This document shows positions 1 through 64,000 of a stretch of 64,000 bases of DNA, one piece after another. Both the position numbers and the translations under genes were made by a program. This stretch comes from Pseudomonas rhizophila (GTDB lineage Bacteria; Pseudomonadota; Gammaproteobacteria; Pseudomonadales; Pseudomonadaceae), in the NCBI RefSeq assembly GCF_003033885.1, contig NZ_CP024081.1, positions 3,497,350 to 3,561,349 of the forward strand. Reading direction: 5' to 3'. Position 1 is the stretch's first letter. Each line of letters begins with the position of its first letter. The notes below the pieces were generated by a model. The model did no database searches. It worked only from the letters and a program-made list of their open reading frames with translations, and was not told where the DNA came from.

Positions 1-218
1 AGGCTTTCGACTTCACTGGCGGCGAACAGCGGTGTCAGCGGTCCCCGCAGGCGCAGGGCTTCGGCGTGGGGCGCGGTGCCGCTGCCCAGGGTTTCGGCCT
101 GGGGCTGTTCGCGCTCCAGCACCAGCAATGCCTGAAGCCATTCGAAACGATGCGGGTCGCGCCGCAAACGTTCGCTCAGGTTCAGAGCGTCAGGGGTTTG
201 CCGGCTTGGGGTTGCCAT
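1..218 (-). CDS. tssG: T6SS baseplate protein TssG, N-terminal part (cut by window edge)
   Basis: TssG forms the baseplate wedge with TssF and TssE and links it to TssK. Only the first ~72 residues are present, starting MATPSRQTPDALNLSERLRRDP; the RFEWLQALLVLE and ALRLRGPLTPLF stretches fit the TssG N-terminus. The ATG at 218 follows a good GGGAGGTG site and lies inside the end of tssF (overlap 37 bp), suggesting translational coupling. The gene continues leftward out of the window, where clpV would be expected. Confidence 0.85.
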   Translation of the reverse strand, partial: MATPSRQTPDALNLSERLRRDPHRFEWLQALLVLEREQPQAETLGSGTAPHAEALRLRGPLTPLFAASEVES

Positions 219-1972
219 GTTTTCACCTCCCTGTCCGACTGAACGAGTACGGTGCGCACGAAACGATTGGCGGTGGCATAGAGGGAAAAGAACTGCGCCA
301 GCACCCCGGAGAACAGCACGGCACTGCTGCCGACGAAGTGTTGCGGGTCCAGTTGCAGGCTTACTTGCAACCCGTTGCGCCACCCGCGCCAGGCGTCTTC
401 GCCGACATGGGCGATGACCCGGTCACAAGCCAGTTCCAGCACCCCGGCGATCTGCCGCCGGGCGCTGGCCTCGTCCCGCAGATTGTGCAATTCGAGAATT
501 TCCCGCAGCGCGTCGAGAGCCTGGGGACCTTCCACCAGCGACAGGTGGTTGAGGGTCAATTGCGACACCAGTCTCCAGCGCGATTCGCCATCCAGGCGTG
601 GCAGGCTCTGCGGGCTGGGCGGGTTGCGCAGGCGAGCCCAGGCCACCGGCCCGGGACGCTCAAAACCCAGCGCGGTGCCGGACGGCAGGCTCTGGGCCAG
701 ATGGCGGTTGGTGCACAGCAACTCGGCGGTGAGGCTGTAGTCCCGCGTGTCAGCCAGCGGGTCGAACTGAGTGTCCACCAGGCTGACCATCAAATCGGTG
801 CCCAGGCGATTGGGGCTCATGCCGCTGACTCGCCGCGCATGCCAGTAATAGGCCTGGTCGTTGCCGTGCTGGCTGCCGTAATAGGCCGGGACTTTGCGCA
901 CCCCCTGGCTCGACGTTGCGCGCATGCCGCGGATGCTGTGGATCTCGACGCTGTTCTCTCGATGACTGTCGGCCACCAGGCGGTATTCGCTGCGGGTGCC
1001 GTCCGGGCGTAGCGGCTCGGACGTCCTGGGGAACAAGTTGATCACTGGCGCGCAGCCCAGGGCGATGTCGCTGGCCTGGAGCGGAAGGCGGCTGACGGGC
1101 GCGCGGTCGAACACGATGTACAGGTACAACGCTTGGCTGTCGCTGGACGCTCCGGCCAGTGGCAGGTCGAAAAAGCCGAATTTGTCGGGGAAGGCAAAGT
1201 ACTCCGCCAGCAGGCGCATGCCGGGATGCACCCCGTCCTCGTCCGGCAGCAAGGCTTGATCACTGGCGAAACCGACGATCTCCGGCAGGCCGGTCAGGGG
1301 TTCCGGCACGCTGCCCGGTGGGCCGGCCAGGACCTTCACGGCATGGGCGCCGAGCAGGTCATACAGCCAGGCGTTGATCATTGGTGAGGCTGCCAGGTGC
1401 ACCCGCAGAGAATCGATCCCCAGCGTCGACCATTGGCTTTCCCCCAGGCAACGCAGGTTCAGGCGCAAGGCGGAACGCGCCTGCATCACCCCCGTCAGCG
1501 CCTGAGCCTCATCGCTGCCCAGCAGCAACGCTTCACTGACTTCGATCGGCCACAGGCGCACGGCGGCCGTGGTGCGAAAATGAATGCTCTGCCCCTTGTC
1601 GGTGGTGACGAACAAGGGCGTGTCCCGGGGCAGGGGGTAGCCTTCATTGAGGTTGCCTTTGCTCGGGTCGGGCTCGAACTGCACGATGGCGCAGGACGGC
1701 AGAGGACGCAGGGCCAGAGGGTAAAGCTGTTCGAGCAAGGCATCGCTGAACTCGGCGTAGTCGTCGTCCAGTCTTCGCTGCAAGCGGGCGGCCAGCAGTG
1801 CGAAGCCCTCCAGCAGTCGCTCGACATGCGGGTCCGGGCATTCGCCGGGAGACAGCTCCAGACGCCTGGCGACCTTGGGGTAACGTTCGGCGAACAGGCT
1901 CCCGGCATGTCGCAGCCAGGTCAGCTCACGCTGGTAATAATCCAGCAGTTGCGGGTCAATCGAGTCGCTCAT
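182..1972 (-). CDS. tssF: T6SS baseplate protein TssF
   Basis: Structural baseplate subunit of the contractile T6SS, 596 aa, within the usual TssF range (~580-620). The N-terminus (LLDYYQRELTWLRHAGSLFAERYPKVARRL) and the following SPGECPDPHVERLLEGFALLAARL block are hallmark TssF sequence. An upstream ATG at 2011 exists, but the ATG at 1972 (MSDSIDPQ) is preferred: it gives the family N-terminus and overlaps the tssE stop by 17 bp, typical of this operon. It lies between tssE and tssG on the same strand. No truncation or frameshift seen. Confidence 0.95.
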   Translation of the reverse strand: MSDSIDPQLLDYYQRELTWLRHAGSLFAERYPKVARRLELSPGECPDPHVERLLEGFALLAARLQRRLDDDYAEFSDALLEQLYPLALRPLPSCAIVQFEPDPSKGNLNEGYPLPRDTPLFVTTDKGQSIHFRTTAAVRLWPIEVSEALLLGSDEAQALTGVMQARSALRLNLRCLGESQWSTLGIDSLRVHLAASPMINAWLYDLLGAHAVKVLAGPPGSVPEPLTGLPEIVGFASDQALLPDEDGVHPGMRLLAEYFAFPDKFGFFDLPLAGASSDSQALYLYIVFDRAPVSRLPLQASDIALGCAPVINLFPRTSEPLRPDGTRSEYRLVADSHRENSVEIHSIRGMRATSSQGVRKVPAYYGSQHGNDQAYYWHARRVSGMSPNRLGTDLMVSLVDTQFDPLADTRDYSLTAELLCTNRHLAQSLPSGTALGFERPGPVAWARLRNPPSPQSLPRLDGESRWRLVSQLTLNHLSLVEGPQALDALREILELHNLRDEASARRQIAGVLELACDRVIAHVGEDAWRGWRNGLQVSLQLDPQHFVGSSAVLFSGVLAQFFSLYATANRFVRTVLVQSDREVKTWQPQAGKPLTL

Positions 1973-2399
1973 GTCGTACCTCAAGGCCGTCGCCGGCGGG
2001 CTCGATGACAAATGCCACGGGCCATGAGTGCTGGTCGCCGCGCAACTCGCCCAATAGCCGTATGTTCAGTTGCTGGGGATGACCCGGCACAGGGTTGACC
2101 TGGACCTCGCCCAATCGCAGGCGCGGCTCGAAGTGGTTGATGGCCTGACGGATCTCGCGGGTCAGTTGGCGACGGTCATCGCTGCGCTGCTGTTGTAGCG
2201 CCGTCCAGTCAGCGATGCCGTAATCCAGAATGCTCGGCGGTTCGGTCAGCGCCTTCGGGCCGCGTCGGGTGTTGAACAGGCGCAGCAGTTCGGCATGAAC
2301 CGAGTCCTGCAGCGCCTGCCGGTCGAACGCCCGCTCAGGGTCTTGCGCCGGGCTGGCCAGGCGGTCGAACAGGGGAGGGCGAAGCCCGAAACCAGCCAT
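1956..2399 (-). CDS. tssE: T6SS baseplate protein TssE (gp25-like)
   Basis: 147-aa gp25/lysozyme-like baseplate subunit that nucleates the TssB/C sheath. Visible family features are FDRLASP near the N-terminus, the SVHAELLRLFNTRRG segment and SILDYGIADW before the EIRQAINHFEPRL core. It starts 13 bp after the hcp stop and overlaps tssF by 17 bp, so hcp-tssE-tssF-tssG are probably co-translated. Length is normal for TssE. Confidence 0.93.
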   Translation of the reverse strand: MAGFGLRPPLFDRLASPAQDPERAFDRQALQDSVHAELLRLFNTRRGPKALTEPPSILDYGIADWTALQQQRSDDRRQLTREIRQAINHFEPRLRLGEVQVNPVPGHPQQLNIRLLGELRGDQHSWPVAFVIEPAGDGLEVRHERLD

Positions 2400-2412
2400 G
2401 GGCGCGGCTTCC

Positions 2413-2910
2413 TTACTTGGTCATCTTGTTGGCCGCCAGGTCCCACGTTGTGCCCGCCGTGCCTTCCTTGGTGCCGTCGTCTTTCTGCGCGGTGAGTTCC
2501 CATTTGATCTTGGTGAAGTTCAGCGACAGGGTTTCCACCGGTTTGCCGCCCGTACCGCCACTGACGCTGACGTTGGACAGCACGACGTTGGTCAGGGTGT
2601 AGACGATGAACGGCATGATCTGGCCGCTGCCTTCGGCGGCGTTGCGACCGATGGTGATGATGGCTTCGGGGATCGGTTTACCGGCGCAGCAATATTCGTT
2701 GAGGGTGGGGGTAGAACTGTCGACGAATTTGGTCAGGGTGAATTCGCCGATGTGGGGCCTGCCGGACGTACGTTCCGAGTTGCTGACGTCATTGGTGACT
2801 TGCATCGCCACGTTGTGGCTGTAGGACATGACTTCGATTTTGTCCGTGAAACCCTCAAGCAGGCTGTCGCCCTTGATGTCGCCGCCGAGGTCGAGAATGA
2901 TCGCATCCAT
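2413..2910 (-). CDS. hcp: Hcp, T6SS inner-tube protein
   Basis: 165-aa Hcp (TssD), the hexameric ring protein that stacks into the expelled tube and can carry small effectors. The start MDAIILDLGGDIKGDS and the EFTLTKFVD and AQKDDG segments are typical. There is an adjacent Cys pair in NEYCCAGKP. No C-terminal effector extension is present. A 95-bp REP inverted repeat lies between the tssC stop and this start, so hcp may be expressed differently from tssBC (inference). Confidence 0.95.
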   Translation of the reverse strand: MDAIILDLGGDIKGDSLLEGFTDKIEVMSYSHNVAMQVTNDVSNSERTSGRPHIGEFTLTKFVDSSTPTLNEYCCAGKPIPEAIITIGRNAAEGSGQIMPFIVYTLTNVVLSNVSVSGGTGGKPVETLSLNFTKIKWELTAQKDDGTKEGTAGTTWDLAANKMTK

Positions 2911-2981
2911 TGTGTGGAACTCCTGAATAAGACGAGATGGGGGGTGCCCAATACCGATCCGTTAAAGACGAACGCCGAACC

Positions 2982-3076
2982 TGTGGCGAGGGAGCTTGCT
3001 CCCGCTGGGTCGCGCAGCGGCCCCCTCTTTTGTGGGACTGCTGTGCAGTCCAGCGGGAGCAAGCTCCCTCGCCACA
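2982..3076. repeat. REP pair (GTGGCGAGGGAGC type) between tssC and hcp
   Basis: Two REP units in opposite orientation form an inverted repeat with 27-bp perfectly complementary arms, each containing GGCGAGGGAGCTTGCTCCCG. It occupies the only gap inside the tssB-to-tssG operon. As RNA it would form a strong hairpin just after tssC, which could protect the upstream message or attenuate read-through. Confidence 0.9.
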
Positions 3077-3090
3077 TAGCTACATAGCCG

Positions 3091-4572
3091 TCAGGCCGCT
3101 ACCGGCGGCGGCAGGGTCGCCACCAGGCGGATGGAAGCAGTCAGCTCCTCCAACTGGAAGTGCGGCCGCAGGAACACCGTGGCCTTGTAGGCCCCTGGCT
3201 TGCCCGCCACTTCCGTGACGTCCACCCGCGCTTCGCGCAACGGGTACTGCGCCTTGATCTCTTGCGGCGCGTTGTCGTTGATCAGCACGTAATCGGCGAT
3301 CCAGTTATTGAGGTAGGTCTGCACGTTGTCGCGGGTCATGAAGCTGCCGACTTTGTCGCGCATGATGACCTTCAGGTAATGGGCGAAACGCGAGGCAGCG
3401 AGCACATACGGCAACATCGCCGAGATTCGCGCGTTGGCGTTGGCCTCGTTGGTGTTGTAGAGCTTGGCCTTGTTGGTGGTCTGGCCGCCGAAGAACACTG
3501 CCACGTCACTGTTTTTCTTGTGGCACAGGGAAATGAAGCCCAGGTCGTTGAGTTCTTTTTCGCGCCGGTCGGTGATCGCCACTTCGGTCGGGCATTTGAG
3601 CGACAGGTCCCCGGAGCTGGTGCGGAAGGTATGGGCCGGCAGGCCTGCTACCGCGCCACCGCCTTCGGCCCCGCGAATCGCCGCGCACCAGCCATATTTG
3701 GCGAAGGCTTCGGTGATGCGTTGCGACAGCGCCCAGGCGGCGTTGCCCCACAGGTATTTACTGTGGTCGGTGCCGTTGACGTCCTCGACGTAGTTGATGC
3801 CTTCCACCGGCAGTGTGTCCGGGCCGTAGGGCAGGCGCAGCAGAAAGTGCGGCAGCACCAGGGACACGTAGCGCGAATCCTCGCTTTCGCGGAACGAGCG
3901 CCACTTGATCAGCTCCTGGCTTTCGAAAATTTTCGACAGGTCACGGGGCACGGCCAGCTCGGTGAAGCTGGTCATGTCGAACAACCGGGGGCTGGCGGCG
4001 GCAATGAACGGCGCGTGCGCGGCGGCGGCGACGTTCGACAGTTTTTCCAGCAGGCCGATGTCCTGGGGGTGGCGTCCAAACGTGTAGTCGCCCACCAGCA
4101 GGCTGAACGGATGCCCGCCGAAGGTGCCGTATTCTTCCTCGTAGATCTTCTTGAACAGCGCGCTCTGGTCGAACTCGACGGCTTTTTCCAGATCGTTCTG
4201 CAGTTCTTTCTGGGTCACGTTGAGCAAGCGCAGTTTAAGTCGCGTGCTGGTTTCAGTGTTTTGCACCAGCAGATGCAGGCCGCGCCAGGAGGCTTCGAGT
4301 TTTTGCAGTTCGGGGTGGTGCAGCACTTCGTTGAGCTGGGCGCTGATCAACTGATCGATCTGGCTGATGCGGTCGTTGATCATGGCCACGGTGTCCTTGT
4401 CGATGGCCATGCCTTCGTCGAGGACCTGGGTGGCGAATTCGGCCAGCATGTCGCGGGCGTAGTCCTGCTGGCTGTCGTCGTGGGCCATGCGGCCTTCGGC
4501 GATGATCTTGTCCAGCAGGGACAGGGTCTGGGTCGTGCTCTCGCTGGTTTGAGCGCTGGATGAAGCAGGCAT
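3091..4572 (-). CDS. tssC: T6SS sheath large subunit TssC
   Basis: 493-aa VipB/ImpC-type protein that, with TssB, builds the contractile sheath. Family marks visible are EASWRGLHLLVQNTE, the LLVGDYTFGRHPQDIGLLEKLSNVAAAAHAPFIAAASP region (in pieces), and RFAHYLKVIMRDKVGSF near the C-terminus, where the ClpV-contact surface forms. It lies 30 bp downstream of tssB. Length matches the family (~490-500). Confidence 0.96.
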   Translation of the reverse strand: MPASSSAQTSESTTQTLSLLDKIIAEGRMAHDDSQQDYARDMLAEFATQVLDEGMAIDKDTVAMINDRISQIDQLISAQLNEVLHHPELQKLEASWRGLHLLVQNTETSTRLKLRLLNVTQKELQNDLEKAVEFDQSALFKKIYEEEYGTFGGHPFSLLVGDYTFGRHPQDIGLLEKLSNVAAAAHAPFIAAASPRLFDMTSFTELAVPRDLSKIFESQELIKWRSFRESEDSRYVSLVLPHFLLRLPYGPDTLPVEGINYVEDVNGTDHSKYLWGNAAWALSQRITEAFAKYGWCAAIRGAEGGGAVAGLPAHTFRTSSGDLSLKCPTEVAITDRREKELNDLGFISLCHKKNSDVAVFFGGQTTNKAKLYNTNEANANARISAMLPYVLAASRFAHYLKVIMRDKVGSFMTRDNVQTYLNNWIADYVLINDNAPQEIKAQYPLREARVDVTEVAGKPGAYKATVFLRPHFQLEELTASIRLVATLPPPVAA

Positions 4573-4602
4573 GGCTTTATCTCCCTTGAGTGATGAGCGC
4601 GA

Positions 4603-5160
4603 TCAGGCCTGTGGTTCGGCCGGGGCTGGGTCATCGTTGGCGGCTTCGGTCGGCAGGTCTTGCGCATCCTGAGGGCGGGCTGACTTGATCTCTTGCAGGC
4701 CTTCGGTGTTGGCGATCACGTCGCGCAGCAGCTTGTCCAGGTCGTCGTTGCCATCAAGCTTGGTCAGCAGGTCCCGCAGACGCTGGCGGGCTTCGAACAG
4801 CCGGCGCAGGGGCGTGACCTGCTCCACAACCTTGACCGGGTCGAAGTCGTCGATGTGGCGGAAGTTGAGTTCGATGTTGAGCTTGCTGTCGTCACCGCTG
4901 AGGGTGTTATTCACCTGGAGCGTGGCGCGAGGGGAGATGGAGGCCAGTACCTCGTTGAAATTGTCGCGATCGATTTCGGTGAAGCGCCGCTCGTTGAGCT
5001 TGGGCAGCGGGTCCAGTGGTTTGCCCGAGAGGTCGGCCAGAATGCCGACCACCAGTGGCAATTCTTTCTTTTCGATGGCATTGCCGATTTCCACGTCATA
5101 GGTGATCTGGACGCGGGGAGGACGAACTCTGTCGAGCTTGTGCTGGGTACTTTCTGCCAT
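4603..5160 (-). CDS. tssB: T6SS sheath small subunit TssB
   Basis: 185-aa VipA/ImpB protein, partner of TssC. The RVRPPRVQITYDVEIG start, LPLVVGILADLSG and RRFTEIDRDNF blocks are diagnostic. The C-terminus carries an acidic, Pro/Ala-rich tail. An in-frame ATG at 5196 lacks a ribosome binding site, while the ATG at 5160 has GGAG 9 nt upstream, so 5160 is chosen. That GGAG sits at the base of a 9-bp hairpin (see 5172-5199). First gene of the leftward T6SS operon. Confidence 0.95.
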   Translation of the reverse strand: MAESTQHKLDRVRPPRVQITYDVEIGNAIEKKELPLVVGILADLSGKPLDPLPKLNERRFTEIDRDNFNEVLASISPRATLQVNNTLSGDDSKLNIELNFRHIDDFDPVKVVEQVTPLRRLFEARQRLRDLLTKLDGNDDLDKLLRDVIANTEGLQEIKSARPQDAQDLPTEAANDDPAPAEPQA

Positions 5161-5171
5161 GGCGGCCGACT

Positions 5172-5199
5172 CCGATGCATGTAGGGAGCAATGCATCGG
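5172..5199 (-). promoter_or_regulatory. Hairpin overlapping the tssB ribosome binding site
   Basis: The arms CCGATGCAT and ATGCATCGG (9 bp, perfect) flank a 10-nt loop in the tssB leader. The last two G of the 3' arm are also the first two bases of the GGAG ribosome binding site at 5173-5170. When folded, the hairpin would partly block ribosome binding. Regulatory function is inference. Confidence 0.5.
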
Positions 5200-5383
5200 G
5201 GGGCCCGCTCATCGCATTCCCTTGCTGATCCGCAGGTTGCAAATGGAGGGCAGTAGACCTGTCATTCCCTTGACGAACCTGGTGCATTCGACTGTGTGGG
5301 TCGAACTACCCAAGACGCTAGAACAGGTCTATAAAAATGCAAGCAAAAACAATTTTTGACCGCTGAGAAAAGGAAGATTCATT

Positions 5384-5845
5384 TTGCGTGTTCTTTTTTC
5401 CGGATTTTTTTTGAGCGTCGCGCTCACCGGTTGTTCGCTGTTTGCTCCCAGTGTCGACCTCGACAGTCTGACCCTGGACGTCGCGCCCCGAGCCAATGAC
5501 GACACACCCATCGCAGTGGATTTTGTCGCCGTGAACGACCCGGATCTGCTCAAGCAGCTTTCGGGAATCAGCGCACGCCAGTGGTTTGCCGAGCGCGAAC
5601 AGTTCCAGCGCGACTATCGTCAACTCATGTCGGTGTGGGGGCTGGAGCTGGTGCCGGGGCAATTCATCGACCGCCAACCCTTCCCTCTGGAGGGCAGGCG
5701 CGCCGCTGGACTTTTGGTCTTCGCCAGCTATAACACTCCCGGAGCCCACCGGCTTCGGCTGGACGATCAGCGCCAGGCTTGGCTGAAGTTCGAAAGTCGT
5801 GAGATGACCCTGGTGAACGATGGCCAGCTTGCCAGTCAGCCTTGA
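5384..5845 (+). CDS. tssJ: T6SS outer-membrane lipoprotein, TssJ-like
   Basis: 153-aa predicted lipoprotein. Residues 1-17 form a signal peptide ending in the lipobox LTGC (Cys17). It is first in the rightward T6SS operon, 52 bp before tssK, exactly where tssJ normally lies; TssJ anchors the TssLM membrane complex to the outer membrane. The sequence is divergent and assignment rests on lipobox, size and position. Translation most likely starts at TTG 5384 behind AGGAAG; no suitable ATG exists. The first ~60 bp and upstream region are strongly AT-rich. Confidence 0.75.
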   Translation: MRVLFSGFFLSVALTGCSLFAPSVDLDSLTLDVAPRANDDTPIAVDFVAVNDPDLLKQLSGISARQWFAEREQFQRDYRQLMSVWGLELVPGQFIDRQPFPLEGRRAAGLLVFASYNTPGAHRLRLDDQRQAWLKFESREMTLVNDGQLASQP

Positions 5846-5897
5846 GTGACCGCGGGCCGCCCAGGGGCGGCGTCATTGGGATGTCGAAGGGAGTCGT

Positions 5898-7229
5898 ATG
5901 AGTCTGTTACCTGACGCGGTTTGCTGGCACGAGGGCATGCAGTTGCTGCCCCAGCACTTCCAATTGCAAGGCCTGCGCGCCGAAGCCCTGGCCGCGCATT
6001 TTGCCGGCGCCTGCAACCCCTGGTTCTGGGGTGTCAGCCAGTTGGAGGTCGACCCTTCGGCCCTCAGCGCCGGCCAGGTCCGGCTGTTGCAGCTGCAGGG
6101 CACCTTGCCGGACGGGTTGCCGGTCAACGTGCAGGCCGGGGTCGGGCCGACCCTGGAGCTGGACATCACCGAAGCGGTGAACAAGACCGACGACGCGACG
6201 GTGACCGTGTACCTGGCCATCAGTCCGCTCTGGCGCGCCGGGCAATTGCTGCCGCTCAAGGGTCGGCTGCAATCGGTAGTGGGTGACGCCTTGCCGGACC
6301 TCACCAGCGGCGAGTTCCCCGAGTCCATCACGGTGTGGCGGCCGAACCCTCGGCTGTGCACACAACTGAGCAAGGCCGACTCGATCTGCCTGCCGCTGTT
6401 GCGCATCCGCAAGGAGGGCGGCGGTTTCCTGCGGGTGGCCTACACACCGCCGACGCCGATCCTGTTGCCGGAATCGATTCTTGGTCGGCGAGTGGCCGGG
6501 CTGTGTGCCAGGGCCCGGGAGAAATGCCTGTTCCTGGCCGGGCGCCTGCGTCAGGCCCAGGCGGCCGGTAACCAGGACGATGCCATGGAGATTCGCCGTC
6601 AATTGACTGCGTTGTGGGCGCGTTTGCCGGAAGTCGAAGGCGCGCTGAACACCCGGGTGGCGACGCCCCAGGCATTGCATGGTCTGCTGTTGGGGCTGGC
6701 TGGTAGCTGGTCGGCGCTCGATCCGCTGGCCGGTGTCCCGGCCTTTGCGCCATTGGATTTTCTTGAGTTGCAACGCGGCTATGAGCCGCTGCTGGACTGG
6801 TTGGAAAACACCCTGGAGCTGGTCCGCGCCGGTTATCGCAGCCTGGCCTTCGAGCGCGATGACCAGGTGTTCTCGATCCAGTTGCCCGACGACCAGCCGA
6901 ACCAGCGCCTGGTGATCGGCCTGCGTATGCCCAACGGCGCCAGTGAGCAAGCCGCCGCCGAGTGGTTGCGGGGGGCGATCATCGCGTCGGCGCCGCACAT
7001 CCCGTTGTTGAGTCGCCAACGCATGAGCGGTCTGCCCCATCAGGCCATGAGCCGCAACGAACAGGTGGCCTACAGCGTGGGTGACGACACCCGGTTGTTC
7101 GTGGTGGCCGCCAGCGGGCAATGGTTCGATGGGCAATTGCCGTTGCACATCGTAGCGCCGGCCTCGCATCAGGCCAGCAGTCCGTGGCAAGTGGTGTTGT
7201 TTGTGGCGCAAGCCGGTGAAAGCGCCTGA
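5898..7229 (+). CDS. tssK: T6SS baseplate-membrane connector TssK
   Basis: 443-aa TssK, the trimeric adaptor joining the baseplate to the TssJLM membrane complex; it resembles phage receptor-binding proteins. The N-terminal VCWHEGMQLLPQHFQ is the hallmark motif. Other conserved pieces are LPLLRI with an aromatic context near residue 165 and GYEPLLDWLENTLELVRAGYR. It starts behind GGGAGTC and is followed by tssL after 18 bp. Length is normal (~445). Confidence 0.96.
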   Translation: MSLLPDAVCWHEGMQLLPQHFQLQGLRAEALAAHFAGACNPWFWGVSQLEVDPSALSAGQVRLLQLQGTLPDGLPVNVQAGVGPTLELDITEAVNKTDDATVTVYLAISPLWRAGQLLPLKGRLQSVVGDALPDLTSGEFPESITVWRPNPRLCTQLSKADSICLPLLRIRKEGGGFLRVAYTPPTPILLPESILGRRVAGLCARAREKCLFLAGRLRQAQAAGNQDDAMEIRRQLTALWARLPEVEGALNTRVATPQALHGLLLGLAGSWSALDPLAGVPAFAPLDFLELQRGYEPLLDWLENTLELVRAGYRSLAFERDDQVFSIQLPDDQPNQRLVIGLRMPNGASEQAAAEWLRGAIIASAPHIPLLSRQRMSGLPHQAMSRNEQVAYSVGDDTRLFVVAASGQWFDGQLPLHIVAPASHQASSPWQVVLFVAQAGESA

Positions 7230-7247
7230 TCGTAAAAGGGGAGTCGT

Positions 7248-8009
7248 ATGCCTGACGGAAGTGGCGGGGCGGTTCGGAGTCTGCATGAGGCACCGCTGAG
7301 CAGTGCGTTTCGTCAGGCTTGGCTGAAGTGGTCCCAGGACTGGCAGGACTTGCCCAAGGACAGCGACCCCGCGGTATTGGTCAGCCGGGTGGTGGAGTTT
7401 TCCGGTCGAAGCGCCCAGCGGTTGTGGCGGGTGGCCTTTGCCACCGTGGGCGATGCGGCCACCGAGCAGGTCAAGGCATTGGTCTACGCCTTCGTGGCGC
7501 TGGTGGACGAGACCTTGCTGTTCACCCCATGGCCGGGACAACTGGCCTGGCAGCAGCATCCCCTCGAGTCGCGCATGTACTCCAGCCGTCAGGCCGGCGA
7601 ACGGTTGCCGGCTGCGATCAAGAAACTGCTCGATGAGCAGATGCCCGGCACCCGTGACCTGGCCAACGTGTACCTGCAGTGTCTGATTCTCGGTTTTCAG
7701 GGCCGATTGCGGGGCGAGCCCGGTCAGGTCCAGCACGAAAAATGGCGGGTGGCGCTGTTCACGTTCGCCTGGCAGCACGAGCCCGATTATGTCGATGTCA
7801 GCCAGCGCCTGGCGATGTCTGCGGCGGCCACACCGATACGTGTCCCGGTTCAACAGTCGTTGCCGGACGGTTTGCGCCTGGGCCTGGTGATCCTGGCGAT
7901 GGTGTTGCTGTTGACCGGGTTGGGGCAGGTGTTCTGGCGTGACATCCAATCAGAGCTTGAACCGGTGCTGCAACTGAACGAGTCGGTGGTTCAGGAGCAG
8001 GACTCATGA
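7248..8009 (+). CDS. tssL: T6SS inner-membrane protein TssL (DotU family)
   Basis: 253-aa DotU/IcmH-type protein. The cytoplasmic helical domain (~40-190) shows the family block YAFVALVDETLL and a YLQCLILGFQGRLRG segment. One transmembrane helix is visible near residues 213-233. There is no OmpA-like peptidoglycan-binding extension, so anchoring must come from elsewhere. The last 4 bp overlap the tssM start (ATGA), implying coupled translation. Preceded by GGGAGTC as in tssK. Confidence 0.94.
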   Translation: MPDGSGGAVRSLHEAPLSSAFRQAWLKWSQDWQDLPKDSDPAVLVSRVVEFSGRSAQRLWRVAFATVGDAATEQVKALVYAFVALVDETLLFTPWPGQLAWQQHPLESRMYSSRQAGERLPAAIKKLLDEQMPGTRDLANVYLQCLILGFQGRLRGEPGQVQHEKWRVALFTFAWQHEPDYVDVSQRLAMSAAATPIRVPVQQSLPDGLRLGLVILAMVLLLTGLGQVFWRDIQSELEPVLQLNESVVQEQDS

Positions 8010-11000
8010 GCCTCTTGAGCATCGTCGCCCTGGTGTTGCTCGCCATTGTCGCGGTGCTGCTGATTGCGGCGGCGATCTGGTGGCTGCGCACCCAGGGCGG
8101 CGCGGCTATCCGCAGCTTCTATGGCGCGGTGCGCCACATGGAGCAGGAGCAAGGCACTCGGGACCGCTATCAGATGCCCTGGTTGTTGATGCTGGGCAAC
8201 GAGGCCGATGGCGCGCAGTTGTGCGCCCAGTGGCGTTTGCAGCCGACAGACAAGGCGGCGTGGTTCGGCCGCTGGTGGTCGGATGCCGAAGGCGCGGTGC
8301 TGGTGGTGCCCCAGGCGCTGTTTTTGCCCGATGAGGGCATGAACATGCAGCGGGGCAACTGGTGGCGCCTGTTGGGATTGATTCTGCGCCTGCGCAGCAG
8401 ACGGCCGCTGGATGCGGTGATCTGGACTGTGCCGTTCGGCAAGCTCGATGACATCGAGCAGACGACCGAGCTGAGTCTCAAGGTCCGGCGCTGTTTCATC
8501 GACCTCTTGCAACGGTTCGGTCTGAGCTTGCCGGTGTACGTGGTGATCACCGGGATGGAAGAACTGCCGGGGTTCCAGGAACTGGTCAGCGCCTTGCCCG
8601 CCCAGGCGCGGGAATCGACGCTGGGCTGGTCGTCGCCATATTCGCCCGAGGCGGCGTGGCAATCGCAATGGAGCGATCAGGCGCTGGATCAGGTCAACGC
8701 CGCATTGTCCCAGTCGATCATCGAAATCGGCGCGCTGTCGGGGCAGTTGAGCAGCGATCTGTATGGGTTGCCGGAGCGTTTCGAAGGGTTGCGGCGCGCC
8801 ATGCAGCTGCTGCTGGAACCGGTTTTCCAGGGCAACGCGCAAGGCGAGGCACCGCGCTTTCGTGGCGTGTATTTCACCGCCAGCCAGGCGCCCGCCGTCA
8901 CTGGCGATGGGTTGACCGCCAGCGACAGCGTTTTGCGCCAAACGGTGTTCGCCCGGCAATTGTGGTCGCGCCGGCTGGTGGCCGAGCGGGGGCTGGCCCA
9001 GCCGGTGCCACGCCTGCTGCGCTTGCGCCAGCGCTGGCATCGGCTGGGCGGTGGGGTGGCGCTGGTGGTCGGCGTGGTCTGGCTGGGGAGCATGGTCTGG
9101 GTCTGGCACGATTCGGTCGAGCAAGCCGAGGGCTTGTCGCGGTTGGTCCTCAGCGCGCACAAAAACCATGTCGTGGTCGACCCCGACAAGCCGCAACTGG
9201 AGCCGACCCGGCACAACGTGCAGAACTACTGGAACGTGCTGGAAAAAGCCCCGCGCTGGCGTTTCGTCTCGGTGGTGTTTCCGACTTCCTGGTTCTCCGC
9301 CGTGGACGTACAACTGGACAACGGCTTGCGCATGACCGCCCGCCATCATTGGATATTGCCGCTGCGTGACCTGCTGGTCTCGGACCTCGAACAACTCAAG
9401 GGCATCCGCAATACCGAGCGGCGCGGCAACGTGGAAAGCGAAGATCCGGCCCAATGGCAAAGTTACGTGAAAGCCAAGGACCTGGTTGAGCGTGCGGTGC
9501 GCCTGGAACAGCACAACCAGATGTTCAGCCAGGCGGTGAACAACCCCAAGGCACCGTTGGACGAGCTGGTGCAACTGAGCAACAACGCCCTGTCGTTGAA
9601 CCTCAACACCGGGACCTTGAGCCGGGCGCGTTTTTACAATCGGGTGCTGTTCGATGCCCAGAATAGCGATTTGAAAGGCCTGGACCTGAACGCCGCGCGC
9701 CCGGTGATTGCCGATAACTTCATGGGCCTGATGCAGCGCTGGCTGGATCATTACTTTCTGGCGGACAACTTCGTGCGTCAGGCCGGTTACCTGAAGCTGC
9801 ATCTGCAACGGCTTGAGGCCGGCGGCGGCAACTCCTTGAGCGAACTCGAAGAGCTGATGGCGTTGGTCGATGACCTGCAAAGGCTCGTCAGCCTGACCAA
9901 CTCGGCCTGGGGCCGGGGCAAGGGGCAGGACCTGGTGCCCGGTTACACCCAGTTGATGGACAAGGTGGGCCACAGCACGCTGCTGGGGCCGGATCTTGAG
10001 CAGGATCTGCAGAGCCAGGCGGCAAAATTGCAGCAGAGCTTTCGCGACCAGTGGATCGTCCAGACCGGTTCCAGGGACAATCTGTTGGTCCAGCAGGGCA
10101 GCGGTTTGCTGGTGCTGCAGGAGCATGTCACGGCGCTGGACGGCGCGGTACAAGCGCTGTTCAAGCGTGACTTCGTGGCATTGGCCATGCAGAAGGCGCC
10201 GTCGGACAGTAACGCCGACTCGATGGGCCGGGGTGACAGCGACGATTTCAGCGTTGCCTTGAACTACTTCGCCAGCTACCAGAGCTACGCCAATGAAGAA
10301 CTGCCGCGCATCCCGCCGGATTATCGTGGGGCGCTGATGGAGGCTGCTGAAAGCGCGGCGGCGCGGGCCATGTGGCTGAGTCTGGATGACAGCGAGCAAC
10401 CGCTACCGGGCATGAGTTTCAATGTGCAGACCTCCCAGGCCGTTGCCCTGCAAAAAGCTTTCATGGATGTGAAGCGCAGCGATCTGGCGATTCGTTTTCA
10501 GCGCCTGCTCAACCGCCGAGCGTTGGCGCAGATCCAGAGCGGCCTGAACGAAATCGACGCCCAGCCACTGTTCACTCAACGTGCCGATGTCCAACGCTGG
10601 AACGGCTCGAAGAACTTCGGCTTGCAGTTGTACGGCGCCACTGATCCTCAGGACTTGAAGCTGAACCTCAACCAGCAGTTCGGCGCCATGCTACAGATCG
10701 CCGAGCATCGTATGCCTGCGCTGGAATGGCTGATTGTCCAGCAGGACAACCTGTCGGCCCTGGAGCACGATCAGGTTGCCCGGTTCATGGCGCTCAACGA
10801 CGAACTGCTCAAATACAAAAACCAGAACCCGGCCAGTGCGGCTGCCCAGCTGGAGCAATTGGTAAGTCGCGATTTCATCGAAATGGACACCACGTCCTGC
10901 GCGCAGATTCTGCAAACGTCCAGCCTGCCCGGCGGACGTGGCGACCTGGCCGTGCGCACCGTTACGCTGCAACAAAGTGCCTTGCAGCGCTGCCTGTATC

Positions 11001-11827
11001 TACAACAGAACCAGGCGGCGACCGCCTGGAATGACCTGGCCAATTATTTCAATCAGTACCTGGCCGGGCGCTTTCCGTTTTCCCAGGACGTGCGGGCCAG
11101 CGATGCCGACCCGGCGCGGGTCCAGCGCCTGCTGGAGCTGATCGACACGCGGCTGCCTCAGGCACAGGCCGGACTGGCGTTGAGCCGGACGCCGGAGCGA
11201 TTGGCGGCGGAGGATTTTCTCAACCGTTTGAAACAGGCCGGTGCCTGGCTCGGGCCGCTGTTCGTGCGGGACAAGAGTGGCTTGCTCGGCGTGGAAATGG
11301 ACGTGCGCTGGCGAACCGATCGCGAGCAGGAACGCGGCGCGGATCAGGTGATCGCCTGGGGGCTGAACGCCGGCAACCAACAGATCAGTTACCCAGGTGA
11401 AACCGGGCAGAACCTGCGCTGGATGGTCGGCCAGCCGGTGAGTTTGACCCTGCGCTGGGCCCGTAACGGTTACCAGCGTCCGGCCAACGACCCCTTGCAA
11501 CCCGACCTGGTGGTGCGCGATCTGGAAGCCGGCTGGGAGTACCAGGGGCCGTGGGCGTTGCTGCGCCTGATGCGCTCACTGGTGTCGAGCCAGCGCCAGC
11601 CGAACGCCGACTACACCGATTTCCCGCTGACCCTGCAACTGCCCGTGACGGCCCAGACCCAGGCGACCACGGCGCAACAGACCCAGATGTTCCTGCGTTT
11701 GTCGCTGATGAGCCAGGGTTCGAAGCTGCCGCTGTCGATTGCGCCGCTGCCGACCCAGGCCCCCCGTTCACCTTTCATGGCGACCTCATCGAGCACCGCC
11801 ATCGCAACCCGCGAGGAGGGCTTGTGA
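8006..11827 (+). CDS. tssM: T6SS inner-membrane protein TssM (IcmF family) with degenerate NTPase motifs
   Basis: 1273-aa IcmF-type protein spanning the inner membrane, with a large periplasmic part that contacts TssJ. Transmembrane helices are seen at residues 3-26 and about 347-367. The segment PWLLMLGNEADGAQL (58-72) aligns with the place where active family members have a GxxGxGKT Walker A, but the Lys/Thr are absent. The TKxD position reads ITGMEELPGF (181-190), also degenerate. FRGVYFTAS (285-293) is intact. Only one helix precedes the NTPase-like domain where many TssM have two. Overlaps tssA by 4 bp. Confidence 0.95.
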   Translation: MSLLSIVALVLLAIVAVLLIAAAIWWLRTQGGAAIRSFYGAVRHMEQEQGTRDRYQMPWLLMLGNEADGAQLCAQWRLQPTDKAAWFGRWWSDAEGAVLVVPQALFLPDEGMNMQRGNWWRLLGLILRLRSRRPLDAVIWTVPFGKLDDIEQTTELSLKVRRCFIDLLQRFGLSLPVYVVITGMEELPGFQELVSALPAQARESTLGWSSPYSPEAAWQSQWSDQALDQVNAALSQSIIEIGALSGQLSSDLYGLPERFEGLRRAMQLLLEPVFQGNAQGEAPRFRGVYFTASQAPAVTGDGLTASDSVLRQTVFARQLWSRRLVAERGLAQPVPRLLRLRQRWHRLGGGVALVVGVVWLGSMVWVWHDSVEQAEGLSRLVLSAHKNHVVVDPDKPQLEPTRHNVQNYWNVLEKAPRWRFVSVVFPTSWFSAVDVQLDNGLRMTARHHWILPLRDLLVSDLEQLKGIRNTERRGNVESEDPAQWQSYVKAKDLVERAVRLEQHNQMFSQAVNNPKAPLDELVQLSNNALSLNLNTGTLSRARFYNRVLFDAQNSDLKGLDLNAARPVIADNFMGLMQRWLDHYFLADNFVRQAGYLKLHLQRLEAGGGNSLSELEELMALVDDLQRLVSLTNSAWGRGKGQDLVPGYTQLMDKVGHSTLLGPDLEQDLQSQAAKLQQSFRDQWIVQTGSRDNLLVQQGSGLLVLQEHVTALDGAVQALFKRDFVALAMQKAPSDSNADSMGRGDSDDFSVALNYFASYQSYANEELPRIPPDYRGALMEAAESAAARAMWLSLDDSEQPLPGMSFNVQTSQAVALQKAFMDVKRSDLAIRFQRLLNRRALAQIQSGLNEIDAQPLFTQRADVQRWNGSKNFGLQLYGATDPQDLKLNLNQQFGAMLQIAEHRMPALEWLIVQQDNLSALEHDQVARFMALNDELLKYKNQNPASAAAQLEQLVSRDFIEMDTTSCAQILQTSSLPGGRGDLAVRTVTLQQSALQRCLYLQQNQAATAWNDLANYFNQYLAGRFPFSQDVRASDADPARVQRLLELIDTRLPQAQAGLALSRTPERLAAEDFLNRLKQAGAWLGPLFVRDKSGLLGVEMDVRWRTDREQERGADQVIAWGLNAGNQQISYPGETGQNLRWMVGQPVSLTLRWARNGYQRPANDPLQPDLVVRDLEAGWEYQGPWALLRLMRSLVSSQRQPNADYTDFPLTLQLPVTAQTQATTAQQTQMFLRLSLMSQGSKLPLSIAPLPTQAPRSPFMATSSSTAIATREEGL

Positions 11828-12912
11828 GTTTGCCGATATCCCCTTTGCCCGAACTCATCCCCCGGTTGCTTGAGCCGATCAGCGCCGAATCGCCCTGTGG
11901 CCAGGATCTGCGCTACGAGCCGGAGTTCGACCAGTTGCGCGAGTTGCGCCGGGAGGACGACACCAGCCTGCCCACAGGTGTGTGGCAATCGTCGATCAAG
12001 CGCGCCCAATGGCCGGAACTGGAAAGACTTGCCACTGTGTTGCTGCTCGAGCGCAGCAAGGATTTGATGATCAGCGCCTGGCTGGGGGAGGCCTGGTTAC
12101 ACCTGACCGGGCTGGAAGGACTGCCGGGCAGCCTGGCGTTGGTGGCGGGTCTGTGTGAGCGCTACCCCGAGCAGCTGTATCCCCGGGCCGATGACGGTGA
12201 CCCGTCGTGGCGGGTCATTCCGCTGGAGTGGCTGGCCCGTCGCTACAGCGAAGTGTTACTGACACGGGTGCCCTTGTTCGATGGCCGGGACCCTGATTTC
12301 GACGGTTTCTGCCTGGCCGACTGGCAACGCTTGCAGCGCCAGCAGGTGTTGGTCAACGACAGTAAAAACGCCAAGGCCTCGGCGGAAGCGGCGCGCAACG
12401 ACCAGAAAAAACTTAGCGAACTGATTCGCACCACGCCATTGTCGTTCTGGCTGCATCGCCAGGGCAGCCTGATGCTGAGCCTGCAGCACCTGCAACGGCT
12501 CGAAGCCTGGAGTGATGCCTACCTGGGCGATCAGGCCCCAGGCTATTCCTCCCTGCAGGACGTGATACAGGCCTTGCTGACATTGATAGAGGAGTTCATT
12601 GCGATGAACCCACAGCAACCCACCGTCGTGCCGGCGCAAGCACCACCGCCGGTGACGCCGCAAACCGCCCCAGCGCAGGTGGGCGCCGCGGCAACCCTGG
12701 CTTTTCAGGAGCCGGCCAGCCGCGAGGAAGCCTATCGCCAGTTGCTGGTCATCGCCGGCTACCTGGCTCGCACCGAACCCCACAGTCCGGTGCCCTATTT
12801 GATCCGGCGCGGCGTGGAGTGGGGCAACAAACCGTTGAACGAGCTGCTGGGCGAACTGATCAGTGCCGATGCCGAATCCCGGCGCGTGTGGACGCTATTG
12901 GGCGTTCTCTAA
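11824..12912 (+). CDS. tssA: T6SS assembly protein TssA (ImpA_N domain)
   Basis: 362-aa TssA, which primes tail assembly. The N-terminal ImpA_N domain (~10-130) is clear from ISAESPCGQDLRYEPEFDQL and the VWQSSIKRAQWPELERLA stretch. A Pro/Ala/Gln-rich linker (~262-290) leads to a C-terminal helical region ending RRVWTLLGVL. The start is GTG 11824, inside the tssM stop (GTGA overlap). Last gene of the rightward T6SS operon; its stop overlaps the stop of the convergent dehydrogenase gene. Confidence 0.92.
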   Translation: MSLPISPLPELIPRLLEPISAESPCGQDLRYEPEFDQLRELRREDDTSLPTGVWQSSIKRAQWPELERLATVLLLERSKDLMISAWLGEAWLHLTGLEGLPGSLALVAGLCERYPEQLYPRADDGDPSWRVIPLEWLARRYSEVLLTRVPLFDGRDPDFDGFCLADWQRLQRQQVLVNDSKNAKASAEAARNDQKKLSELIRTTPLSFWLHRQGSLMLSLQHLQRLEAWSDAYLGDQAPGYSSLQDVIQALLTLIEEFIAMNPQQPTVVPAQAPPPVTPQTAPAQVGAAATLAFQEPASREEAYRQLLVIAGYLARTEPHSPVPYLIRRGVEWGNKPLNELLGELISADAESRRVWTLLGVL

Positions 12913-13862
12913 CGCTCCTCGTCGGGCAAGCGCACCGGCGTCAGTACCGGTTTGCCGGAAAAGAACGCGGTCAGGTTCTGGCCCACCAACTCCACCATAG
13001 CGCGGGTGGCTTCCGGCGACAGGCCTGCCACGTGGGGTGTGAGGACGACGTTGGGCAGGTTCTTCAGCGCCTGCGGCACTTCGGGCTCGTGATCGAACAC
13101 ATCCAGGGCCGCTCCGGCAATTCGCCGTTGTTCCAGGGCGCTGATCAGGTCGGCGGTGGCAACCACGCTGGCCCTGGCGACGTTCACCAGAAATCCTTTT
13201 GGACCGAGCGCATCCAGGCTCTGCTTGTTTATCAACTGCCGGGTATCCAGGCCGCCTGGCGTGGCGACGATCAGGAAGTCCGAGACCCGCGCCAGTTCCG
13301 TGGGCGTGGCGCAGAAGGTGTAGGGCACGTCGTTGCGTACCCGGCGATTGTGATAGCTGACACTCATGTCAAAGCCCAGGGCGGCCCGTTTGGCGATCGC
13401 CATGCCCACCGCGCCAAGGCCCAACACGCCCAGCCGCTTACCGGCCAGGGAAGGGCGCGCGCTCCTCGGCCATTCGCCCCGTCGCAGGGCGGCATCGCAA
13501 TGGGGGATATCGCGCACCAACGCCAGCAACAGCGCCATGGCATGGTCGGCTACCGACGACGCATTGACCCCGGCGCCATTGGTCACCACGATGCCGCGCT
13601 GATGGGCGGCCTGCAGGTCCACCTGCTCGTAGCCGGCGCCGATCACGCAGATGATTTTCAGGTTGGGCAGGGCGGCAATTTCCTCGGCCGTCAAACCCAG
13701 GGGACCGCGGGTCAGTACCGCGCTGAACCGTTCTCCATGTTCGTGAATCGCCGTCTTGCGCTCGGCAGGCGTTGGCGCCAACTCCAAGTGATAGCCCTGG
13801 CGCTCAAGAATCGGCAGGTATTCGTTGACGGTTTCAACCAGTACAAGAACGGTTGCGGTCAT
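12909..13862 (-). CDS. D-isomer-specific 2-hydroxyacid dehydrogenase
   Basis: 317-aa NAD(P)-dependent oxidoreductase that would reduce a 2-keto acid (glyoxylate, hydroxypyruvate or 2-ketogluconate are typical substrates) to the D-hydroxy acid. The Rossmann motif GLGAVG is at 148-153, and the catalytic triad is Arg230 (NVARAS), Glu259 (DHEPE) and His277 (TPHVAG). The long upstream extension of the frame runs through a REP element, so ATG 13862 is chosen. The substrate cannot be fixed from sequence. Confidence 0.9.
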   Translation of the reverse strand: MTATVLVLVETVNEYLPILERQGYHLELAPTPAERKTAIHEHGERFSAVLTRGPLGLTAEEIAALPNLKIICVIGAGYEQVDLQAAHQRGIVVTNGAGVNASSVADHAMALLLALVRDIPHCDAALRRGEWPRSARPSLAGKRLGVLGLGAVGMAIAKRAALGFDMSVSYHNRRVRNDVPYTFCATPTELARVSDFLIVATPGGLDTRQLINKQSLDALGPKGFLVNVARASVVATADLISALEQRRIAGAALDVFDHEPEVPQALKNLPNVVLTPHVAGLSPEATRAMVELVGQNLTAFFSGKPVLTPVRLPDEER

Positions 13863-13897
13863 GCTGTGCTCCTGTGGGCAATAGGACTGACGAAAAA

Positions 13898-13991
13898 CCT
13901 GTGGGAGCGAGCCTGCTCGCGATAGCGGTGTCTCAGGAAATACCATGGCTGGCTGTTCCATCGCTATCGCGAGCAGGCTCGCTCCCACAGG
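13898..13991. repeat. REP pair (GTGGGAGCGAGCCTGCTCGCGAT type)
   Basis: Two inverted REP units with 30-bp perfectly complementary outer arms, in the divergent gap between the dehydrogenase and the permease genes. Confidence 0.92.
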
Positions 13992-14264
13992 GTTTTGTGC
14001 ATTATGGCTTATCCTGCGCTGGTAACTGTTTCATCTGTTCTGAGTGTAGGAGTTGGCGCAAAACGGCGATAGGTCGGCGGCTTCATTCCCCGGCGTTATT
14101 TGCCGCAGATGCACCGTCCTCACAACCGCTCCTCAGCTAAGTCTTTGCTTCTGCTCGTTAATCCCGGACAATCGCGCCCCTGTTTCGGCCAGGGCGCTGC
14201 CTGTCGGGGTTTTCCGACTCGTCCTGGTCGGGTGCATGTGACCGGAATGCGGAGATCCGACCGG
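13992..14264. other. Upstream region of the permease gene, no further feature recognised
   Basis: 273 bp between the REP pair and the permease start. A GGAG lies about 10 nt before the ATG. No convincing promoter, operator palindrome, RNA gene or extra reading frame with Pseudomonas-like codon use was seen. Confidence 0.4.
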
Positions 14265-15545
14265 ATGAATGATCAGGCCACTAGCGTCGAAGAACGCTTT
14301 GAAACGACAGCCCCAGCTACGCTCAGCCAGTGGGGGCGGCATGACACTACTTGGATGTTGGGCCTGTTTGGCACCGCCATCGGTGCAGGTACTTTGTTTT
14401 TGCCCATCAACGCCGGCCTCGGCGGTTTCTGGCCGTTGTTGATCCTGGCGTTGCTAGCCTTTCCCATGACGTTCTACGCCCACCGGGGGCTGACCCGTTT
14501 CGTGTTGTCCGGCCGTGAAGGCGCGGACATCACTGACGTGGTGGAGGAGCATTTCGGTATCAAGGCCGGTGCACTGATCACGTTGCTGTATTTCTTTGCA
14601 ATTTTCCCGATTCTGCTGATCTACAGCGTGGCGCTGACCAATACGGTGGGCAGCTTCCTGGAGCATCAACTGCATATCCAGCCGCCACCTCGGGTGGTGC
14701 TATCGCTGGTGTTGATCCTGGGTTTGCTGGCAGTGGTGCGCTGCGGGGAGCAGGCGATCGTCAAGGCCATGAGCCTGATGGTCTATCCGTTTATCGTAGC
14801 GTTGCTGTTCCTGGCGGTGTTTCTGATCCCGCACTGGAACGGTGGCATCCTGACCACAGCGTCCACGCTGCCTGAACCTTCGGCGCTGCTGCATACCTTG
14901 TGGCTGGCGATTCCGGTGATGGTGTTCTCGTTCAACCACTCGCCGATCATCTCGGCGTTTGCGGTGGATCAGAAGCGTCGCCATGGCGATAACGCCGAAG
15001 TGCGCAGCTCGCAGATCCTCTCGCGCGCCCATGTGCTGATGGTGGTGATGGTGCTGTTCTTTGTGTTCAGTTGTGTTTTGACGCTTTCCCCGTCGCAACT
15101 GGCCGAGGCCAAGGCGCAGAATCTGTCGATCCTGTCGTACCTGGCCAACCACTTCAGCAATCCGACCATCGCTTTTGCCGCGCCATTGATTGCGTTCGTG
15201 GCGATCTCCAAGTCCTTCCTGGGGCATTACATTGGCGCCAGCGAAGGCCTCAAGGGCCTGATCGTCAAGAGCGGTCGACGTCCGGCGGCAAAGACCCTGG
15301 ACCGTCTGACCGCAGCGTTCATGCTGGTAGTGTGCTGGATCGTCGCCACCCTTAACCCGAGCATCCTGGGCATGATCGAAACCCTGGGCGGCCCGGTAAT
15401 CGCGGCGATCCTGTTCCTGATGCCGATGTACGCCATCCAAAAGGTCCCGGCCATGGCCCGTTACCGCGGCCAGGCGTCCAATGTGTTCGTGACGCTGGTA
15501 GGGGTGGTGGCAATTACCGCGCTGGTCTATTCCCTGACATCCTGA
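14265..15545 (+). CDS. Serine/threonine permease of the HAAAP family (SdaC/TdcC-like)
   Basis: 426-aa inner-membrane amino-acid/proton symporter with about 11 hydrophobic helices. The start of helix 1 (LGLFGTAIGAGTLFLPINAG) has the unwound GTAIGAG motif of the HAAAP/APC fold, and VFSFNHSPIISAF is typical of SdaC/TdcC relatives. ATG 14265 is chosen because the upstream part of the open frame looks non-coding. It stands alone between REP elements. Serine is the likeliest substrate by family; this is inference. Confidence 0.86.
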   Translation: MNDQATSVEERFETTAPATLSQWGRHDTTWMLGLFGTAIGAGTLFLPINAGLGGFWPLLILALLAFPMTFYAHRGLTRFVLSGREGADITDVVEEHFGIKAGALITLLYFFAIFPILLIYSVALTNTVGSFLEHQLHIQPPPRVVLSLVLILGLLAVVRCGEQAIVKAMSLMVYPFIVALLFLAVFLIPHWNGGILTTASTLPEPSALLHTLWLAIPVMVFSFNHSPIISAFAVDQKRRHGDNAEVRSSQILSRAHVLMVVMVLFFVFSCVLTLSPSQLAEAKAQNLSILSYLANHFSNPTIAFAAPLIAFVAISKSFLGHYIGASEGLKGLIVKSGRRPAAKTLDRLTAAFMLVVCWIVATLNPSILGMIETLGGPVIAAILFLMPMYAIQKVPAMARYRGQASNVFVTLVGVVAITALVYSLTS

Positions 15546-15555
15546 CCGGATTCCC

Positions 15556-15717
15556 TGTGGGAGCGAGCGCGCTCGCGAAAGCGGTGGGTCAGCTTGCATT
15601 GATGTTGGATGTGCTGCCGTCTTCGCGAGCAGGCTCGCTCCCACATGGAGTCTTGGGTGTTCATAGATTCGTCATTCACCACAAGTCTCTGTGGGAGCGA
15701 GCCTGCTCGCGATGGCG
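15556..15717. repeat. Cluster of three REP units
   Basis: Three copies of the TGTGGGAGCGAG...CTCGCG element in +, -, + orientation (about 15556-15580, 15623-15646, 15691-15714), between the convergent permease and acnB genes. The first copy is a variant with GAGCGCGCTCGCG. Confidence 0.9.
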
Positions 15718-15746
15718 TCAGTTCAGGTTGCATCGAAAACAGGCAT

Positions 15747-15784
15747 AAAAAAACGCCGCCCCTCGCAAGAAGGGCGGCGTTTTT
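15747..15784 (-). terminator. Rho-independent terminator of acnB (bidirectional in appearance)
   Basis: A stem ACGCCGCCC / GGGCGGCGT flanked by an A-run on the left and T-run on the right, 18 bp after the acnB stop. It would also work for rightward transcription. Confidence 0.9.
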
Positions 15785-15801
15785 AGTCGAGCGTTGAAGC
15801 C

Positions 15802-18402
15802 TTAGGCTTGAACGACCGGGATGTTGGCATTGGCAGCCGCTTCACGGAACTCGGCGATCTGGTCGAAGCTCAGGTAGCGGTACACGTCCGCTGCCATGCT
15901 GTCGATCTTGCCGGCGTATTCCATGTACTCCTCGACGGTCGGCAGGCGACCCAGGATAGACGCCACGGATGCCAGTTCGGCCGAAGCCAGGTAGACATTC
16001 GCGCCGTCGCCCAGACGGTTCGGGAAGTTACGGGTCGAAGTCGATACCACAGTGGAGTTCGGTTCCACGCGTGCCTGGTTACCCATGCACAGCGAGCAGC
16101 CTGGCATTTCCATCCGTGCACCGGCCTTGCCGTAGATGCCGTAGTAGCCTTCTTCGGTGAGCTGGTGAGCGTCCATCTTGGTCGGCGGCGAGAGCCACAG
16201 ACGGGTTGGCAACTGACCCTTGACCTGTTCCAGCAACTTACCGGCAGCGCGGAAGTGGCCGATGTTGGTCATGCACGAACCGATGAACACTTCGTCGATC
16301 TTCTGCCCAGCGACGCTGGAGAGCAGGCGGGCATCGTCCGGGTCGTTCGGCGCGCAGAGCACAGGCTCCTTGACGTCGGCCAGGTCGATCTCGATGACTT
16401 CGGCGTATTCGGCGTCCTTGTCGGCTTCCAGCAGTTCCGGGTTGGCCAGCCAGGCTTCCATCGCCTGGGCACGACGCTCCAGGGTGCGGGCATCGCCGTA
16501 GCCTTCGCCGATCATCCAGCGCAGCAGGGTGATGTTCGATTGCAGGTATTCGGCAATCGATTCCTTGGACAGCTTGATGGTGCAACCGGCAGCCGAACGT
16601 TCGGCCGAGGCGTCGGACAGTTCGAACGCTTGCTCGACGGTCAGGGTTTCCAGGCCTTCGATTTCCAGGATGCGGCCGGAGAAGGCGTTCTTCTTGCCTT
16701 TCTTCTCGACGGTCAACAGACCTTTCTGGATCGCGTAGTAAGGGATGGCGTGAACCAGGTCACGCAGGGTGACGCCTGGTTGCAGCTTGCCCTTGAAGCG
16801 AACCAGGATCGATTCCGGCATGTCCAGCGGCATGACGCCAGTGGCGGCGGCGAACGCCACCAGGCCAGAACCGGCCGGGAACGAGATACCGATCGGGAAA
16901 CGGGTGTGGGAGTCGCCACCGGTGCCGACGGTGTCCGGCAGCAGCATGCGGTTCAGCCAGCTGTGGATGATGCCGTCGCCCGGACGCAGGGACACGCCGC
17001 CACGGGTCATGATGAAGTCAGGCAGGGTGTGGTGGGTGGTCACGTCGATCGGCTTTGGATAGGCCGCGGTGTGGCAGAAGGACTGCATCACCAGATCGGT
17101 CGAGAAGCCCAGGCACGCCAGGTCTTTCAATTCGTCGCGGGTCATCGGGCCAGTGGTGTCCTGGGAACCCACGGTGGTCATCTTCGGCTCGCAGTAGGTG
17201 CCCGGACGAACGCCGGTCACGCCGCAGGCCTTGCCGACCATTTTCTGCGCCAGGGTGAAACCCTTGGTGCTTTCGGCCGGGGCTTCCGGCTTCTTGAACA
17301 GGTCCGAAGCGGGCAGGCCCAGCTCGGCACGTGCCTTCTCGGTCAGGCCGCGACCGATGATCAGCGGGATACGGCCGCCGGCACGCACTTCGTCCAACAG
17401 GACCGGGGTCTTCATTTCGAAGGTGGCCAGGACTTCATCAGTGCCGTGCTTGCAGACTTTGCCAGCATGCGGGTACAGGTCGATCACGTCGCCCATGTGC
17501 ATGTTGGACACATCGAATTCGATCGGCAGGGCGCCGGCGTCTTCCATGGTGTTGTAGAAAATCGGGGCGATCTTGCTGCCGAAGCAGAAACCACCGGCGC
17601 GCTTGTTCGGCACGTAAGGCACGTCGTCACCGAAGAACCACAGCACCGAGTTGGTGGCTGATTTACGTGACGAACCGGTACCGACCACGTCACCGACGTA
17701 GGCGATCGGGAAGCCCTGGCCGCGCATCTCTTCGATCTGCTTCATCGGGCCGGTCTTGCCTTGTTCATCCGGCACGATACCGTCACGGGCCATTTTCAGC
17801 ATGGCCAGGGCGTGCAGTGGGATGTCCGGGCGGGACCAGGCGTCAGGAGCCGGGGAGAGGTCGTCGGTGTTGGTTTCGCCGGTAACCTTGAACACCCGAA
17901 GGCTGATCTTGTCGGCCAGCACGGGGCGGTTCTTGAACCACTCGCCGTCGGCCCAGGATTGCAGCACGCCCTTGGCGTGAACGTTGCCATTGCGGGCTTT
18001 TTCAGCCACGTCGTGGAAGGCATCGAACATCAGCAGTGTGTGCTTGAGTTCTTCGGCGGCTACGGGCGCCAGTTCGGCGTCGTCCAGCAGGTCCACCAGG
18101 GTCACGATGTTGTAGCCGCCCTGCATGGTGCCGAGCAGTTCAACGGCGCGCTTCTTGTCCAGCAGAGGGGATTGGGCTTCGCCTTTGGCCAGGGCGGACA
18201 GGAAACCGGCCTTCACGTAGGCGGCTTCGTCGACTCCAGGCGGAACGCGATTGGTGATCAGGTCAACGAGGAAAGCTTCTTCGCCAGCCGGAGGATTCTT
18301 CAGCAGCTCGATCAGGCCTGCGGTTTGTTCGGCGTTAAGCGGCTGGGGAACGATACCCAGTGCTGCACGCTCTTCGATATGTTTGCGGTAGGCTTCAAGC
18401 AC
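15802..18402 (-). CDS. acnB: Aconitate hydratase B
   Basis: 866-aa [4Fe-4S] aconitase B (E. coli AcnB is 865 aa) interconverting citrate and isocitrate in the TCA cycle. The cluster ligands are visible as [11 protein letters not shown] and [11 protein letters not shown]. The N-terminal HEAT-like domain ([22 protein letters not shown]), characteristic of the B type, is intact. The start is GTG 18402 behind GAGGG at 18415-18411 (8-nt spacing); the ATG at 18417 would overlap that site. It has a long structured leader and its own terminator. PrrF sRNAs are known to act on acnB in Pseudomonas; no PrrF site was checked here. Confidence 0.97.
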
Positions 18403-18702
18403 AGTTATTACCCTCATCAGTGGTCCCAAATGGGTGTCCGGGACGCTCATCCAGAAACCCACGGTACTCATGCGCGTCGGAGGCTTTTTGAGCCACCACG
18501 CCAGAGTTTCCGCGAGTTCCTCACAGAAGCTGCTTTCAAAGTTTTACGCCTGCAGAACGGGGAGCTGATGAGGGTTGGCGTTGGGCTTTCCCCGCTGGAA
18601 AGACCCTCGGCCAACACCGCTCTGAAGGAACGACTGTGCTCGTGACGCTTTGAAAACAGCTTCTAACGGACATTGGCGCCTTAAAAGGCTGGCTGATTCT
18701 AC
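18403..18702 (-). promoter_or_regulatory. Structured 5' leader of acnB, candidate cis-regulatory RNA
   Basis: On the acnB strand an outer stem pairs 18664-18648 with 18541-18525: 17 consecutive pairs including one U-G wobble, which would be a C-A mismatch in RNA from the other strand. Inside it, GTTGGC (18615-18610) pairs with GCCAAC (18579-18574), and GGGTCTTTCC pairs with GGAAAGCCC (18606-18583) with one bulge. The segment 18575-18565 (ACCCTCATCAG) is a perfect 11-nt complement of 18420-18410, which contains the acnB Shine-Dalgarno. A possible -10 (TAGAAT, 18701-18696) follows a T-rich tract. Function is inferred from pairing only. Confidence 0.6.
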
Positions 18703-18729
18703 GGCAAAAAAAAAATAAACGTAAGTTGG

Positions 18730-18747
18730 CCCCTGAAGTTTGAGGGG
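18730..18747. promoter_or_regulatory. Small inverted repeat between acnB and the DUF1289 gene
   Basis: CCCCT and AGGGG arms separated by 8 nt, upstream of both divergent genes. No T-run follows, so it is not an obvious terminator. It may be an operator or chance. Confidence 0.3.
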
Positions 18748-18810
18748 TGATCAATCTTAGACAAAGGGCTAACATGCCGGCCTGTCCTGCTTTTGCGTGT
18801 GTTTTTCCTT

Positions 18811-19281
18811 ATGCCCAACCAGCTCATCAAGACCCCCTGCGTCGGCCTTTGCTCCACTGTCTACGGTGACCTGGTGTGCCGTGGCTGCAAGCGGTTCCAC
18901 CATGAAGTGATTCATTGGAACGGCTATAACGAGGACGAAAAACGCGCGGTGTGGATGCGGCTTGAGCAGTTGCTGGTCCAGGTGATGGTGGCCAAACTGG
19001 AGGTTTTTGATCCTGCGCTGCTGCGCCAGCAACTGGAAACACGCAAGATTCGTTTTGTGCCGCACCAGTCGGAATATTGCTGGGCTTATCAATTGATCGC
19101 CCGTGGCGCGCGGGTGATCAACAACCTGGAAGCCTACGGCATGGTGCTGATGCCCGAATTTCGCGACTGGGACCTGCCGGACCTGCGCGACGCCATTGAT
19201 CGGGAATTCTTCCTGCTGTCCGAAGCCCATTACCAGCGCTACATCGCGCCGGGCTTCCTGAAGGATGCCATTGGCGGCTGA
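18811..19281 (+). CDS. DUF1289 domain protein (putative Cys4 metal-binding)
   Basis: 156-aa protein of unknown function. The N-terminal DUF1289 module shows four cysteines in TPCVGLCSTVYGDLVCRGCKR (C-x3-C, then C-x2-C), likely binding zinc or an Fe-S centre, followed by a longer C-terminal region with no recognised domain. An in-frame TTG at 18793 could extend it by six residues, but ATG 18811 gives the usual MPNQLIKTPC start. Divergent from acnB; single gene. Confidence 0.8.
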   Translation: MPNQLIKTPCVGLCSTVYGDLVCRGCKRFHHEVIHWNGYNEDEKRAVWMRLEQLLVQVMVAKLEVFDPALLRQQLETRKIRFVPHQSEYCWAYQLIARGARVINNLEAYGMVLMPEFRDWDLPDLRDAIDREFFLLSEAHYQRYIAPGFLKDAIGG

Positions 19282-19308
19282 AGGAGATGGCTTTTGTGGC
19301 GGGGGGTG

Positions 19309-20172
19309 TCAGTCCTTGACCGCCAGCTCCACCAGATGATCCTCGACCTCCTGCGGTTTGAGCACCAGCACGTCGCTTTCCAGCGTGTCGAGCACCGCTT
19401 CGGCGGTATTGCCGATCAAGACCCCTGACAACCCGGAACGCGCCACGGTGCCGATCACTGTCACCGCTGCCTGCAGCTTGCGTGCCATGTATGGAATCAG
19501 GACGTCCGCCGGACCTTCTTCGATGTGCAGGTGTTGGTCGTCGATGTCGAACTCAGCCTGGAACGCCCGGCATTGTTCGCGGTATTTGGCCTCGATGGTT
19601 TCCTTGAGCTGGAACGTCGGATCGGCGGAGGACAGCATCGGTGTGGGATGGGCGCTGATCACGTGCAGGTGCGCCTTGGCCAGGATGGCAATGTCGTAGC
19701 CGTGATCGATGATGGTGGAGTGCAGGTGGCGGTGCTCGCCGTCGGCATTGCCCACGTCGACGGCGGCCAAGATCACTTTGTCTTTCCAGGAACCGGCGGT
19801 TTTCACCAGCAGCACTGGAGTCGGGCAATGGCGCAGCAATTTCCAGTCCGCCGGGGTGAGCAGGGCTTTTTTCAGCGGGCTGTCGGGAAAGTGTTGCTTG
19901 ATCACCAGGCCGCAACCTTCGGCCTGCTGTACGTCGATAATGGTTTCGTACAGGCTTTCGTTCCAGGCCTGTTCGGTGGTGACACTGTAGCCGTCGGCCA
20001 GCAACGCGGCCTTCAGCACGCTGAGCATGCCGGCATGGTCATGCTTCTTGTCACACACCAGCAGATGCAGGTGGGCCTGGGTGACACCGGCAATCAGCTT
20101 GGCGCGCTTGAGCGCGAGGCTTTCCGAATGTTCGGGGTCGATGACCACCAGAATGCTGCGAATGGCTTGCAT
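19309..20172 (-). CDS. Tandem universal stress protein (UspA domains x2)
   Basis: 287-aa cytoplasmic protein with two Usp folds. Domain 1 starts at IRSILVVIDPEHSESLALKRA. Domain 2 ends with the nucleotide-binding type motif GTVARSGLSGVLIGNTAE (in pieces), close to G-2x-G-9x-G-S/T. Similar to UspE and to the Anr-controlled Usp proteins of P. aeruginosa. The start is ATG 20172; the longer open frame upstream crosses the promoter. A perfect Anr/FNR box upstream points to low-oxygen induction. It runs opposite to miaE. Confidence 0.9.
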   Translation of the reverse strand: MQAIRSILVVIDPEHSESLALKRAKLIAGVTQAHLHLLVCDKKHDHAGMLSVLKAALLADGYSVTTEQAWNESLYETIIDVQQAEGCGLVIKQHFPDSPLKKALLTPADWKLLRHCPTPVLLVKTAGSWKDKVILAAVDVGNADGEHRHLHSTIIDHGYDIAILAKAHLHVISAHPTPMLSSADPTFQLKETIEAKYREQCRAFQAEFDIDDQHLHIEEGPADVLIPYMARKLQAAVTVIGTVARSGLSGVLIGNTAEAVLDTLESDVLVLKPQEVEDHLVELAVKD

Positions 20173-20205
20173 GATCGGCGTCTCCAGCAATAAAAAGGCA
20201 TGGCG

Positions 20206-20256
20206 TTGCTCAACTATAGTTGTTGTATGGCAGTCGTCGACTTGATGCATATCAAC
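20206..20256 (-). promoter_or_regulatory. Anr/FNR-type class II promoter of the universal stress protein gene
   Basis: A perfect TTGAT-GCAT-ATCAA box at 20243-20256, centred at 20249.5. On the minus strand a TATAGT -10 lies at 20218-20213, giving a likely start near 20207, so the box is centred about 42 bp upstream, the class II position. The -10 lies inside a 12-bp palindrome, CAACTATAGTTG. Confidence 0.8.
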
Positions 20257-20287
20257 GGCGGTGGCTGGTGGTCTGGAGGCAGGCCGG

Positions 20288-20293
20288 TATAAT
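20288..20293 (+). promoter_or_regulatory. Possible -10 element of miaE
   Basis: A consensus TATAAT 39 bp before the miaE start. The expected -35 position has no good match, so this is tentative. Confidence 0.4.
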
Positions 20294-20331
20294 CGGCGCC
20301 CTTCGCTCGACTCTCTTTTTCCGTGAGCCCC

Positions 20332-20937
20332 ATGATCCTTCCCGAAATTCATGAATTCCTTGGTTGCCGCACTCCCGATGCCTGGGTCCAGGCGGCGCTG
20401 GCCGACCAGGAGACGCTGCTGATCGACCACAAGAACTGCGAATTCAAGGCCGCCAGCACCGCCCTGAGCCTGATCGCCAAGTACCACTCCCACGTTGACC
20501 TGATCAACCTGATGTCACGTCTGGCCCGGGAAGAACTGGTGCATCACGAACAGGTGATGCGCCTGATGAAAAAACGCAAGGTCGGCTTGCGCCAGCTCTC
20601 TGCCGGGCGTTACGCCTCGGGGCTGCGCAAAGTGGTCCGCAGCCACGAACCGGTCAAACTGGTGGACACTTTGGTGGTCGGCGCTTTCATCGAGGCCCGC
20701 AGTTGCGAGCGTTTCGAGGCCCTGGTGCCGCACCTGGACGAAGAATTGGGCAAGTTCTATTTCGGTTTGCTCAAAAGCGAAGCCCGGCATTTCCAGGGCT
20801 ACCTGAAACTGGCCTACCAGTATGGCGACGCCAAGGACATCGCCCAGGTGATCGACAAGGTTCGTGACGCCGAGCAGGCGCTGATTGAATCGCCGGATGT
20901 GGAGTTTCGCTTCCACAGTGGTGTGCCTGCGGTATAG
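20332..20937 (+). CDS. miaE: tRNA 2-methylthio-N6-isopentenyladenosine-37 hydroxylase
   Basis: 201-aa non-haem diiron enzyme that hydroxylates ms2i6A37 in tRNAs using oxygen. The carboxylate/histidine ligands are visible in the helices EFKAASTAL, REELVHHEQV (ExxH), EARSCERFEAL and SEARHFQGY (ExxH), as expected for the ferritin-like MiaE fold. An in-frame GTG at 20323 is possible; ATG 20332 gives the usual start MILPEIHEFLGC. Followed by a REP pair. Confidence 0.95.
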   Translation: MILPEIHEFLGCRTPDAWVQAALADQETLLIDHKNCEFKAASTALSLIAKYHSHVDLINLMSRLAREELVHHEQVMRLMKKRKVGLRQLSAGRYASGLRKVVRSHEPVKLVDTLVVGAFIEARSCERFEALVPHLDEELGKFYFGLLKSEARHFQGYLKLAYQYGDAKDIAQVIDKVRDAEQALIESPDVEFRFHSGVPAV

Positions 20938-20953
20938 GGCTGTTTGCCCTGAC

Positions 20954-21049
20954 GCCATCGCGAGCAGGCTCGCTCCCACATTTGATCTTCAGTGAACACA
21001 AGTAATGAGTACACCGAAAATCCCTGTGGGAGCGAGCCTGCTCGCGATG
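20954..21049. repeat. REP pair (REPIN) with conserved spacer
   Basis: A REP in minus and a REP in plus orientation, separated by a spacer beginning TTTGATCTTCAGTGAACACA. The same spacer start occurs in the pair at 21653-21737 and, in part, at 52947-53041. Confidence 0.92.
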
Positions 21050-21072
21050 AGGCCTCACGCAGCTCTACATCC

Positions 21073-21561
21073 TTAATCGCTCAAACCCAGGCGCTCATGC
21101 CATTGGGCAATGGACTCCTGGGGATAGATCTCGAACTGCTGATCGCCGGCGTGCGCCTCGACTTCCACCCACGGCGCCTTGGAGCCCAGCATCAGATGGG
21201 TGTGCTCAGGCGGTACCGGCAACGGCGTGTCGATGGTAGAGGCGAACGGGTGGATCAGCTCAGGCCATTCGGGGCTGAATAGCCACAAGCCTGAACCGCA
21301 AAGGGAACAGAAATGCCGTTCGGCGCTGCTGCGGTGGGCGCGTTTATCCCCGTCATTCCTGAGCCGCGCATGATAGATCGAGATGTGCTTGCGACCGCGT
21401 ACCTTCAAGCTCCGGGCATCGCCCCCCAGGTTTATCGCAAAGCCGCCTCCACCCTGGGTCTTGCGACAGATCGAGCAGTAGCAGCGCTGATAAGGGTAGG
21501 GGTGGGCGCTGTCGAGGCTGAACGACACCGCGCCGCAATGGCAGGATCCTTCGAGCTGCAT
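21073..21561 (-). CDS. GFA-family zinc-binding protein
   Basis: 162-aa protein of the glutathione-dependent formaldehyde-activating (GFA/CENP-V) fold. The zinc ligands are visible in GSCHCGAV near the N-terminus, RCYCSICRKTQGGG around 27-40 and FCSLCGSGLW near 85. Most members have no proven enzymatic role, so activity is not assigned. It lies alone between two REP pairs. Confidence 0.88.
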   Translation of the reverse strand: MQLEGSCHCGAVSFSLDSAHPYPYQRCYCSICRKTQGGGGFAINLGGDARSLKVRGRKHISIYHARLRNDGDKRAHRSSAERHFCSLCGSGLWLFSPEWPELIHPFASTIDTPLPVPPEHTHLMLGSKAPWVEVEAHAGDQQFEIYPQESIAQWHERLGLSD

Positions 21562-21652
21562 GAGAACCTCCGGTTGGCAATTGGGAAGTGGCTCAGGACA
21601 GCCTAGACGGTCGGCATTTTTTGACAGCTGAATTCAGGCCGGCCATGCGGCA

Positions 21653-21737
21653 GCCATCGCGAGCAGGCTCGCTCCCACATTTGATCTTCAGTGAACACAA
21701 ACACCGAAATCCCTGTGGGAGCGGCCTGCTCGCGATG
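21653..21737. repeat. REP pair (REPIN), second copy with a 2-base deletion
   Basis: Same layout and spacer start as the pair at 20954. The right-hand unit reads GGGAGCGGCCTGCTCGCGAT, lacking two bases of the usual unit. Confidence 0.9.
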
Positions 21738-21751
21738 AACGATGACGCGCT

Positions 21752-22369
21752 CTAGCGACCGGGCACCCGCCACAAATACCACGCCGCCACCGTCCGATGT
21801 GGGCTCCACGCCTGTCCAATCCCAACCATCTGTTTGCGCGTCGGTTGGACGTCCAAACCCTTGAGCCGCCGATACCCCTCACGCACTCCAAAGTCATCCG
21901 CCGGCAGGATGTCGGGTCGCTCCAGGCTGTAGATCAGCAGCATCTCCACGGTCCAGCGTCCGACGCCGCGCAGGGTGATCAAGCGTTCGATCAAGGCCTC
22001 ATCATCCATGGCCAGCGCCGCGGGGTAGTCCGGCACCACCTCGTCCAGCGTCGCTTGAGCGATGCCCTGTATGGTCGCGATCTTGCTGGCGGAAAATCCG
22101 CAGTCGCGCATCTGTTGGAAGTCAGTCGCCAGGATCTGCTCAGGCCTGGGGAATATCGCTCCCGGAAACAGCCGCAGAAAGCGACCGAGAATCGCATCGC
22201 CGGCTTTAGCATGCAATTGTTGATAGGCAATCGCCCGGACGAGTGCTTCATACGGGTCGCGGGCCGGTTTGGGTTGCAGCAGGCAAGGGCCGATCATCTC
22301 GACATGACGGCACCAGTCTTCGTCGAGGCTTGCCAGAAAGGTGCTCGCATCGTGGTACGGGACAGGCAT
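21752..22369 (-). CDS. alkA: DNA-3-methyladenine glycosylase II (AlkA-type)
   Basis: 205-aa HhH-GPD base-excision glycosylase removing alkylated purines. The helix-hairpin-helix is LRGVGRWTVEMLL (133-145) and the catalytic Asp is in ILPADDF (Asp158 or 159). It lacks the N-terminal domain of E. coli AlkA (282 aa), as is common for the short bacterial form. It begins 23 bp after ada on the same strand, forming an adaptive-response operon. Confidence 0.92.
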   Translation of the reverse strand: MPVPYHDASTFLASLDEDWCRHVEMIGPCLLQPKPARDPYEALVRAIAYQQLHAKAGDAILGRFLRLFPGAIFPRPEQILATDFQQMRDCGFSASKIATIQGIAQATLDEVVPDYPAALAMDDEALIERLITLRGVGRWTVEMLLIYSLERPDILPADDFGVREGYRRLKGLDVQPTRKQMVGIGQAWSPHRTVAAWYLWRVPGR

Positions 22370-22392
22370 CAGGTGTTCACTCGGCAGGCTGA

Positions 22393-23475
22393 TCAGAATG
22401 CCAGTGGCAGGGACACCTGCACCGCGGCCTTTTCCAGCCGCAACAGAAAAGCCTTGCGTGGCTGCCCGCCACCATAACCGGTCAACGAGCCATCCGCACC
22501 GATCACCCGGTGGCAGGGGATGACGATGGCCAGGCGATTCTGGCCGTTGGCCAGTCCCACCGCACGGCTGGCACCAGGACTGCCGAGGGCAGTGGCGATG
22601 TTGCCGTAGCTACGGGTTTCGCCGTAGGGGATTTTTTCCAGTTCAGCCCAGACCCGGACGGCGAAGGCGCTGCCGGGCATGTGCAGCGGCACGCTGAACG
22701 AGGTGAGCTTTCCAGCGAAATAGTCGGCCAGTTCGGTTTCGATCTGTTGCAAGTGGGGATTGTGCCCCGGGGCGACGGTATAGCCGTAGCGTTGTTGCAA
22801 CTCTTCGATTTCCCGGGTCAGGGCCGGGCGGTCGAGGAACTCCAGCAACACCAGGCCGCGCCGTTCGGCCATGGCCAGCATCGGCCCCAGTGGCGTTGTC
22901 AGGCGGGTGAACAGCAGGGGTTCGCTGTGGGCGGCGCGGCCCGGTGTGATGTGGAAAGACTTCACGAAGGCGTCACGAAATCCGCTCAGGGACTCGTAGC
23001 CTGAGTCAAAGGCCGCATTGTCGATGGAAATCCCTTCTTTGATGCCCCCCAGGGCGATGCCCAGCCGTCGAGTGCGCAGGTACGCATGGAAAGTCATGCC
23101 GAAATGCTGCTTGAACCAGCGCCGCAGCTTCAGCGGTTCAATGCCTTGTTCCAGCAACAAAGCATCGGTCCAGCGCAGGTCGGGTTCGGCGTCCACGGCC
23201 TTGAGCAGCGCCTGGATCCAGGCGGGCGCGATGGCGGCGGCATCCAGCGGCTTGCAACGCAGACAGGCCCGGTAGCCGGCCGACATGGCTTCGTCAGCGT
23301 GGGCGAAAAATTCGACGTTTTCCGGCTTCGGCTTGCGCGCCGTGCAGCTGGGGCGACAGAAGATGCCGGTGGTCTTGACCGCCGTGAAGAACACCCCCTC
23401 GTAGGCGGTGTCTCGTTCGAGCATGGCGCGGACCATCTCGGCATGGGGTGGGAGCAGCGAGTCGTGTAGGTTCAT
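22393..23475 (-). CDS. ada: Ada, methyl phosphotriester/O6-methylguanine-DNA methyltransferase and regulator
   Basis: 360-aa bifunctional repair protein and activator. The N-terminal zinc domain has Cys40, Cys44, Cys71 and Cys74, with the phosphotriester acceptor among the first. An AraC-type helix-turn-helix follows (~100-180), then the methyltransferase domain with acceptor Cys321 in VIPCHRVIG. Domain order and length (E. coli 354) are normal. ATG 23475 is chosen over an upstream ATG at 23511 on length grounds. alkA follows directly, so methylated Ada would be expected to induce both. Confidence 0.95.
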   Translation of the reverse strand: MNLHDSLLPPHAEMVRAMLERDTAYEGVFFTAVKTTGIFCRPSCTARKPKPENVEFFAHADEAMSAGYRACLRCKPLDAAAIAPAWIQALLKAVDAEPDLRWTDALLLEQGIEPLKLRRWFKQHFGMTFHAYLRTRRLGIALGGIKEGISIDNAAFDSGYESLSGFRDAFVKSFHITPGRAAHSEPLLFTRLTTPLGPMLAMAERRGLVLLEFLDRPALTREIEELQQRYGYTVAPGHNPHLQQIETELADYFAGKLTSFSVPLHMPGSAFAVRVWAELEKIPYGETRSYGNIATALGSPGASRAVGLANGQNRLAIVIPCHRVIGADGSLTGYGGGQPRKAFLLRLEKAAVQVSLPLAF

Positions 23476-23541
23476 GGGGGGAGCATAGAGCCAGGCCCGG
23501 GATGGCTCCACCGGAAAATCGACAGTGAATTTTCATCCGCC

Positions 23542-24996
23542 TCAATACTTCCAGAACACCGGCGTGAACAACACCAGCACGGTCAGAATCTCCAGACGAC
23601 CCAGCAGCATGCCAATGGTCAGCAGCCATTTGGCCGCATCCGGCAAGGTGGAGAAGTTGCCGGCCGGTCCGATGATCGAGCCCAGCCCTGGCCCGACGTT
23701 GCACACGGCCGTGGCGGCACCGGTGAGGGCCGTCGTCCAGTCCAGGCCGATCAGCGCAAGCCCAAGGGCGATAGCGCCGATGGTAATGGTGAAGAAAAAA
23801 GAAAACGTCAGCAGCGAACGGACGATCTCTTCGTCGATGGGGTGCTTGTTGTATTTTTTCTGAATCACCGCCCGCGGATGGATCAGTTGTTTCAAACTGC
23901 CCATCAGTAAGGCGCCGGCCACCTGAAAACGAAAAATCTTTAGCCCGCCGGAGGTGGATCCCGAACAACCGCCGACAAACGTCAGGTAGAAAAATAGCAG
24001 CAGGGCAAAGCTGCCCCATAGCGAGTAGTCACCCAGCGCCACACCGGTGGTGGTGACCACCGAAGTCACGTTGACGGCTACGATGCGCACCGCGTCCAGC
24101 CAGGCGTAGTCGCTGTTCAGGCTCAGCCAGGTGCCCACCACGAGCCAGGTAATGACCAGGAATCCGAGGAATCCACGGACCTGATGATCCCTGAGCAACG
24201 CTCGTTTGTTCCCGCGCAACGTGGCGACATACAAGGTGAAGGGCAGTGCACCGGCGATCATGATAATCACCGAGATCCAGTGGATGGCCGGTTGAGACCA
24301 GTTGGCCAGGGACGAATCCGAAGTGGAGAACCCTCCGGTGGAAATCATGGTCATCGCATGGTTGATCGCTTCGAAAGGTGTCATGCCCGCCAGCCACAAG
24401 GCCAGGGCGGCCAGGGCACTCAAGCCTAAGTAGAGCCACAGGATGTAGGTCGCCGCCACATGGGAGCGCGGTGTGACTTTCTCCGACCAGTCCGATGATT
24501 CGGTCTGGAACAGTCGCATGCCGCCGACCCGCAGCAGCGGCAGGATGGCCACTGCCATGCCGATGAAGCCGATCCCTCCGAGCCACTGCAACATCGAGCG
24601 CCAGATCAGCAGGCCCGGGGAGGCATTGTCCAAGCCGGTGAGGATGGTCGAGCCGGTGGTGGTGATGCCGGACATCGTCTCGAAGAATGCGTCGGTGTAG
24701 CTGATGTGCTGGATAAACACCATCGGCAAGGCGGCGAAGGTGCAGACAACCACCCAACTGGCAGTGGTCAGCAGGTACATGTCCCGCGGACGCAGTTGTA
24801 TGTGCTCTGGCCGACCACGTGCTACCAGCAAGATGCCGCAGACAAAGGTGATCAGGCTCGACCACAAGAACGCCGAGAGGTCATCGTTTCGCTCGTACAC
24901 CATCAGCGTGAGAAGCGGGATTGCCATGCTCGCGGCCAGGGTGATCAGGAAAATGCCGAGGATGAATCCGATAAACCGCACAGCCGCAAGGGACAT
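23542..24996 (-). CDS. trkH: Potassium uptake protein TrkH
   Basis: 484-aa inner-membrane K+ channel subunit that works with the TrkA regulator. The four selectivity-filter loops are visible as TTTGST (~113), STGGFS (~221), TTTGVA (~317) and NVGPGLG (~432). The GGCSGSTSGGLKIFR segment is a family hallmark. Length equals the family (~483). No trkA nearby, as usual for Pseudomonas. Oriented away from the lysE-type gene. Confidence 0.96.
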   Translation of the reverse strand: MSLAAVRFIGFILGIFLITLAASMAIPLLTLMVYERNDDLSAFLWSSLITFVCGILLVARGRPEHIQLRPRDMYLLTTASWVVVCTFAALPMVFIQHISYTDAFFETMSGITTTGSTILTGLDNASPGLLIWRSMLQWLGGIGFIGMAVAILPLLRVGGMRLFQTESSDWSEKVTPRSHVAATYILWLYLGLSALAALALWLAGMTPFEAINHAMTMISTGGFSTSDSSLANWSQPAIHWISVIIMIAGALPFTLYVATLRGNKRALLRDHQVRGFLGFLVITWLVVGTWLSLNSDYAWLDAVRIVAVNVTSVVTTTGVALGDYSLWGSFALLLFFYLTFVGGCSGSTSGGLKIFRFQVAGALLMGSLKQLIHPRAVIQKKYNKHPIDEEIVRSLLTFSFFFTITIGAIALGLALIGLDWTTALTGAATAVCNVGPGLGSIIGPAGNFSTLPDAAKWLLTIGMLLGRLEILTVLVLFTPVFWKY

Positions 24997-25198
24997 AAAA
25001 CACGCCTGAAAGAATGAGCCGCCCAGTATCGATTTCGTTGACCGGACGCTGCGTAAAGTTTGCGTAAAAAAAAGCCCGAAACAGCACCTGTTCGCACGGC
25101 GCGCGGTGAGTCGTCGTCATTGGGCAGTTTTGTTCAATACCGCCAGTGGCGTGCAATTTACCTTGAACGCCACCTCACGGACATGAAGAAGGTATGCA

Positions 25199-25786
25199 AT
25201 GAGTCTGATTATTTCCATGGCGGCGTTTGCACTCGTCGCGTCCATCACCCCCGGCCCGGTCAATATAGTCGCCCTCAGTTCCGGGGCGCGATTCGGCTTT
25301 CGTGCCACCTTGCGTCACGTGGCCGGGGCCACCCTGGGGTTTGTCTTGCTGCTGGTGTTGATGGGGCTGGGGTTGCACGAAGTGCTGCAGCGCTGGCCCG
25401 GCCTCACGCGAGTGGTGCAACTGGGGGGCGTGGGTTTTCTGTTGTTCATGGCCTGGAAACTGGCGATGGACAACGGGCAGCTGGGCGCCGGAGACGAGGA
25501 GCGGGCGCCGTCGATGTTTTACGGCGCGTTGATGCAGTGGCTCAACCCCAAGGCGTGGCTGGCCTGTGTGGCCGGGATGGGAGCATTCGTGGCCGATGGT
25601 GAGGCGCGGTTGGTGTGGCAGTTTGCGGCTATCTACCTGGTGATCTGTTATCTCTCGGTAGGCTGCTGGGCCTATGCCGGCAGTTTTCTGCGGGTCTGGC
25701 TGGGCAACCCGGCGACCATGCGCCTGTTCAATCGGACGATGGCGGCGTTGCTGGTGGTCAGTGCGGTGTATTTGTTGTTGCCTTGA
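25199..25786 (+). CDS. LysE/RhtB-family amino-acid exporter
   Basis: 195-aa inner-membrane exporter with about six hydrophobic segments. The N-terminal SITPGPVNIVALSSGARFGF matches the family motif TPGPN around a conserved Gly-rich helix, and LNPKAWL is a second hallmark. The convergent AraC gene 28 bp downstream is a common partner for such exporters. The substrate is not predictable. Confidence 0.9.
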   Translation: MSLIISMAAFALVASITPGPVNIVALSSGARFGFRATLRHVAGATLGFVLLLVLMGLGLHEVLQRWPGLTRVVQLGGVGFLLFMAWKLAMDNGQLGAGDEERAPSMFYGALMQWLNPKAWLACVAGMGAFVADGEARLVWQFAAIYLVICYLSVGCWAYAGSFLRVWLGNPATMRLFNRTMAALLVVSAVYLLLP

Positions 25787-25814
25787 GCCATCCCCGCGAA
25801 AGCAGGATCGGGTA

Positions 25815-26639
25815 TCAACCGCGATATTGGCCCGGGGTGGCGGCCAGGTGTTGTTTGAAGGCGCGCTGGAAATGCGCCTGGTCGGCAAACCCGCTGTCCA
25901 GTGCGACATCGGCAATCAGCTTGCCTTCGCGTAACTGCCGACGGGCGAACTGGATCCGACGATTGACCAGGAAAGCATGGGGCGTCATGCCGTAATGGCG
26001 CTTGAAGGCCCGGCTCAGGTACGACGGCGAAAGTTGTGCGGCGGCGCAGATGTCTTCAAGTTTCAAGGCCTCGCTGCAATGGTCATGGATAAACTGCGCC
26101 GCTCGCATCAATCCCGGGTGGCTGCCACGGTCCGGGCGCCCGGCTGGGTTGAGCCGGTGTTGCAGGTCGATGAAAAACGCTTCGGCGGCGGCGTGTTTGC
26201 GGGCGATGTCGATCCGCTCATCCACCAGTTGGCCGTACAAACCCTGTAAGGCGGCAAACAGCTCGATGTCGCGGCTGTGGGTGGTGGCGAAGCCCTGAAA
26301 ACCCAGGGTCTCGTCAAAGCCGATTCGGCGCTGCAAGTCCGTCAGCCACTGGGTGTCGACGTACAGCATTACATACGACCATGGCTGATCATTGATCGGG
26401 TTGCACGCATGGACATCGCCGGGGTTCATCAATACGACCGTACCGCTCTCTACCTGGAAATTCGATTGCTCATGAAGGTAGGTGCTGCGCCCGGCCGTGA
26501 TAGCCCCGATGGAAAAGTGGTCATGGGAATGACGCGAATAGCAGACCTTGCGTCCATCGGTGATGCCCCGGGCTTCGATGAAGGGCAGCGCTGCATCACG
26601 CCAGAAACGTGGGGCGGCATCATGGGGGGCGGGCTTCAT
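25815..26639 (-). CDS. AraC-family transcriptional regulator
   Basis: 274-aa regulator. The N-terminal cupin-like sensing half (~30-110, with HSHDHFSIGAI and GTVVLMNPGDVHACNP) is followed by two C-terminal helix-turn-helix motifs (~175-274), including YLSRAFKRHYGMTPHAFLVNRR and FADQAHFQRAFKQHLAATPGQYR in pieces. Such AraC/LysE pairs usually control the neighbouring exporter; here that is inference. Confidence 0.9.
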   Translation of the reverse strand: MKPAPHDAAPRFWRDAALPFIEARGITDGRKVCYSRHSHDHFSIGAITAGRSTYLHEQSNFQVESGTVVLMNPGDVHACNPINDQPWSYVMLYVDTQWLTDLQRRIGFDETLGFQGFATTHSRDIELFAALQGLYGQLVDERIDIARKHAAAEAFFIDLQHRLNPAGRPDRGSHPGLMRAAQFIHDHCSEALKLEDICAAAQLSPSYLSRAFKRHYGMTPHAFLVNRRIQFARRQLREGKLIADVALDSGFADQAHFQRAFKQHLAATPGQYRG

Positions 26640-26776
26640 CGGTCGGCGTCCTCGTCTTGAACCTGTGTCGCAGTGTATTAGGCCCTGTCGATAAATGCCT
26701 GTTTGATTTGACGCATTGGTTTGAAGGGGAGTGGGCCTGGGCTAGACTTCAACAAGCCCTCTCGATGGAGTTCCCG

Positions 26777-27739
26777 ATGCCTGCGCCAGGTAAACCGGAT
26801 AACGAAGCCGTTCGCCTCAAGAATCTGCACTCGCTCAAGCTGCTCGACACCGCGCCCGAGGAGCGCTTCGACCGCCTGACTCGCCTTGCCCGGCGTTTGT
26901 TCGATGTGCCCATTGCGCTGGTGTCGCTGGTGGATGCCAACCGTCAGTGGTTCAAGTCCAACGCGGGCCTGGACGCCAGTGAGTCCGGACGCGACGTTTC
27001 ATTTTGTGCACACGCCATTTTGCAGGATCAGATTCTGGAGGTTTGCGACGCGGAGCAGGACGAGCGGTTTCGCGACAACCCGTTTGTCACCGATAAACCC
27101 GGCATTCGTTTCTACGCCGGGCAGCCGTTGGCACTGGATGACGGCAGCAAGCTTGGAACCCTGTGCTTGCTGGACACCAAGCCGCGCAAGCTCAATGACG
27201 AAGAACGCGAACTGCTGCGCGACTTGGCCAGCATGGCCGAGCAGGAAATGATTGCTGTGCAGATGGCGAGCATGGACGAACTGACCTTGCTGTCCAATCG
27301 ACGTGGTTTCAAGACGTTGGCCCAGCATGCGCTGAGCGTTTGCGAGCGCCTGTCGCGTCCGGCAACACTGCTGTTCTTCGACCTCAACGAATTCAAGCTC
27401 ATCAACGACCGCTTCGGACACGCCGAGGGCGATACGGCACTAAAAACGTTTGCCGACGTGCTACGCATCGCCTTTCGCGAAAGTGATGTGATCGGTCGTT
27501 TGGGTGGCGATGAGTTCGTGGCGCTGCTCACCGGCTCTGCCCATGTCGAAACCTCGGCGATCATGGCGCGACTCAGGGAAATCCTTGATGAGCGCAATGC
27601 GATGTTGCAGCGTGGCTATGACATCCGTTTCAGCGTGGGCCAGATCGACTATGACCCGAAGCGTCATCAGTCCATCGACAGCCTTTTGGCGGATGCTGAT
27701 GATGCGATGTACATTCAAAAACAGGCTGGTTCGCGCTGA
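26777..27739 (+). CDS. GAF-GGDEF diguanylate cyclase
   Basis: 320-aa soluble c-di-GMP synthase. The N-terminal GAF domain (~25-160) contains CAHAIL and the FYAGQPL motif. The GGDEF domain (~165-320) has an intact active site GGDEF (243-247) and an RxxD inhibitory site RESD (234-237) five residues before it, so it should be active and product-inhibited. ATG 26777 is preferred to ATG 26765 because GGAG lies 6 nt upstream. No EAL domain or transmembrane segment. Confidence 0.93.
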   Translation: MPAPGKPDNEAVRLKNLHSLKLLDTAPEERFDRLTRLARRLFDVPIALVSLVDANRQWFKSNAGLDASESGRDVSFCAHAILQDQILEVCDAEQDERFRDNPFVTDKPGIRFYAGQPLALDDGSKLGTLCLLDTKPRKLNDEERELLRDLASMAEQEMIAVQMASMDELTLLSNRRGFKTLAQHALSVCERLSRPATLLFFDLNEFKLINDRFGHAEGDTALKTFADVLRIAFRESDVIGRLGGDEFVALLTGSAHVETSAIMARLREILDERNAMLQRGYDIRFSVGQIDYDPKRHQSIDSLLADADDAMYIQKQAGSR

Positions 27740-27778
27740 CGGCCTCACATCAAGCCCTTATGTGTGCAGGTCCATCGT

Positions 27779-27870
27779 CATCGCGAGCAGGCTCGCTCCC
27801 ACAGGGGATTTGCGGTTTGCCCGAAGTCTATGAGCAACTCGGAAAATGTGGGAGCGAGCCTGCTCGCGAT
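27779..27870. repeat. REP pair
   Basis: A minus-oriented (27779-27803) and a plus-oriented (27847-27870) copy of the standard REP, between the cyclase gene and the fabI terminator. The spacer differs from that of the 20954 pair. Confidence 0.9.
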
Positions 27871-27928
27871 AGCGGTGGCCCATTCAACACGAATGCAAGC
27901 TGACCCGCCGCCATGACCAGAGCGGAAT

Positions 27929-27970
27929 AAAAAACGCCGCTTGTCCCTTTTCAGGACAAGCGGCGTTTTT
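27929..27970 (-). terminator. Rho-independent terminator of the npp-fabI operon
   Basis: Stem ACGCCGCTTGTCC / GGACAAGCGGCGT with A-run and T-run flanks, 24 bp after the fabI stop. It could also act on rightward transcripts. Confidence 0.92.
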
Positions 27971-27993
27971 ACGCAGCGGATGTGACGTGAAGA

Positions 27994-28788
27994 TTACTCT
28001 TCGATGTTACCCATGGCGGTGGTGTTGAAGCCGCCGTCCACGTACATGATTTCACCGCTGATGCCCGAGGCCAGGTCCGAGCACAGGAAGGCGCCGGCGT
28101 TGCCGACTTCCTCGATGGTGACGTTGCGACGCAGCGGGGTCTGCGCTTCGTTGGCGGCCAGCATTTTGCGGAAGTTCTTGATGCCGGAAGCGGCGAGGGT
28201 ACGGATTGGACCGGCCGATACGCAGTTGACGCGGGTGCCATCCGGGCCCAGGGAGCCGGCCAGGTAACGCACGCCTGCTTCCAGGGAAGCCTTGGCCATA
28301 CCCATCACGTTGTAGTTCGGCATGGTGCGCTCGGCGCCCAGGTACGACAGGGTCAGCAAGCTGCCGTTGCGGCCTTTCATCATTTCACGACCGGCTTTGG
28401 CCAGGGCCACAAAGCTGTAGGCGCTGATGTCGTGGGCAATGCGGAAGCCTTCGCGGGTGGTGGCTTCGGTGAAGTCGCCGTCCAGTTGATCGCCCGGGGC
28501 GAAGCCCACGGAGTGCACGATGCAGTCCAGGCCGTCCCACTTCTTGCTCAGTTCTTCGAAAACCTTGGCGATTTCTTCATCGCTGGCCACGTCGCACGGG
28601 AAGCACAGCTCAGGGCTCGAGCCCCAGCCTTGTGCGAACTCTTCGACGCGACCCTTGAGTTTGTCGTTCTGATAAGTGAAGGCAAGCTCAGCGCCCTCGC
28701 GATGCATGGCGGCGGCGATGCCGGATGCGATGGACAGCTTGCTGGCGACACCGACGATCAGTACGCGCTTACCGGCGAGAAAACCCAT
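27994..28788 (-). CDS. fabI: Enoyl-[acyl-carrier-protein] reductase (NADH)
   Basis: 264-aa short-chain dehydrogenase family enzyme that reduces trans-2-enoyl-ACP in the last step of fatty-acid elongation. The catalytic residues fit FabI numbering shifted by +3: Tyr149 (LSYLGAERT), Tyr159 and Lys166 ([10 protein letters not shown]). The N-terminal [14 protein letters not shown] is the FabI form of the cofactor loop. ATG 28788 gives the standard start and has GAGGAGC upstream. It starts 19 bp after the double-ATPase gene, probably as the last operon member. Confidence 0.97.
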
Positions 28789-28807
28789 GTGTTGCTCCTC
28801 TTTCAGG

Positions 28808-30418
28808 TTATTCGGCAGTTGTTGGGGCCAGGAAAGCGGCCTCCAGCAACTGCTGTGTATAGGGGTGTTGCGGCGCGGCGAATATGCTGCGGGCATCACC
28901 TTGTTCGACCACTTGGCCATGCTTGACCACCATCAACTGGTGGCTCAGCGCTTTGACGACAGCCAGGTCATGGCTGATAAACAGGTACGTCAGGTTGTAC
29001 TTGGTTTGCAGCGACCGCAACAGCTCCACCACCTGGCGTTGCACGGTACGGTCCAGGGCCGACGTCGGTTCATCCAGCAGAATCAACGCCGGCTTGAGCA
29101 CCAGGGCCCGGGCAATGGCGATACGCTGCCGCTGCCCTCCGGAAAATTCATGGGGGTAGCGGTTCCGAGTCTCCGGATCCAGGCCTACCTCCTTCAATGC
29201 CGCGATTATCGCTTGTTCCTGCTCGGCTGCGGTGCCGATCTTGTGGATCCGCAGGCCTTCGCCGACGATCTGGCTTACACACATCCGTGGGCTCAGGCTG
29301 CCGAACGGGTCCTGAAACACCACTTGCATCTCCCGGCGCAGTGGCCGGACCTGTTGCTGCGACAGGCAGTCCAGCTGCTTGCCTTCAAAGCGGATCCCCC
29401 CCTGGCTGCCGATCAACCGCAAGATCGCCAGCCCCAGGGTGGACTTGCCGGAGCCGCTTTCGCCAACGATACCCAGGGTCTGGCCCTGGGGCAGGCTGAA
29501 GCGGATACCGTCCACGGCCTTGATGTAGTCCACCGTGCGTTTGAACAGGCCTTTCTTGATCGGGAACCAGACTTTCAGGTCCTCGACCTGCAACAGCGGC
29601 GGGCCGACCACGTTGGTCGCCGGGTTGCCGCTGGGCTCGGCGGCCAGCAGTTCCCGAGTGTACGGATGCTGCGGCGCGCGGAACAGCTCTTCGCACGATG
29701 CCTGTTCGACGATGCAACCGCGCTGCATGACACATACGCGATGAGCAATTCTTCGCACCAGGTTCAAATCGTGGCTGATCAACAGCAGCGACATACCCAG
29801 CCGCGCCTGCAAATCCTTGAGCAATTCGAGGATTTTCAGCTGGACGGTGACGTCCAGTGCCGTGGTCGGTTCGTCGGCAATCAGCAGCTCTGGTTCGTTG
29901 GCCAGGGCCATGGCGATCATCACTCGCTGGCGCTGGCCACCGGACAGTTCGTGGGGCAGGGCCTTGAGGCGCTTGTGCGGCTCGGGGATGCCCACCAGTT
30001 CCAGCAACTCCAAGGTGCGACGGGTAGCGACCTTACCGGACAGCCCCTTGTGAATGCCCAGCACTTCATTGATCTGCTTCTCGATGCAATGCAGCGGATT
30101 GAGGGACGTCATCGGCTCCTGAAAGATCATCGCGATCCGGTTACCCCGGATGTGGCGGATAGTCTTTTCTTTCAACCCGAGCAAATCCTGGCCGGCGTAC
30201 TGGATGGTCCCGCTTGGATGGTGGGCCAACGGGTAGGGCAGCAACCGCAGGATTGAGTGGGCGGTCACCGACTTGCCTGAGCCGCTTTCGCCGACCAGGG
30301 CCATGGTTTCGCCACGCTTGATGTCAAAACTGACGCCTTCGACCACCCGTTGCCGACGTTCGCCGACGATGAACTCCACGGCCAAGTCGCGCACTTCGAT
30401 CAGATTGTCCTGATTCAT
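28808..30418 (-). CDS. nppD: Peptide ABC transporter, double ATP-binding protein (NppD/YejF-like)
   Basis: 536-aa fused ATPase energising the NppBC permeases. Two complete ABC domains are seen, each with Walker A (GESGSGKS), signature ([16 protein letters not shown]), Walker B (LLIADEP, LILLDEP) and the switch His (ISHD). A typical oligopeptide/nickel C-terminal extension follows each ([16 protein letters not shown]). One base separates it from nppC. In P. aeruginosa the equivalent NppA1A2BCD system takes up peptidyl-nucleoside antibiotics and peptides. Confidence 0.92.
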
Positions 30419-30419
30419 T

Positions 30420-31439
30420 TCATTTCCTCGGATCGAAGGCATCGCGAGCTGACTCGCCGATGAACACCAGCAGGCTCAGCATGATCGCCAGTACGGCGAA
30501 CGCGCTGATGCCAAGCCACGGCGCCTGCAGGTTGGATTTGCCTTGGGCCACCAGTTCACCCAGGGACGGAGCGCCCGGAGGCAAGCCAAACCCGAGGAAA
30601 TCCAGGGCCGTGAGGGTGCCGATGGCCCCGGTGAGAATGAACGGCATGAACGTCATGGTCGAGACCATGGCGTTGGGCAGGATGTGGCGGAACATGATCG
30701 CGCCGTTCTGCATGCCTAATGCCCGCGCGGCACGCACGTATTCCAGGTTGCGCCCGCGCAGGAACTCGGCGCGGACCACGTCCACCAGGCTCATCCAGGA
30801 GAACAGCAGCATGATGCCCAGCAACCACCAGAAGTTCGGCTGCACGAAGCTGGCCAGGATGATCAACAGGTAAAGCACCGGCAGCCCCGACCAGATCTCC
30901 AGGAAACGCTGGCCGGCCAGGTCGACCCATCCGCCGTAAAAGCCCTGCAAGGCGCCGGCGATCACGCCGATGATCGAGCTGAGGAGGGTCAGTGTCAGAG
31001 CGAACAGCACCGAAACACGGAAACCATAGATCACCCGGGCCAGCACATCGCGGCCCTGGTCGTCGGTGCCCAGCCAGTTGACCGAGGAGGGCGGTGCCGG
31101 GGCGGGGACCTTCAGGTCGTAATTGATGCTCTGGTAGCTGAACGGGATCGGTGCCCACAGCACCCACGCGTCCTTGGCGGCCAGCAGTTCGCGGATGTAT
31201 GGGCTCTTGTAGTTGGCTTCCAGCGGAAATTCGCCGCCGAACGTGGTTTCCGGGTAGCGCTTGAGTGCCGGGAAGTACCAGCCGTCGTCGTAGTGCACCA
31301 CCAGCGGCTTGTCATTGGCGATCAACTCGGCGCCCAGGCTGAGCCCGAACAGGATCAGGAACAGCCACAGCGACCACCAGCCACGCTTATTGGCCTTGAA
31401 CAATTCGAAACGGCGGCGATTGAGGGGGGACAGGTTCAT
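30420..31439 (-). CDS. nppC: Peptide ABC transporter permease (NppC/YejE-like)
   Basis: 339-aa inner-membrane permease of the DppC/YejE type, with an N-terminal helix, a periplasmic loop containing the YejE-typical insertion (~50-120) and five further helices. The permease EAA loop is EYVRAARALGMQNG. The LGTDDQGRDVLARVIYG segment is diagnostic. ATG 31439 is chosen, one base after the nppB stop. Its stop is one base before the nppD start, a tightly packed operon. Confidence 0.92.
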   Translation of the reverse strand: MNLSPLNRRRFELFKANKRGWWSLWLFLILFGLSLGAELIANDKPLVVHYDDGWYFPALKRYPETTFGGEFPLEANYKSPYIRELLAAKDAWVLWAPIPFSYQSINYDLKVPAPAPPSSVNWLGTDDQGRDVLARVIYGFRVSVLFALTLTLLSSIIGVIAGALQGFYGGWVDLAGQRFLEIWSGLPVLYLLIILASFVQPNFWWLLGIMLLFSWMSLVDVVRAEFLRGRNLEYVRAARALGMQNGAIMFRHILPNAMVSTMTFMPFILTGAIGTLTALDFLGFGLPPGAPSLGELVAQGKSNLQAPWLGISAFAVLAIMLSLLVFIGESARDAFDPRK

Positions 31440-31440
31440 C

Positions 31441-32514
31441 TCAATGCTCCCGGCTTTCGAAGTCGATGCGTGGATCGACAAAGGTGTAGGTCAGGTCACC
31501 GATCAGTTTCACCACCAGCCCCAGCAAGGTGAAGATGAACAGGGTGCCGAAGACCACCGGGTAGTCACGGTTGATTGCCGCCTCGAAACTCATCAAACCG
31601 AGGCCATCAAGGGAAAAAATAACCTCTACCAGCAACGAGCCGGTGAAGAAGATTCCGATGAACGCCGAAGGGAAGCCGGCAATCACCAGCAGCATGGCGT
31701 TGCGGAACACATGACCATAGAGCACCCGATTGCGGGTCAGGCCCTTGGCCTTGGCGGTGACCACGTACTGCTTGTTGATTTCATCGAGGAAGCTGTTCTT
31801 GGTCAGCAGGGTCATGGTGGCAAAGTTGCCGATCACCAGGGCCGTCACGGGCAAGGCCAGGTGCCAGAAATAGTCGAGGATCTTGCCGCCCATGCTCAGT
31901 TCGTCGAAATCGTTGGACGTCAGCCCCCGTAGCGGGAACCAGTTGAAATAGCTGCCGCCGGCAAACACCACGATCAGCAGGATGGCGAACAGGAACGCCG
32001 GGATGGCATAGCCGACGATGATCGCCGAACTCGTCCAGACGTCGAAATGACTGCCATGCCGCGTCGCCTTGGCGATCCCCAGCGGGATCGACACCAGGTA
32101 CATGATCAGCGTACTCCACAGCCCTAGCGAGATGGAGACCGGCATTTTTTCCTTGATCAGGTCGATGACCTTGGCGTCTCGGAAAAAACTGTCACCGAAA
32201 TCCAGGCGAGCGTAATTCTTGATCATGATCCACAGGCGTTCCGGCGCCGACTTGTCGAAGCCGTACATGCGCTCGATTTCCTTGACCAGCGCCGGGTCCA
32301 GCCCCTGAGCGCCGCGATAGGCGGAGCCGGCCACCGACACTTCGGCACCGCCACCGGCAATGCGGCTGGTGGCGCCTTCGAAACCTTCGAGTTTGGCGAT
32401 CATCTGCTCCACCGGCCCGCCGGGCGCGGCCTGGATGATCACGAAGTTGATCAGCAGGATGCCAAACAGGGTCGGGATGATGAGCAATAGACGCCGAAAG
32501 ATATAAGCCAGCAT
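31441..32514 (-). CDS. nppB: Peptide ABC transporter permease (NppB/YejB-like)
   Basis: 357-aa DppB/YejB-type permease. The N-terminus [21 protein letters not shown] forms helix 1, a periplasmic stretch (~30-110) follows, then the helical core. The EAA-like loop is [24 protein letters not shown], split across the cytoplasmic side. Together with NppC it forms the channel. Three bases separate it from the nppA2 stop. Confidence 0.92.
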
Positions 32515-32517
32515 CGG

Positions 32518-34371
32518 TTACTCCACACTCGCCGGGGCGACGATTTTTTGCTCGATGACCTGTTTTTCCACCTCGATGGAAGGCTTGACGTCTGGCTTGA
32601 CCCACCATGTGGTGGTGCCGATGTCGTAGGTCGGGGTGATTTTTGGATGGCCGATGTGGTTCCAGTAGGCTACGCGCCAGGTCTTGATGTGCCAGTTGGG
32701 GATCACGTAGTAGCCCCATTGCAACACCCGGTCCAGCGCCCGGGCGTGGGCCACCAGGCTCTTGCGTGAGTCGGCGTTGATCAGTTGCTCCACCAGTTGG
32801 TCGACGGCGGGGTCCTTCAGGCCCATGGTGTTGCGGCTGCCGGGATTATCGGCGGCGGCCGACATCCAGAACTCGCGCTGTTCGTTACCCGGCGAGCTGG
32901 ACTGCGGGAAGCTGCCCACGATCAGGTCGAAATCCCGCGAGCGCACGCGATTGATGTATTGGGACACGTCGACCCGGCGGATCACCAGTTCGATGCCCAG
33001 GTCACTGAGGTTACGCTTGAACGGCAGCAGCACCCGCTCGAATTCGGTCTGGGCCAGCAGGAACTCCAGCACCACGGGTTTGCCCTGGGCATCGACCATC
33101 TTGTCGTCGACGATGCGCCAGCCGGCCTCTTGCAGCAATTGATAGGCCTTGCGCTGCTGGTCACGAATCATGCCGCTGCCGTCGCATACCGAAGGCTGGA
33201 AGGCCTGGGTGAACACCTGCTCGGGGATCTTGCCACGCAACGGCTCGAGGATCTTCAGCTCGTCTTCGCCGGGCAGGCCGGTGGCGGCCATCTCCGAGTT
33301 TTCGAAATAACTGCGGGTGCGGGCGTAGGCACCGTGGAACAGTTGTTTGTTGGTCCATTCGAAGTCCAGCAGCAGGCTCAAGGCCTTGCGCACCCGCACG
33401 TCCTGGAAGACCGGGCGGCGCAAGTTGTAGACAAAGCCCTGCATGCCGGTGGGGTTGCCGTTGGGGATCTGTTCCTTGATCAGCCGGCCTTCGGTCACGG
33501 CCGGGATGTTGTAGGCGTTGGCCCAGTTCTTGGCAGCCATTTCCAGCCAGAAATCGAACTGCCCGGCCTTCAGTGCCTCGACCGCCACGGTGTTGTCGCG
33601 ATAGTAGTCGGTGGTCAGCACGTCGAAGTTGTAGAAGCCGCGGTTGACCGGCAGGTCCTTGCCCCAATAGTCCTTCACGCGTTCATAGCGAATCGAACGG
33701 CCAGCCTTCACTTCGGCGACCTTATACGGACCGCTGCCGAGGGGGATCTCCAGGTTGCCCTTGTTGAATTCGCGCCCGGCCCACCAATGCTTGGGCAATA
33801 CCGGCAGTTGGCCGAGGATCAGCGGCAATTCGCGGTTATTGGTGTGCTTGAACTTGAACAGCACCTTGAGCGGTTCTTCGGCGATGACTTCGGCCACGTC
33901 GTTGTAATAACCGCGGAACATCGGAGCGCCGTCCTTGGTCAAGGTCTGGAAGCTGAACACCACGTCCTCGGCGCGTACGGGATGGCCGTCGTTGAAGCGG
34001 GCTTCGGGCCGCAGGTAAAAGCGCACCCAGGCATTGTCCGGGGCCTTCTCGATTTTTTCGGCGATCAGGCCATATTCGGTGAAGGGTTCGTCCAGGCCTT
34101 GTTTGGCCAGGGTGTCGTAGATCAGGCCGATGTCATCGGCGGGGACGCCCTTGCTGATAAAAGGGTTGAGGCTGTCGAAGCCACCAAACCCGCCCTGACG
34201 AAAAATCCCGCCCTTGGGGGCGTCAGGGTTCACATAATCGAAATGCTTGAAGTCGGCCGGATATTTCGGCGGCTCGTTGTACAAGGTCAAGGCGTGCTGC
34301 GGTGCGGCACAGGCCAGTCCGGCGAACAACAGGCCGCTGGCCTGCAGGAGCAGGGCGCGTAAAGGCTTCAT
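32518..34371 (-). CDS. nppA2: Periplasmic peptide-binding protein, second copy (NppA2-like)
   Basis: 617-aa SBP_bac_5 family solute-binding protein with a signal peptide (~1-22, ending in ACAAPQHA). Family blocks include FRQGGFGGFDSLNPF, EARFNDGHPVRAEDVVFSF and YWGKDLPVNRGFYNFD. The protein is clearly related along its length to the product of the preceding gene. ATG 34371 overlaps that gene's stop by 4 bp. Being next to nppB, it is probably a main binding partner. Confidence 0.9.
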   Translation of the reverse strand: MKPLRALLLQASGLLFAGLACAAPQHALTLYNEPPKYPADFKHFDYVNPDAPKGGIFRQGGFGGFDSLNPFISKGVPADDIGLIYDTLAKQGLDEPFTEYGLIAEKIEKAPDNAWVRFYLRPEARFNDGHPVRAEDVVFSFQTLTKDGAPMFRGYYNDVAEVIAEEPLKVLFKFKHTNNRELPLILGQLPVLPKHWWAGREFNKGNLEIPLGSGPYKVAEVKAGRSIRYERVKDYWGKDLPVNRGFYNFDVLTTDYYRDNTVAVEALKAGQFDFWLEMAAKNWANAYNIPAVTEGRLIKEQIPNGNPTGMQGFVYNLRRPVFQDVRVRKALSLLLDFEWTNKQLFHGAYARTRSYFENSEMAATGLPGEDELKILEPLRGKIPEQVFTQAFQPSVCDGSGMIRDQQRKAYQLLQEAGWRIVDDKMVDAQGKPVVLEFLLAQTEFERVLLPFKRNLSDLGIELVIRRVDVSQYINRVRSRDFDLIVGSFPQSSSPGNEQREFWMSAAADNPGSRNTMGLKDPAVDQLVEQLINADSRKSLVAHARALDRVLQWGYYVIPNWHIKTWRVAYWNHIGHPKITPTYDIGTTTWWVKPDVKPSIEVEKQVIEQKIVAPASVE

Positions 34372-36200
34372 TGATCTTTCTCCGAAGATTTCAGCCACCA
34401 TGCGCTCAAACCCAGGGTGTAGGGCGGCGTAGTGACAAAGGCAAACCGGTTACGGTAGGCCAGGCGATGATAATTGAGATACCAGTTAGGGATGCAGTAG
34501 TGCTGCCACAGCAGCACACGGTCCAGGGCTTTGCCGGCGGCGACCTGTTCGTCACGGGTGCGGGCAGACAGGAGCTTTTCCAGCAGGTGATCGACCACCG
34601 GGTTGTTGATGCCGGCGTAGTTCTTGCTGCCCTTGACCCCCGCCTGGCTGGAATGGAAGTACTGCCATTGCTCAAGACCCGGGCTGAGGGTTTGCCCCAG
34701 GGTTAGCAGGATCATGTCGAAGTCGAACTGGTCCAGACGCTGCTTGTATTGAGCGCGATCCACCGTACGCAGGCGGGCCTGGATGCCGATGCTGGCGAGG
34801 TTTTCCACGTAGGGCTGCAGGATGCGCTCCAGGTTCGGGTTCACCAGCAGGATCTCGAAGCGCAGGGGCTGGCTGTCGGCGTTGAGCAGGCGCTGGCCGT
34901 GGATGGTCCACCCGGCTTCCTTCAGCAATCCCAGGGCTTTGCGCAGGGTTTCCCGGGGGATGCCCCGCCCGTCGGTTTTGGGCAGGCTGAAGGGTTGGGT
35001 GAACAATGCGGGCGGTAGTTGTTCCCGGTACGGCTTGAGCAGCAGCCATTCGTGGCCCACCGGAAGACCGCTGGCGGAGAATTCACTGTTGGGGTAGTAG
35101 CTGAGGGTGCGCTTGTAGGCACCGCTGAAGAGCGTGCGGTTGGTCCACTCGAAGTCGAACATTAGCCCCAGGGCTTCACGAACCTTGACCTGGGCGAACG
35201 TGCTGCGCCGGGTATTCATGAACAGACCCTGGGTCTGGGTCGGGATCTGGTGAGCAATCTGCGCCTTGATCACCTCGCCGCGATTGACCGCCGGGAACCG
35301 GTAGCCGTTGGCCCAGTTTTTGGCCTGGTGTTCAATGTAGATGTCGAATTCCCCGGCCTTGAAGGCTTCAAAAGCCACTTCACTGTCGCGGTAGAACTCC
35401 ACGTCCATCCGGTCATAGTTGTATTTGCCGCGATTGACCGGCAGGTCCTTGCCCCAGTAATTCTTGACCCGCTCAAACACCAACTGGCGACCAGGCTGCA
35501 CTTTGGTAATCCGGTAAGGGCCGCTGCCCAAGGGCGGTTCGAAGGTGGTGGCCTTGAAGTCGCGGTCTTTCCAGTAATGCTGGGGCAGCACCGGTAACTC
35601 ACCCAGGCGCAGGATCAGCAGCGGGTTGCCCGTACGCTTGAACACAAAGCGGATTTTCAGCGGGTTGAGGATGTCGACCCGTAGCACTTCCTGAAGGTTG
35701 GTGCGGTACTGCGGATGACCTTCCTTGAGCAGCGTTCTGTAGGAGAACGCCACGTCATAGGCGGTAATCGGCACGCCGTCGTGAAAACGGGCTTCGGGTC
35801 TGAGGTTAAACACCACCCAACTGCGGTCTTCGCTGTATTCCACTGACCGGGCGATCAGGCCATAGCTCGACGTCGGCTCGTCGCCGGAAGGCGCATACTG
35901 ACCGGTGCCAACCATCAGCGGTTCGTTCAACTCGTTGATGCCGTATTGCAAGAAGTTGGGCGTCGAAACCGGGCTGCTGCCCTTGAAAGTGTAGGGATTG
36001 AGCGTATCGAAGGTGCCAAATGCCATGACCCGCAAGATACCGCCCTTGGGCGCTTGCGGGTTGACCCAGTCGAAGTGGGTGAATCTGGCCGGGTACTTGA
36101 GCGTGCCGAACTGCGCATAACCATGGCTTTCGCTAATGGTTGCGCCGGCGGGAGAGCTCAAGGCCAGGCTGATCAGGAGCAGGAGGAGGGGACGTATCAA
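34368..36200 (-). CDS. nppA1: Periplasmic peptide-binding protein, first copy (NppA1-like)
   Basis: 610-aa SBP_bac_5 protein with signal peptide ~1-20 (LLLLISLALSSPAGA). It shares YWGKDLPVNRGKYNYD, EARFHDGVP and the WTNRTLFSGAYKRTLSY block with NppA2. No ATG is available near the expected N-terminus, and TTG 36200 gives a proper signal peptide. It is first of the five transporter genes. Two binding proteins per permease is the known Npp arrangement and broadens substrate range. Confidence 0.9.
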   Translation of the reverse strand: MIRPLLLLLISLALSSPAGATISESHGYAQFGTLKYPARFTHFDWVNPQAPKGGILRVMAFGTFDTLNPYTFKGSSPVSTPNFLQYGINELNEPLMVGTGQYAPSGDEPTSSYGLIARSVEYSEDRSWVVFNLRPEARFHDGVPITAYDVAFSYRTLLKEGHPQYRTNLQEVLRVDILNPLKIRFVFKRTGNPLLILRLGELPVLPQHYWKDRDFKATTFEPPLGSGPYRITKVQPGRQLVFERVKNYWGKDLPVNRGKYNYDRMDVEFYRDSEVAFEAFKAGEFDIYIEHQAKNWANGYRFPAVNRGEVIKAQIAHQIPTQTQGLFMNTRRSTFAQVKVREALGLMFDFEWTNRTLFSGAYKRTLSYYPNSEFSASGLPVGHEWLLLKPYREQLPPALFTQPFSLPKTDGRGIPRETLRKALGLLKEAGWTIHGQRLLNADSQPLRFEILLVNPNLERILQPYVENLASIGIQARLRTVDRAQYKQRLDQFDFDMILLTLGQTLSPGLEQWQYFHSSQAGVKGSKNYAGINNPVVDHLLEKLLSARTRDEQVAAGKALDRVLLWQHYCIPNWYLNYHRLAYRNRFAFVTTPPYTLGLSAWWLKSSEKDQ

Positions 36201-36306
36201 GTCTGAGATCCGATCCAGGCGGCTTGGGCTTTATGGCCCGTACAGTAACAGCTTGTATCGGCAGGAAAAAGGCGGGAGCCGAAAGCTTCAGGGATTACCC
36301 GAAACC

Positions 36307-36347
36307 GTGGCGAGGGAGCTTGCTCCCGCTGGGCTGCGAAGCAGCCC
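36307..36347. repeat. Single REP-type hairpin element
   Basis: One GTGGCGAGGGAGCTTGCTCCCGCTGG unit followed by a GGGCTGCGAAGCAGCCC hairpin, just after the mltD stop and upstream of nppA1. It may end the mltD transcript. Confidence 0.75.
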
Positions 36348-36362
36348 TCTCTTCAGTCAGGC

Positions 36363-37793
36363 TTAGTGCGGAGAGTAAACCGTCAGCATCTGCCCAGGCT
36401 TCAGTGCCTTGCCTACCCGTGGATTCCAGCGCTTGAGGTGCTGCATTTCCACGTTGAAGCGTTTGGCGACCACGTACAGCGAGTCGCCTTGCTTGACCTT
36501 GTACTGGGTTTGTTTCTTTTTATTCTTGCTGCTGGCAGCGACTACCGTGTTGACGCGTTTGCGGGTGTCTTGCATGACCAGGGTCTGGCCGATCTTGAGT
36601 TTGTTGCCGCTCAATCTGTTCCAGCGTTGCAAGTCTTTGATCTGAACGTTGTTGGCCTTGGCGATCAGCCCCAGGTTATCGCCACGCTTGACGCGATAGG
36701 TGCGCTTGGCGCCCGCCACCGTGCTTTCTTCGGCTGAGTCAAAAACCGGTTGGAGCGATCGTTTGCTGATCAGTTCTTCCGGACGCATGGTGGACAGGCT
36801 GGCGGTCAACAACTGGGCCTTGGACGTGGGCACCAGCAGGTGCTGCGGGCCATCGATGGTGGTGCGCTGCTTGAAAGCCGGGTTGAGCTGGAACAGCTCG
36901 TCTTCGTCGATGTCAGCCACCGCCGCGACTTTGGACAGGTCCATGCGCTGGTTGATCTCGACGACCTGGAAGTACGGTTCGTTGGCGATCGGGTTGAGGT
37001 TGACGCCGTAGGCCTCGGGAGAAAGCACGACCTGGGACAATGCCAGCAACTTCGGCACATAGGCCTGGGTTTCGCTGGGCAGCGGCAGGTTCCAGTAATC
37101 GGTGGGCAGGCCAAGTTTTTCGTTGCGCTCGATGGCGCGGCTGACCGTTCCCTCGCCTGCGTTGTAGGCAGCCAGCGCCAACAGCCAGTCGCCGTTGAAC
37201 ATGTCGTGCAGGCGCGTCAGGTAATCCATCGCGGCCGTGGTAGAGGCCGTGATGTCGCGACGCCCATCATAGAAGCGGGTCTGGCGCAGGTTGAAGTAGC
37301 GCCCCGTGGACGGGATGAACTGCCACAGGCCCACCGCATGGGCCCGGGAATAAGCCATGGGGTTGTAGGCGCTTTCGATCACCGGCAGCAGCGCCAGCTC
37401 CAGGGGCATGTTGCGTTCTTCAAGGCGTTCGACGATGTAATGAATGTACAGGCTGCCGCGTTCGCCGGCGTTTTCCAGAAAGGATGGATTGCTGGCGAAC
37501 CACAGGCGTTGCTGCTCGATACGCGGGTTGACGCCGGCGGTTTCCTGCAGCTGGAAGCCCTGGCGCATACGCTCCCAGACGTCCTGAGGCACTTGAGGGA
37601 CGGGTTTTTCAGTGAGCCAGATGGGCTTCTGTTTGGCGCGAGCGGCGATGTTCGGCGTGTGCGCCACATCGCTCTGCGGCACCTGGCTCGTGCTCTGGCA
37701 GCCCGCCAGGGTGGCGGACACAGCCACTGCGACAGCTTGAGCCAAGCGGGTCAATGTGTCTGACTGGACGGACTTACGTATAGATGACGACAT
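36363..37793 (-). CDS. mltD: Membrane-bound lytic murein transglycosylase D
   Basis: 476-aa lipoprotein that cleaves peptidoglycan glycan strands. The lipobox is LAGC (Cys32). The SLT domain has the catalytic Glu140 in VIESAYNPMAYS, plus GLWQFIPSTGR and AAYNAGEGTV. Two C-terminal LysM repeats are visible (YRVKRGDNL... and YKVKQGDSL...), about residues 375-420 and 430-474, with a Lys-rich linker between. ATG 37793 is chosen over 37817. gloB follows on the same strand upstream. Confidence 0.95.
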   Translation of the reverse strand: MSSSIRKSVQSDTLTRLAQAVAVAVSATLAGCQSTSQVPQSDVAHTPNIAARAKQKPIWLTEKPVPQVPQDVWERMRQGFQLQETAGVNPRIEQQRLWFASNPSFLENAGERGSLYIHYIVERLEERNMPLELALLPVIESAYNPMAYSRAHAVGLWQFIPSTGRYFNLRQTRFYDGRRDITASTTAAMDYLTRLHDMFNGDWLLALAAYNAGEGTVSRAIERNEKLGLPTDYWNLPLPSETQAYVPKLLALSQVVLSPEAYGVNLNPIANEPYFQVVEINQRMDLSKVAAVADIDEDELFQLNPAFKQRTTIDGPQHLLVPTSKAQLLTASLSTMRPEELISKRSLQPVFDSAEESTVAGAKRTYRVKRGDNLGLIAKANNVQIKDLQRWNRLSGNKLKIGQTLVMQDTRKRVNTVVAASSKNKKKQTQYKVKQGDSLYVVAKRFNVEMQHLKRWNPRVGKALKPGQMLTVYSPH

Positions 37794-37892
37794 TGGCTGG
37801 AAGTAAGTTCCGGGCAAAAATGTCGGCCGATTCTAGGAAGCGCACCCCAACAGGTCAACCTTTCAGAATTTTTGTATCAAACGCCAGCGGCC

Positions 37893-38660
37893 TTAGAACT
37901 TATCTTTCCACGCCCTCAAGGCCGCAAAAACCTCACTCGGCGTCTGGTTACGCTGGCCGTTCCGTTCGTCTGCTTTTTGTTTAACGGATGTTTCAGCGGT
38001 ACGCAGGAACGGATTGGTGAGCTTTTCAAGTGCCAGGGTCGAGGGCAGGGTCATGACGCCGGCGTTGCGTTGCTGGCTGACTTTTTCCAGGCGCGCGGCA
38101 ACGTCCAGGTTGCCCGGCTCTACCGCAGCGGCGAATCTAAGATTGCTGAGGGTGTATTCATGGGTACAGTAGACCAGCGTATCCTCAGGCAGAGAGGCCA
38201 GGCGGCTGAGGGACTGATGCATTTGTGCAGGCGTGCCTTCGAAGAGTCGCCCACAACCGGCGGCAAACAGGGTGTCGCCACAGAACAGCAAGCCATGATG
38301 GTAATACGCGATATGCCCCAGGGTGTGGCCGGGTACGGCGTAGACATCGAAGTCCCAGCCGAGGACGCTGAGCTGGTCGTTGTCCTGCAGCGCCACGTCC
38401 CGCGCCGGGATGTTTTCACTGGCCGGGCCGTAGACGGTGGCGTGTGTCGCGTTTTTCAGTGCCTGGACGCCGCCGACATGGTCGTGATGATGGTGGGTGA
38501 TCAGAATGTCGCTCAGGACCCAGCCTGGATGGGCGTCGAGCCAGGCCTGCACCGGCGTGGCGTCGCCGGGGTCGACGACGGCGCAGCGTTGAGTGGCGTG
38601 GTCCTGTAACAACCAGATGTAGTTATCGGTGAACGCGGGCAGGGCACTGATCTGTATCAT
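37893..38660 (-). CDS. gloB: Hydroxyacylglutathione hydrolase (glyoxalase II)
   Basis: 255-aa metallo-beta-lactamase-fold enzyme hydrolysing S-lactoylglutathione in methylglyoxal detoxification. The dinuclear metal motif [10 protein letters not shown] and the later [16 protein letters not shown] and [13 protein letters not shown] blocks are all present. ATG 38660 is used ([16 protein letters not shown]); the longer frame lacks support. Divergent from the methyltransferase gene, 65 bp apart. Confidence 0.96.
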
Positions 38661-38725
38661 CGCGGAATTCGCCAAGCAGAAAACAAAGGCGCATCTTAGA
38701 ACTTCCTGACGCGTTGGAGAATGCA

Positions 38726-39484
38726 ATGACCGATGAAGCGTTCGCTCAGGCTGATCCCGACTGGCTTGCGTTGATCAGCGCCGCTCGTGAGTGGCTGTCC
38801 GGCCCTGTCGGGCAATTTTTGCTGGAAGAGGAGCGGCGCATGCTCGAAGACGAGCTGGGCCGGTTCTTTGGTGGCTATCTGGTGCACTACGGGCCTTCGG
38901 CGCAGACCCCGCCGTCGGCGCCGCAGGTTCAGCGTAATGTACGCCTGGGGGCACCATTGCCTGGCGTGGAGATCGTTTGCGAAGAGCAGGCCTGGCCGTT
39001 GAGCGAGCATGCCGCCGATGTGGTGGTGATGCAGCACGGGCTGGATTTCTGTCTCTCCCCGCACGGGCTGCTGCGCGAAGCCGCCAGCAGCGTCCGTCCT
39101 GGCGGGCATCTGCTGATCATTGGCATCAATCCCTGGAGCAGTTGGGGGTTGCGTCACGTGTTCGCTCACGATGCTTTGCGTCAGGCTCGCTGCATCTCGG
39201 CGTCAAGGGTCGGTGACTGGCTCAACCTGCTGGGCTTCGCGCTGGAGAAACGTCGCTTCGGATGCTATCGTCCGCCGCTTGCGTCGCCCAAGTGGCAGGC
39301 CCGTCTGGCCGGCTGGGAGCGCAAGGCCGGTGAGTGGCAACTGTCCGGCGGCGGCTTCTATTTATTGGTGGCGCGCAAGATTGCGGTCGGGCTGCGCCCG
39401 GTTCGTCAGGCGCGACGCGAGCCGATGGGTAAGCTGATTCCCTTGCCGATGGCCAAGGTCAATCGTCGCCACATCGAGCCTTAA
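38726..39484 (+). CDS. Class I SAM-dependent methyltransferase (YafS-like)
   Basis: 252-aa putative methyltransferase. The segments [15 protein letters not shown] and [14 protein letters not shown] match motifs of the methyltransferase_11 fold, and the C-terminal [11 protein letters not shown] strand completes it. The gene order gloB / this gene / rnhA / dnaQ is the same as gloB-yafS-rnhA-dnaQ in E. coli. Substrate unknown. ATG 38726 is chosen over ATG 38714. Confidence 0.87.
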
Positions 39485-39573
39485 CCCTTTTCTGATGGTC
39501 TGGCGGCATTTCGGTTGCGGGCGTTGTCGTTCCCGTCCGGCAGGCCTTTGCATTTTTTTCTGGATGGATTGGC

Positions 39574-40026
39574 ATGAGCGATAGTGTAGAACTCTTCACT
39601 GACGGCGCCTGCAAGGGCAATCCCGGCCCGGGTGGCTGGGGGGCGCTGCTGGTATGCAAGGGTGTCGAGAAGGAACTCTGGGGCGGTGAAACCAATACCA
39701 CCAACAACCGTATGGAGCTGATGGGCGCTATTCGGGGTCTGGAAGAGCTTAAGCGGCCTTGCGACGTATTGCTGGTGACCGACTCGCAATATGTGATGAA
39801 AGGCATCAATGAGTGGATGGCCAACTGGAAGAAGCGTGGCTGGAAAACCGCTGCGAAAGAGCCGGTGAAGAACGCCGATCTGTGGAAGCTGCTCGACGAG
39901 CAGGTCAACCGTCACAACGTCACCTGGAAATGGGTGCGCGGTCATATCGGCCATCACGGAAACGAACGGGCCGACCAGTTGGCCAACCGTGGGGTGGATG
40001 AGGTGCGGGGTTTCAAGCAGGCCTGA
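39574..40026 (+). CDS. rnhA: Ribonuclease HI
   Basis: 150-aa RNase H that degrades RNA in RNA-DNA hybrids. All active-site acids are in place: Asp10 ([13 protein letters not shown]), Glu48 (NRMELMGAI), Asp70 (VTDSQYV) and Asp134 ([10 protein letters not shown]). The basic handle region ([16 protein letters not shown]) is complete. Length is close to E. coli (155). Located between the methyltransferase gene and dnaQ. Confidence 0.98.
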
Positions 40027-40059
40027 TACGAGTGGTGTCGGGGCCTGAACAGGATGATC

Positions 40060-40100
40060 TGTGGCGAGTGGGCTTTGCTCCCACAGCTTCGCTCCCATAA
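40060..40100. repeat. Degenerate REP-like hairpin between rnhA and dnaQ
   Basis: Contains CTGTGGCGAGTGGGCTTTGC followed by GCTCCCACAG, a decayed mixture of the two REP types in this window; it can fold as GTGGG/CCCAC. Confidence 0.5.
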
Positions 40101-40185
40101 GCCAGGTTTCAGGTAAGTCCCCTCGTTACCGGAGCGTGTTAACATCGCCGCTTTTGCAAGCATGCCCGTTGAGAGCTGAACACTG

Positions 40186-40947
40186 ATGGCCAACAGATCT
40201 GTTGTACTGGATACCGAAACCACCGGCATGCCGGTGACCGATGGTCACCGGATTATCGAAATCGGCTGTGTCGAGCTGATCGGCCGACGCCTGACCGGTC
40301 GCCATTTCCATGTTTACCTGCAACCGGACCGCGAAAGTGATGAAGGCGCCATCGGCGTCCACGGCATCACCAACGAGTTCCTGGTGGGCAAGCCGCGCTT
40401 CGCTGAAGTGGCCGATGAGTTCTTCGAGTTCATCCAGGGTGCGCAGCTGATCATCCATAACGCGGCGTTCGACGTTGGCTTCATCAACAACGAGTTTGCC
40501 CTGATGGGGCAGCACGACCGGGCCGATATCACCCGGCACTGCACCATCCTCGATACCTTGATGATGGCTCGGGAACGGCACCCGGGGCAGCGCAACAGCC
40601 TCGATGCCTTGTGCAAGCGCTACGGCGTCGACAACTCCGGTCGTGAACTGCACGGCGCCTTGCTCGACTCGGAGATTCTCGCCGACGTCTACCTGACCAT
40701 GACGGGTGGCCAGACCAGCCTGTCCCTGGCCGGCAACGCCTCCGATGGCAATGGCACGGGTGAGGGTTCAGGTAACCAGGCAACGGAAATCCGTCGTTTG
40801 CCCGCTGACCGCACGCCAGGCCGGATCCTTCGCGCCAGCGAAAACGACCTCGCCGAACATGCCGCGCGTCTGGAAGCTATCGCCAAATCTGCCGGTGCTC
40901 CGGCACTGTGGACGCAACTGGTCGAATCCCAGGCCGCGGCGAACTGA
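40186..40947 (+). CDS. dnaQ: DNA polymerase III epsilon subunit (3'-5' proofreading exonuclease)
   Basis: 253-aa DEDDh exonuclease. Catalytic residues are Asp9 and Glu11 (LDTETTG), Asp96 (HNAAFDVGF), His156 and Asp161 (ELHGALLDSE). The C-terminal part (~180-253) is the flexible segment plus the polymerase alpha-binding helix region. Length agrees with E. coli epsilon (243). It lies 159 bp downstream of rnhA on the same strand. Confidence 0.98.
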   Translation: MANRSVVLDTETTGMPVTDGHRIIEIGCVELIGRRLTGRHFHVYLQPDRESDEGAIGVHGITNEFLVGKPRFAEVADEFFEFIQGAQLIIHNAAFDVGFINNEFALMGQHDRADITRHCTILDTLMMARERHPGQRNSLDALCKRYGVDNSGRELHGALLDSEILADVYLTMTGGQTSLSLAGNASDGNGTGEGSGNQATEIRRLPADRTPGRILRASENDLAEHAARLEAIAKSAGAPALWTQLVESQAAAN

Positions 40948-40965
40948 TCTTGCGCCACGGTCGTA

Positions 40966-41061
40966 CCCTTTGTGGGAGCGAGCCTGCTCGCGATGCAGGC
41001 GGCTCGGTCTGTCTGTTGGACCATGGAGATCCCATCGCGAGCAGGCTCGCTCCCACAAGGG
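40966..41061. repeat. REP pair after dnaQ
   Basis: Two inverted standard REP units; the outer arms extend to CCCTTTGTGGG / CCCACAAGGG, giving about 29 bp of perfect complementarity. Confidence 0.92.
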
Positions 41062-41219
41062 CAGTCTTCATTCATTTCTCGCCACAATCGCCAGTACCTT
41101 CTAACCTGAGGTAACGGGCAGGCTACGGATACCCGCTTGATGTATGAAGTTTCGAGAGGCAAGGGCAATGGATGGCAGAGCGCCGTTGGTTGTCTCAAGG
41201 AATGAGGACTTTTCCCAGT

Positions 41220-41834
41220 ATGCAGCCGGTCATGAATCCCAAGCACCCCGGCCTGTCGGTGCGTGTCGTCGATGACGGCTTTGCCGCCTACATCTGGGGC
41301 AGCGACTTCAGTTTCGAGGTCAGCGCCTATGGGACGGCGCAGGTGGGTCGGCCGGTGAGCCAATGGCCAGTGACGCCCATTGCCCCTTATCGTAAATGCT
41401 ATGGCATCGATCCTGAGGAATTCAGCAGTTTCCGGGACGCTCCGGACAGCGAGATCTTCATGGCTTACCTCGATGACCAACCGGTAGGGCATCTGGTGGT
41501 GAGTACCAACTGGAACGGTTTTGCCCACATCGATGAGCTTGCCGTGCATGCCCCGGCCCGTCGCCACGGTGTGGCCAGGGCATTGCTGGACGTCGCTCAT
41601 TTCTGGAGCCGCAAGAAAAAACTGCCGGGCATCATGCTCGAAACCCAGAACAACAACCTGGGCGCGTGCCGGCTCTATGAGCGTTGCGGTTACGTGCTGG
41701 GCGGGATCGATCACCTGCGCTATCGCGGCATTGACCGTCATACCGCCGAGGTGGCGTTGTTCTGGTACCGGTTGTTCGACGATCCACTGGGCATGGCGAT
41801 CAGTGGCCCAACAGCGCCTCGGCTTGTTCCGTAA
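41220..41834 (+). CDS. GNAT-family N-acetyltransferase
   Basis: About 204 aa. The GNAT core is seen in IFMAYLDDQPVGHLVV (strand beta-4 region), HIDELAVHAPARRHGVARALL (the acetyl-CoA loop, R-x-x-G-V/I-A) and ETQNNNLGACRLYERCGY. The last resembles aminoglycoside/streptothricin-type acetyltransferases, but the substrate cannot be assigned. In-frame ATGs at 41172 and 41202 are possible starts; 41220 has a GAGGA about 11 nt upstream. The 3' end overlaps the convergent LysR gene by 35 bp. Confidence 0.82.
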   Translation: MQPVMNPKHPGLSVRVVDDGFAAYIWGSDFSFEVSAYGTAQVGRPVSQWPVTPIAPYRKCYGIDPEEFSSFRDAPDSEIFMAYLDDQPVGHLVVSTNWNGFAHIDELAVHAPARRHGVARALLDVAHFWSRKKKLPGIMLETQNNNLGACRLYERCGYVLGGIDHLRYRGIDRHTAEVALFWYRLFDDPLGMAISGPTAPRLVP

Positions 41835-42693
41835 TCAGTTCCAGCAGCGACTGGAGGGTGGGAGAGGTCGCCGTGCCATTCAGACTCAGCGCATACAGGC
41901 AGATGGGAATGGCGGGCGATACCGGGCATACGTCCAGCCCGCCGTCCTTGGCACCTGAAGCGGTGAAGGGGTCGACGATGGCAAGCCCTTCACCAGCCTC
42001 GACCATGGCGCGCATCATCTGATGGGTCTGTACGCGGATCTGGATGACCGGCGCGGGGCGTAGCGCCGCCAGCTTATGGTCGAACGCAGGGCTCAGCGGG
42101 TCGTGGCCATCCAGGCCCACCAGCGACTGGCCGGCCAGATCCTGAACCGAAATGTATTTTTGCCGCGGTTGCAGCCAGCCGTGGGGCGCCAGCAATTGCA
42201 GTTTGCCCTGGGCGATCATCTGGCACTGGATGTCGGAGTGTTCGGGGTCGTGCAGACTAAGGCCCAAGTCACTGTCGCGCAGCAGAAGGCTCTGAACAAT
42301 GTCTCGGGTCGGTTGGCTGAGCAGGGTGCAAGGGGCGTCCGGATGGCGTCGACGCAGGGCAGCGATACTTTGAGGCAGTAACTGCTGGGCCAGCGGTGGG
42401 GTGCAAATGATGCGCAGGGGCGGCGCCTGATAGTGTTTCAGGCTGCTGGCCAGGCGTTGCACCGGTTCGAGGGTGTCATACACGCGGGTGATGCCGTCGC
42501 GCAACTCAAGGGCTTCGCGAGTCGCCTGCAATCGCCCGCGCACACTGGCAAACAGCATGAAACCCAACTGCAGCTCGGCATCGCGCAGCGTCGCCTCCAC
42601 CTCTGCCACCGGTAATTGCAGCCATTCAGCCGCCGTGCCGAGGTGGCCGGTCTGCAACAGCGCCTGGATCACTTCGATGTGGCGTAAACGCAT
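41800..42693 (-). CDS. LysR-family transcriptional regulator
   Basis: 297-aa regulator. The N-terminal winged helix (RLRHIEVIQALLQTGHLGTAAEWLQLPVAEVEATLRDAE, in pieces) is followed by a periplasmic-binding-like effector domain (~90-290). The helix-turn-helix deviates somewhat from the LysR consensus (AEWLQLPVAEVEATL instead of A..L..SQ..VS). Target genes unknown; it is convergent with the acetyltransferase and not divergent from an obvious partner. Confidence 0.88.
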   Translation of the reverse strand: MRLRHIEVIQALLQTGHLGTAAEWLQLPVAEVEATLRDAELQLGFMLFASVRGRLQATREALELRDGITRVYDTLEPVQRLASSLKHYQAPPLRIICTPPLAQQLLPQSIAALRRRHPDAPCTLLSQPTRDIVQSLLLRDSDLGLSLHDPEHSDIQCQMIAQGKLQLLAPHGWLQPRQKYISVQDLAGQSLVGLDGHDPLSPAFDHKLAALRPAPVIQIRVQTHQMMRAMVEAGEGLAIVDPFTASGAKDGGLDVCPVSPAIPICLYALSLNGTATSPTLQSLLELITEQAEALLGH

Positions 42694-42779
42694 GCAAGCA
42701 GTCCATGTTGGGCGGGAGAGCCATTGAGTGGCTGAATCCTAACCCAAGTCCGGGCATGACTTCTGCTCATAACAACAGG

Positions 42780-43043
42780 TTATGAAGCAATTAGCGTTTC
42801 AGCGGGCGTTTGAGCGGGCGGTAGCGTTTCCGGTTCGCGGGTTAATTCAATCTGGGACTGCACCAGCATGAATTTGCCGTCTTCGAGTTGGTTGACGCGA
42901 TCTCCGATCGCCAGCTTGAAAGTGGTCACAGGCTCCTTGCCGTTACCGTCGGGCGACGGGGTCGATTCTTGGTATTCATGCACTGAATAGACGCGACCTT
43001 CGGCGTCCCGTGCATGAAATTGTCCGACAAGTACTGCTGCCAT
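42780..43043 (-). CDS. Small conserved-type hypothetical protein
   Basis: 87-aa soluble protein. The pattern QFHARDAEGRVYSVHEYQE followed by a TTFKLAIGDRVNQL and a final beta-like QSQIEL resembles small unnamed Pseudomonas proteins with a predicted beta-barrel. No catalytic motif or signal peptide. It stands alone 86 bp from the LysR start. Function unknown. Confidence 0.7.
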   Translation of the reverse strand: MAAVLVGQFHARDAEGRVYSVHEYQESTPSPDGNGKEPVTTFKLAIGDRVNQLEDGKFMLVQSQIELTREPETLPPAQTPAETLIAS

Positions 43044-43227
43044 TGCTTAGAACCTCTGGAAATAAATCACTCGATTTGCGGTTCTGTAGACCTTGGTCAA
43101 GCGCGGTAAGTTTTCCTACATGAAAAAAATAGTCCAGTCGGAAGGTTTTCGGTTCTCCGCTGGTCCAATTGTTCGCCCGATCATCTATAAATGGGGCTCC
43201 CTTGAACCCATCGTCGAGAAGTGTCCA

Positions 43228-43785
43228 ATGAGTAATGTCTACACCGTGGCCGTTTTAGTGGGGAGCCTGCGCAAGGCTTCGATCAATCGCAAGCTGGCTC
43301 TGGCCCTGGCGGATCTGGCGCCGAGCAACCTGAAGCTGGAAATCATCGAGATAGGCGACCTGCCGCTCTACAACGAAGATATTGACGTCACACCCCCACC
43401 AGCCTACAGCACTTTCCGTGAGCAGGTTGGCGCGGCCGACGCATTGCTGTTTGTCACGCCTGAATACAACCGCTCGGTTCCGGCCCCGATGAAAAATGCC
43501 ATTGACGTCGGCTCGCGGCCTTACGGCAAGAGCTGCCTGAGCGGTAAACCGGGTGCGGTGATCAGTGCCTCGCCGGGAGCCATGGGTGGTTTCGGCGCCA
43601 ATCATCATTTGCGCCAGTCCCTGGTTTTCCTCGATGTGCCTTGCATGCAACAGCCGGAGGCTTATCTGGCCGGTGCGGGGAGCGCGTTCGATGAGCAGGG
43701 CGAGCTGTCTGAGTCGGTGAGGCCGTTTCTGCAGAAATTCATTGATGCCTATGGCAAGTGGGTTGAACAGCACAAAAAGGCCTGA
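43228..43785 (+). CDS. NAD(P)H-dependent FMN reductase (flavodoxin-like)
   Basis: 185-aa flavodoxin-fold oxidoreductase of the NADPH-dependent FMN reductase/ChrR/YieF group. The FMN phosphate loop is [14 protein letters not shown] (11-24), and the second FMN loop is [17 protein letters not shown]. It is shorter than ArsH (~230 aa) and lacks its N-terminal extension. ATG 43228 gives the family length. Located 107 bp before an ArsB-type pump gene on the same strand. Confidence 0.92.
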
Positions 43786-43810
43786 TGCCCGGCATTTTCA
43801 GGCATGCATA

Positions 43811-43837
43811 GCGGGTGAGGGGTTTATCCCCTCGCCA
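43811..43837. repeat. REP-like hairpin (GAGGGGTTTATCCCCTC)
   Basis: Arms GAGGGG / CCCCTC with loop TTTAT, flanked by GT and GCCAC, a third REP-like type. It separates the FMN reductase and ArsB-type genes and may weaken read-through. Confidence 0.6.
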
Positions 43838-43891
43838 CAAGGCGACCCTTCTTTTCCCCCTACTAAATCCCTTCTTTCAAGGCTGTTGCGC

Positions 43892-45175
43892 ATGCTCCTC
43901 GCGTCGTTGATTTTTCTGCTGACCATTACATTGGTGATCTGGCAACCCAAGGGCCTCGGTGTTGGCTGGAGTGCAACGCTCGGTGCGCTGCTGGCGTTGT
44001 TGAGCGGGGTGGTGCAGGTCGGTGACATTGCCCTGGTGTGGCAGATCATCTGGAACGCCACCGGTACGTTTATCGCGCTGATCATCATCAGCCTGTTGCT
44101 GGACGAGGCTGGGTTCTTCGCCTGGGCCGCCTTGCATGTGGCCCGCTGGGGCCGAGGCAGCGGGCGCAAGCTGTTTGCGTTCATGGTGCTGCTGGGCGCG
44201 CTGGTGTCGGCTTTGTTCGCCAATGACGGCGCGGCGTTGATCCTGACGCCCATCGTAATTTCGATGCTGCTGGCCTTGCGTTTTTCTCCGGCGGCAACCC
44301 TGGCATTCGTGATGGGCGCCGGCTTCATTGCCGATAGCGCGAGCCTGCCGCTGGTGGTGTCGAACCTGGTGAACATCGTCTCAGCCGACTTCTTCGGCAT
44401 TGGCTTCAACCGTTACGCGGCGGTCATGGTGCCGGTGAACCTGGTCAGCGTCGCGGCCAGCCTGGCGATATTGCTGTGGTTCTTTCGCCGCGACATCCCG
44501 CGCGACTATGACCCGCATCAACTGGATGCCCCGGCGAGTGCCATCCACGACAGGGCCACCTTCTTCGCGGGCTGGGCGGTGTTGGCGATTCTGCTGCTTG
44601 GTTGCTTCGCCCTCGAGCCGTTGGGCATTCCCATCAGCGCGATTTCGGCGGTCTGCGCCGCGTTATTGCTGGCCGTCGCGGCCCGCGGTCACAAAATCTC
44701 CACTCGCAGGGTCATGAAGGAGGCGCCGTGGCAGATCGTGATCTTCTCCCTGGGCATGTATCTGGTGGTCTATGGCCTGCGCAATGCGGGGCTGACTGGC
44801 TACCTGGCGCAATGGCTCGATGGTTTCGCCGCCTATGGTGTGTGGGGGGCGGCGATGGGCACCGGACTGTTGACGGCTTTGCTCTCGTCGATCATGAACA
44901 ACCTGCCGACGGTGCTGATCGGTGCCTTGTCCATCGATGCCAGTCAGGCCACCGGGGTGGTGAAGGAGGCGATGATCTACGCCAACGTCATCGGCAGCGA
45001 CCTGGGCCCGAAAATCACTCCGATCGGCAGCCTGGCGACTTTGCTTTGGCTGCACGTGCTGGCGCGCAAGGACATCCGGATTGGCTGGGGGTACTACTTC
45101 AAGGTCGGGATTGTGCTGACCGTGCCGGTGTTGTTGGTGACGTTGGCGGCGTTGGCGTTGCGGTTGTCTATTTAG
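43892..45175 (+). CDS. arsB: ArsB-type arsenite/arsenical efflux pump (ArsB/NhaD superfamily)
   Basis: 427-aa inner-membrane protein with ~12 helices, length as ArsB (429). Hallmarks are [16 protein letters not shown], the [19 protein letters not shown] stretch and the [13 protein letters not shown] / [18 protein letters not shown] region. ATG 43892 is the start of the hydrophobic N-terminus; the longer frame overlaps the hairpin and upstream gene. No arsR or arsC is adjacent, so arsenic specificity is inferred only from family resemblance. Confidence 0.88.
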
Positions 45176-45189
45176 ACCGCGTTGACTTT

Positions 45190-45280
45190 ATCGCGAGCAG
45201 GCTCGCTCCTACATGGATGCAGTGTTGCCATTGAAGTTGCAAACGCCGCGGTCACTGTGGGAGCGAGCCTGCTCGCGATG
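45190..45280. repeat. REP pair after the ArsB-type gene
   Basis: A minus unit (with one substitution, GCTCCTACA) and a plus standard unit in the convergent gap before the DUF1853 gene. Confidence 0.9.
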
Positions 45281-45304
45281 AGGCCCGGACAGACGCCGCC
45301 CATC

Positions 45305-46270
45305 TCACCCATTCCCCGGCACATCCGGCCAACGATCCGCCACCAGGAACGCTCGCTCGGTTTCTTCCCACTCACCCTCGGCATTTTCACTCAGGCGCAC
45401 CATCAATTGTGCGGGGGCCATGGGGTCGAGGGCCATTCGCCAGGCATCCAGTTGCCCGGCGCTCCAGGTCTGGTCCGCCGGATAATGGGCCGGGGCGAGC
45501 CAGCCAGCCCGGGGCAGGGGTTGCCAGCGCCCCGGCGGACGCTGGGCAACGAACGCCGGCCAGTCCCGCTGATGCAGCCACCTTCCGCGCAAATGCCTGG
45601 GATGGGCGCCGGTTGGGGGTTCGGCTTGGCCGGGCCACGGGTAAAGCAGATAGCCGCCTAGCCAGAGTTCCGAGCGAAACAGCTCGATGCCCGAGGGTTC
45701 GATGCCCAGCGTTGCCAGGGCCTCTCGGCTTTCCGGGCGAGCGGAGATTGGTAGCTGGTGTTCGCGCAAATGCGCCAGTTTAAGGTCGAGCCGGTCATGG
45801 CAGCCCGGGCCGAGCCATTGTGCGGTGTCCTGCCCGTGGCCGTTTTGCGGCCCGAGGTACAACTTGATCGCCAGTTCCAGGTGGTGGATGCCGTCGCCAT
45901 CGCGCAGCAGCAGGTCCAGTTCACCCAGGGTCTGGCCCTGGTGGCGGATCGGCAGGTTGGCGGCGATCAGCTCAATGCCCGGCGCGTGCTGCACCGCAAA
46001 CTGCCACAACCGTTCGTAATACAGACCCAGGCGCCGGGTTCTGCCCTGGGACAGGCAATGCAGTAACGGATAGCTGTCGCGGTCCAGTTGTCGCAGCCAC
46101 TGTTCCAGTTGATGAGGCTGTTGCACCCAGTCGCTGCCGGTCAGGGGATGGCGTTGGGGCCAGGGCGTGTCGATCAGCATCGGCGGGGCAAGGATCGCCC
46201 ACGCCAGGTCGCGCACTTCGGGATGGCGCAGGCGGCGGGGCAAGTCGAGCAGTTCGGGGAACAGGATCAT
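45305..46270 (-). CDS. DUF1853 family protein, possible nuclease fold
   Basis: 321-aa protein of unknown function. The sequence [25 protein letters not shown] contains Asp119, Glu132 and Lys136, which together with Glu87 (YYERLWQF) resemble a PD-(D/E)XK nuclease core. DUF1853 may belong to that clan, from memory and unverified. Divergent from nadK by 103 bp, the usual arrangement in Pseudomonas. No signal peptide. Confidence 0.85.
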
Positions 46271-46307
46271 TTTGCGAGCATAGCCTGCGTCGAAGGCTTA
46301 AAGAATT

Positions 46308-46335
46308 TTGTCTATGGGCGGCTTTCGCCCATAAT
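46308..46335 (+). promoter_or_regulatory. Probable nadK promoter with an embedded inverted repeat
   Basis: TTGTCT (46308-46313) and CATAAT (46330-46335) are spaced 16 bp apart, 38 bp before the nadK start. An 8-bp perfect inverted repeat TATGGGCG / CGCCCATA (46313-46333) fills the spacer and touches both hexamers, suggesting an operator. Confidence 0.5.
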
Positions 46336-46373
46336 CGTGTTTTTCGCCCGACGCAGACCCTCGCAGGAGCCCC

Positions 46374-47264
46374 ATGGAGCAATTTCGCAATATCGGCATC
46401 ATCGGTCGCCTGGGCAGTTCGCAGGTGCTGGACACTGTTCGCCGACTCAAACGTTTCCTCCTGGAGCGGCACCTGCATGTGATCCTCGAAGATACCATCG
46501 CCGAAGTCTTGCCTGGTCACGGCCTGCAGACTTCGTCGCGCAAGATGCTCGGCGAAGTCTGTGACATGGTGATCGTGGTCGGCGGCGATGGCAGTCTGCT
46601 GGGGGCCGCCCGAGCCCTGGCGCGGCACAACATTCCGGTACTGGGCATCAACCGGGGCAGCCTGGGGTTTCTGACCGATATCCGCCCCGACGAGCTGGAA
46701 ACCAAAGTGGCCGAGGTATTGGACGGTCACTATCTGGTGGAGAATCGCTTCCTGCTGCAAGCCGAGGTGCGCCGTCACGCCGAAGCCATCGGCCAGGGCG
46801 ATGCCCTCAACGATGTGGTGCTGCACCCCGGCAAATCCACGCGGATGATCGAATTCGAGCTGTATATCGACGGTCAGTTCGTCTGCAGCCAGAAGGCCGA
46901 CGGCCTGATCGTCGCCACGCCCACCGGCTCCACGGCCTATGCGCTTTCCGCCGGTGGCCCGATCATGCATCCCAAGCTCGACGCTATTGTGATTGTGCCC
47001 ATGTACCCCCATACCTTGTCTGGGCGACCCATTGTGGTCGATGGCAATAGTGAGCTGAAAATCGTCGTGTCCAAGGATATGCAGATCTACCCGCAAGTGT
47101 CCTGTGACGGCCAGAACCATTTCACCTGCGCGCCGGGTGACACCATCACCGTCAGCAAAAAAGCGCAGAAGCTGCGCCTGATCCACCCGCTGGATCACAA
47201 TTACTACGAAGTCTGCCGGACCAAGCTCGGCTGGGGCAGTCGATTGGGGGGTGGAGGCGACTGA
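46374..47264 (+). CDS. nadK: NAD kinase
   Basis: 296-aa ATP-NAD kinase, the only route to NADP+. The GGDGS motif is in VVGGDGSLLGAARAL (~68-82), and the second conserved block is KADGLIVATPTGSTAYALSAGG. Length equals E. coli NadK (292). GGAGCCCC precedes ATG 46374. Its TGA shares one base with the ATG of the next gene (TGATG). Confidence 0.97.
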   Translation: MEQFRNIGIIGRLGSSQVLDTVRRLKRFLLERHLHVILEDTIAEVLPGHGLQTSSRKMLGEVCDMVIVVGGDGSLLGAARALARHNIPVLGINRGSLGFLTDIRPDELETKVAEVLDGHYLVENRFLLQAEVRRHAEAIGQGDALNDVVLHPGKSTRMIEFELYIDGQFVCSQKADGLIVATPTGSTAYALSAGGPIMHPKLDAIVIVPMYPHTLSGRPIVVDGNSELKIVVSKDMQIYPQVSCDGQNHFTCAPGDTITVSKKAQKLRLIHPLDHNYYEVCRTKLGWGSRLGGGGD

Positions 47265-48235
47265 TGCTCGATCCTGCGCGCAGTTACGACCTGATCGGCG
47301 ACGTGCACGGATGCGCCCTGACCCTGGAACGCCTGCTGGACCGCCTCGGTTATCACAAGCAGGGCGGCGTCTGGCGGCACCCGTCGCGCATGGCCGTGTT
47401 CCTGGGGGACATCATCGACCGTGGTCCGCGGATCCGCGAAGCCCTGCACATCGTCCACGACATGGTGGTGGCCGGTCAGGCGCTGTGCATCATGGGCAAC
47501 CACGAGTTCAACGCCCTGGGCTGGAGCACGCCGGCGTTGCCGGGCAGCGGCCAGCGCTACGTGCGCGAACACACCCCGCGCCATGCCCGTCTGCTCAACG
47601 AAACCCTGACCCAGTTCGAGCAGCATCCGGGCGACTGGCATGACTTTCTCAAGTGGTTTTACGAGTTGCCGCTGTTTGTCGATGCCCAGCGCTTTCGGGT
47701 GGTCCACGCCTGCTGGGACAACGGTCTGATCGAGCCGCTGCGAGGCTTGTTCCCGGACGGCTGTATCGACGAGCACTTCCTCCAGGCCTCGGCGGAGCCG
47801 GGCAGTTTCGCCTGCACGGTGTTTGATCGCCTGCTGCGCGGTACCGACATGCGCTTGCCCCATGGCCTGACCCTCACCGGCGGCGACGGCCTGACCCGTT
47901 CGTTCTTTCGCACCAAGTTCTGGGAAGACGATCCTCAGACCTATGGAGACATCGTGTTCCAACCCGACGCCTTGCCCGAACCGGTGGCTCGCACGCCGCT
48001 GTCGCCCGACGAAAAGAATAATCTGCTGCGCTATGGCGTGCATGAACCCATGCTGTTCGTCGGTCATTACTGGCGCAGCGGCAAACCCGCGCCGATCCGC
48101 TCGAACCTGGCCTGCCTGGATTACAGCGCGGTGCTTTACGGAAAACTGGTGGCCTATCGTCTCGACGCAGAAACCCGACTGGACCCGCATAAATTTGTCT
48201 GGGTCGATGTCGAACGGCCGGAGGAACTGCGATGA
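47264..48235 (+). CDS. Metallophosphoesterase (calcineurin-like)
   Basis: 323-aa phosphoesterase. The metal-binding motifs are in order: GDVHG (13-17), GDIIDRGPR (48-56), GNHE (~78-81) and GHYW near residue 263. This is the PP2A/ApaH-like family; substrate unknown. It is translationally coupled to nadK upstream (one-base overlap) and to the rhomboid gene downstream (4-bp overlap), suggesting co-expression with NADP synthesis. Confidence 0.9.
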   Translation: MLDPARSYDLIGDVHGCALTLERLLDRLGYHKQGGVWRHPSRMAVFLGDIIDRGPRIREALHIVHDMVVAGQALCIMGNHEFNALGWSTPALPGSGQRYVREHTPRHARLLNETLTQFEQHPGDWHDFLKWFYELPLFVDAQRFRVVHACWDNGLIEPLRGLFPDGCIDEHFLQASAEPGSFACTVFDRLLRGTDMRLPHGLTLTGGDGLTRSFFRTKFWEDDPQTYGDIVFQPDALPEPVARTPLSPDEKNNLLRYGVHEPMLFVGHYWRSGKPAPIRSNLACLDYSAVLYGKLVAYRLDAETRLDPHKFVWVDVERPEELR

Positions 48236-49104
48236 GCGTCGTGGCGGTCTTGCGCTTGCCCTTGGCCGAGGATCTGAGCGGCTTCGTCAAATTGCTGCAA
48301 CGCATGCAGGTGCCCCATCGGGTCAGCGAGGAGGCGGGCGAGCAGGTGCTCTGGGTGCCCGATGAAATCTGCGAAGACGTGCGCTCGTTGTATGCACGCT
48401 TCCCGAGCGGCGATCCCGAGCACCAGTTGGAGTTGCCGGGCACCGGCAGCACGTCGCGACGGCCTGGTTTCGTCCAGCAACTGACCCGCAGCCCGGTTAC
48501 AGCACTGGTGTTGCTGCTGAGCCTGATCGTCGGCGCCGTGACGTTGCTGGGGGAAAATCTCGAGACCTTGCGCTGGCTGACATTCCTGGAGTTTCGCGTC
48601 GTCGGCGACTATATCCATTTCACGCCCCTGGCCGACAGCCTGGCGGCAGGGCAGTGGTGGCGCCTGGTGACGCCGATGCTGATCCATTTCGGTTTCCTGC
48701 ACATCGCCATGAATGGCATGTGGTACTGGGAACTGGGACGGCGGATTGAAGCGCGCCAGGGCGGCATCAACCTGCTGGGGCTGACACTGCTGTTCAGCCT
48801 CGTGTCCAACTTCGCCCAATATTTCTTCAGCGGCCCGACCTTGTTCGGCGGCTTGTCCGGCGTGCTCTATGGTCTGTTGGGGCACTGCTGGATCTTTCAA
48901 CTGCTGGCGCCGAACCCGGCCTATCACTTGCCCCGTGGGGTGCTGGTGATGATGCTGGTGTGGCTGGTGCTGTGCCTGTCCGGGCTGATCTCGCTGATCG
49001 GTTTCGGCGAAATCGCCAACGCGGCCCACGTCGGCGGGCTGCTCATCGGTTGCTTCACGGGTTTGTTGGGCGGGCTGTTCGCTCGTCGTAAAATGGCCCT
49101 CTGA
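48232..49104 (+). CDS. Rhomboid-family intramembrane serine protease (GlpG-like)
   Basis: 290-aa membrane protease. A cytoplasmic N-terminal domain (~1-85) precedes six helices. The catalytic dyad is Ser209 (GGLSGVLYG) and His266 (NAAHVGG), and HFGFLHIAMNGMW carries the oxyanion His and Asn residues. This is the GlpG layout, though GlpG in E. coli lies with glp genes. Overlaps the phosphoesterase gene by 4 bp. Confidence 0.93.
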   Translation: MSVVAVLRLPLAEDLSGFVKLLQRMQVPHRVSEEAGEQVLWVPDEICEDVRSLYARFPSGDPEHQLELPGTGSTSRRPGFVQQLTRSPVTALVLLLSLIVGAVTLLGENLETLRWLTFLEFRVVGDYIHFTPLADSLAAGQWWRLVTPMLIHFGFLHIAMNGMWYWELGRRIEARQGGINLLGLTLLFSLVSNFAQYFFSGPTLFGGLSGVLYGLLGHCWIFQLLAPNPAYHLPRGVLVMMLVWLVLCLSGLISLIGFGEIANAAHVGGLLIGCFTGLLGGLFARRKMAL

Positions 49105-49148
49105 CGGCGCCTGTAATATTTGAATATGCGCGATTGCGCGGAGAACCC

Positions 49149-49409
49149 ATGTCCTCGTTCAACGAAATGATCAAAAACATCACCCCCGAGATCTATCAGA
49201 GCCTGAAGCTGGCGGTGGAAATCGGTAAATGGGCCGATGGCAACAAGCTCACCGCCGAACAGCGCGAATTGTCGCTGCAGGCGATGATCGCCTGGGAGAT
49301 GCAGAATCTGCCCGAAGAGGAACGCACCGGCTACATGGGCCCGCAGGAGTGCCAGTCGAAGGCCACAGAAGTGCCGAACATCCTGTTCAAGTCGGATGCC
49401 ATCCATTGA
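49149..49409 (+). CDS. DUF1315 (YeaC-like) protein
   Basis: 86-aa soluble protein matching DUF1315/YeaC: the NEMIKNITPEIYQSLKLAVEIGKWADG start and AMIAWEMQNLPEEERTGYM (in pieces). Function unknown. ATG 49149 is preferred to 49134. Its TGA overlaps the likely TTG start of the next gene by 4 bp. Confidence 0.88.
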   Translation: MSSFNEMIKNITPEIYQSLKLAVEIGKWADGNKLTAEQRELSLQAMIAWEMQNLPEEERTGYMGPQECQSKATEVPNILFKSDAIH

Positions 49410-50236
49410 TCGAGATTGGCCGCGGTGCAATCAGCAAGATGTCGGCACGCCTTGACGGGCCGACCGTTCAATACGCCTTTCGCCTGGGCGATACCGAGGT
49501 GCCAGTCAACCCGTTGATTGGCAGCACGGTGCGCCTGGAGTTTCTCGGTGCGATCCACTGCAGCCATTGCGGACGCAGGACCAAGACCAGCTTCAGCCAG
49601 GGTTATTGCTACCCCTGCATGACTAAACTGGCCCAGTGCGACCTGTGCATCATGAGCCCTGAGCGCTGCCACTTCGATGCGGGCACCTGCCGCGAGCCGG
49701 CCTGGGGCGAACAGTTCTGCATGACCGATCATGTGGTGTACCTGGCCAATTCCTCGGGCGTGAAAGTCGGCATCACCCGCGCCACGCAGCTGCCGACCCG
49801 CTGGCTGGACCAGGGCGCCAGCCAGGCGCTGCCGATCCTGCGGGTCGCCACTCGCCAGCAATCGGGCTTTGTCGAAGACCTGTTCCGCAGCCAGGTGGCG
49901 GACAAGACCAACTGGCGCGCATTGCTCAAGGGCGACGCCGTGGCGGTGGACCTGCCGCAGATCCGCGATTCGCTGTTCGAGAGCTGCGCCGAAGGACTGC
50001 AAGGCTTGCAGGAACGATTCGGCCTGCAAGCGATCCAGACCATAGCGGACGTCGAGCCGGTCGAGATCCGTTATCCGGTGGAGCAATACCCGGCCAAGAT
50101 CGTCAGCTTCAACCTGGACAAGAACCCGATTGCCGAAGGCACGCTGCTGGGGATCAAGGGCCAATACCTGATTTTCGACACTGGCGTGATCAATATTCGT
50201 AAATACACGGCTTATCAGCTCGCCGTGCATCAGTAG
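49406..50236 (+). CDS. DUF2797 protein with zinc-ribbon-like cysteines
   Basis: 276-aa protein. Cysteine pairs are seen in HCSHCGRRT, GYCYPC and QCDLC, then ERCHFDAGTCREP and EQFCMTDH, suggesting two metal sites. The following SSGVKVGITRATQLPTRWLDQGA resembles a GIY-YIG-like strand arrangement. TTG 49406 gives LIEIGRGAISKMSARL and couples to the DUF1315 stop; ATG 49439 is the alternative. pepN starts 14 bp downstream. Role unknown. Confidence 0.85.
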   Translation: MIEIGRGAISKMSARLDGPTVQYAFRLGDTEVPVNPLIGSTVRLEFLGAIHCSHCGRRTKTSFSQGYCYPCMTKLAQCDLCIMSPERCHFDAGTCREPAWGEQFCMTDHVVYLANSSGVKVGITRATQLPTRWLDQGASQALPILRVATRQQSGFVEDLFRSQVADKTNWRALLKGDAVAVDLPQIRDSLFESCAEGLQGLQERFGLQAIQTIADVEPVEIRYPVEQYPAKIVSFNLDKNPIAEGTLLGIKGQYLIFDTGVINIRKYTAYQLAVHQ

Positions 50237-50249
50237 AAGGATTTGCCCC

Positions 50250-52907
50250 ATGCGCACCGAACAACCGAAGATGATTTACCTGAAGGACTATCAGGCGCCC
50301 GAGTACCTGATCGACGAGACGCACCTGACCTTCGAGTTGTTCGAGGACCACAGCCTGGTCCATGCGCAACTGGTGATGCGCCGTAACCCCGAGCGCGGTG
50401 CCGGCCTGCCGCCCCTGGTGCTCGATGGCCAGCAGCTGGAACTGCTCTCGATCAAGCTCGATGACACCGACCTCAATCCGCTGGACTATCAGCTGGACGC
50501 CAGCCACCTGACCCTGCAACCCAAGGCCCCGGCCTTCACGGTGGACACCACTGTCAGGATCCACCCGGAAACCAACACCGCCCTGGAAGGCTTGTACAAG
50601 TCCGGCAGCATGTTCTGCACCCAGTGCGAGGCCGAAGGTTTCCGCAAGATCACCTATTACCTCGACCGCCCGGATGTGATGAGTACGTTCACCACCACGG
50701 TGGTGGCCGAGCAGCACAGCTATCCGGTGTTGCTGTCCAACGGCAACCCGATCGCCAGCGGTCCCGGCGAAGATGGCCGGCACTGGGCGACCTGGGAAGA
50801 CCCGTTCAAGAAACCCGCCTACCTGTTTGCCCTGGTGGCCGGTGACCTGTGGTGCGTCGAAGACACCTTCACCACCATGACCGAGCGCACCGTGGCGCTG
50901 CGCATCTATGTCGAGCCGGAAAACATCGATAAGTGCCAGCACGCCATGACCAGCCTGAAGAAGTCGATGCGCTGGGATGAAGAGGTCTATGGCCGTGAGT
51001 ATGACCTGGACATCTTCATGATCGTCGCGGTCAACGACTTCAACATGGGCGCCATGGAAAACAAGGGCCTGAACATCTTCAACTCCAGCGCAGTGCTGGC
51101 CCGCGCCGAAACCGCCACCGATGCCGCGCACCAGCGGGTCGAAGCGATCGTTGCCCACGAGTATTTCCATAACTGGTCGGGTAACCGCGTGACGTGCCGT
51201 GACTGGTTCCAGTTGTCCCTCAAGGAAGGCTTCACTGTGTTCCGCGACGCCGGTTTTTCGGCCGACATGAACTCAGCCACGGTCAAGCGTATCCAGGACG
51301 TGGCGTACCTGCGCACTCACCAGTTTGCCGAAGACGCAGGTCCCATGGCCCACCCGGTGCGCCCGGACAGCTTCATCGAAATTTCCAACTTCTACACCCT
51401 GACCGTGTACGAAAAGGGGTCGGAAGTGGTCGGCATGATCCACACCCTGCTGGGGGCCGAGGGCTTTCGCAAGGGCAGCGACCTGTACTTCGAGCGCCAC
51501 GACGGCCAGGCCGTGACCTGCGATGACTTCATCAAGGCCATGGAGGATGCCAACGGCGTCGACCTGAGTCAGTTCAAGCGCTGGTACAGCCAGGCGGGTA
51601 CGCCACGGCTGGCGGTCAGCGAGTCCTACGACGCTGCTGCCCGAACCTACAGCCTGACCTTCAGCCAGAGCTGCCCACCGACCCCGGACAAAATGGAAAA
51701 ACTGCCATTTGTGATTCCCGTGGAGCTGGGTTTGCTGGACAGCAAGGGCAACGAAATCCCTCTGCGCCTGGCCGGCGAAGCGGCGGCAACTGGCACGTCC
51801 CGGGTGATCTCGGTGACCGAAGCCGAGCAGACCGTCACCTTTGTCGACATCGCCGAAAAGCCGTTGCCTTCGTTGTTGCGCGGCTTCTCGGCCCCGGTGA
51901 AGCTGAGCTTCCCGTACGATCGGGACCACTTGATGTTCCTGATGCAGCACGACAGCGACGGCTTCAACCGCTGGGATGCCGGCCAGCAGTTGTCGGTGCA
52001 GGTGCTGCAGGAACTGATCGCCCAGCATCAGAAAGGCGAAAATCTGGTGCTGGATCCGCGTCTGGTCAGCGCTTTGCGTAGCGTGCTGTCGGACGAATCC
52101 CTGGATCAGGCCATGGTCGCGGAAATGCTCTCGCTGCCAAGCGAGGCTTATCTGACGGAAATCAGCGAAGTGGCCGACGTGGAGGCGATCCATGCCGCGC
52201 GGGAATTCGCCCGTCAGCAACTGGCGGACAATCTGTTCGAAGCCCTGTGGCTGCGCTATGAGGCCAACCGTGACCTGTCCAAGCGCACGCCGTACGTGGC
52301 CGAGGCCGAGCATTTCGCCCGCCGTGCCTTGCAGAACATCGCGCTGTCGTACCTGATGCTGACCGACAAGCCGGAAGTGCTCAGTGCCACCCTGGAGCAG
52401 TTCGACACCGCCGACAATATGACCGAGCGTCTCACGGCCCTGGCGGTGCTGGTCAATTCCCCGTTCGAAGCCGAGAAGGCCAAGGCGCTGGAAGTGTTCG
52501 CGGAGAACTTCAAAGGCAACCCGCTGGTCATGGACCAATGGTTCAGCGTCCAGGCCGGCAGCCCGTTGCCGGGCGGCCTGGCGCGGGTCAAGGCCTTGAT
52601 GGAACATCCGGCGTTCAATATCAAGAACCCGAACAAGGTACGCGCTTTGGTGGGGGCGTTTGCCGGGCAGAACCTGATCAACTTCCACGCGGCTGACGGT
52701 TCAGGTTATCGCTTCCTGGCGGATCTGGTGATCCAGCTCAATGGCTTCAACCCGCAGATCGCCGCACGGCAACTGGCGCCACTGACCCGCTGGCGCAAAT
52801 ACGACAGTGCCCGCCAGGCGCTGATGAAAGCCGAGCTGGAGCGCATCCTGGCGTCCGGCGGGCTGTCGGCCGATGTGTTCGAAGTGGTGAGCAAGAGCCT
52901 GGCGTGA
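50250..52907 (+). CDS. pepN: Aminopeptidase N (M1 family)
   Basis: 885-aa zinc aminopeptidase (E. coli PepN 870 aa) with four-domain layout. The exopeptidase motif GAMEN is in NMGAMENKGLN, and the zinc site HEYFH followed by LKEG (HExxH-x18-E) is intact. It is cytoplasmic, with no signal peptide. ATG 50250 follows AAGGATTTGCCCC. It ends the tightly spaced nadK-pepN run and is followed by a hairpin. Confidence 0.97.
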   Translation: MRTEQPKMIYLKDYQAPEYLIDETHLTFELFEDHSLVHAQLVMRRNPERGAGLPPLVLDGQQLELLSIKLDDTDLNPLDYQLDASHLTLQPKAPAFTVDTTVRIHPETNTALEGLYKSGSMFCTQCEAEGFRKITYYLDRPDVMSTFTTTVVAEQHSYPVLLSNGNPIASGPGEDGRHWATWEDPFKKPAYLFALVAGDLWCVEDTFTTMTERTVALRIYVEPENIDKCQHAMTSLKKSMRWDEEVYGREYDLDIFMIVAVNDFNMGAMENKGLNIFNSSAVLARAETATDAAHQRVEAIVAHEYFHNWSGNRVTCRDWFQLSLKEGFTVFRDAGFSADMNSATVKRIQDVAYLRTHQFAEDAGPMAHPVRPDSFIEISNFYTLTVYEKGSEVVGMIHTLLGAEGFRKGSDLYFERHDGQAVTCDDFIKAMEDANGVDLSQFKRWYSQAGTPRLAVSESYDAAARTYSLTFSQSCPPTPDKMEKLPFVIPVELGLLDSKGNEIPLRLAGEAAATGTSRVISVTEAEQTVTFVDIAEKPLPSLLRGFSAPVKLSFPYDRDHLMFLMQHDSDGFNRWDAGQQLSVQVLQELIAQHQKGENLVLDPRLVSALRSVLSDESLDQAMVAEMLSLPSEAYLTEISEVADVEAIHAAREFARQQLADNLFEALWLRYEANRDLSKRTPYVAEAEHFARRALQNIALSYLMLTDKPEVLSATLEQFDTADNMTERLTALAVLVNSPFEAEKAKALEVFAENFKGNPLVMDQWFSVQAGSPLPGGLARVKALMEHPAFNIKNPNKVRALVGAFAGQNLINFHAADGSGYRFLADLVIQLNGFNPQIAARQLAPLTRWRKYDSARQALMKAELERILASGGLSADVFEVVSKSLA

Positions 52908-52913
52908 CCTTGG

Positions 52914-52942
52914 CACCGCGGTCTGCCTTGCAGGCCGCGGTG
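52914..52942 (+). terminator. Hairpin after pepN, probable terminator
   Basis: Inverted repeat CACCGCGG ... CCGCGGTG starting 7 bp after the pepN stop, with only a short T-rich tail (TGTTCCC). Confidence 0.55.
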
Positions 52943-52946
52943 TTCC

Positions 52947-53041
52947 CATCGCGAGCAGGCTCGCTCCCACAGGTGATCTTCAGTGAGCATATATCTTGTG
53001 TTCAACATTGATCCCTTGTGGGAGCGAGCCTGCTCGCGATG
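52947..53041. repeat. REP pair with partly conserved spacer
   Basis: A minus and a plus standard unit; the spacer begins GTGATCTTCAGTGAGCA, close to the spacer of the pairs at 20954 and 21653. Confidence 0.9.
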
Positions 53042-53319
53042 GCGTCAGACCTGTCTACACAACAACCGCCTCGATAGCCTGCCATAACCTCCCCGAATAC
53101 CCCTTCATTCACCCCCGACCGCACTGCGCCACGGTTAACAAAAGATAACGCGGCGTCGATTGTCAGACCTTTCCAAAGCCCGATAGGATAGGTCAGCTTC
53201 CGAAGTGGCTCTAGATTGCAGGTTTCAGGACTATGCTCCAGAACAGTCAATCACGATGAGCCCGCTTACGGCGCCCTGAAGGGTTGAATGACCTAACAAT
53301 AATAATGGGGGAAAGGTCT
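53042..53319 (+). other. Leader and promoter region of the YCF48-RND pair
   Basis: About 280 bp without a gene. A candidate sigma-70 promoter TTGTCA (53160-53165), 18-bp spacer, TAGGAT (53184-53189) is present; the message leader would then be about 125 nt. A short A/T-rich stretch (CTAACAATAATAATGGGG) precedes the ribosome binding site. No small coding gene supported. Confidence 0.4.
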
Positions 53320-54372
53320 ATGAATGAGCCTGTCATGGCTGTGGGCCGCTGCCGGCCGCCGGTACTGCGCAGAGTCGCGTTGCTGGTCTCGGCGCTCTCG
53401 CTGCTGGGCTCTGCCGTGTTGTCTGCACCGGTGATGGCCGTAGCGGCTTCGACATCCGATGTCATCTATTCCGTCGAGTCGGCCAAGGCCAGCAAAACCC
53501 TGATGCTCGATGTGGTCCATGCCGGCAAACGCCTGGTGGCGGTCGGTGATCGCGGGCACATTGTCTATTCGGACGATCAGGGCGGTTCCTGGACTCAGGC
53601 CAAGGTGCCGACCCGCCAGTTGCTCACCGCAGTATTTTTCGTCGATGACAAACACGGCTGGGCCGTGGGGCACGACGCGCAGATACTGGCCAGCGAAGAC
53701 GGTGGCAGCACCTGGACCAAGCAATTCGAAGACCTGCCCCGTGAATCGCCGCTGCTGGACGTCTGGTTCAAGGACGCGAGCAACGGTTTTGCCGTGGGCG
53801 CCTACGGGGCGCTGTTCGAAACCACCGACGGCGGCAAGCACTGGGAAGAGGTCGGGGATCGTCTCGACAACGAAGACCAGTTCCACCTCAACGCGATAGC
53901 TGCGGTGAAAGACGCCGGGCTGTTCATCGTCGGTGAGGCTGGCAGCATGTTCCGCTCCAGCGATTGGGGCCAGACCTGGGAAAAGATCGAAGGCCCATAC
54001 GAAGGTTCGCTGTTCGGCGTCATCGGCACCGCTCAGCCTTCAACGCTGTTGGCCTACGGCCTGCGCGGCAACCTCTATCGCTCCACCGATTTTGGTAGCA
54101 CCTGGGAGCAGGTCGAGCTCAAGGCCACCCGCGGTGCCCTGGAATTCGGCCTGTCCGGGGCCACGCTCTTGCCAGATGGCTCCATCGTAATTGTCGGCAA
54201 TGGCGGCAGTGTGGTGCGCAGCAGTGATGACGGCGTGACCTTCAGCGTGTTCAACCGCCCGGATCGGATTTCCGTGGCGGCTGTCACGGCGGCGGGCAAC
54301 GGCAATCTGATCCTGGCAGGACAGGGTGGCGTTCATGCCACCACCCCCACCGGCGCTGAATTGAGCAAATGA
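53320..54372 (+). CDS. YCF48-like beta-propeller protein, exported
   Basis: 350-aa protein with a probable signal peptide (~1-43, ending SAPVMAVAAS) and repeated Asp-box/BNR-type motifs: SDDQGGSWTQ, SEDGGSTWTK, TTDGGKHWEE, SSDWGQTWEK, STDFGSTWEQ and SSDDGVTF. They form a seven-bladed propeller as in YCF48/HCF136. In bacteria such proteins often sit next to RND/MMPL transporters, as here (44 bp). ATG 53320 with AAAGG upstream is used. Confidence 0.88.
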   Translation: MNEPVMAVGRCRPPVLRRVALLVSALSLLGSAVLSAPVMAVAASTSDVIYSVESAKASKTLMLDVVHAGKRLVAVGDRGHIVYSDDQGGSWTQAKVPTRQLLTAVFFVDDKHGWAVGHDAQILASEDGGSTWTKQFEDLPRESPLLDVWFKDASNGFAVGAYGALFETTDGGKHWEEVGDRLDNEDQFHLNAIAAVKDAGLFIVGEAGSMFRSSDWGQTWEKIEGPYEGSLFGVIGTAQPSTLLAYGLRGNLYRSTDFGSTWEQVELKATRGALEFGLSGATLLPDGSIVIVGNGGSVVRSSDDGVTFSVFNRPDRISVAAVTAAGNGNLILAGQGGVHATTPTGAELSK

Positions 54373-54415
54373 GCCGCAAACATCCGGCGGGCACAATAAC
54401 AAGAAGGCGGACCCC

Positions 54416-56791
54416 ATGAGCAGTCATCACCAAGACAAGGCGACGTTCCTCGAGCGCCTGATTTTCAACAACCGCCCGGCAGTGATCGTCATTTGCCTGT
54501 TGGTCAGTATTTTCCTGTTCTGGCAGGCCACGCTGATCCGGCCGTCCACCAGTTTCGAAAAGATGATCCCCCTCGAGCACCCCTTCATCGAGAAGATGCT
54601 CGAACACCGCAATGACCTGGCGAACCTGGGCAACACGGTGCGGATTTCCGTGGAGGCCACCAACGGTGACATTTTCTCCAAGGATTACATGGAGACCTTG
54701 CGCCAGATTCACGACGAGGTGTTCTACATTTCCGGCGTCGACCGCTCCGGCCTCAAGTCGTTGTGGAGCCCGAGCGTGCGCTGGACCGAGGTGACGGAGG
54801 AGGGCTTTGCCGGTGGTGAGGTGATTCCCCAGAGCTATGACGGCTCGGCAGACAGCCTCGACCTGTTACGCAACAACGTGCTCAAGTCCGGCCAGGTCGG
54901 ACGTCTGGTAGCCAACGATTTCAAATCGAGCATCATCGATATCCCGCTGTTGGAGTCCTATCCGGACCCGCAGGACCAGGGCAAGCTGCTGGCCCTGGAT
55001 TATCAGAAGTTCTCCCACGAACTCGAAGACAAGATCCGCAACAAGTTTGAAGCCCAGAACCCCAACGTAAAGATCCATATCGTGGGCTTCGCCAAGAAGG
55101 TCGGTGACTTGATCGACGGCCTGACCATGGTGGTGATGTTCTTCGGCGTGGCCTTCATCATTACCCTGGTGCTGCTGTACTGGTTCACGAACTGCATGCG
55201 CAGCACCATTGCAGTGCTGAGCACGACCCTGGTGGCCGTGGTCTGGCAGTTGGGGCTGATGCACGCCGTCGGTTTCGGGCTCGATCCTTATTCGATGCTG
55301 GTGCCGTTTCTGATCTTCGCCATTGGTATCTCCCACGGCGTGCAGAAAATCAACGGTATCGCTTTGCAATCCAGTGAAGCGGACAACGCCCTGACGGCGG
55401 CGCGGCGCACATTCCGCCAGTTGTTCCTGCCGGGGATGATCGCAATCCTGGCGGATGCCGTCGGCTTCATCACCTTGCTGATCATCGACATCGGCGTGAT
55501 CCGGGAACTGGCCTTCGGTGCGTCCATCGGCGTGGCGGTGATTGTGTTCACCAACCTGATCCTGTTGCCGGTGGCGATTTCCTATGTCGGCATCAGCAAG
55601 CGTGCCATCGAGCGCAGCAAAAAGGATGCGACGCGGGAGCATCCGTTCTGGCGCCTGCTGTCGAAGTTTGCCAGCGCCAAAGTCGCGCCGGTGTCGATCA
55701 TCCTGGCCTTGATCGCCTTTGGTGGCGGCCTCTGGTACAGCCAGAACCTGAAGATCGGTGACCTGGACCAGGGCGCGCCGGAGTTGCGTCCGGACTCGCG
55801 CTACAACCAGGACAACAACTTCATCATCAGCAACTATTCCACCAGCTCCGATGTCCTGGTGGTGATGGTCAAGACCAAGGCTGAAGGCTGCTCACGCTAT
55901 GAAGCCATGGCTCCCATCGACGAGCTGATGTGGAAAATGCAGAACACCGAGGGGGTGCAGTCGGCGATCTCCCTGGTCACCGTGTCCAAGCAAATGATCA
56001 AGGGCATGAACGAGGGCAACCTGAAATGGGAAACCCTGTCGCGTAACCCAGACGTGTTGAACAACTCCATTGCCCGGGCCGATGGCCTGTACAACAACAA
56101 CTGTTCCGTGGCCCCGGTGTTGGTTTTCCTCAACGACCACAAGGCCGAGACCCTGGACCGCGCCGTGAAGGTGGTGCAGGAGTTTGCCAAGGAAAATAAT
56201 CGCGACGGCCTGGAGTTCATCCTCGCCGCCGGCAACGCTGGCATTGAGGCTGCAACCAACGAAGTGATCAAGGAATCGGAACTGACCATCCTGGTCCTGG
56301 TGTACATCTGTGTGGCAACCATGTGCATGATCACTTTCCGTTCCTGGGCGGCGACGCTGTGCATCGTGCTGCCGCTGGTGCTGACCTCGGTGTTGGGGAA
56401 CGCCCTGATGGCCTTCATGGGTATCGGTGTGAAGGTCGCGACGCTGCCAGTGGTGGCGCTTGGCGTGGGGATAGGCGTGGACTACGGCATCTATATCTAC
56501 AGTCGCCTGGAAAGCTTCCTGCGGGCCGGCTTGCCGTTGCAAGAGGCGTACTACCAGACGCTGAAGTCCACCGGTAAGGCCGTGTTGTTCACAGGCCTGT
56601 GCCTGGCTATCGGTGTGTGCACCTGGATCTTCTCGGCCATCAAGTTCCAGGCCGACATGGGGCTGATGCTGACGTTCATGTTGTTGTGGAACATGTTCGG
56701 GGCACTGTGGCTGCTGCCGGCGCTGGCGCGGTTCCTGATCAAACCTGAGAAAATGGCAGGGCAGAAGAGTAAGTCGTTGTTTGCCCATTAA
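54416..56791 (+). CDS. RND/MMPL-family transporter
   Basis: 791-aa inner-membrane protein with the duplicated RND topology: helix 1 near residues 22-40, a periplasmic loop (~45-235), a helix bundle (~236-400), helix 7 (~420), a second periplasmic loop (~440-620) and a second bundle to the end. Proton-relay-like motifs lie in GVGIGVDYGIYIYSR near 685. Shorter than HAE1 pumps (~1040) and like the HpnN/MMPL lipid transporters. It works probably with the YCF48 protein at the cell envelope; cargo unknown. Confidence 0.9.
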   Translation: MSSHHQDKATFLERLIFNNRPAVIVICLLVSIFLFWQATLIRPSTSFEKMIPLEHPFIEKMLEHRNDLANLGNTVRISVEATNGDIFSKDYMETLRQIHDEVFYISGVDRSGLKSLWSPSVRWTEVTEEGFAGGEVIPQSYDGSADSLDLLRNNVLKSGQVGRLVANDFKSSIIDIPLLESYPDPQDQGKLLALDYQKFSHELEDKIRNKFEAQNPNVKIHIVGFAKKVGDLIDGLTMVVMFFGVAFIITLVLLYWFTNCMRSTIAVLSTTLVAVVWQLGLMHAVGFGLDPYSMLVPFLIFAIGISHGVQKINGIALQSSEADNALTAARRTFRQLFLPGMIAILADAVGFITLLIIDIGVIRELAFGASIGVAVIVFTNLILLPVAISYVGISKRAIERSKKDATREHPFWRLLSKFASAKVAPVSIILALIAFGGGLWYSQNLKIGDLDQGAPELRPDSRYNQDNNFIISNYSTSSDVLVVMVKTKAEGCSRYEAMAPIDELMWKMQNTEGVQSAISLVTVSKQMIKGMNEGNLKWETLSRNPDVLNNSIARADGLYNNNCSVAPVLVFLNDHKAETLDRAVKVVQEFAKENNRDGLEFILAAGNAGIEAATNEVIKESELTILVLVYICVATMCMITFRSWAATLCIVLPLVLTSVLGNALMAFMGIGVKVATLPVVALGVGIGVDYGIYIYSRLESFLRAGLPLQEAYYQTLKSTGKAVLFTGLCLAIGVCTWIFSAIKFQADMGLMLTFMLLWNMFGALWLLPALARFLIKPEKMAGQKSKSLFAH

Positions 56792-56830
56792 TACATGTGG
56801 CGAGGGAGCTTGCTCCCTCGCCACATGTAT
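56791..56830. repeat. 40-bp perfect palindrome (REP-type), shared terminator of convergent genes
   Basis: Two 19-bp arms with no mismatch around a TT centre, built on the GTGGCGAGGGAGC REP core, starting at the last base of the RND gene. Probably ends both convergent transcripts. Confidence 0.85.
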
Positions 56831-56852
56831 TACGCCAGCCTTTGAACAGAGA

Positions 56853-59800
56853 TCAAGGCGCCAACGGCAAGAACTTGCTCTGCGCCAACGGCCTGCCGAT
56901 CTGTCCTCGATGCACATTCACCACCGCATAAGGGCTTTTCGCCTTGGCCAGCATCGAGTGATAGTGCTCCCGGCGTTGCTCCTTGGTTTTCAGATGCGCG
57001 ACGCTGAAATCCGCTTTCGGCGTATCGGCCGCCTCGTAGTGAAAATGCGCATACCACAGCGGCCAACCGTCGCGGTCATTGATGGCGTACTCCTGAAGGA
57101 AATCCTTGCGCTCGCTTTTCAAGGCTTTGCGTTCGCCGAGCCGGGCAACCTGTATCAGGTTCTTTTCGAACAGGTAGCGCAGGTTGCTGTCGGTGGGCGG
57201 CAATTTGAAACTCAGTTCGGTACGCAGGGCGCTGCCCCGGGTAGCCAGGCGGGAAGCTGCGTTTGACAGTTCATCGATCAATGTTTGATCTGCTGGTGTG
57301 CGCGGTTTTGTCGAGGCGGTGAAGGCCCTTTCCAGTTCTTCGCAGCGTTTGCGGTAGCGACTCGCCTCATTGTTCATGATCTCCTCGATTTCCTGAGGAA
57401 AGCGGCACTGGGTTTTATACCGCTCTGCGCTCAGTAAACTGTTTTCCAATTGATCCAGCAGCTTGCGCGCTTCGCTCTTGATCGTTTTGATCGCTCTGGT
57501 GCGCGGTGGTGGCGGAACCGGTCGTTGTACTTCGACGATGTCCCAGACGTCATCGTGCTGTGAATACGTGGCGAGTAACTCGTCATCGACTTCGGAGCGT
57601 AACTCGACGACTTCAATCGGCAGGGAGGTGCCGGCGGGTTTCAGATCACCAATCAACACGCCGCCCTTACGGGTTTTGATCACCTTTTTTTGCGGACGCC
57701 CGCTCGCCGTTTTGGTGCGTTTTTGCGGACGCTTGCGCGGTTGCGGCGCCGGTTTTAGCTCGGCGGACAATGTCTTGGAGGCGTCGTCATAGAGCTGTTC
57801 GATCAGCTTGAACAGCCTGTCGAAATAGGATGGGTCAATGTCGCTGGCATTGAGTGCCTTGATGCCCTGCATGGCATCAAGGGAAGCGCCATAGTTTTCG
57901 GTCAGACTTTCCAGCACTTCAAGCCGCTCCGAAGGGGGCAGGTCATATGTTCCCAGGTCGGAGTGGGAGCGCACCTGTTCCAGCAAGAACTTGATGAGGT
58001 TATGCAGACTGGCGGGAAGGTCGGAGTCGGGGTTTTTGACCAGCAGGGCCCCGAGTATGGGTAACTGCACGGCCTTGGTGGCCAGCGCCGTTCTTTCTTC
58101 CTCGGGACGGTCCTTGGTCAGCCGCTCGAATATCTGCGCGCCTTCGGCATCCAGGTTCAATAGCGCGTCCAGGTGTCGATCTTTGAGTTCCAGCCAATAG
58201 ATGGAACGATCGTTGATGACGCTCATTGCGTCGAGGTACGCAAAGTAGCCTGCGGGGTTGTCGGCGACAGCCTCCTTCAACGCCGGTCCGTTTTTTATGA
58301 ATTGGATATTGGCGGCATCCAGGGCCAATAAATCCAACTCGACGACAAGAAAGGCTTTACGGGCATTGTTGACCACGTTTTCCATCAGGGCGCGAAGCAT
58401 TTCCGGGGGCAATGTCATGTCAAGGCCGGCATATTCGGTTGCTTTGTTCAGCAGCCGCAGATAGTCGTCAGTCTGGTCCTGGAGCAATTCATAAAACTGC
58501 GTACGTTTTGCCGCACGTTGCTCCTCGGTAAAGGCGCCTTCCTGAGTTCTGCTCATGACTTCCTGGGCAACTTGCACGGCCTTTAGCTTATCGGCTTCCT
58601 GTGCATGATAATTCGCCAGCTCCCGGCTCAGTTCCATCCCCCGCTGGGCCCTGAGCTTGCGCAGTTCGGCCACCCGCTTTGGGGGCATACCCCCGCGCAG
58701 ACGCAGGCGTAGATCCATGGACCAGTTGCCTTGGGTATCCGATTTCAACACCGGACCATTTTTTGCCGAGTCTCGTGGAGCCTGCGGGTCGACGATCACC
58801 GTATTGCCGTCCGGCTCCGGACTGATCCGATAGAGTAGGTCTTCCACCAGTGCGTGCCATTTGTTCTGGATGACGTACAAGCCTGTGTAGGGGCCATATT
58901 TGATCGGTTCAGGCATTGAAGTGGGACGTGGCACCTGTAGCCGCTGCAGCCGGTTACGTTGTTCCGCTGTCAGGCGCTGGCGGGCACTGGCGAAACTGAG
59001 ATCCAGGTGCCTGCTGGCGCCCTGCAAGTGTTCGCCGGGCAAGCCCACCGGCCCTTCGAGAATGCGGGGCGACGCAGGCGCGGGCCATTGCTCAGGGATG
59101 GTGCGTGGCGCAGGAGGACGCATCGCCTGTTCCTTCAGTGCATCGGGCAACGGTGCATGGGACAAGGCGCTGATGGCGGGAAACTGGTGTACCAGCATGC
59201 CGAGGTTGAGCAGCAGATCGACAGCGGCCAGTTCCCGGGTCACCGGGTCTTCGCTGCTCAGGGCCGGGATATCCTGGCTGGCGCTGGCCATCAGGCTCCA
59301 CAGCCAGAAGGTGACCATCACCGGACCGCGCAGTAAGGGCATCAGCAGCGTATTGAACAGCAGGCTGCCGCCCTTGAGGAGCAAGGCCCAGCGGCTCTCG
59401 CTGTTGGAGACTGAATCACGGTCGGCCTGGGAGATCAGGGCGCGGGCATTGCTGCCGTACAGATACTGCATCAGTTCGCCGTTGCGCAGGAACTGCCGCA
59501 GTTCATCGTTTGCACCGTCGATGGCCAGCGTCGCAGGGGCGGGCTTGGCGGGGAGGTTGAATTCATCGCCCTGGAAAAACCGCACGATGTGCGGCTCCTG
59601 GAAGCCGCCATTGGCATAGATCGGTCGTGCGGCATCAGTCATCCAGGTCAGGATGCTTTTTTGCAGGTCCCCTGGGGTGACGACGGCCTTCAGCAGTGCC
59701 TCGCGCGTCGGGAACTCTTGCAACGAGGGCGCGTAAAGTGGGCGATACAGCAGGTGTGGTCCGGTTTGGACATTCTCCGGCTCGATAATGAACATATTGT

Positions 59801-61550
59801 TCACGATGTCGGGGTGGGCCTCGGGTTTGCGCAGGAAGGCCAGGTGGCGGATGACCACCGACTGGCCGCTGACCTGTTGGCTATCTGCGTCGGGATTGAG
59901 GAGCGCTTCAACCAGGCCCAGTCCTTGGCGGGTCACACCGTTTTCGTGGTTGAGCATTTGCTGGAGGGCTTCAAGCGTTAGCTGTGCCGGAATCTGTTCG
60001 GCAAACATCCGCTGGCGTTCCTGGGCTTGAGGTACATCGTCCAACAGCCGTTGTTGCAGGTAGCGGGGATAGGCCGAACCAATGTCGACCTGTTCGATCA
60101 GCCCGTTCTTGCGGGTAATGAAGTCCGGCGTCAACCACCGGGGCAGCGTCAGGCCCAAGCGATGGCTGAGGATCAGGTTTGCACTCGGTCGGGCGATGAG
60201 GTTGTTGATGGCCAGCTCGGTCAGGCTCATCGTCCGTTTTTCGATGATCCCTGTGGTCCCGGGATAACCGGCCGCCACGCTGAAGGTCAGTTCTATATCA
60301 TCAGGCTGGTATTGGCTGGGTTGAGCCTTGTCCGGGTGGCTGTCGTTGGTTTGCCGCATCTGTTTGAGCAGGGCGTCGGCGGTAAAGGCCTTGATGTCTT
60401 CAATGTCGCTGAGAAAGGTGCGGCCCTGGTGGCGTTTTTTCGCGCTGGCCAATGTCAGGCTGTAGTGCTGGAATTTCGTTTGATCGACGATGGAAGCTTT
60501 TTTCAACCAGTCGGGCAACAGCGGCTCGATCCGTGCCGACGTTTCCGGCGTCAGACGCGGCGCGTCAAGCAGATAACGGGCAGGGTCGCTCAGCTCCTGG
60601 TAGAGCGTCGACAGGTCTTGCAGGCCAATCCGCGAAGGCAACTGCACTGCGTTCAGGTCGGCCAGTTGCTGCTCCAGCACCATAGCCGCCTGGGTGTCGA
60701 AGACATTGCCACTGATCTCGTTGCGTTGACAGGTGAGCGTGTCGACCACATACCGGCTGGCGATCAGTGCGCCCCAATGGTGATTGAAGGCTTCCAGGGA
60801 TGCAAACGACTGCACGGCGCCGCCAGGGCTGCATAGCAGGAGGAGGGTGACGCCCTTTTTGGAGTGGTCCAGGAGAATTTCGCTGCCGGTCAGCACGGTG
60901 TTGGAGCCGTCTCGGATGAGCTTGGTTTCCAGGCTGTAAGCGTAGACGGGGGATGGGTTGTTGCGGCGAAAGCGCTGCTCGCGCTCCGGCCAGCGGACGA
61001 TCTGGTCCAGGGCTTCGCGCGCCTGGTCAGTGAGGCCGGGTTGTCGCAGCCTGCGGATAGACAGCGTGTTCTTCAGTGCATCGCTGAGCCAGCGCCAGCG
61101 GCTGAGGTTATTGCTTGTGTCGATTCCGGCGTTCCAATAGCGGGTCAGCGCATCCTCCAGCCCGATCGGTACGGTCCAAGGCAGTTCAAGCAGCAGTTTT
61201 TCGATGACCTTGATGTCCAGCTTCCCGTCGTCTGGTGAGAGCTCGCGGGGCGGTGCGTCGGAAAGAAAACAGCGACGCCCACCGCGCTCCGTGAAATCCA
61301 CGGGCGTGCCGAGGGCCAGGTATTCGAGGACGCGGGGCATGAACGGTTGGAGCGTAAAGCCGCGAGAGGCTGGGTCCGGTGTGGCCAATCGGGTCTTGGA
61401 CAGGTCGAAGGTCAGCGAGGGGTATTTTTCCTTGATGGCTTGCTCGAGCATGCGTTGCGCGATTTCTTCGAAGGTCGGGCGGCTGGCAAATAGCAGGCTG
61501 ACCCTTTGTGCCAACGCGGGGAGCGTATTGGCCGGAGCGGGTGCGGTCAT
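56853..61550 (-). CDS. Large toxin-like protein of the DUF6543 (dermonecrotic-toxin-like) type
   Basis: 1565 aa. The N-terminal ~450 residues resemble the DUF6543 module of large Pseudomonas toxin-like proteins (FEEIAQRMLEQAIKEKYP, then a TLTFSVAAGYPGTTG-like beta segment near 420). A hydrophobic region 722-758 could insert into a membrane. A GPYTGLY...WHALVEDLLYRI motif lies at 886-909, a basic Pro/Lys/Arg-rich stretch at 1268-1297, and the C-terminus has FLQEYAINDRDGWPLWYAHF. No signal peptide, cysteine-protease or known toxin active site identified. It stands alone, with AAAAGGA before the ATG. The family call is from memory. Confidence 0.72.
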   Translation of the reverse strand: MTAPAPANTLPALAQRVSLLFASRPTFEEIAQRMLEQAIKEKYPSLTFDLSKTRLATPDPASRGFTLQPFMPRVLEYLALGTPVDFTERGGRRCFLSDAPPRELSPDDGKLDIKVIEKLLLELPWTVPIGLEDALTRYWNAGIDTSNNLSRWRWLSDALKNTLSIRRLRQPGLTDQAREALDQIVRWPEREQRFRRNNPSPVYAYSLETKLIRDGSNTVLTGSEILLDHSKKGVTLLLLCSPGGAVQSFASLEAFNHHWGALIASRYVVDTLTCQRNEISGNVFDTQAAMVLEQQLADLNAVQLPSRIGLQDLSTLYQELSDPARYLLDAPRLTPETSARIEPLLPDWLKKASIVDQTKFQHYSLTLASAKKRHQGRTFLSDIEDIKAFTADALLKQMRQTNDSHPDKAQPSQYQPDDIELTFSVAAGYPGTTGIIEKRTMSLTELAINNLIARPSANLILSHRLGLTLPRWLTPDFITRKNGLIEQVDIGSAYPRYLQQRLLDDVPQAQERQRMFAEQIPAQLTLEALQQMLNHENGVTRQGLGLVEALLNPDADSQQVSGQSVVIRHLAFLRKPEAHPDIVNNMFIIEPENVQTGPHLLYRPLYAPSLQEFPTREALLKAVVTPGDLQKSILTWMTDAARPIYANGGFQEPHIVRFFQGDEFNLPAKPAPATLAIDGANDELRQFLRNGELMQYLYGSNARALISQADRDSVSNSESRWALLLKGGSLLFNTLLMPLLRGPVMVTFWLWSLMASASQDIPALSSEDPVTRELAAVDLLLNLGMLVHQFPAISALSHAPLPDALKEQAMRPPAPRTIPEQWPAPASPRILEGPVGLPGEHLQGASRHLDLSFASARQRLTAEQRNRLQRLQVPRPTSMPEPIKYGPYTGLYVIQNKWHALVEDLLYRISPEPDGNTVIVDPQAPRDSAKNGPVLKSDTQGNWSMDLRLRLRGGMPPKRVAELRKLRAQRGMELSRELANYHAQEADKLKAVQVAQEVMSRTQEGAFTEEQRAAKRTQFYELLQDQTDDYLRLLNKATEYAGLDMTLPPEMLRALMENVVNNARKAFLVVELDLLALDAANIQFIKNGPALKEAVADNPAGYFAYLDAMSVINDRSIYWLELKDRHLDALLNLDAEGAQIFERLTKDRPEEERTALATKAVQLPILGALLVKNPDSDLPASLHNLIKFLLEQVRSHSDLGTYDLPPSERLEVLESLTENYGASLDAMQGIKALNASDIDPSYFDRLFKLIEQLYDDASKTLSAELKPAPQPRKRPQKRTKTASGRPQKKVIKTRKGGVLIGDLKPAGTSLPIEVVELRSEVDDELLATYSQHDDVWDIVEVQRPVPPPPRTRAIKTIKSEARKLLDQLENSLLSAERYKTQCRFPQEIEEIMNNEASRYRKRCEELERAFTASTKPRTPADQTLIDELSNAASRLATRGSALRTELSFKLPPTDSNLRYLFEKNLIQVARLGERKALKSERKDFLQEYAINDRDGWPLWYAHFHYEAADTPKADFSVAHLKTKEQRREHYHSMLAKAKSPYAVVNVHRGQIGRPLAQSKFLPLAP

Positions 61551-61686
61551 ATGAAATCCTTTTCATAAATTCATGGCCGCCGGGAGTGACGACGAGGGAA
61601 GTATCGACATCCCGCTCCTGCGAGGGCGGTAAATAAATACCACCCTGGCGAATGCGGGTTATGCCTGGCCTCGTCGGGAGGGAAGA
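61551..61686. other. Short intergenic region upstream of the toxin-like gene
   Basis: 136 bp between two leftward genes. It holds the AAAAGGA ribosome binding site of the toxin-like gene; no clear terminator or promoter motif seen. Confidence 0.3.
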
Positions 61687-62406
61687 TCAGGAAGGATCTG
61701 CGCCCAGCACCACATTCAGTGCGCTGCGGGCATCGTCAAGCTGCACCAGCGTGGCATGGCGGGCGCCGAGGGCGTCGCGGTTCTCGATGGCGGTGAGGAT
61801 CGCCTTGTGGCGCGGCATCGCCAGTTCATGCAGGTTGGGCCGCTGGTTGGAGTGCTTGAGGGCTTCGGCGATGGCCACCGACAACATGTTGCACAGGTTG
61901 GCGAGCAGGTCGTTGTGGGTGGCATCGGCGATGCGGCTGTGGAAGTCCAGGTCCGGTTGCAGCACCGCTTCGGGGGTCGGTGCCGCCTCCATGCGCTGGT
62001 AGGCCTCGCGGATGGCAGCGATGTCGGTATCGTTGGCGAACTGTGCGGCGAGGGCCGCGGCGGCCGGCTCGATGATGCTGCGCACGCTGGTCAGCAGATT
62101 GAAGAACTCATTCTGCGGGCTGCTTTGCATCAACCAGTGCAGCACATCGGGGTCGAGCATGTGCCATTCCCGACGCGCCTTGACCACCGTGCCAACCCGT
62201 GGCCGCGAATACACCAGACCCTTGGCTACCAGCACGCGCGTGGCCTCGCGCAACACCGGACGGCTGACGGCATACTCCTCGCACAACAAAGCTTCGGCGG
62301 GCAGTTTATCGTCGGGTTTGAACCGCCCGGAAACGATCTGCATGCCCAGTTCCTGGACGATGCGCGCGTGCATGCTTTTGCGGTCGGAGGGTTTACGGTA
62401 GTCCAT
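61687..62406 (-). CDS. FadR-type GntR transcriptional regulator
   Basis: 239 aa. The GntR winged helix (~10-75) shows LPAEALLCEEYAVSRPVLREATRVL and GLVYSRPRVGTVV; the all-helical FCD effector domain (~95-230) has DLDFHSRIADATHNDLL, whose Asp/His residues usually bind a metal. Such regulators typically control sugar-acid catabolism, in line with the dehydratase gene immediately upstream on the same strand. ATG 62406 is chosen; the longer frame lacks family resemblance. Confidence 0.9.
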   Translation of the reverse strand: MDYRKPSDRKSMHARIVQELGMQIVSGRFKPDDKLPAEALLCEEYAVSRPVLREATRVLVAKGLVYSRPRVGTVVKARREWHMLDPDVLHWLMQSSPQNEFFNLLTSVRSIIEPAAAALAAQFANDTDIAAIREAYQRMEAAPTPEAVLQPDLDFHSRIADATHNDLLANLCNMLSVAIAEALKHSNQRPNLHELAMPRHKAILTAIENRDALGARHATLVQLDDARSALNVVLGADPS

Positions 62407-62504
62407 GGGGGGTGGCGCGATCCTGTGCGAAGGGGATGCTGCGCATGATAGCAGGCGCGGCGAGGGCGGGTCGCTAGTGCGATTTTGATGTACACCCGAA
62501 CCCA

Positions 62505-62627
62505 TTGTGGGAGCGAGCCTTTGTGGGAGCTGAGCTTGCTCGCGATGAGGCCCTGCCAGTCAATATCTCTGTTGTCTGTTACACCGCTATCGCGAGCAAG
62601 CTCAGCTCCCACAAAAAGCTTGCTCGC
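62505..62627. repeat. Composite REP cluster, variant type
   Basis: A truncated standard unit (TGTGGGAGCGAGCCT, 62506-62520) is directly followed by a variant unit TGTGGGAGCTGAGCTTGCTCGCGAT and, after a spacer, its inverted copy, then a further fragment AAGCTTGCTCGCG. Confidence 0.8.
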
Positions 62628-62645
62628 GCAAGGGGATGAGTGGGG

Positions 62646-64000
62646 TCAGTGGGAGTGACGCGGCACCTCGGCGCCGCGGCAACCGACCAGGAAGTCGAAG
62701 TCACAACCCTGGTCCGCTTGCAGCACATGGTCGATGTACAGCTGGCGGTAGCCGCCCACCAACAGGTTCTGCGCTGGCGGGAGGTCGGCCAGGCGGGCGG
62801 CCAGTTCGGCGTCGCAAATGTCCAGGTGCAGACGCCCGCTGGCGCAGTCCAGTTCGATCCAGTCACCTTCCTTCACGGCCGCCAGTGGTCCGCCGGCTGC
62901 GGCTTCCGGAGCCACATGCAGCACCACGGTGCCGTAGGCGGTGCCGCTCATGCGCGCATCGGAGATACGCACCATGTCGGTCACGCCCTGGGCCAGCAAC
63001 TTGGCCGGCAAGCCCATGTTGCCCACTTCGGCCATGCCCGGATAACCCTTGGGCCCGCAGTTCTTCATCACCAGGATCGAGCTGGCATCGACATCCAGTT
63101 CCGGATCATTGATCCGCGCCTTGTACTCGTCGAAGTTCTCGAACACCACCGCGCGACCACGATGTTGCATCAGCTCGGGCGTGGCGGCGGAGGGTTTGAG
63201 TACCGCGCCGAGGGGGGCCAGGTTACCGCGCAGCACGCAGATACCGCCGTCGGCCCGGATCGGGTTGTCCAGGGTACGAATGACTTCGTCCTGGCCATAG
63301 ATCGGTGCGTCCTTGGTGTTCTCGCCAAGACTCTTGCCGTTGACGGTCAGCGCGTCGGGGTTAGGGATCAGGTTGGCTTCGCCGAGACGGCGCAGCACGG
63401 CGGGCAAACCACCGGCGTAATAGAACTCCTCCATCAGGAAGCGTCCGGACGGCTGCAGGTCGACGATGGTCGGCATGCCTCGACCGATGCGGGTCCAGTC
63501 GTCCAGGTCCAGTTGCACGCCGATGCGTCCGGCAATGGCCTTGAGGTGGATCACCGCGTTGGTCGAGCCGCCGATGGCTGCGTTGACCCGGATGGCGTTC
63601 TCGAAAGCCTCCTTGGTCAGGATCTTCGACAGCTTCAAGTCTTCACGGACCATTTCCACCGCACGCATGCCGGACATGTGGGCCAGCACATAACGGCGCG
63701 CGTCCACCGCCGGAATCGCGGCGTTGTGCGGCAGGGACGTGCCGAGGGCTTCGGCCATGCAGGCCATGGTCGAGGCGGTGCCCATGGTGTTGCAGGTCCC
63801 GGCCGAGCGGGACATGCCGCCCTCGGCCGCAAGGAAATCATCGATCGTGATGGTGCCGGCCTTGACCTGTTCGCTCAACTGCCAGACCACCGTGCCCGAC
63901 CCGATGTCCTGGCCCTTGTGCTTGCCGTTGAGCATCGGTCCGCCGGTAACGACGATGGCCGGCACGTCACAACTGGCGGCCCCCATCAGCAAGGCTGGGG
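62646..64000 (-). CDS. IlvD/Edd-family sugar-acid dehydratase, C-terminal part (N-terminus beyond window)
   Basis: 451 residues of a [2Fe-2S]/[4Fe-4S] dehydratase are present (full length ~575-600). The reading frame is open to the window edge, beginning PALLMGAASCDVPAIV. The cluster and substrate motifs GTCNTMGTASTM, AAIGGSTNAVIHL and MKNCGPKGYPGM are intact. Among the family it resembles aldonate (arabonate/xylonate/gluconate-type) dehydratases more than IlvD, because of the neighbouring FadR-type regulator; the exact substrate is not fixed. Confidence 0.88.
   Translation of the reverse strand, partial: PALLMGAASCDVPAIVVTGGPMLNGKHKGQDIGSGTVVWQLSEQVKAGTITIDDFLAAEGGMSRSAGTCNTMGTASTMACMAEALGTSLPHNAAIPAVDARRYVLAHMSGMRAVEMVREDLKLSKILTKEAFENAIRVNAAIGGSTNAVIHLKAIAGRIGVQLDLDDWTRIGRGMPTIVDLQPSGRFLMEEFYYAGGLPAVLRRLGEANLIPNPDALTVNGKSLGENTKDAPIYGQDEVIRTLDNPIRADGGICVLRGNLAPLGAVLKPSAATPELMQHRGRAVVFENFDEYKARINDPELDVDASSILVMKNCGPKGYPGMAEVGNMGLPAKLLAQGVTDMVRISDARMSGTAYGTVVLHVAPEAAAGGPLAAVKEGDWIELDCASGRLHLDICDAELAARLADLPPAQNLLVGGYRQLYIDHVLQADQGCDFDFLVGCRGAEVPRHSH

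Follow-up and report, generated by a model that had tools for sequence, protein, structure and literature searches.

Why does the gene for aconitase B (acnB) in Pseudomonas rhizophila stand behind a long, nested inverted repeat, and what would such a repeat do for the messenger RNA that carries it? The repeat lies on the acnB (minus) strand of the stretch of DNA that was analysed, 64,000 nt in all and here called the window. In a preliminary description, it had been read as a structured RNA in the acnB leader. We put the probability at about 65% that this leader is a cis-acting element that hides the translation start by pseudoknot pairing and competes for one site with the small RNA PrrF. The main new point, beyond the earlier description, is that two loops of the leader match the acnB Shine-Dalgarno region and start codon. 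The features are collected in Table 1.

Table 1. Features of the acnB leader and translation start, with their positions in the window.
Feature	Position	Strand	Basis or remark
acnB coding region, GUG start	15802..18402	-	open reading frame ending at 15802; start from the context common to relatives
ACUGUGCU, GUG start and flanks	18398..18405	-	target of loop A
acnB Shine-Dalgarno region CUGAUGAGGGU	18410..18420	-	target of loop B; matches PrrF seed
Hairpin GUCCCGGA..UUUGGGAC, directly upstream of Shine-Dalgarno	18423..18444	-	stem letters change together; place nearly fixed
P1, 3' arm	18525..18541	-	letters, repeats, comparison; one position G or A only, opposite U
Conserved core CGUAAAA	18542..18548	-	invariant in 44 sequences
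P2, 3' strand	18549..18560	-	fold and covariation
Loop B, ACCCUCAUCAG, anti-Shine-Dalgarno	18565..18575	-	11/11 complementary to 18420-18410; shares CCUCAUCAG with PrrF seed
P3, 3' strand (GCCAAC)	18574..18579	-	fold and covariation
P3 apical bulged hairpin	18583..18606	-	fold and repeats; varies among species
P3, 5' strand (GUUGGC)	18610..18615	-	fold and covariation
P2, 5' strand	18617..18628	-	fold and covariation
Loop A, AGCACAGU	18633..18640	-	8/8 complementary to start-codon region 18405-18398
Conserved core CGUCACG	18641..18647	-	invariant in 44 sequences; changed in genera g7, g18
P1, 5' arm	18648..18664	-	letters, fold; GAAGCTGTTTTCAAAG identical in 158/159 loci having both arms
Short hairpin GCC-UUUUAA-GGC at predicted 5' end	18678..18689	-	loose GCC..GGC pattern, 157/160 loci
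TAGAAT, predicted -10 box	18696..18701	-	transcription start predicted near 18690

On the minus strand, AGAAGCUGUUUUCAAAG (18664-18648) pairs with CUUUGAAAGCAGCUUCU (18541-18525) to form the helix P1. The 17 consecutive pairs with one U·G wobble that had been described for this repeat are thus present on the acnB strand. The nested GUUGGC/GCCAAC helix (18615-18610 with 18579-18574) and the bulged hairpin at about 18606-18583, which belonged to the same description, both appear in the minimum-energy fold. The ACG of the core CGUCACG can pair with CGU at 18548-18546. A fold of 180 nt reached -70.4 kcal/mol against -53.6 +/- 4.2 for shuffled sequences (z -4.0; 0/200 shuffles equal), and the fold of the 301-nt leader gave z -4.4, with 0/100 shuffles as good. 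The wobble had also been taken to mark the structure as specific to the acnB strand, and two results agree with this. The covariance model scored the site at 134.8 bits on the acnB strand and at 43.4 bits on the opposite strand. On a tree of 100 acnB genes, the site opposite U held only G (69) or A (31), with 12 changes between them. These changes always give a base that pairs with U. The strand argument holds.

Where would the transcript begin, and where does translation start? The acnB open reading frame as listed extends in frame to an ATG at 18471. The GUG at 18402-18400, behind the Shine-Dalgarno region CUGAUGAGGGU (18420-18410), is preferred over this ATG because relatives have the GUG context in common, while the upstream length, and hence the frame, differs. 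The distance from the helix end to the GUG is 122 nt. TAGAAT, which stands 38 nt ahead of the GAAGC.. arm in the window, starts 37-40 nt upstream of that arm in 146/160 loci (135/148 distinct upstreams) and lies within 60 nt of it in 147/160, the extra one at 51 nt. Given this constant distance, the transcript most likely begins near 18690, a prediction that takes the whole domain into the mRNA. The fixed spacing of the -10 box likewise argues against a transcription start downstream of 18525.

Several smaller elements surround the domain. The hairpin just ahead of the Shine-Dalgarno region takes the forms GUCCCGGA/UUUGGGAC, GUUGCGG/CCGCGAC, GCCCUGGA/UCCAGGGC and GUUCCG/CGGAAC, and its stem is absent from 9 of the compared loci. 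Halopseudomonas-type loci, which lack the main leader, have this hairpin too. CUGGAUG (18448-18454, minus strand) precedes this hairpin, has a GGAU form in many relatives and resembles an RsmA/CsrA GGA site. Farther upstream, CCCCUCAAACUUCAGGGG at 18730-18747 (minus strand) is followed by a T-rich run. This terminator-like element sits between the divergent gene at 18793-19281 (plus strand) and the acnB promoter.

How well is the leader conserved? The comparison covered 168 acnB upstreams from 170 loci (80 named genome contigs, 30 loci from a genus search and 60 stretches from a family search), L039 and L179 being too short for the count. Duplicate genomes among them leave 156 distinct upstreams, 148 with the domain. 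Both arms of P1 were found in 159/168 of these Pseudomonadaceae upstreams (148/156 distinct). The arms are absent from nine Halopseudomonas-type loci (L107, L111 and L155-L161, the two named ones being Halopseudomonas), where the element is lacking and the Shine-Dalgarno sequence is the same. One position of the 3' arm of P1 is occupied by G (89) or A (69). The arm otherwise deviates only in L113, a second copy of acnB in Azomonas agilis; the P1 of this locus is GAGGCUACUUUCAAAG/CUUUGAAAAUAGCUUC, with a double change in one pair, one G·U and one mismatch. This second copy (L113, and probably L298 on contig G174:C12) has a shortened leader, and the canonical copy (L271) is found on contig C4. 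A second AcnB, with 76-81% identity over the first 100 residues, was also seen in some genomes from the genus search (G051, G082, G129 and G137).

Among 44 diverse sequences, CGUCACG, CGUAAAA and every P1 column except the G/A one are invariant, in a set that excludes L113 and genera g7, g13 and g18. This set (A1) was obtained by setting aside the long domains L052, L106, L114 and L190, applying a similarity cut that kept 47 sequences and dropping L084, L113 and L194 by hand. The linker from P1 to the start ranges from 49 to 267 nt. Domain lengths run from 77 to 258 nt, with remainders 0/1/2 modulo 3 in 60/71/29 of 160 loci. A coding sequence inside the domain was rejected because the lengths spread over all three remainders.

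The structure was further examined by covariation. In a MAFFT alignment of 23 sequences, 11/39 pairs changed on both sides, compared to 6.1 +/- 1.4 in shuffles (0/500) and 1-5 in slid structures. This set (A2) was hand-picked from groups where P2/P3 and CCTCATC align, and its structure was hand-written from its own folds. CCCTCATC is invariant in A2, a count biased by the hand-picking. The covariance model R1 was built from A2 and searched against 75 loci; 74 were aligned to it (A4), and L113 failed. In A4, 19/39 pairs changed on both sides (shuffles 14.5; slides 5-10), and 215 compensated cells were counted against 57.5 in shuffles and 17-40 in slides, numbers that lean towards the structure because A4 was aligned to R1. 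All double changes fall in P2 and P3; P1 and ACG/CGU are too invariant for covariation. RNAalifold, run on the 44 diverse sequences with their inner parts poorly aligned, recovered P1 and ACG/CGU only, with no double changes. Covariation had been proposed as a check on the leader. The inner helices carry abundant compensatory changes; the long helix is near-invariant and does not covary. A conserved family, compensatory changes and a constant place strongly support a structured acnB leader RNA.

What do the loops of this structure face? The complementarity between the loops and the translation start came from a repeat search of the leader. Loop A matches the start codon and its flanks, and loop B, whose first two bases overlap P3, matches the Shine-Dalgarno region. 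In the predicted ensemble, the mean unpaired probability is 0.57 for loop B and 0.71 for loop A. The matches were compared with 310 control start regions, taken with a simple gene finder from 400 kb of the own genome and from the window. None of these (0/310) equalled the acnB start region in pairing with loop B plus flank, and 5/310 did so with loop A plus flank; when total duplex energy across the whole domain was used instead, 15/310 were equally strong. The net energy of opening and pairing was -10.6 kcal/mol for loop B with the Shine-Dalgarno region, -7.6 kcal/mol for loop A with the start and -18.3 kcal/mol for both, topology penalties being ignored. Both pairings would be pseudoknots with P1.

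The two matches are kept to different extents across the family. Measured against dinucleotide shuffles of each locus's own core, the loop B match reached p < 0.05 in 20/42 loci, with one further at 0.050. The weak matches are those of most Stutzerimonas-type, g9 and g17 loci, of several g6 loci, of g19, and of L064 and L085. CCUCAUC lies inside the domain in 117/148 distinct loci and in 90 of the 100 tree sequences, while the hand-picked set A2 has it without exception, and the folds place it in the P3 apical loop, not beside P3, in L061, L093 and L095. For loop A, the pair CACAGU with ACUGUG is kept in 140/160 loci (129/148 distinct), and the shorter CACAG with CUGUG in 7 more (also 7 among the 148). 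L114, L195 and six distinct oryzihabitans-type loci have lost the loop A pairing.

Do loop and start region change together within one mRNA? Genus g13 is the most telling case of co-change between loop and Shine-Dalgarno region. L272 and L273 have the Shine-Dalgarno region ACAAAGAGGGUAA and a shortened leader with ACCCCUCUUU or ACCCUCUUU; in L273, the Shine-Dalgarno sequence AAAGAGGGU goes with the loop ACCCUCUUU. In L274 of the same genus, the loop GUAUUACC matches GGUAAUAC just ahead of the start. In P. fragi (L088), the Shine-Dalgarno sequence AAUGAUGAGG goes with the loop UUCAUCAU; the match is shorter than usual, 8 pairs including a wobble (p 0.15). L192 has GAUGAGGU, with one G fewer, and the loop ACCUCAUC, and no clean co-change of that kind was seen in L191 of the same genus. 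Loop A varies in a similar manner: the start AUUGUG goes with CACAAU in L110 and with CAUAAU in L167, and the pairing takes a G·U form in L095/L164. When own start regions were compared with those of other groups across 20 lineage groups, chosen after the sequences had been seen, own pairing was stronger than permuted pairing (p = 0.0005), and 17/20 group residuals favoured the own start region. The two g13 groups supply 15.8 of the 26.6 signal units (p = 0.048 without them), and the own start region ranked first in 2/20 rows only.

Loop B also resembles part of PrrF, a Fur-controlled small RNA of iron starvation. The genome of P. rhizophila has two PrrF genes, located elsewhere than in the window, and the PrrF family of Rfam (RF00444) gave no match in the window. 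Loop B and the PrrF seed have 9 nt in common, CCUCAUCAG. The PrrF stretch pairs with the acnB Shine-Dalgarno region, and the predicted duplex with this site is -20.6 kcal/mol for loop B and -17.9 kcal/mol for PrrF. Over the whole mRNA, PrrF-leader duplex prediction returned many long, gapped alignments of similar energy. The 9 nt are found in 25/26 PrrF sequences, and UCUCCUCAUCAGGCUAAUCACGG is exact in 11/12 PrrF sequences of one set (L249, from a Stutzerimonas-type genome, has CAUCAAG) and 11/14 of another. The Shine-Dalgarno sequence is conserved also where the leader is lacking, and pairing with PrrF may be the reason. The leader resembles PrrF1/PrrF2 in this common sequence and in the acnB site that each could pair with; it differs in being part of the acnB mRNA, whereas PrrF is described as acting in trans. 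The preliminary description had suggested a platform for small RNAs, and the sequences give this idea a twist, as the loop seems to carry the PrrF seed sequence instead of a PrrF binding site. In the g13 genome G160 and in P. fragi, CCUCAUCAG is retained in PrrF, but loop B has changed along with acnB. For this reason, the preferred reading of loop B is that of a partner in cis, which follows the acnB site of its own mRNA rather than PrrF: the 9 nt are present in the loop B of the window but are not retained where the acnB site differs.

How could these parts work together? The first ~290 nt of the acnB mRNA would form a conserved cis-regulatory leader. The near-invariant, 16-17-bp P1 would close the domain, and the inner arm of P2 and P3 would hold up two mostly unpaired loops. 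With loop B on the Shine-Dalgarno region and loop A on the start codon, both pseudoknotted with P1, ribosomes would be blocked from starting. In this way, we infer that pairing in the cell represses acnB and that the leader sets, and probably switches, its translation. P1 and the conserved core would serve to sense some signal. With 9 nt of loop B identical to the PrrF seed, leader and PrrF would compete for one site. Occupation of that site by the leader would keep translation low but spare the message the decay expected from PrrF. Overall, the leader most likely controls the amount of aconitase B that is made.

A difference between protein and transcript has been reported for P. fluorescens Pf-5 under iron limitation. 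AcnB protein was lowered (log2 -1.57/-0.86) and the acnB transcript was not (+0.29/not significant) (PMC3377617, Table 6), which counts in favour of the leader reading. As options, the authors of that study named post-transcriptional control or protein instability (PMC3377617). The low AcnB in Pf-5 could come from protein instability, a point against the leader reading.

Could the leader sense a signal directly? It is possible, at odds that we set below even, that the domain is a sensor for a ligand or protein, riboswitch-like or bound by apo-aconitase, with CGUCACG/CGUAAAA and P1 as the binding site. The loop-start matches would then be the means of switching or would be secondary; this overlaps with the cis-pairing reading, and the odds of the two need not add up to one. 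Among the 44 sequences, the letters of P1 and the core themselves, and not merely their pairing, are invariant, as would be expected of a recognition site. In E. coli, apo-AcnB was reported to bind its own mRNA at a stem-loop in the 3' UTR (PMC7821165). By analogy, the two systems may be alike in the post-transcriptional, iron-responsive control of the same enzyme; as described for E. coli, they differ in that the control element is in the 3' UTR there and in the 5' leader here (PMC7821165). P1 persists in g7 and g18 with a diverged core, which speaks against one fixed pocket as a universal feature.

A known sensor family finds no support in Rfam either. In the window and 10 related loci, no Rfam family, known riboswitches included, reached its gathering score; a known Rfam family was rejected on this basis. 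At a loose threshold, snoU82P alone appeared, far below its cut-off (E 0.17) and on the other strand. Iron-responsive elements are bound by aconitase/IRP1, and the likeness is that aconitase is tied to an iron-linked mRNA structure. CAGUG is the core of the IRE loop. It is absent from 18690-18400, and the IRE gave no match at gathering score in the window or the 10 related loci.

Does loop B instead owe its sequence to PrrF? It would then shield the PrrF site, or the leader would be processed into a trans-acting small RNA that carries a copy of the seed; we consider this unlikely. We know of no processed RNA derived from this leader. The 9 nt common to loop B and PrrF fit such an origin, as does a stable hairpin that could be released. 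In P. aeruginosa, low iron was reported to lower acnB mRNA in a prrF-dependent manner (PMC2851614). Against this origin, the PrrF seed core stays the same in g13 and P. fragi, where loop B has changed together with the acnB start region. The simplest form, in which loop B mimics PrrF for action in trans, is disfavoured on the same grounds. The two ideas may also be combined, although we regard the combination as improbable: a signal (apo-aconitase, an Fe-S or a TCA cue) at P1 and the core of a sensing RNA would set how far an imitation of the PrrF seed occupies the message's own ribosome-binding site. A self-occupied site would block translation yet keep PrrF and mRNA decay away. The message would stay silent and ready for re-use once iron is available again, and g9 and other lineages whose loop B is weak would depend on PrrF-driven decay.

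A long double helix at the 5' end could also serve as an mRNA stabiliser or as an RNase III substrate, with the loop complementarity incidental. P1 is a near-perfect helix of 16-17 bp near the predicted 5' end, is the most conserved part of the domain and is largely kept in g7, where the remainder diverged. We find this reading doubtful, as by itself it explains neither the sequence invariance of P1 nor the co-change of loops and start region.

How widespread is the leader, and does it occur away from acnB? Under stricter filters, and with matches counted wherever they lie, the model matches 160/198 genomes of the family in 17/19 genera. Among 145 genomes from the order, 5 match, all of them Pseudomonadaceae, again under stricter filters. 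In 185 genomes from the class, matches were limited to the own genome, G162 and a weak one in G509 (32 bits) that does not stand before acnB. The element stands before acnB in the distant genera g7, g13 and g18 as well, with the core or inner arm altered and most of P1 kept. The g7 loci L283 and L284 keep 13 outer P1 pairs, and five of six g18 loci have one G·U. The model match in L282 is an acnB leader met on the reverse strand. Two weak model matches were seen off acnB, at L290:1501-1647 (37 bits) and L269:1501-1651 (32 bits). Both are long hairpins with the common inner motif CGGAG..UAC....GUA..UGAG.AUUC and could be an unrelated repeat family. An Rfam check of L290, L269 and L282 gave no match.

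Within the own 5.9-Mb genome, the covariance model finds one site, seen on both strands, and a genome-wide DNA search returned the own site and 13 short matches (best E 0.15). A mobile, MITE-like origin had been named as an alternative; the repeat is single-copy and not scattered, and a mobile repeat was rejected. The exact 24-nt arm pattern was absent from the viral contigs searched. A DNA-level feature, either a transcription-factor inverted repeat or a MITE-like element, is thus largely refuted and very improbable: P1 is indeed an inverted repeat with near-invariant arms, but it is single-copy, its inner helices show RNA-type covariation, the model score is strand-specific and only G or A occurs at the wobble, results on which a DNA-only inverted repeat was rejected.

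Where does the acnB leader stand among known systems? Riboswitches and leaders that sequester the Shine-Dalgarno sequence include SAM-II, preQ1 and ribosomal-protein leaders. They resemble the acnB leader in having a structured 5' domain with a loop complementary to the ribosome-binding site, and in some of them the pairing is a pseudoknot. The acnB leader differs in its two separate loops, one for the Shine-Dalgarno sequence and one for the start codon, and in having no Rfam match. No description of an acnB leader was found in titles and abstracts of the open-access literature searched. As a kind, the translational leader is known; as a family, this one is not in Rfam, and the overlap with a small RNA seed is an unusual trait.

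In conclusion, acnB encodes an Fe-S enzyme central to the TCA cycle and is a reported PrrF target. A leader found in 17/19 sampled genera would add a cis layer to the iron control of central metabolism in Pseudomonas. The gap between acnB transcript and protein reported for Pf-5 in low iron (PMC3377617) becomes directly testable. If true, the cis-pairing reading would be a clear example in which a cis element competes with a trans-acting small RNA for one ribosome-binding site.
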